Shown here one piece after another: positions 1-12,511 of a DNA stretch of 12,511 nt. Below the pieces are notes generated by a model. It saw nothing but the letters and a program-made list of their open reading frames with translations. It was not told the origin of the DNA and searched no databases. A program made the translations under genes and the position numbers. This DNA comes from an uncultured Selenomonadales bacterium (GTDB lineage Bacteria; Bacillota_C; Negativicutes; Selenomonadales; Selenomonadaceae): assembly GCA_937916025.1 (NCBI GenBank), contig CALGGX010000440.1, positions 1 through 12,511 of the forward strand, read 5' to 3'. How positions within the stretch are numbered: position 1 is the first letter of the stretch; every line of letters starts with the position of its first letter.

Positions 1-32
1 GGTCGAGGGTTCGAATCCCTTCGTCTCCACCA
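1..32 (+). tRNA. 3' end of a tRNA gene, probably tRNA-Ala (5' part outside window)
   Basis: Bases 5-9 pair with 17-21 as a five-base-pair T stem (one G-T pair) around the classic TTCGAAT loop at 10-16. Bases 22-28 (CGTCTCC) are the 3' strand of the acceptor stem, followed by discriminator A at 29 and an encoded CCA at 30-32. Bases 1-4 (GGTC) fit the end of a short class I variable loop. The sixth-from-last base of the acceptor-plus-A segment is U70, which would form the G3-U70 pair that marks alanine tRNA if the missing 5' strand is GGGGACG. A tmRNA also carries an alanine-type acceptor and remains possible; the anticodon lies outside the window. The gene borders the glycan cluster and could be a genomic-island junction. 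Confidence 0.85.
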
Positions 33-44
33 ATTAAATATCAA

Positions 45-52
45 TTTTTTTT
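45..52 (+). repeat. T8 homopolymer in the tRNA-aminotransferase gap
   Basis: A run of eight T lies between the tRNA end (32) and the first coding start (72). No hairpin directly precedes it except the mature tRNA itself, so it is not a convincing terminator. No clear -35/-10 pair is visible in this 39-base gap, so the first gene may depend on read-through from the tRNA or on a promoter upstream of the window. The same run length as the G8 tracts downstream is noteworthy but may be chance in an AT-rich spacer. Confidence 0.4.
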
Positions 53-71
53 ATTTAACGGGGAATTTCAA

Positions 72-1184
72 ATGACAAAAATACTTGTACCGCCGACGCG
101 TCCCGTTCTGCCGAATTTTGATCAATACGTCGACGAGATCAAATCGATTTGGCAAACGGGAGCCATGACAAACAACGGACCGAAACTCCGTACATTCAAA
201 TCGAAACTGCAGGAGTATTTGAACCATCCGAACCTCGATCTGTTTGTCAACGGGCATTCGGCACTCGAAATTGCGTTGCATTCTCTGAAATTGGACGGAG
301 AAGTCATTACTTCGCCGTTTACTTTTATTTCCACCACAAACGCAATCGTCCGCAGCGGTTTGACGCCCGTTTTTTGCGATGTCGATAATACTTACAACAT
401 CGATCCGAACAAAATCGAAGAATTGATCACGGAAAAGACTTCCGCAATCGTCACGCCTCATATCTTCGGCATTCCTTGCGATGTCAAACGCATTGAAGAG
501 ATTGCCGCAAAACACAATTTGAAGTTGATCTTCGACGCGGCGCAGGCATTCGGAACAAAAGTTGACGGACGCCATGTCGTTCTTTTCGGCGACATTACGA
601 TGGTCAGCTTCCATGCAATCAAGATTTTCAACAGCATCGAAGGCGGCATGCTCGTTTACAAAGCTCCGAGTCTGCAAAAGACTTTCGAGCTGTATCGCAA
701 TTTCGGAGTCAATTACGAGACGTCGGACGTCGATCTTTGCGGGTTCAACGCGAAGATGAACGAATTCCAAGCGGCAATGGGGCTTTGCAATTTGCCGAAT
801 TTCGAGAACGAGATCGCGACGCGTCACAAATTGGCGTTGCGTTATGCCGAGAAACTGGCTCCGATCGCGGGCGTCAAGATTTTCGATTACAAAGAAAATG
901 TTCGATACAATCATGCGTATTACCCCGTGCTCATCGACGAAGCCGAATTCGGCTTAAATCGCGACACGGTTTGGGAGCGGCTCCGCGACGAAGGCATAAT
1001 GACTCGAAAACTCTACGATCGCCTGACATGCGATACGGTTGCACATGCCGAAAACGGCAGACGCGGCGATCTTTCAACCGCGCGGAAATTGTCGACAATG
1101 TCGTTGGATTTGCCGATGTACGGCACTTTGACATTCGATGATGTTGATCTGATCGCGAACTCGATCGCCGAGTTGAAGAGGTAA
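72..1184 (+). CDS. DegT/DnrJ/EryC1/StrS-type sugar aminotransferase
   Basis: This 370-residue protein has the length and layout of PLP-dependent aminotransferases that put an amino group on a nucleotide-linked keto sugar, usually with glutamate as donor. Visible motifs are the substrate-side segment SPFTFISTTNAI (81-92), FDAAQAFG (154-161) with Asp155 expected to bind the PLP ring nitrogen, and SFHAIKIFNSIEGG (179-192) with Lys184 as the expected Schiff-base lysine. The ATG at 72 follows a purine-rich GGGGAA site at 60-65. It is the first gene of the cluster and ends four bases before the next start, so cotranscription is likely. No 4,6-dehydratase that would make a keto substrate is in the window, so that step must be encoded elsewhere. 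The formyltransferase at 11701 could act on its amino product. Family is secure; the exact sugar is unknown. Confidence 0.92.
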   Translation: MTKILVPPTRPVLPNFDQYVDEIKSIWQTGAMTNNGPKLRTFKSKLQEYLNHPNLDLFVNGHSALEIALHSLKLDGEVITSPFTFISTTNAIVRSGLTPVFCDVDNTYNIDPNKIEELITEKTSAIVTPHIFGIPCDVKRIEEIAAKHNLKLIFDAAQAFGTKVDGRHVVLFGDITMVSFHAIKIFNSIEGGMLVYKAPSLQKTFELYRNFGVNYETSDVDLCGFNAKMNEFQAAMGLCNLPNFENEIATRHKLALRYAEKLAPIAGVKIFDYKENVRYNHAYYPVLIDEAEFGLNRDTVWERLRDEGIMTRKLYDRLTCDTVAHAENGRRGDLSTARKLSTMSLDLPMYGTLTFDDVDLIANSIAELKR

Positions 1185-1188
1185 TTGT

Positions 1189-2796
1189 ATGGAAAACGAA
1201 AACACTTTTGATCGCGTCGACATCGATTTTGAAGCGATAGCAAACTCGTTGCAGGGATCAAATCAAGTTGTGATTTACGGCGTCAATCCCATGGCAATGA
1301 TCACGATGCTCGAACTCTCTTTAATCAACATTCCGACGGTCTTTTTTGCGGATGAAGCTCCGGATCGACAAGGTTATTTCGGCAGACCGGTTCTCAAAAT
1401 GACCGACATTCCGCCCGCAATCAGTTTGAATCCGCTCGTGATCATTGCAAAAAAACTCGACGACGAAGAGCCGATAAGAGATGCATTCCGTCAACGCGGC
1501 TACTTTAAATTCTTCAGCTTGAAGACGTTGCAATACGTCAATCGGCAACGGCAACGGCGAATCGAAATGCAATGGCTTTCGCAAATTGCCCGCATGATTA
1601 ATGTTTCTTCCGATAAACCGGTCGACGCGGGCATGAAAATGCAAATGCTCTTGCAAATGAATCACAACAAAGAATTGCGCAAGGCAGTCTTCGTGTCGTT
1701 GAATCTTTCGGCGCGCTCCTACAAAATCATGAAAGCCGTTCAAAAACAAGGCATCAAAGTCGATTACATTCATGTTTTGGGCGGAGCCGCCGATCCAAGT
1801 GTTCGCGAATCGGTCATTGCCGAAGCGGACTCTTATTCCGAAACCGGCTCGCATATTGATCTTCTCATTCGACTGATGACGAGCCAAGCATCGTTTGTTC
1901 ATCTGTTTTCGCATGCTTGGAGCCCGGAGCTCATGTGCATCATGTCGTACTTGATTTACAAAAAGAAATTTCTGCCGACCGTTGTTTTCGATCAATACGA
2001 TGTCGGCAGACTTTATACCAATTTCCCGCAATTGACTTATGCCAACGAACAATTCTGCATGGAAAATGCCGATATCGTCACCGATCGTTCGTTTGAAGTC
2101 GACTACTTGATCGAGCATCACGACTGCAAATTGCAACGTCCGAAAGTGCAACTCTTTGACGGTTGCGACGAGCGCATTCAAGCTCCGTACTTCATCATCA
2201 AAGACGACGCGCCGTTGCGGCTGTGCTATGCCGGAGGTCTCGTCAATGTCAAAGTGCAGGACGATTGGGATTGGACGGGCTTGGCGAAGTATTGCGAGGA
2301 AAAACGTTGTCATATTGATGTTTATCCCGCCCCGGGCAATTGGCGCGATCCGAATTACAAACAGCGTTTTGAAGAATTCTTCATCTGGGATCGCGAAATT
2401 GAGTTTTTCAATCTCCACAACCCCGTGCCTTATGCCAATCTCGTGAAGACTTTGAATCAATACGATTACGGAACGCATCCGATGAAGCGCGTCGGCGAGC
2501 ATTCAACGGCGGATCAACTCGGATATTACACAAAATGGAAGCGCGTCTATGCTTCATCGAATCACTTTTTCGATTACATCAGTGCCGGACTGCCGATCAT
2601 TGCAAATCGTCCGGAGCGAACCTCCAAGTATTTTGAATCGCTGGGCATTGGAATCAATTACGCCGTTGAGGATTACGATTTTGAATTTCTTAAAGCGAAC
2701 CGGCAAAAATATCGCGAGCGCGTTAAAGAGGTCAGACCGCAATTATATACAAACAATCTCGTCAAGCCTCTGCTCGAATTGATTTTGCCGATTTGA
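1189..2796 (+). CDS. Glycosyltransferase-like protein with N-terminal nucleotide-binding-like domain
   Basis: A 535-residue soluble protein with no signal peptide or membrane segment visible. Residues about 25-110 (VVIYGVNPMAMITML, FFADEAPDRQGYFG) resemble the N-terminal IYGAG...FxDDDP module of the two FkbM proteins downstream. Residues about 160-535 look like a GT-B type glycosyltransferase: a Rossmann-like start (KAVFVSLNLSARSYKIM), LRLCYAGGL near 345, and DYISAGLPIIANRPERTSKYFESLG at about 462-486, the position where family 4 enzymes bind the donor nucleotide. The ATG at 1189 sits behind GAAGAGG at 1174-1180, which overlaps the end of the upstream gene. It has no homopolymer switch. It most likely adds a sugar to the glycan made by the cluster; donor and acceptor are unknown, and the transferase call is by pattern only. 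Confidence 0.7.
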   Translation: MENENTFDRVDIDFEAIANSLQGSNQVVIYGVNPMAMITMLELSLINIPTVFFADEAPDRQGYFGRPVLKMTDIPPAISLNPLVIIAKKLDDEEPIRDAFRQRGYFKFFSLKTLQYVNRQRQRRIEMQWLSQIARMINVSSDKPVDAGMKMQMLLQMNHNKELRKAVFVSLNLSARSYKIMKAVQKQGIKVDYIHVLGGAADPSVRESVIAEADSYSETGSHIDLLIRLMTSQASFVHLFSHAWSPELMCIMSYLIYKKKFLPTVVFDQYDVGRLYTNFPQLTYANEQFCMENADIVTDRSFEVDYLIEHHDCKLQRPKVQLFDGCDERIQAPYFIIKDDAPLRLCYAGGLVNVKVQDDWDWTGLAKYCEEKRCHIDVYPAPGNWRDPNYKQRFEEFFIWDREIEFFNLHNPVPYANLVKTLNQYDYGTHPMKRVGEHSTADQLGYYTKWKRVYASSNHFFDYISAGLPIIANRPERTSKYFESLGIGINYAVEDYDFEFLKANRQKYRERVKEVRPQLYTNNLVKPLLELILPI

Positions 2797-2810
2797 TTGG
2801 GAGAGATACA

Positions 2811-3398
2811 ATGTCATACATTACTTCATCGATCGAGACACTCAAAAAGGTGCGTCTGATCAAAGGATTCTCAACCCCCCCCTGTGTTGAAAGTGTTGAA
2901 TCGTACGATGACATCATCACGACTCTGACGGAGTGTTTTCTCGTTGCGAAGAAAAATCGCAACATGATTTTTTTCATCGGAAACGGCGGAAGTGCCGCAA
3001 TTTCGATGCATATGACCGTGGACTTTTTGAAGAACGGCGGCATGCGTACTCACGGTATGCATGATCCCGCCGTTCTTACTTGTCTTGGAAACGATTACGG
3101 CTACGAACATGTCTTTGACAAGCAGATCGAAATGATCGCAAAGTCGAATGACGTGCTCGCGGCCGTTTCCAGTTCCGGAGAGTCGCCGAACATTCTCAAC
3201 GCCGTTCATTCCGCGCGGAAGATCGGTTGTGCGATCATCACTCTGTCCGGCTTCAAGGCAGAAAACAGTCTCAGTCGACTCGGCGATCTGAACATCCACG
3301 TTCCGAGCATGAATTACGGCACGGTCGAGTCAATTCACAACATGATTTTGCAGGACGTCGTCGATGAGATCAAACGCATTTCCGAAGGGGGAATTTGA
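2811..3398 (+). CDS. SIS-domain phosphosugar isomerase, GmhA-like (phase-variable, ON)
   Basis: A 195-residue protein of the sedoheptulose-7-phosphate isomerase type, the first committed step of ADP- and GDP-heptose synthesis. The phosphate-binding loop FIGNGGSAA is at 55-63 and the second phosphate motif SSSGESPN at 120-127. His67 and Asp71 fall where GmhA has its metal-binding His and Glu (an Asp for Glu change), and His176 fits the C-terminal catalytic His. The start is ATG 2811 behind GGGAGAG (2799-2805); an earlier in-frame TTG at 2793 has no better site. Eight C at 2875-2882 encode Thr22-Pro-Pro24 in a loop before the SIS core. C8 keeps the frame open; C7 or C9 meets a stop soon after, leaving a short peptide without the active site. 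Its substrate may differ from sedoheptulose 7-phosphate. Confidence 0.88.
   Translation: MSYITSSIETLKKVRLIKGFSTPPCVESVESYDDIITTLTECFLVAKKNRNMIFFIGNGGSAAISMHMTVDFLKNGGMRTHGMHDPAVLTCLGNDYGYEHVFDKQIEMIAKSNDVLAAVSSSGESPNILNAVHSARKIGCAIITLSGFKAENSLSRLGDLNIHVPSMNYGTVESIHNMILQDVVDEIKRISEGGI
2875..2882 (-). repeat. Poly-C/poly-G tract of 8 in the isomerase gene (frame ON)
   Basis: Eight C on the + strand, so the G run is on the - strand, opposite to the other four tracts. With nine C the reading frame meets TGA at once (in the TGTTGA after the tract); with seven C it reaches a TGA after about 17 codons. Bases 2865-2885 are the exact reverse complement of 3531-3551 in the epimerase gene (ACA-G8-TTGAGAATCC read on the - strand). 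Confidence 0.85.
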
Positions 3399-3399
3399 A

Positions 3400-4410
3400 A
3401 TGAAATCACTCGTCACGGGCGGTTGCGGCTTTATCGGCTCGCACATGGTCGATCGACTGCTCGCCGAAGGGCATGAAGTCGTCGTCATTGACAATTGCAG
3501 TACCGGCAGAGCCGAGAATTTGCAACACATACAGGGGGGGGTTGAGAATCCTCCGAAACTCAAAGTCGTTTTCGGCGACATTTGCGATGAAGAATTGATC
3601 GCGCCGCTGTTTGAAGGCGTCGATTGGGTATTTCATTTCGCGGCGTTGGCGGATATCGTTCCGTCGATCCAAAAGCCGGTCGAATATTTTCATTCCAATG
3701 TGGACGGCACGTTTGCGGTATTGCAGGCGGCACGCAAAGCCGGAGTCAAACGTTTTCTCTACGCCGCGTCTTCTTCCTGCTACGGCATTCCCGACAAATA
3801 TCCGACAAATGAACTTGCCGAATTCCGTCCGCAATATCCTTACGCCTTGACAAAGCGGCTCGGCGAGGAATTGGCTTTGCACTGGGCGCAAGTCTATAAA
3901 CTTCCCGTCGTCTCGCTTTGCATGTTCAACGTCTACGGTCCGCGCTCCCGAACGTCCGGAACTTACGGCGCGGTCTTCGGCGTTTTTCTCGGACAAAAAC
4001 TCGCCGGCAAACCTTACACCATTGTCGGCACCGGCGAACAGACACGAGATTTTACTTACGTCACGGACGTCGTCGACGCGTTTTGGACGGCAGCAAATTC
4101 GAATATCGTCGGCGAGAGATTTAATGTCGGCAGTGAGCATACTTACTCCGTCAATCGGCTCGTCGAATTGTTGGGCGAAGGCAAGCCGTATGAAGTCGTT
4201 CATATTCCGAAACGCCCCGGCGAACCCGATTGCACTTGGGCGGATACGACGAAGATCAACTCGATGTTGAATTGGCATCCGAAAGTCAGTTTGGAAGAAG
4301 GCGTCAAACACATCATCGAAAACATAGATTATTGGCGCAAAGCTCCCGTGTGGACGCCGGAAACGATCAAAGAAGCCACTGCGGATTGGTTTAAATTCTT
4401 GAGTAAGTAA
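3400..4410 (+). CDS. NAD-dependent nucleotide-sugar epimerase, extended SDR family (phase-variable, ON)
   Basis: A 336-residue extended short-chain dehydrogenase. The NAD-binding motif TGGCGFIG is at 6-13, a Ser-rich catalytic strand AASSSCYG at 123-129, and the Tyr148-x3-Lys152 pair in YPYALTK. The Ser-Ser-Cys segment in place of Thr-Asp-Glu argues for an epimerase (UDP-glucose 4-epimerase or WbpP type) rather than an RmlB-type 4,6-dehydratase. The start ATG 3400 has GAAGGGGGA at 3384-3392 in front and lies one base after the isomerase stop; the in-frame ATG at 3364 is inside the isomerase gene and has no site of its own. A G8 tract at 3534-3541 codes for the end of Gln45 plus Gly-Gly and the first base of Val48, in a surface loop after the first Rossmann strands. 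G8 is in frame; G7 and G9 truncate. Substrate unknown. Confidence 0.9.
   Translation: MKSLVTGGCGFIGSHMVDRLLAEGHEVVVIDNCSTGRAENLQHIQGGVENPPKLKVVFGDICDEELIAPLFEGVDWVFHFAALADIVPSIQKPVEYFHSNVDGTFAVLQAARKAGVKRFLYAASSSCYGIPDKYPTNELAEFRPQYPYALTKRLGEELALHWAQVYKLPVVSLCMFNVYGPRSRTSGTYGAVFGVFLGQKLAGKPYTIVGTGEQTRDFTYVTDVVDAFWTAANSNIVGERFNVGSEHTYSVNRLVELLGEGKPYEVVHIPKRPGEPDCTWADTTKINSMLNWHPKVSLEEGVKHIIENIDYWRKAPVWTPETIKEATADWFKFLSK
3534..3541 (+). repeat. Poly-G tract of 8 in the epimerase gene (frame ON)
   Basis: Eight G inside the coding sequence, flanked by ACA before and TTGAGAATCC after. G9 would read GGG GGG GGT TGA and stop at once; G7 would run about 15 further codons to a TGA. Either change removes nearly all of the enzyme. 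The tract plus flanks (3531-3551) is a perfect inverted copy of 2865-2885. Confidence 0.88.
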
Positions 4411-4423
4411 AGGGCTTGAATCC

Positions 4424-5962
4424 ATGAACAAAATCGTAACCCAACAGGAATTTCATGAACTTCGTGAAGGTTTTAGAGCGAAAAACAAAACCGTGGTACT
4501 CTGCCACGGCGTTTTCGATCTCCTGCATTACGGACATATCGAGCACCTGCAGGAAGCGAAAGCGCAAGGCGACATTCTCGTCGTTTCGGTTACCGCCTCG
4601 AAGTACGTCAACAAAGGACCGGGGCGTCCGTATTTCAGCGATCAACAGCGCATGCAGTTTTTGGCGAGCATCGAGTGTGTCGATTACGTCGTTTTGAGCG
4701 AAGCCGTCACCGTTCATGAAGTCGTCAAAAATGTACAACCCGATATTTACGTCAAAGGCGCGGAATATGCCGTTGCACAGAATGACGTTACCGGCAATAT
4801 CGACGCCGAACGAGAGATTGTCGAGCAGTACGGCGGTCGGATATATTTCACTTCGGGCGAAGTTTACAGCTCGACGAAATTGCTGAACAGATTTTTCGAT
4901 GCCCTGCCGGAAAATGTCATCAAAGAATCGCAGGAAATGCGTAAAAAACACGGTGCAAACGTTTTTGAGCAAATTCGCGATCGCGTCGAGTCTTTTCGCG
5001 ATCTGAACGTGCTGGTCGTCGGCGACATCATCATCGACGAGTACGTTTTTTGCAAAGTGCAGGGCTTGACGATGAAAGACTCGGCAATGTCGACGCTGTA
5101 CAATTCTTATGACAGATATGCGGGAGGCGCGCTTGCCGTCGCCCGGCATTTGGCGAATTTCGCGGGCAAGGTGACGTTCCTCTCGCAAATGGGCATGGAA
5201 GAGGACATCTTGAATTACATTCTGCCGAAAATGCCGCCCGTCGAATGCCGCATCGTTCAATCGAAAAACTTCATCACGCCCGTCAAGCGTCGATACTTGA
5301 AAGTCAACAATCTTCGGCAGGAGTTTGACAAGCTGTTTTCGATCAATCATCTCTCGACGTTTGAACAGCTGAAAAATGTCGACTACGGCAATTTCTACCG
5401 CAATCTCGAAGAAATGTTGCCGAATTACGATGTGATTGTGGTTTGCGATTACGGACATGGATTGTTGCAGGATAAAGCACTCCGAATGATTGAAGAACGG
5501 GCAAAATTTTTGGCGGTCAACTGTCAAACAAACTCGTCGAATTACGGCATGAATCTCATTACGAAATACACCCGCGCGGATTGCTTTGTGCTCGATGAGC
5601 GCGAACTTCGATTGGCGGCGGGCGCGTCTTTGGATGATAATCGCACCGTGTTGCATAAACTCTGCACACAACTGCACAGCAAATATGCATGGCTGACGTT
5701 GGGAGCGGACGGCGCGCTCGGCATTGACGGCGAGATCGAAGCAAAGCAGTCGGCAGTTACTCTTCATGTCAAAGATACGGTCGGAGCCGGAGATGCGTTT
5801 TACTCGCTGGCACTGTTGGCGGCGGCGGTCGATATTCCGATCGATCAGGCAACATTGGTCGGAAATATCGCCGGCGCGATCAAAACCAACCTGCTCGGCA
5901 ATTCGCGCCCGGTGGCAAAGGTTGATCTTCTGAAATTCCTCGGCACGGTCTTGAATGTTTAA
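4424..5962 (+). CDS. Bifunctional nucleotidyltransferase-PfkB sugar kinase, HldE/RfaE-like with swapped domain order (copy 1)
   Basis: A 512-residue fusion. Residues about 20-160 are a cytidylyltransferase-fold domain: HGVFDLLHYGH with HYGH at 35-38 (the HxGH nucleotide-binding motif), KGPGRPYF (64-71) and SSTKLL (149-154). Residues about 193-512 are a PfkB/ribokinase-type kinase beginning VLVVGDIIIDEYVF and ending with DTVGAGDAF, where Asp457 is the expected catalytic base. In Escherichia coli HldE the kinase comes first; here the order is reversed. With the upstream isomerase it would fit activation of a heptose 7-phosphate-like sugar, kinase then nucleotidyl transfer; no GmhB-type phosphatase is present, so the substrate may be different. 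Start ATG 4424 lies 13 bases after the epimerase stop with only a weak AAAGGG in front. A close paralogue is at 8360. No homopolymer switch. Confidence 0.87.
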   Translation: MNKIVTQQEFHELREGFRAKNKTVVLCHGVFDLLHYGHIEHLQEAKAQGDILVVSVTASKYVNKGPGRPYFSDQQRMQFLASIECVDYVVLSEAVTVHEVVKNVQPDIYVKGAEYAVAQNDVTGNIDAEREIVEQYGGRIYFTSGEVYSSTKLLNRFFDALPENVIKESQEMRKKHGANVFEQIRDRVESFRDLNVLVVGDIIIDEYVFCKVQGLTMKDSAMSTLYNSYDRYAGGALAVARHLANFAGKVTFLSQMGMEEDILNYILPKMPPVECRIVQSKNFITPVKRRYLKVNNLRQEFDKLFSINHLSTFEQLKNVDYGNFYRNLEEMLPNYDVIVVCDYGHGLLQDKALRMIEERAKFLAVNCQTNSSNYGMNLITKYTRADCFVLDERELRLAAGASLDDNRTVLHKLCTQLHSKYAWLTLGADGALGIDGEIEAKQSAVTLHVKDTVGAGDAFYSLALLAAAVDIPIDQATLVGNIAGAIKTNLLGNSRPVAKVDLLKFLGTVLNV

Positions 5963-5975
5963 AAGTATTTTTTGT

Positions 5976-5982
5976 GAGGTGA
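5976..5982 (+). promoter_or_regulatory. Ribosome binding site fixing a TTG start
   Basis: GAGGTGA lies six bases upstream of TTG at 5989 and there is no suitable ATG nearby, so it decides the start of the first FkbM gene. A similar AGGTGA overlaps the stop of that gene (7125-7130) and serves the second FkbM gene at 7136. Confidence 0.75.
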
Positions 5983-5988
5983 CAACCG

Positions 5989-7130
5989 TTGAAAGAAATT
6001 ACACGCGATAACAGCGCGGAGATCAAACGCGAATTGGAAAATTCGACGACGTTCATTTACGGCGCGGGCACGCTCGGACGCCAGACTCTGAAATTGTTGA
6101 ATGAAATGCAACTTGATGCGGATTACTTTGTCGACGACGATCCGAGTAAACACGGAACGCTTGTCGAAGGCAAAAAATGTTTCGGCTTCGACGATCTGAA
6201 ACGCATTTCAAAATCCGAAAAAACGAGCGTCATAATGGGCAGCAGTTTTGCACGGGTGATTTTGGAAAGGCTTAAGACAATTCCCGTCGAGATTTACGAA
6301 ATATACTCGATGTTGGTCAGCGATTGCGATAATGCGTTGGATCGATGCCTGTCGATGAAACAATCGTCGGCGGATTGGAATGCGAAATGGCATGAAGTCA
6401 AACACATTTTCGGCGATGAAGAGTCGCGGCGAATTTGGCAATTGATGGCTGATGTTGCCAACGGCGGCGAATTGTTGAAAGAACGGTTTATTGCCGTTTC
6501 GTCGACGGAGGAGCATTACTTCGTCTCGCCGATTCCGCAATTGCTGAACGAAAACTCGGTGCTGGTCGATTGCGGCGCATACACCGGCGACATGCTCGGG
6601 CAGTTGACGCGAAACAACATTCGCTTCGGCAAGATTTACGAGATCGAGGCAAATCCCGTCGTCTTTCCGAAAATCGCCGAGAACGCCGCCAAGTTGAATT
6701 TGACGGATAAAGTCGTTCCCGTCAATTGCGGCTTGTCGAATGCGAAGGGCGAGATGAATTTTTTGGTGCGCGACGAGAATTTGGCGGCGAGTTATCTCCT
6801 CGATCCGGCTGAAGTCGAGAAACATAGGGGGGGGTACAAACAATCACAATTCCGACCGGAACATTGATTGACATTGTCGATGAGAAGATCGATTTTCTGA
6901 AGACGGACATTGAAGGAGCCGAGCTTCCGATGTTGCGCGGTGCAAAAGATTTACTCCGCACTTCGCGTCCGATTTTGGCGATTTCGATTTATCATTCTCT
7001 CGACGATGTGATCGATATTCCGATTTTTTTGTATGAAGAACTCGCCGATTATACATTTTTCCTGCGGCATCATTCGTATTACGTCGGCGAGACGGTTTTC
7101 TACGGCATTCCGAATGAATTGATCAGGTGA
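5989..7130 (+). CDS. FkbM-family methyltransferase, paralogue 1 (frameshifted at G8: phase OFF)
   Basis: As given, translation from TTG 5989 stops at 6865-6867 after 292 residues; the rest of the protein lies one frame away up to the TGA at 7128-7130. Adding one G to the tract at 6827-6834 (G9) joins the halves into 380 residues: ...GGVQTITIPTGTLID... FLKTDIEGAE. The N-terminal part has the IYGAG (23-27) and FVDDDP (47-52) module, then VLVDCGAYTGD (191-201), the SAM-binding motif I. The OFF product lacks the FkbM core motif KTDIEGAE and should be inactive. The joined protein aligns throughout with the intact neighbour at 7136, which supports a switch or recent frameshift rather than decay. 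FkbM enzymes typically O-methylate sugars or small molecules. Slippage during transcription or ribosomal frameshifting on the G run could still give some full-length product. Confidence 0.85.
6827..6834 (+). repeat. Poly-G tract of 8 in FkbM paralogue 1 (frame OFF)
   Basis: Eight G preceded by ACATA and followed by TACAAAC. G9 restores the full 380-residue frame; G8 stops at 6865 and G7 at the TGA of the third frame a few codons earlier or later, so only G9 (or G6/G12) is ON. Its flanks are the most diverged of the five tracts. Confidence 0.87.
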
Positions 7131-7135
7131 TGTAA

Positions 7136-8224
7136 ATGATTCGCGAAGTGAGTTTTGAGCGATTGGATCGATCATTGTTTGAAGGACGCAATGTGATCTA
7201 CGGAGCGGGTTATAACGGCAAATTGCTGTTTGAAAAGCTGACGCGGCATAACGTTCCGATTGCGGCTTTTTACGACGACGATCCGACAAGACAGGGGGGG
7301 GATGAGAAATACTGCGGTCTGAATATCTTGAGCAGAAATGAGCTCCTCTCGTCGGATCGGACGACGACGAATATTTTGATCTCGAGCATGTATTTCGCGC
7401 AAATGTCTGCAAAGGCTTCCGAAATGGGCTTCTCACGATTGTTCACCTTCTTGGAATTTCTTCTGCAACGCGACGGAGATATTATTGATTTCGACAAGTA
7501 CCGGCACGACGAAAAGTATGTTGCGCGGCTCCGAAAATTAATTACGAAATTCGACGATGCGGAATCGGTGAAATATCTCGAAACGATCTTGAACTCGGTA
7601 CTCGAAGGAAAAGCATTGCGCGCAATCGTCGACTGTTACTCCGATGAGCCGCAATATTTTCCAAAGTCGATCAGGCATTTGTTGAACGGGATCAATTTTC
7701 TCGATGCGGGAGCTTACACCGGCGACACGTTGCGCGAAATGTCGGCATTGGGAATAAAACCGGCGAATGTATATGCCTTTGAAGCGGACGCCGACAATTT
7801 CCGAAAATTGGCGGCGTATCAATTCGACGATATCGGAAACATACATTGCGAAAATTTCGCGCTTTGGAATGAGCGAACCCGGCTCGCGCTGAAGCGAAGC
7901 AATTACATCGCGGCGGTTGATCCGAACGGCGAAGAAAAATCCGTCGAGGCGATATCGATTGACGAATATTTTTCCGATATTCCGATCGGCTTTGTCAAAA
8001 CGGATATCGAAGGCGCGGAACGTTATGCATTGGCAGGCGGCATGAAAGTTCTCGAGCGCAATCGTCCGATTTTGGCAATTTCGATCTATCACAGCCTTGA
8101 TGATGTCGTCGATATTCCGGAAATGCTGATGAGCCGATTGCAGAATTACGATTGGTTCATTCGCAAGCATTCATCGACATACTCCGAAGCAATTTTATAC
8201 GGCGTACCGCTCGAACGTATCTGA
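7136..8224 (+). CDS. FkbM-family methyltransferase, paralogue 2 (phase-variable, ON)
   Basis: A 362-residue intact homologue of the preceding gene. IYGAG is at 21-25 and FYDDDP follows at about 45-50; the SAM-binding motif LDAGAYTGDT has its Asp at 190; FVKTDIEGAE, the FkbM signature, is at 286-295. The C-terminal stretch RPILAISIYHSLDD is almost identical in both copies. Start ATG 7136 is six bases after the previous stop with AGGTGA (7125-7130) overlapping that stop, so translational coupling is likely; this also means the OFF state of paralogue 1 could lower expression here. G8 at 7294-7301 falls in the N-terminal module (Gln-Gly-Gly-Asp), at a different place from the tract in paralogue 1. 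It is the last gene before a promoter-containing gap. Likely a sugar O-methyltransferase; substrate unknown. Confidence 0.87.
   Translation: MIREVSFERLDRSLFEGRNVIYGAGYNGKLLFEKLTRHNVPIAAFYDDDPTRQGGDEKYCGLNILSRNELLSSDRTTTNILISSMYFAQMSAKASEMGFSRLFTFLEFLLQRDGDIIDFDKYRHDEKYVARLRKLITKFDDAESVKYLETILNSVLEGKALRAIVDCYSDEPQYFPKSIRHLLNGINFLDAGAYTGDTLREMSALGIKPANVYAFEADADNFRKLAAYQFDDIGNIHCENFALWNERTRLALKRSNYIAAVDPNGEEKSVEAISIDEYFSDIPIGFVKTDIEGAERYALAGGMKVLERNRPILAISIYHSLDDVVDIPEMLMSRLQNYDWFIRKHSSTYSEAILYGVPLERI
7294..7301 (+). repeat. Poly-G tract of 8 in FkbM paralogue 2 (frame ON)
   Basis: Eight G preceded by ACA and followed by ATGAGAAA. G9 reads GGG GGG GGA TGA and stops at once; G7 reaches TGA about seven codons on. 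The tract is upstream of the whole methyltransferase domain, so either change abolishes the enzyme. Confidence 0.87.
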
Positions 8225-8275
8225 ATTCGGGCGTCGCCGACCGGGCACTTCTTAAACACAAATTTTTTCTACTGC

Positions 8276-8304
8276 TTGAAATGTGATTTTAAATGTTGTA
8301 TCAT
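8276..8304 (+). promoter_or_regulatory. Sigma-70-type promoter upstream of the second transferase-kinase gene
   Basis: TTGAAA (8276-8281), a 17-base spacer, and TATCAT (8299-8304) form a near-consensus promoter in the 135-bp gap 8225-8359. A start near 8311 would leave a leader of about 50 bases before ATG 8360. It suggests a second transcription unit from 8360 onward. No clear intrinsic terminator for the upstream unit is seen in 8225-8275. The sequence TTGTATCATCTTTC around the -10 resembles the start of the 35-bp blocks at 11646 and 12470. Confidence 0.7.
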
Positions 8305-8359
8305 CTTTCGACAGTCGAATTGTTTTGTGTACTCAAAATTAGCGGGAGAGAAGTGCTTA

Positions 8360-9910
8360 ATGTCTACGTTGCAAAAAGTCATTGCACAATCGGATTTTAA
8401 AAAATTGCGGCAGGATTTTCGCGATCGAAACAAAACCGTGGTGCTTTGCCACGGAGTTTTTGATTTGCTTCATTACGGGCATATCGAGCATCTGAATGAG
8501 GCGAAGGCGCAGGGCGATATCCTCGTCGTTTCGATCACCGCCTCGAAATATGTAAACAAAGGTCCGGGCAGACCGTATTTCAATGATCAACAGCGAATGT
8601 CGTTTCTTGCCAACATCGAATGCGTTGATTACGTGATGTTGAGCGAGTCGCCGACGGTGCATGATGTCGTCGAAAACGTGCAACCCGACATCTACGTCAA
8701 AGGCGCGGAATATGCCGATGCCCGCAACGACGTCAACGGCAATATTTCTTCCGAACAGGAGATTGTCGAGCGTTACGGCGGACGGATTTATTTTACATCG
8801 GGTGAAGTGCACAGCTCGACGAAGTTGCTGAACAATTTCTTCGGAGCCTTGCCGGATAACGTCATTAAAGAGTCTCAAGACATGCGCAAAAAGTACGGCG
8901 CGAATGTCTTCGAGCAGATCAGAAATTGCGTCGACGGTTTTCGGGATTTAAACATCCTCGTCGTCGGCGACATTACGATTGACGAATACGTCTTTTGCAA
9001 GGTGCAGGGCGTGACGCGAAAAGATTTCACGGTGTCGACGCTGTACGACTCTTCCGAGCGATACGCGGGAGGCGGCTTGGCAGTTGCCCGGCACTTGGCG
9101 AATTTCGCGGGCAAGGTAACCTTCCTCTCGCAAATGGGCATGGAAGAGGATATATTGAATTTTATTTTGCCGAAAATGCCGCCCGTCGAATGTCGCATAG
9201 TTCAGTCGAAAAACTTCATCACGCCCGTCAAGCGTCGATATCTGAAGTATCACAACCTTCGGCAGGAATTTGACAAGCTGTTTACGATCAATCGACTGTT
9301 GACGGCGGAGCAGATGAAAAATGTCGATTGCGGCAATTTTTTGCGGAACCTTCGCGACATTTCGGCGTCTTACGATGCGGTTGTCGTTTGCGATTACGGA
9401 CATGGCGTATTGTCGGATGAAGCAATCCGATTGCTTGAAGATCGGGCGAAGTTTTTGGCGGTCAATTGTCAAACGAACACTTCCAATTACGGCAGAAATA
9501 TCCTCAATCGCCGATATCGCCGCGCGGATTGTTTTGTAGTCGATGAAGGCGAAATTCGTCTGGCGTCCGATCAATCTTTGGAGCCGAATTCGGTTCTGTT
9601 GCATCGACTTTGCGATCAATTGAAAAGCCGATATGCATGGTTGACGCTGGGCGCGAGCGGCGCACTCGGCATTTGCGGCGATTCCGAAACGCAATTGTCG
9701 GCACTTACGTTGCATGTAAAAGACACCATCGGCGCGGGTGACGCATTTTATTCGCTGGCATTGCTCGGCGCAATCGGCGGACTTCCAATCGATTGGGCGA
9801 CTTTGATTGCAAACGCCGCCGGAGCGATCAATACCAATTTCTTGGGCAATTCGCGCCCGGTGGCGAAAGGCGATTTGCTGAAATTCCTCAGTACGGTTTT
9901 GAATGTTTGA
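8360..9910 (+). CDS. Bifunctional nucleotidyltransferase-PfkB sugar kinase, HldE/RfaE-like with swapped domain order (copy 2)
   Basis: A 516-residue paralogue of the protein at 4424, identical by eye over long stretches in both domains (roughly three quarters of positions). It keeps CHGVFDLLHYGH, NKGPGRPYF, SSTKLLN and, near the C terminus, DTIGAGDAF with the catalytic Asp. Both copies therefore look active, and differences cluster in the second half of the kinase domain (for example the stretch after the QSLEPNS segment), which could mean a different sugar specificity or simply drift. ATG 8360 is preceded by GGGAGAG at 8344-8350; the in-frame TTG at 8276 coincides with the promoter -35 and is not used. 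It opens the second transcription unit. Function by family: phosphorylation at C1 of a sugar phosphate and transfer of a nucleotide to it; ADP-heptose type product is the nearest known case. Confidence 0.87.
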   Translation: MSTLQKVIAQSDFKKLRQDFRDRNKTVVLCHGVFDLLHYGHIEHLNEAKAQGDILVVSITASKYVNKGPGRPYFNDQQRMSFLANIECVDYVMLSESPTVHDVVENVQPDIYVKGAEYADARNDVNGNISSEQEIVERYGGRIYFTSGEVHSSTKLLNNFFGALPDNVIKESQDMRKKYGANVFEQIRNCVDGFRDLNILVVGDITIDEYVFCKVQGVTRKDFTVSTLYDSSERYAGGGLAVARHLANFAGKVTFLSQMGMEEDILNFILPKMPPVECRIVQSKNFITPVKRRYLKYHNLRQEFDKLFTINRLLTAEQMKNVDCGNFLRNLRDISASYDAVVVCDYGHGVLSDEAIRLLEDRAKFLAVNCQTNTSNYGRNILNRRYRRADCFVVDEGEIRLASDQSLEPNSVLLHRLCDQLKSRYAWLTLGASGALGICGDSETQLSALTLHVKDTIGAGDAFYSLALLGAIGGLPIDWATLIANAAGAINTNFLGNSRPVAKGDLLKFLSTVLNV

Positions 9911-9936
9911 CAAAAATTCGGAGGAGAAACTTCAAC

Positions 9937-11014
9937 ATGGCAAAACAAAACATCAGAATTGACTCGCATAAGTTGATTTATCATCCTTGTGAAGTCGCGC
10001 GTTGGTTGAACACAGGGGGGGGATCTGAAAACAATTTATCCGATTGAAATCGAGGTCGGATTGAGCGGTGCATGCAATCATCGTTGCATTTTCTGCGCGC
10101 TCGACTACATCGGATATAAACCGAATTTCTTGGATACGAAGTTGTTTCTGGATAACGTCAAAGAGCTGTCGACGCGCGGACTCAAGAGTGTAATTTTTGC
10201 CGGGGAAGGCGAGCCGCTCATGCATAAAGACGCGCCGTTCATCTTCAACGAAACGAAGGCGTGCGGCGTGGATGCGGCATTGTCGACAAACGGCGTGTTG
10301 CTGACAAAAGAAGTTTCGGAGCAGTGTTTGCAATCGCTGACGTGGATTCGGTTCAGCATCGCGGCGGCTACCGAAAAGACTTACGCGAAAATTCAGAGCC
10401 GTCGAAAGGGCGATTTGCAACGCGTTTACAACAATCTGCAAGATGCCGTCAAGATCAAGCGCGACAAAAATCTCGGCGTGACGCTCGGTGCGCAACTTCT
10501 GCTGTTGGAAGACAACAAAGACGAAGTGTATCTGCTTGCAAAAAATTTACGCGAGATCGGAATGGATTATCTCACCGTCAAGCCCTTCTCGCAACACAAG
10601 TACAGCGGACATTTAATCGCCGTCGATTACGAAGACAGTCGCGAGATCGAGCGACAGGTCAAAGAGTTGGCAACGGACGATTTCGCAATATACTTCCGGC
10701 ATCAGGCAATTCAAAACTTGACCGCCGAAAAGCCGTACGATAAATGTTATGCCTTGCCTTTCATGACGCACATCGACGCGAAAGGCGAGGTTTTTCCTTG
10801 TGTGGCGTTCGTCGGCATCGAAGAATTTTTATACGGCAACATTTACGAAAAGCCGTTTACGGAGATTTGGGAGAGCGAACATACGCGCGAGGTAATGGAA
10901 AAATTCAGCGGCGAATTTTTGAAGACAAAATGCCGCAAGGCGTGCCGGTTGGACGAGATGAACAAATATCTGCATGCGTTGAAACATCCCGGCGCGCACG
11001 TTAACTTCATTTGA
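9937..11014 (+). CDS. Radical SAM protein with C-terminal SPASM-like cysteines (frameshifted at G8: phase OFF)
   Basis: From ATG 9937, behind a strong GGAGGAG (9920-9926), the frame as given ends at 10045-10047 after 36 residues. Removing one G from 10015-10022 (G7) joins it to the downstream frame as 358 residues reading ...NTGGDLKTIYPIEIEVGLSGACNHRCIFC. CNHRCIFC is the CX3CX2C motif that binds the 4Fe-4S cluster (Cys46, Cys50, Cys53 in the joined protein). Four more cysteines near the C terminus (KCYALPF, FPCVAF, TKCRKAC) look like an auxiliary-cluster SPASM-type region. The conserved YPIEIEVGLSGACN lead-in lies between the tract and the first TTG in that frame (10061), so the real start must be 9937. 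Radical SAM enzymes of this kind in glycan clusters are poorly characterised; the reaction is unknown. Stop at 11012 overlaps the next ribosome binding site. Confidence 0.85.
10015..10022 (+). repeat. Poly-G tract of 8 in the radical SAM gene (frame OFF)
   Basis: Eight G preceded by AACACA and followed by ATCTGAAAA, at codons 27-29. G7 (or G10) gives the full protein; G8 stops at 10045 and G9 reads GGG ATC TGA and stops at once. The left flank AACACA matches that of the isomerase tract when the latter is read on the - strand. Confidence 0.88.
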
Positions 11015-11027
11015 GGAGAGTGATTTG

Positions 11028-11723
11028 ATGAGCAGTTTTTATTCTGCCGAAGAATTGAAGGCAATCGGCTTTGCGAGCGTCGGTGAAGACGTCAGCGTAA
11101 GTCGACTCGCCGCGATCTATTCGCCGCAGAAAATTTCGCTCGGCAATCACGTTCGGATTGACGACTTCGTCTTTCTGAGCGGCGGTGCCGGAGTCGAGAT
11201 CGGCGATTACGTCCACGTTGCCGTTCACGCGAGCCTTTACGGCAAGTTCGGCATCAAAATCGGCAATTACGTCAACATTTCCGGCAAGGTAACGATTTTT
11301 TCAAACAGCGACGATTACTCCGGCGAATACATGACCGGTCCGTTGCTTGGCGACGAATTCATTCATGACATCGGCGGTCCGGTTGTGCTGGAGGATCATG
11401 TGATCATCGGCGCGGGCTCGCTCGTGTTGCCGAATGTCGTTTTGGCTGAAGGAACGGCGGTCGGCGCAATGAGCTTGATCAAAAAATCGACCGAGCCGTT
11501 TTCGATGTATGCGGGCATTCCGGCGCGCAAGATCAAAGAACGGAGCCGTCGATTGAAAGTTCTCGAAAAACAATTCCTGAATCAGCAATCAGCAATCAGC
11601 AATCAGCAATCAGCAATCAGCAATCAGCAATCAGCAATCTCTTTAATTATAGCACATTTTTCGATGTGCGTCCACTTCTTCATGAGAGGAGGCGGGCGGC
11701 ATGAATGTGCTGTTCATGGCTAA
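11028..11723 (+). CDS. Hexapeptide-repeat acyltransferase (acetyltransferase family) with repeat-encoded C-terminal tail
   Basis: Residues 1-184 form a left-handed beta-helix acyltransferase of the WbbJ/galactoside acetyltransferase type: repeated [I/V]G-x4 turns (ISLGNHVRI, VEIGDYVHV, IKIGNYVNI, VIIGAGSLV), a likely catalytic His67 in VAVHASLYG, and the terminal YAGIPARKIKER typical of the family. It would transfer acetyl or a related acyl from CoA to a sugar hydroxyl or amine. ATG 11028 follows GAGGAGAG (11013-11020), which abuts the radical SAM stop. Residues 185-231 are encoded by an AATCAGC array and the sequence after it (NQQSAIS repeated), and have no family counterpart. As given the frame runs 23 bases into the next gene; nine repeat units would end it at ATGA overlapping the next start, seven would end it just after the array. 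The enzyme core is unaffected in all three frames. Confidence 0.85.
   Translation: MSSFYSAEELKAIGFASVGEDVSVSRLAAIYSPQKISLGNHVRIDDFVFLSGGAGVEIGDYVHVAVHASLYGKFGIKIGNYVNISGKVTIFSNSDDYSGEYMTGPLLGDEFIHDIGGPVVLEDHVIIGAGSLVLPNVVLAEGTAVGAMSLIKKSTEPFSMYAGIPARKIKERSRRLKVLEKQFLNQQSAISNQQSAISNQQSAISLIIAHFSMCVHFFMRGGGRHECAVHG
11580..11639 (+). repeat. Tandem heptamer repeat (AATCAGC), 8 full units plus AATC
   Basis: Eight perfect copies occupy 11580-11635, followed by a partial AATC. The unit is not a multiple of three, so each gain or loss shifts frame. Three units encode NQQSAIS. The array lies between the end of the acyltransferase core and the 35-bp block that precedes the formyltransferase start. 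It is a simple-sequence contingency repeat by structure; an effect on the next gene is inferred. Confidence 0.93.
11646..11680 (+). repeat. 35-bp block, copy A, ahead of the formyltransferase start
   Basis: Aligns without gaps to 12470-12504 with 27 of 35 bases identical, including the last 11 (GTCCACTTCTT). It contains GCACAT-N6-ATGTGC (11652-11669), a perfect 6-bp dyad that could be a small hairpin or a protein-binding site. TATAGC at 11649-11654 could be a weak -10. A GAGGAGG site (11685-11691) and ATG 11701 follow. Confidence 0.65.
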
Positions 11724-12511
11724 AGAGACGCCGTCGTCAATTCGGTCGCTGAAATATCTGCTGTCGAAACGGATCGACGTGACGTTTGCGGTATTGCGTC
11801 CGAACGATGAGCAGTTGCAAAACATCTGTCGGGAAGCGAAAATTCCCGTCGGCAGCGAAGAAGATTTTCTCCTCCGCGCGGAGCAATTGCCGCCGATCGA
11901 GTACCTGCTTTCGTTCTATTGGAAATTGGTAAAGCCGTCGACATTGAAGATTCCGAGCAAGGGCAGCATCAATTTTCATCCCGGACCGTTGCCCGAGGCG
12001 CGCGGCTCCGGATATCACGCGGCAATTCTCAATGATTGGGGATATTGGGGCGCAACCGCGCATTACATGGACGAGACGTTCGATACCGGCAACATCATCT
12101 GCTGCGAGCGTTTTCCGATTCCGCACGACATTGTAAATCGCGATCTCGTTCGGCTGGCACATTTGAAAACGGCGGAGTTGTTCGAGAAGATCATCGATCG
12201 GATTTCGGCGGGCGAGATTTTGGAAGCAACCGTTCAGCCGAAAGGAACGTATTACAGCCTGAAGGAATTGGAACAGGGTAAATACATCCGCGCGGACGAC
12301 TCGACGGAAACGATCAAACGAAAAATTCGCGCCTATTGGAATCCTCCGTACTCCGGCGCGAAAATTGTTTTGAACGGCTCCGAGTATACCGTGATTGACG
12401 ATGCAATCTTGAAATACATTGCCGGAGCGGATCAGATCAGATCAGATCAGATCAGATCAGATCAGCTTCATTGTACCATATTTCTCAATGCAAGTCCACT
12501 TCTTGAAAGGG
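11701..12511 (+). CDS. Sugar N-formyltransferase of the methionyl-tRNA formyltransferase fold (3' end outside window)
   Basis: The open frame covers 270 residues to the window edge. INFHPGPLPEARGSGYH contains Asn91 and His93, and ETFDTGNII contains Asp128; these are the Asn-His-Asp triad of formyltransferases using N10-formyltetrahydrofolate. The N-terminal half is the Rossmann domain, and residues about 205-245 (KIRAYWNPPYSGAKI) match the start of the C-terminal subdomain. Size and context with an aminotransferase point to formylation of an amino sugar (VioF/QdtF/WbtJ type) rather than of initiator tRNA. ATG 11701 has GAGGAGG at 11685-11691 and overlaps the tail of the acyltransferase frame by 23 bases. 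Residues from about 244 are encoded by a GATCA array (DQIRS repeated), probably near the natural C terminus. Whether the frame stops soon after the window cannot be seen. Confidence 0.85.
   Translation, partial: MNVLFMAKETPSSIRSLKYLLSKRIDVTFAVLRPNDEQLQNICREAKIPVGSEEDFLLRAEQLPPIEYLLSFYWKLVKPSTLKIPSKGSINFHPGPLPEARGSGYHAAILNDWGYWGATAHYMDETFDTGNIICCERFPIPHDIVNRDLVRLAHLKTAELFEKIIDRISAGEILEATVQPKGTYYSLKELEQGKYIRADDSTETIKRKIRAYWNPPYSGAKIVLNGSEYTVIDDAILKYIAGADQIRSDQIRSDQLHCTIFLNASPLLER
12430..12464 (+). repeat. Tandem pentamer repeat (GATCA), 7 units
   Basis: Seven perfect copies, with a further G at 12465. The unit is not a multiple of three; three units encode DQIRS. Each unit contains GATC, so seven potential Dam methylation sites sit five bases apart. 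It lies at the 3' end of the formyltransferase frame, directly before the second 35-bp block, the same arrangement as the heptamer array at 11580. Confidence 0.93.
12470..12504 (+). repeat. 35-bp block, copy B, at the right edge
   Basis: Matches 11646-11680 at 27 of 35 positions with no gaps. The dyad seen in copy A is not kept (only CAT...ATG remains). GAAAGGG at 12505-12511 could be the ribosome binding site of a gene starting just outside the window, which would repeat the layout array, block, ribosome site, start codon. Confidence 0.6.

Follow-up and report, generated by a model that had tools for sequence, protein, structure and literature searches.

The window analysed here, a stretch of 12,511 nucleotides from an uncultured bacterium, is probably a surface-glycan locus in which poly-G contingency genes are clustered. 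Five of its eleven genes, coding for a SIS-domain isomerase, a sugar epimerase, two FkbM-type methyltransferases (FkbM1 and FkbM2) and a radical SAM enzyme, carry a run of eight G or C. Slipped-strand mispairing at replication would lengthen or shorten these tracts, a change in tract length would shift the affected gene between a full-length and a truncated product, and a clone would become a mixture of glycan variants; repeats in the acetyltransferase gene g10 and the formyltransferase gene g11 would vary C-terminal tails only. Slippage, heterogeneity, the glycan itself and any use of it against phage or immunity are inferred.

All features described below lie on the forward strand. The first two genes are devoid of tracts: g1 (72..1184) codes for a DegT/DnrJ/EryC1/StrS aminotransferase (Pfam PF01041, E = 9e-88), and g2 (1189..2796), which has no family match in Pfam or NCBIfam, is a putative glycosyltransferase with relatives in the same neighbourhood at four other loci (L102, L002, L003 and L004). 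Gene g3 (2811..3398) encodes a GmhA-like SIS-domain isomerase (PF13580, E = 1.4e-14; phosphoheptose isomerase structures) and holds a C8 tract at 2875..2882. In g4 (3400..4410), the gene for a NAD-dependent sugar epimerase/dehydratase (PF01370/PF16363; UDP-glucose 4-epimerase structures), the G8 tract is located at 3534..3541. Genes g5 (4424..5962) and g8 (8360..9910) both specify an HldE-like fusion of a cytidylyltransferase-like domain with a PfkB kinase (PF01467, PF00294) and are tract-free. G8 tracts are further present in g6 (FkbM1, 5989..7130; tract 6827..6834), g7 (FkbM2, 7136..8224; PF05050, TIGR01444 above cutoff; tract 7294..7301) and g9 (radical SAM/SPASM enzyme, 9937..11014; PF04055, PF13186; tract 10015..10022). 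The last two genes are g10 (11028..11723), a hexapeptide acetyltransferase gene with a repeat-encoded tail and NCBIfam WcaF/NeuD-like matches below cutoff, and the formyltransferase gene g11 (11701..12511; PF00551, E = 2.2e-10), which runs past the window end. The Pfam and NCBIfam matches of the locus genes are mostly to families of sugar synthesis or modification.

The initial annotation had reported exactly five G8/C8 runs, all of them inside coding sequence, and this was confirmed at the positions given above. The longest other G/C run in the window is one G5, and there is none of six or seven. Markov models of order 1 to 3 built with the tracts trimmed predicted at most about 0.04 runs of such length for the window; when the tracts were retained, the prediction was 0.11 at order 3 and 1.7 at order 4, the latter model being circular. 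From the density in RUG102, an uncultured Veillonellaceae metagenome-assembled genome with 49 tracts of at least eight in 3.2 Mb, 0.19 tracts are expected per 12.5 kb, and the probability of five or more is 1.8e-6; counts from the automatic frame call of the RUG102 tracts are rough, because this call assigned the wrong strand to one of the five known window tracts. The five tracts, which span 7.1 kb, are intragenic G/C homopolymers of at least seven bases in excess of chance. Computed frame effects also upheld the claim that a one-base length change at every one of the tracts converts full length into premature stop or the reverse, and that three genes read ON and two OFF. At eight bases the SIS (195 aa), epimerase (336 aa) and FkbM2 (362 aa) genes are open, and the FkbM1 and radical SAM genes are out of frame and stop at 292 and 36 aa, respectively.

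In both OFF genes the tract is the sole frame break and is followed by 88 (FkbM1) or 317 (radical SAM) stop-free codons. This argues against decay, that is, the possibility that the runs are neutral and both OFF genes are young pseudogenes, as does the fact that neutral runs would not all be eight bases long without any of six or seven. Decay would be in line with two of five tract genes being out of frame, and the second HldE copy and the two FkbM genes suggest redundancy. When compared with RUG102, the regions past the tract differ at codon positions 1/2/3 by 0.32/0.20/0.55 in FkbM1 and by 0.33/0.21/0.62 in the radical SAM gene; this coding-type excess at third positions favours a contingency locus but would be compatible with a very young pseudogene as well. 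A further point against decay is that three FkbM1 homologues are also interrupted there, as described below, and we consider decay unlikely.

The FkbM1 tract is located at codon 280, and positions 111 to 161 of the 173-position FkbM profile fall in the cut-off piece; the OFF form therefore lacks roughly the C-terminal half of this domain, and the 292-aa piece had no Pfam match. A search with FkbM1 yielded ten proteins, one of which was the window's own; the 292-aa product represents four sequences on two contigs. Among the nine others, three (P0242, P0245 and P0246; 50, 53 and 56% identical) terminate right behind the GG(G) of the tract site, five are full length, including P0243 which keeps GGG at that site, and one is an uninformative fragment. 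Apart from RUG102, this homologue evidence is at the protein level, where Gly-Gly-Gly is no proof of a G run and truncation can also be produced by contig ends.

For FkbM2, 47 of 120 listed homologues were aligned. Two of them (P0005 and P0043) open with a Met that directly precedes the tract-site GG(G), and a third (P0045) starts six residues ahead of a GGG there; judged from these protein sequences, such starts are what an out-of-frame FkbM2 gene could give. Ten of the 47 lack the N-terminus, and seven of these ten start elsewhere than at the tract site. P0001, which is 99% identical to the window's FkbM2, has the same Gly-Gly at the tract site, and near-identical copies gave no sign of a length difference. 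Among the best 80 of 153 FkbM2 relatives (16-protein alignment; 84,980 genomes, one per species), top identity was 54%. For the radical SAM enzyme, the homologue P0122 (84% identical) and the OFF piece of the window share their internal start residue. Among the 33 homologues aligned out of 120 listed, 27 read through the tract site without the four-residue insert, and four besides P0122 begin late.

Slippage might also act on the message. RNA polymerase and the ribosome are generally known to slip on homopolymers, and if they did so on G8, the OFF genes would give some full-length enzyme at a fixed ratio and there would be no heritable switch. The uniform tract length is what such a fixed setting would favour. 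However, a mixture of three ON and two OFF genes would be needless under a fixed setting, and the SIS run is poly-C on the message while the other four are not. Rfam (at gathering thresholds) and tRNA scans of the window gave no match and hence no RNA element, which weighs little because few frameshift elements are Rfam families. Taken together, we regard RNA-level slippage as improbable, somewhat more so than decay.

The SIS and epimerase tracts are joined by a perfect 22-nt inverted repeat whose arms are 645 nt apart; arm 1 (2864..2885) holds the C8 tract of g3 and arm 2 (3531..3552) covers the G8 tract of g4. The initial annotation had mentioned neither this repeat nor the two non-triplet tandem repeats described below. 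Perfect arms at this distance might act as an intragenic inverton that flips the 645-nt middle and thereby switches SIS and epimerase together. In silico, however, the flipped form left a SIS frame of 91 codons and replaced the N-terminal NAD-binding part of the epimerase, though an open stretch of 347 codons remained. As no perfect partner exists for the remaining three tracts and no recombinase was found by Pfam and NCBIfam among the eleven genes, an inverton is very improbable. The predicted duplex between the SIS and epimerase messages amounts to -51 kcal/mol, whereas the strongest duplex among 296 random pairs reached -34; message duplexes with the other three tracts range from -32 to -40 kcal/mol.

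At the epimerase tract the gene carries a 12-nt in-frame insertion that is missing from all 12 orthologues compared; epimerase identity was 85% in a genome of the RUG102 family (G276) and 80% in a Lachnospiraceae locus (L004). The SIS tract is likewise absent from 12 of 12 orthologues compared. Moreover, the flanks of the five window tracts resemble each other more than those in every one of 20,000 random sets, and random fives of RUG102 tract flanks were no more alike than random sites. Given the inverted repeat and the alike flanks, at least one tract looks copied. A tentative interpretation, which we hold to be possible but not the likelier one, is that contingency tracts are passed from gene to gene, with the epimerase poly-G cassette copied into SIS by an opposite-strand template switch and related copies having seeded the other genes. 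If so, the locus would gain new switches by copying, without native G runs having to lengthen slowly. The inverted tract copy in a second gene offers a concrete case in which to ask how new switches arise. A mobile short element was considered as well and rejected: the shared 18-letter flank motif, with at most one mismatch, had one match in 189 genomes of the RUG102 family, in which the G run was interrupted, and no exact match in viral contigs.

RUG102 contains a syntenic locus on contig OMZR01000045.1 (L006/L101) with the gene order SIS-epimerase-HldE-(one unassigned ORF)-FkbM1-radical SAM. As in the window, a G8 tract is present in the same loop of FkbM1. Judged by eye it lies about five codons away from the window's tract and may therefore be a separate gain. 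Unlike in the window, the RUG102 epimerase gene is tract-free, and the contig ends within the SIS gene. Two further RUG102 genes have a tract close to the 3' end, namely a second radical SAM gene (G9) and another epimerase-like gene (G8). Relatives of the glycan cluster genes occur both in the family of RUG102 and in Lachnospiraceae/Clostridiaceae. Those of HldE were detected in 8 of 189 family genomes (best 68%, in RUG102) and in none of the viral contigs, and FkbM1/FkbM2 relatives at the cut-offs used were detected in one of 189 genomes (RUG102 itself) and one of 299 (G002 itself). For the radical SAM gene no close genome was found among 300 genomes of the RUG102 class (two matches, best 58%) or the 189 of its family (four matches, best 59%). 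Going by such similarities, the organism may belong to the Negativicutes (Selenomonadaceae/Veillonellaceae-like), but with the epimerase also 80% identical in Lachnospiraceae, it might instead come from elsewhere in the Firmicutes. In a set of 13 genomes chosen for relatives of these genes, four had 87 to 188 eight-G windows, a G9 being counted twice.

The 3' ends of g10 and g11 carry the tandem repeats (AATCAGC)8.6 (11580..11639) and (GATCA)7.2 (12430..12465), respectively. For 5 to 11 repeat units the computed g10 frame ranges from 203 to 238 aa, and in g11 the tail past residue ~245 changes with copy number. With regard to frame effect, both are non-triplet 3' repeats that alter the tail alone, of the type found in Helicobacter canadensis, a member of the Campylobacterota, and they could serve C-terminal tail swapping. 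The g10 tail may also be incidental, because the relatives L001 and L004 stop close to the point at which the repeat begins. Among 380 RUG102-class genomes, the 7-mer repeat had no match.

The designation as a phase-variation locus in the initial annotation is supported in part, namely by tracts above chance, their frame-shifting effect, their place in genes of sugar type, the occurrence of both states among FkbM1 homologues, the RUG102 FkbM1 tract and the otherwise open frames of the OFF genes. As to the comparison of relatives that had been proposed as a check, FkbM1 homologues are either cut or full length at one site, and the SIS and epimerase orthologues compared are free of tracts. The suggested 32 expression states stand as an arithmetic upper limit; all genes point the same way and may belong to a single pathway, in which an isomerase or epimerase that is OFF may hide the state of the others. 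If the tracts switch, gene content is misreported when such loci are annotated, since an OFF allele resembles a broken or missing gene. Among the matches listed in a search of open-licence literature (titles and abstract openings), none dealt with phase variation by poly-G tracts in Negativicutes or Lachnospiraceae. The locus would extend poly-G switching of several genes to a glycan cluster common to little-studied gut Firmicutes.

The mechanism of poly-G switching as such is already known. Capsule and flagellar glycosylation of Campylobacter jejuni resembles the window in having tracts (G8-G12) in surface-sugar genes, several tracts per locus and combinatorial states, but there 29 loci are distributed genome-wide with measured rates, whereas the window, from an uncultured organism, has five in 7.1 kb (PMC4965091, PMC8355987, PMC8224891). 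For C. jejuni G8, gains of 4e-4 and losses of 4e-5 per division are given, and G8 is at the slower end among switching lengths (PMC8224891). In the gut commensal Bifidobacterium breve, G-tract slippage is an ON/OFF switch of sortase pili; unlike in the window, pilin genes are affected, each of two clusters having a tract in its leading gene, and the tracts are longer (G11, G12), with lengths measured after mouse passage (PMC9187656). H. canadensis is a close precedent: eight of 21 candidate phase-variable genes and five of eight C-terminally variable genes are in or near one glycosylation cluster, and these variable genes include methyltransferases and a formyltransferase (PMC2823697). It also has a slipping tract of G11-17 in the NAD-dependent epimerase/dehydratase gene HCAN_0165; together with the tracts in methyltransferase and formyltransferase genes, this makes the initial description of switched sugar-synthesis steps as unusual too strong (PMC2823697). 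The tracts described there are longer and their variation was seen in reads, whereas those of the window are all G8; as in g10 and g11, where the units are a 7-mer and a 5-mer, 3' repeats in H. canadensis swap C-terminal tails only (PMC2823697).

The window is a contig of 12,511 nt that also has entries in the protein database. Its eleven genes all run in one direction and encode an aminotransferase, a protein without family match, an SIS isomerase, an epimerase, two HldE-like kinase/nucleotidyltransferase fusions, two FkbM methyltransferases (FkbM1 and FkbM2), a radical SAM/SPASM enzyme, an acetyltransferase and a formyltransferase. Because GmhA and HldE family scores were far below the curated cut-offs, a heptose pathway for the cluster is only a guess. 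One HldE-like fusion lies on each side of the FkbM pair (4424-5962 and 8360-9910); the two share 73-76% DNA identity across the longest stretches, and both are devoid of poly-G tracts. Nucleotides 1-30 resemble the 3' part of a tRNA gene truncated at the contig end; ARAGORN detected no tRNA in the window.

A run count over the window confirmed that five genes, coding for SIS, epimerase, FkbM1, FkbM2 and the radical SAM enzyme, contain one G/C run of exactly eight apiece, as the initial annotation had claimed; runs of 6 or 7 were absent from the window. Markov models of order 1-3 predicted at most about 0.04 runs of eight when the tracts were trimmed. With the tracts left in, 0.11 runs were expected at order 3 and 1.7 at order 4, the latter figure being circular. 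Frame computation likewise upheld the claims that one-base slippage alters the reading frame at all five tracts, and that three genes are ON (SIS, epimerase and FkbM2, open at eight) and two OFF (FkbM1 and the radical SAM gene, broken at the tract). The truncated products measure 292 aa for FkbM1, whose stop falls inside the methyltransferase domain, and 36 aa for the radical SAM enzyme. Both genes remain open 3' of the tract (88 and 317 codons, respectively), and there they differ from RUG102, an uncultured Veillonellaceae MAG with a syntenic cluster, chiefly at third codon positions. To judge from these sequences, neither is an old pseudogene. Open, third-position-biased sequence past the tracts is compatible with decay, in which the two OFF genes would be young pseudogenes, a reading considered improbable. 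The window is probably a poly-G contingency locus with putative switching by tract slippage.

With respect to tract origin, the epimerase tract lies at a 12-nt in-frame insertion missing from 12 of 12 orthologues (12 of 13 loci; L102, with a truncated gene, was omitted). In the radical SAM gene the tract falls within about four extra residues, that of FkbM2 within two, and that of SIS within five to seven relative to 12 orthologues (L101, gene cut off, omitted), in a poorly conserved N-terminus. Epimerase orthologues have a native Gln/Lys-Gly pair at the run position (CAGGGG in L104), and the Asn-Pro 3' of the run is present in certain orthologues too (L109, L002). The SIS and epimerase tracts are part of a perfect 22-nt inverted repeat (arms at 2864-2885 and 3531-3552) that extends 14 nt beyond the run itself. 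We infer that the SIS tract is an opposite-strand copy of the epimerase tract; the native flanks alone suggest the direction, from epimerase to SIS. On one message, the arms could pair very strongly (-51 kcal/mol, computed). Flank similarity of the five tracts was 98/170 over 17 positions; 20,000 random sets, taken from 114 other G3-5/C3-5 sites, averaged 48 and never exceeded 85. After removal of one of the identical pair, the observed value was reached by 10 or 1 of 20,000 random sets. The remaining three tracts may be related to the SIS/epimerase pair.

Homologues were compared as proteins, not DNA, and truncation may stem from other causes. The FkbM1 search yielded ten proteins, the window's own among them; of the nine others, five are full length, three stop at the tract site directly past Gly-Gly(-Gly), and the last, a fragment, terminates earlier. 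The window's 292-aa FkbM1 product represents four sequences from two contigs. The N-terminus was missing in 10 of 47 aligned FkbM2 homologues (of at least 120): P0005 and P0043 start with Met-Gly-Gly at the window's tract site, P0045 starts six residues ahead of Gly-Gly-Gly at that site, and seven start at sites other than the tract. Among aligned homologues spanning the site, only P0001 (99% identical) has the window's two-residue insert; its Gly-Gly is identical, and the nearest copies show no variation as far as seen. Because FkbM2 homologues start late elsewhere too and no difference is seen among the nearest copies, slightly less weight was given to a contingency locus and slightly more to decay. 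In the radical SAM alignment (33 of at least 120 homologues, the window's own counted), 27 cross the tract site without the four-residue insert, three of these with one extra residue. P0122 (84%) and the window's OFF piece share their internal start residue; four further homologues start late, including P0128, which does so at the tract site.

At the DNA level, the SIS-epimerase-HldE cluster was found in RUG102 relatives and in Lachnospiraceae/Clostridiaceae records (13 loci compared), often accompanied by radical SAM, FkbM and aminotransferase genes. FkbM1 of RUG102 contains an in-frame G8 in the loop that bears the tract in the window, offset by about five codons by eye; a second radical SAM gene and another epimerase-like gene have G9 and G8, respectively, close to their 3' ends. 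In the related locus L002, G9 lies at a glycine-rich motif of the FkbM2 relative and G10 close to the end of the acetyltransferase gene. Thus, the same genes bear tracts repeatedly, at differing positions. Across the RUG102 genome, 49 tracts reach a length of at least 8. Of these, 37 have at least 90 nt open on each side (10 in one frame, 27 in two), as counted without shuffled control by a mechanical rule that misassigned the strand of the epimerase tract in the window. Several RUG102 tracts (L110-L157) sit in a CCCCCCTCTAGAGGGGGG-like palindrome, a setting unlike that of intragenic tracts and perhaps intergenic. L002, L008 and L020 come from Lachnospiraceae MAGs named 'Lapin', perhaps of rabbit gut (L020 and L002 from one MAG), with four G9-G10 tracts per ~17-kb stretch; genome-wide, eight-G windows numbered 172 in L002 and 188 in L008.

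Besides the five tracts, two non-triplet tandem repeats were found, (AATCAGC)8.6 at the acetyltransferase 3' end (11580-11639) and (GATCA)7.2 at that of the formyltransferase gene (12430-12465), so that 7 of the 11 genes carry a repeat. Copy number of the 7- and 5-nt units sets the computed frame past the region common to relatives, and changes would therefore alter the tails and keep the enzyme core. As relatives L001 and L004 terminate about where the repeat begins, the repeat-encoded tail may be incidental. Each repeat is followed by a 38-nt stretch (11643-11680 and 12467-12504) ending in GTCCACTTCTT; the two are identical at 29 of 38 positions, a score equalled by 2 of 299 random pairs, and are possibly a duplicated spacer.

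By analogy, the mechanism is the known one of poly-G contingency genes; the lineage and the copied tract seem to be new. Among the papers listed by literature searches, mostly the first entries of longer lists, there was none on poly-G loci in Negativicutes or Lachnospiraceae. For tracts of 8 in Campylobacter jejuni, the rates per division are ~4e-4 for gain of a base and 4e-5 for loss (PMC8224891). Switching of sugar-synthesis steps, called unusual in the initial annotation, has a precedent: Helicobacter canadensis has tracts in an epimerase gene, methyltransferase genes and a formyltransferase gene (PMC2823697). The window's 3' repeats resemble the C-terminal variation described there, and Bifidobacterium breve shows the poly-G mechanism in a gut commensal (PMC9187656).
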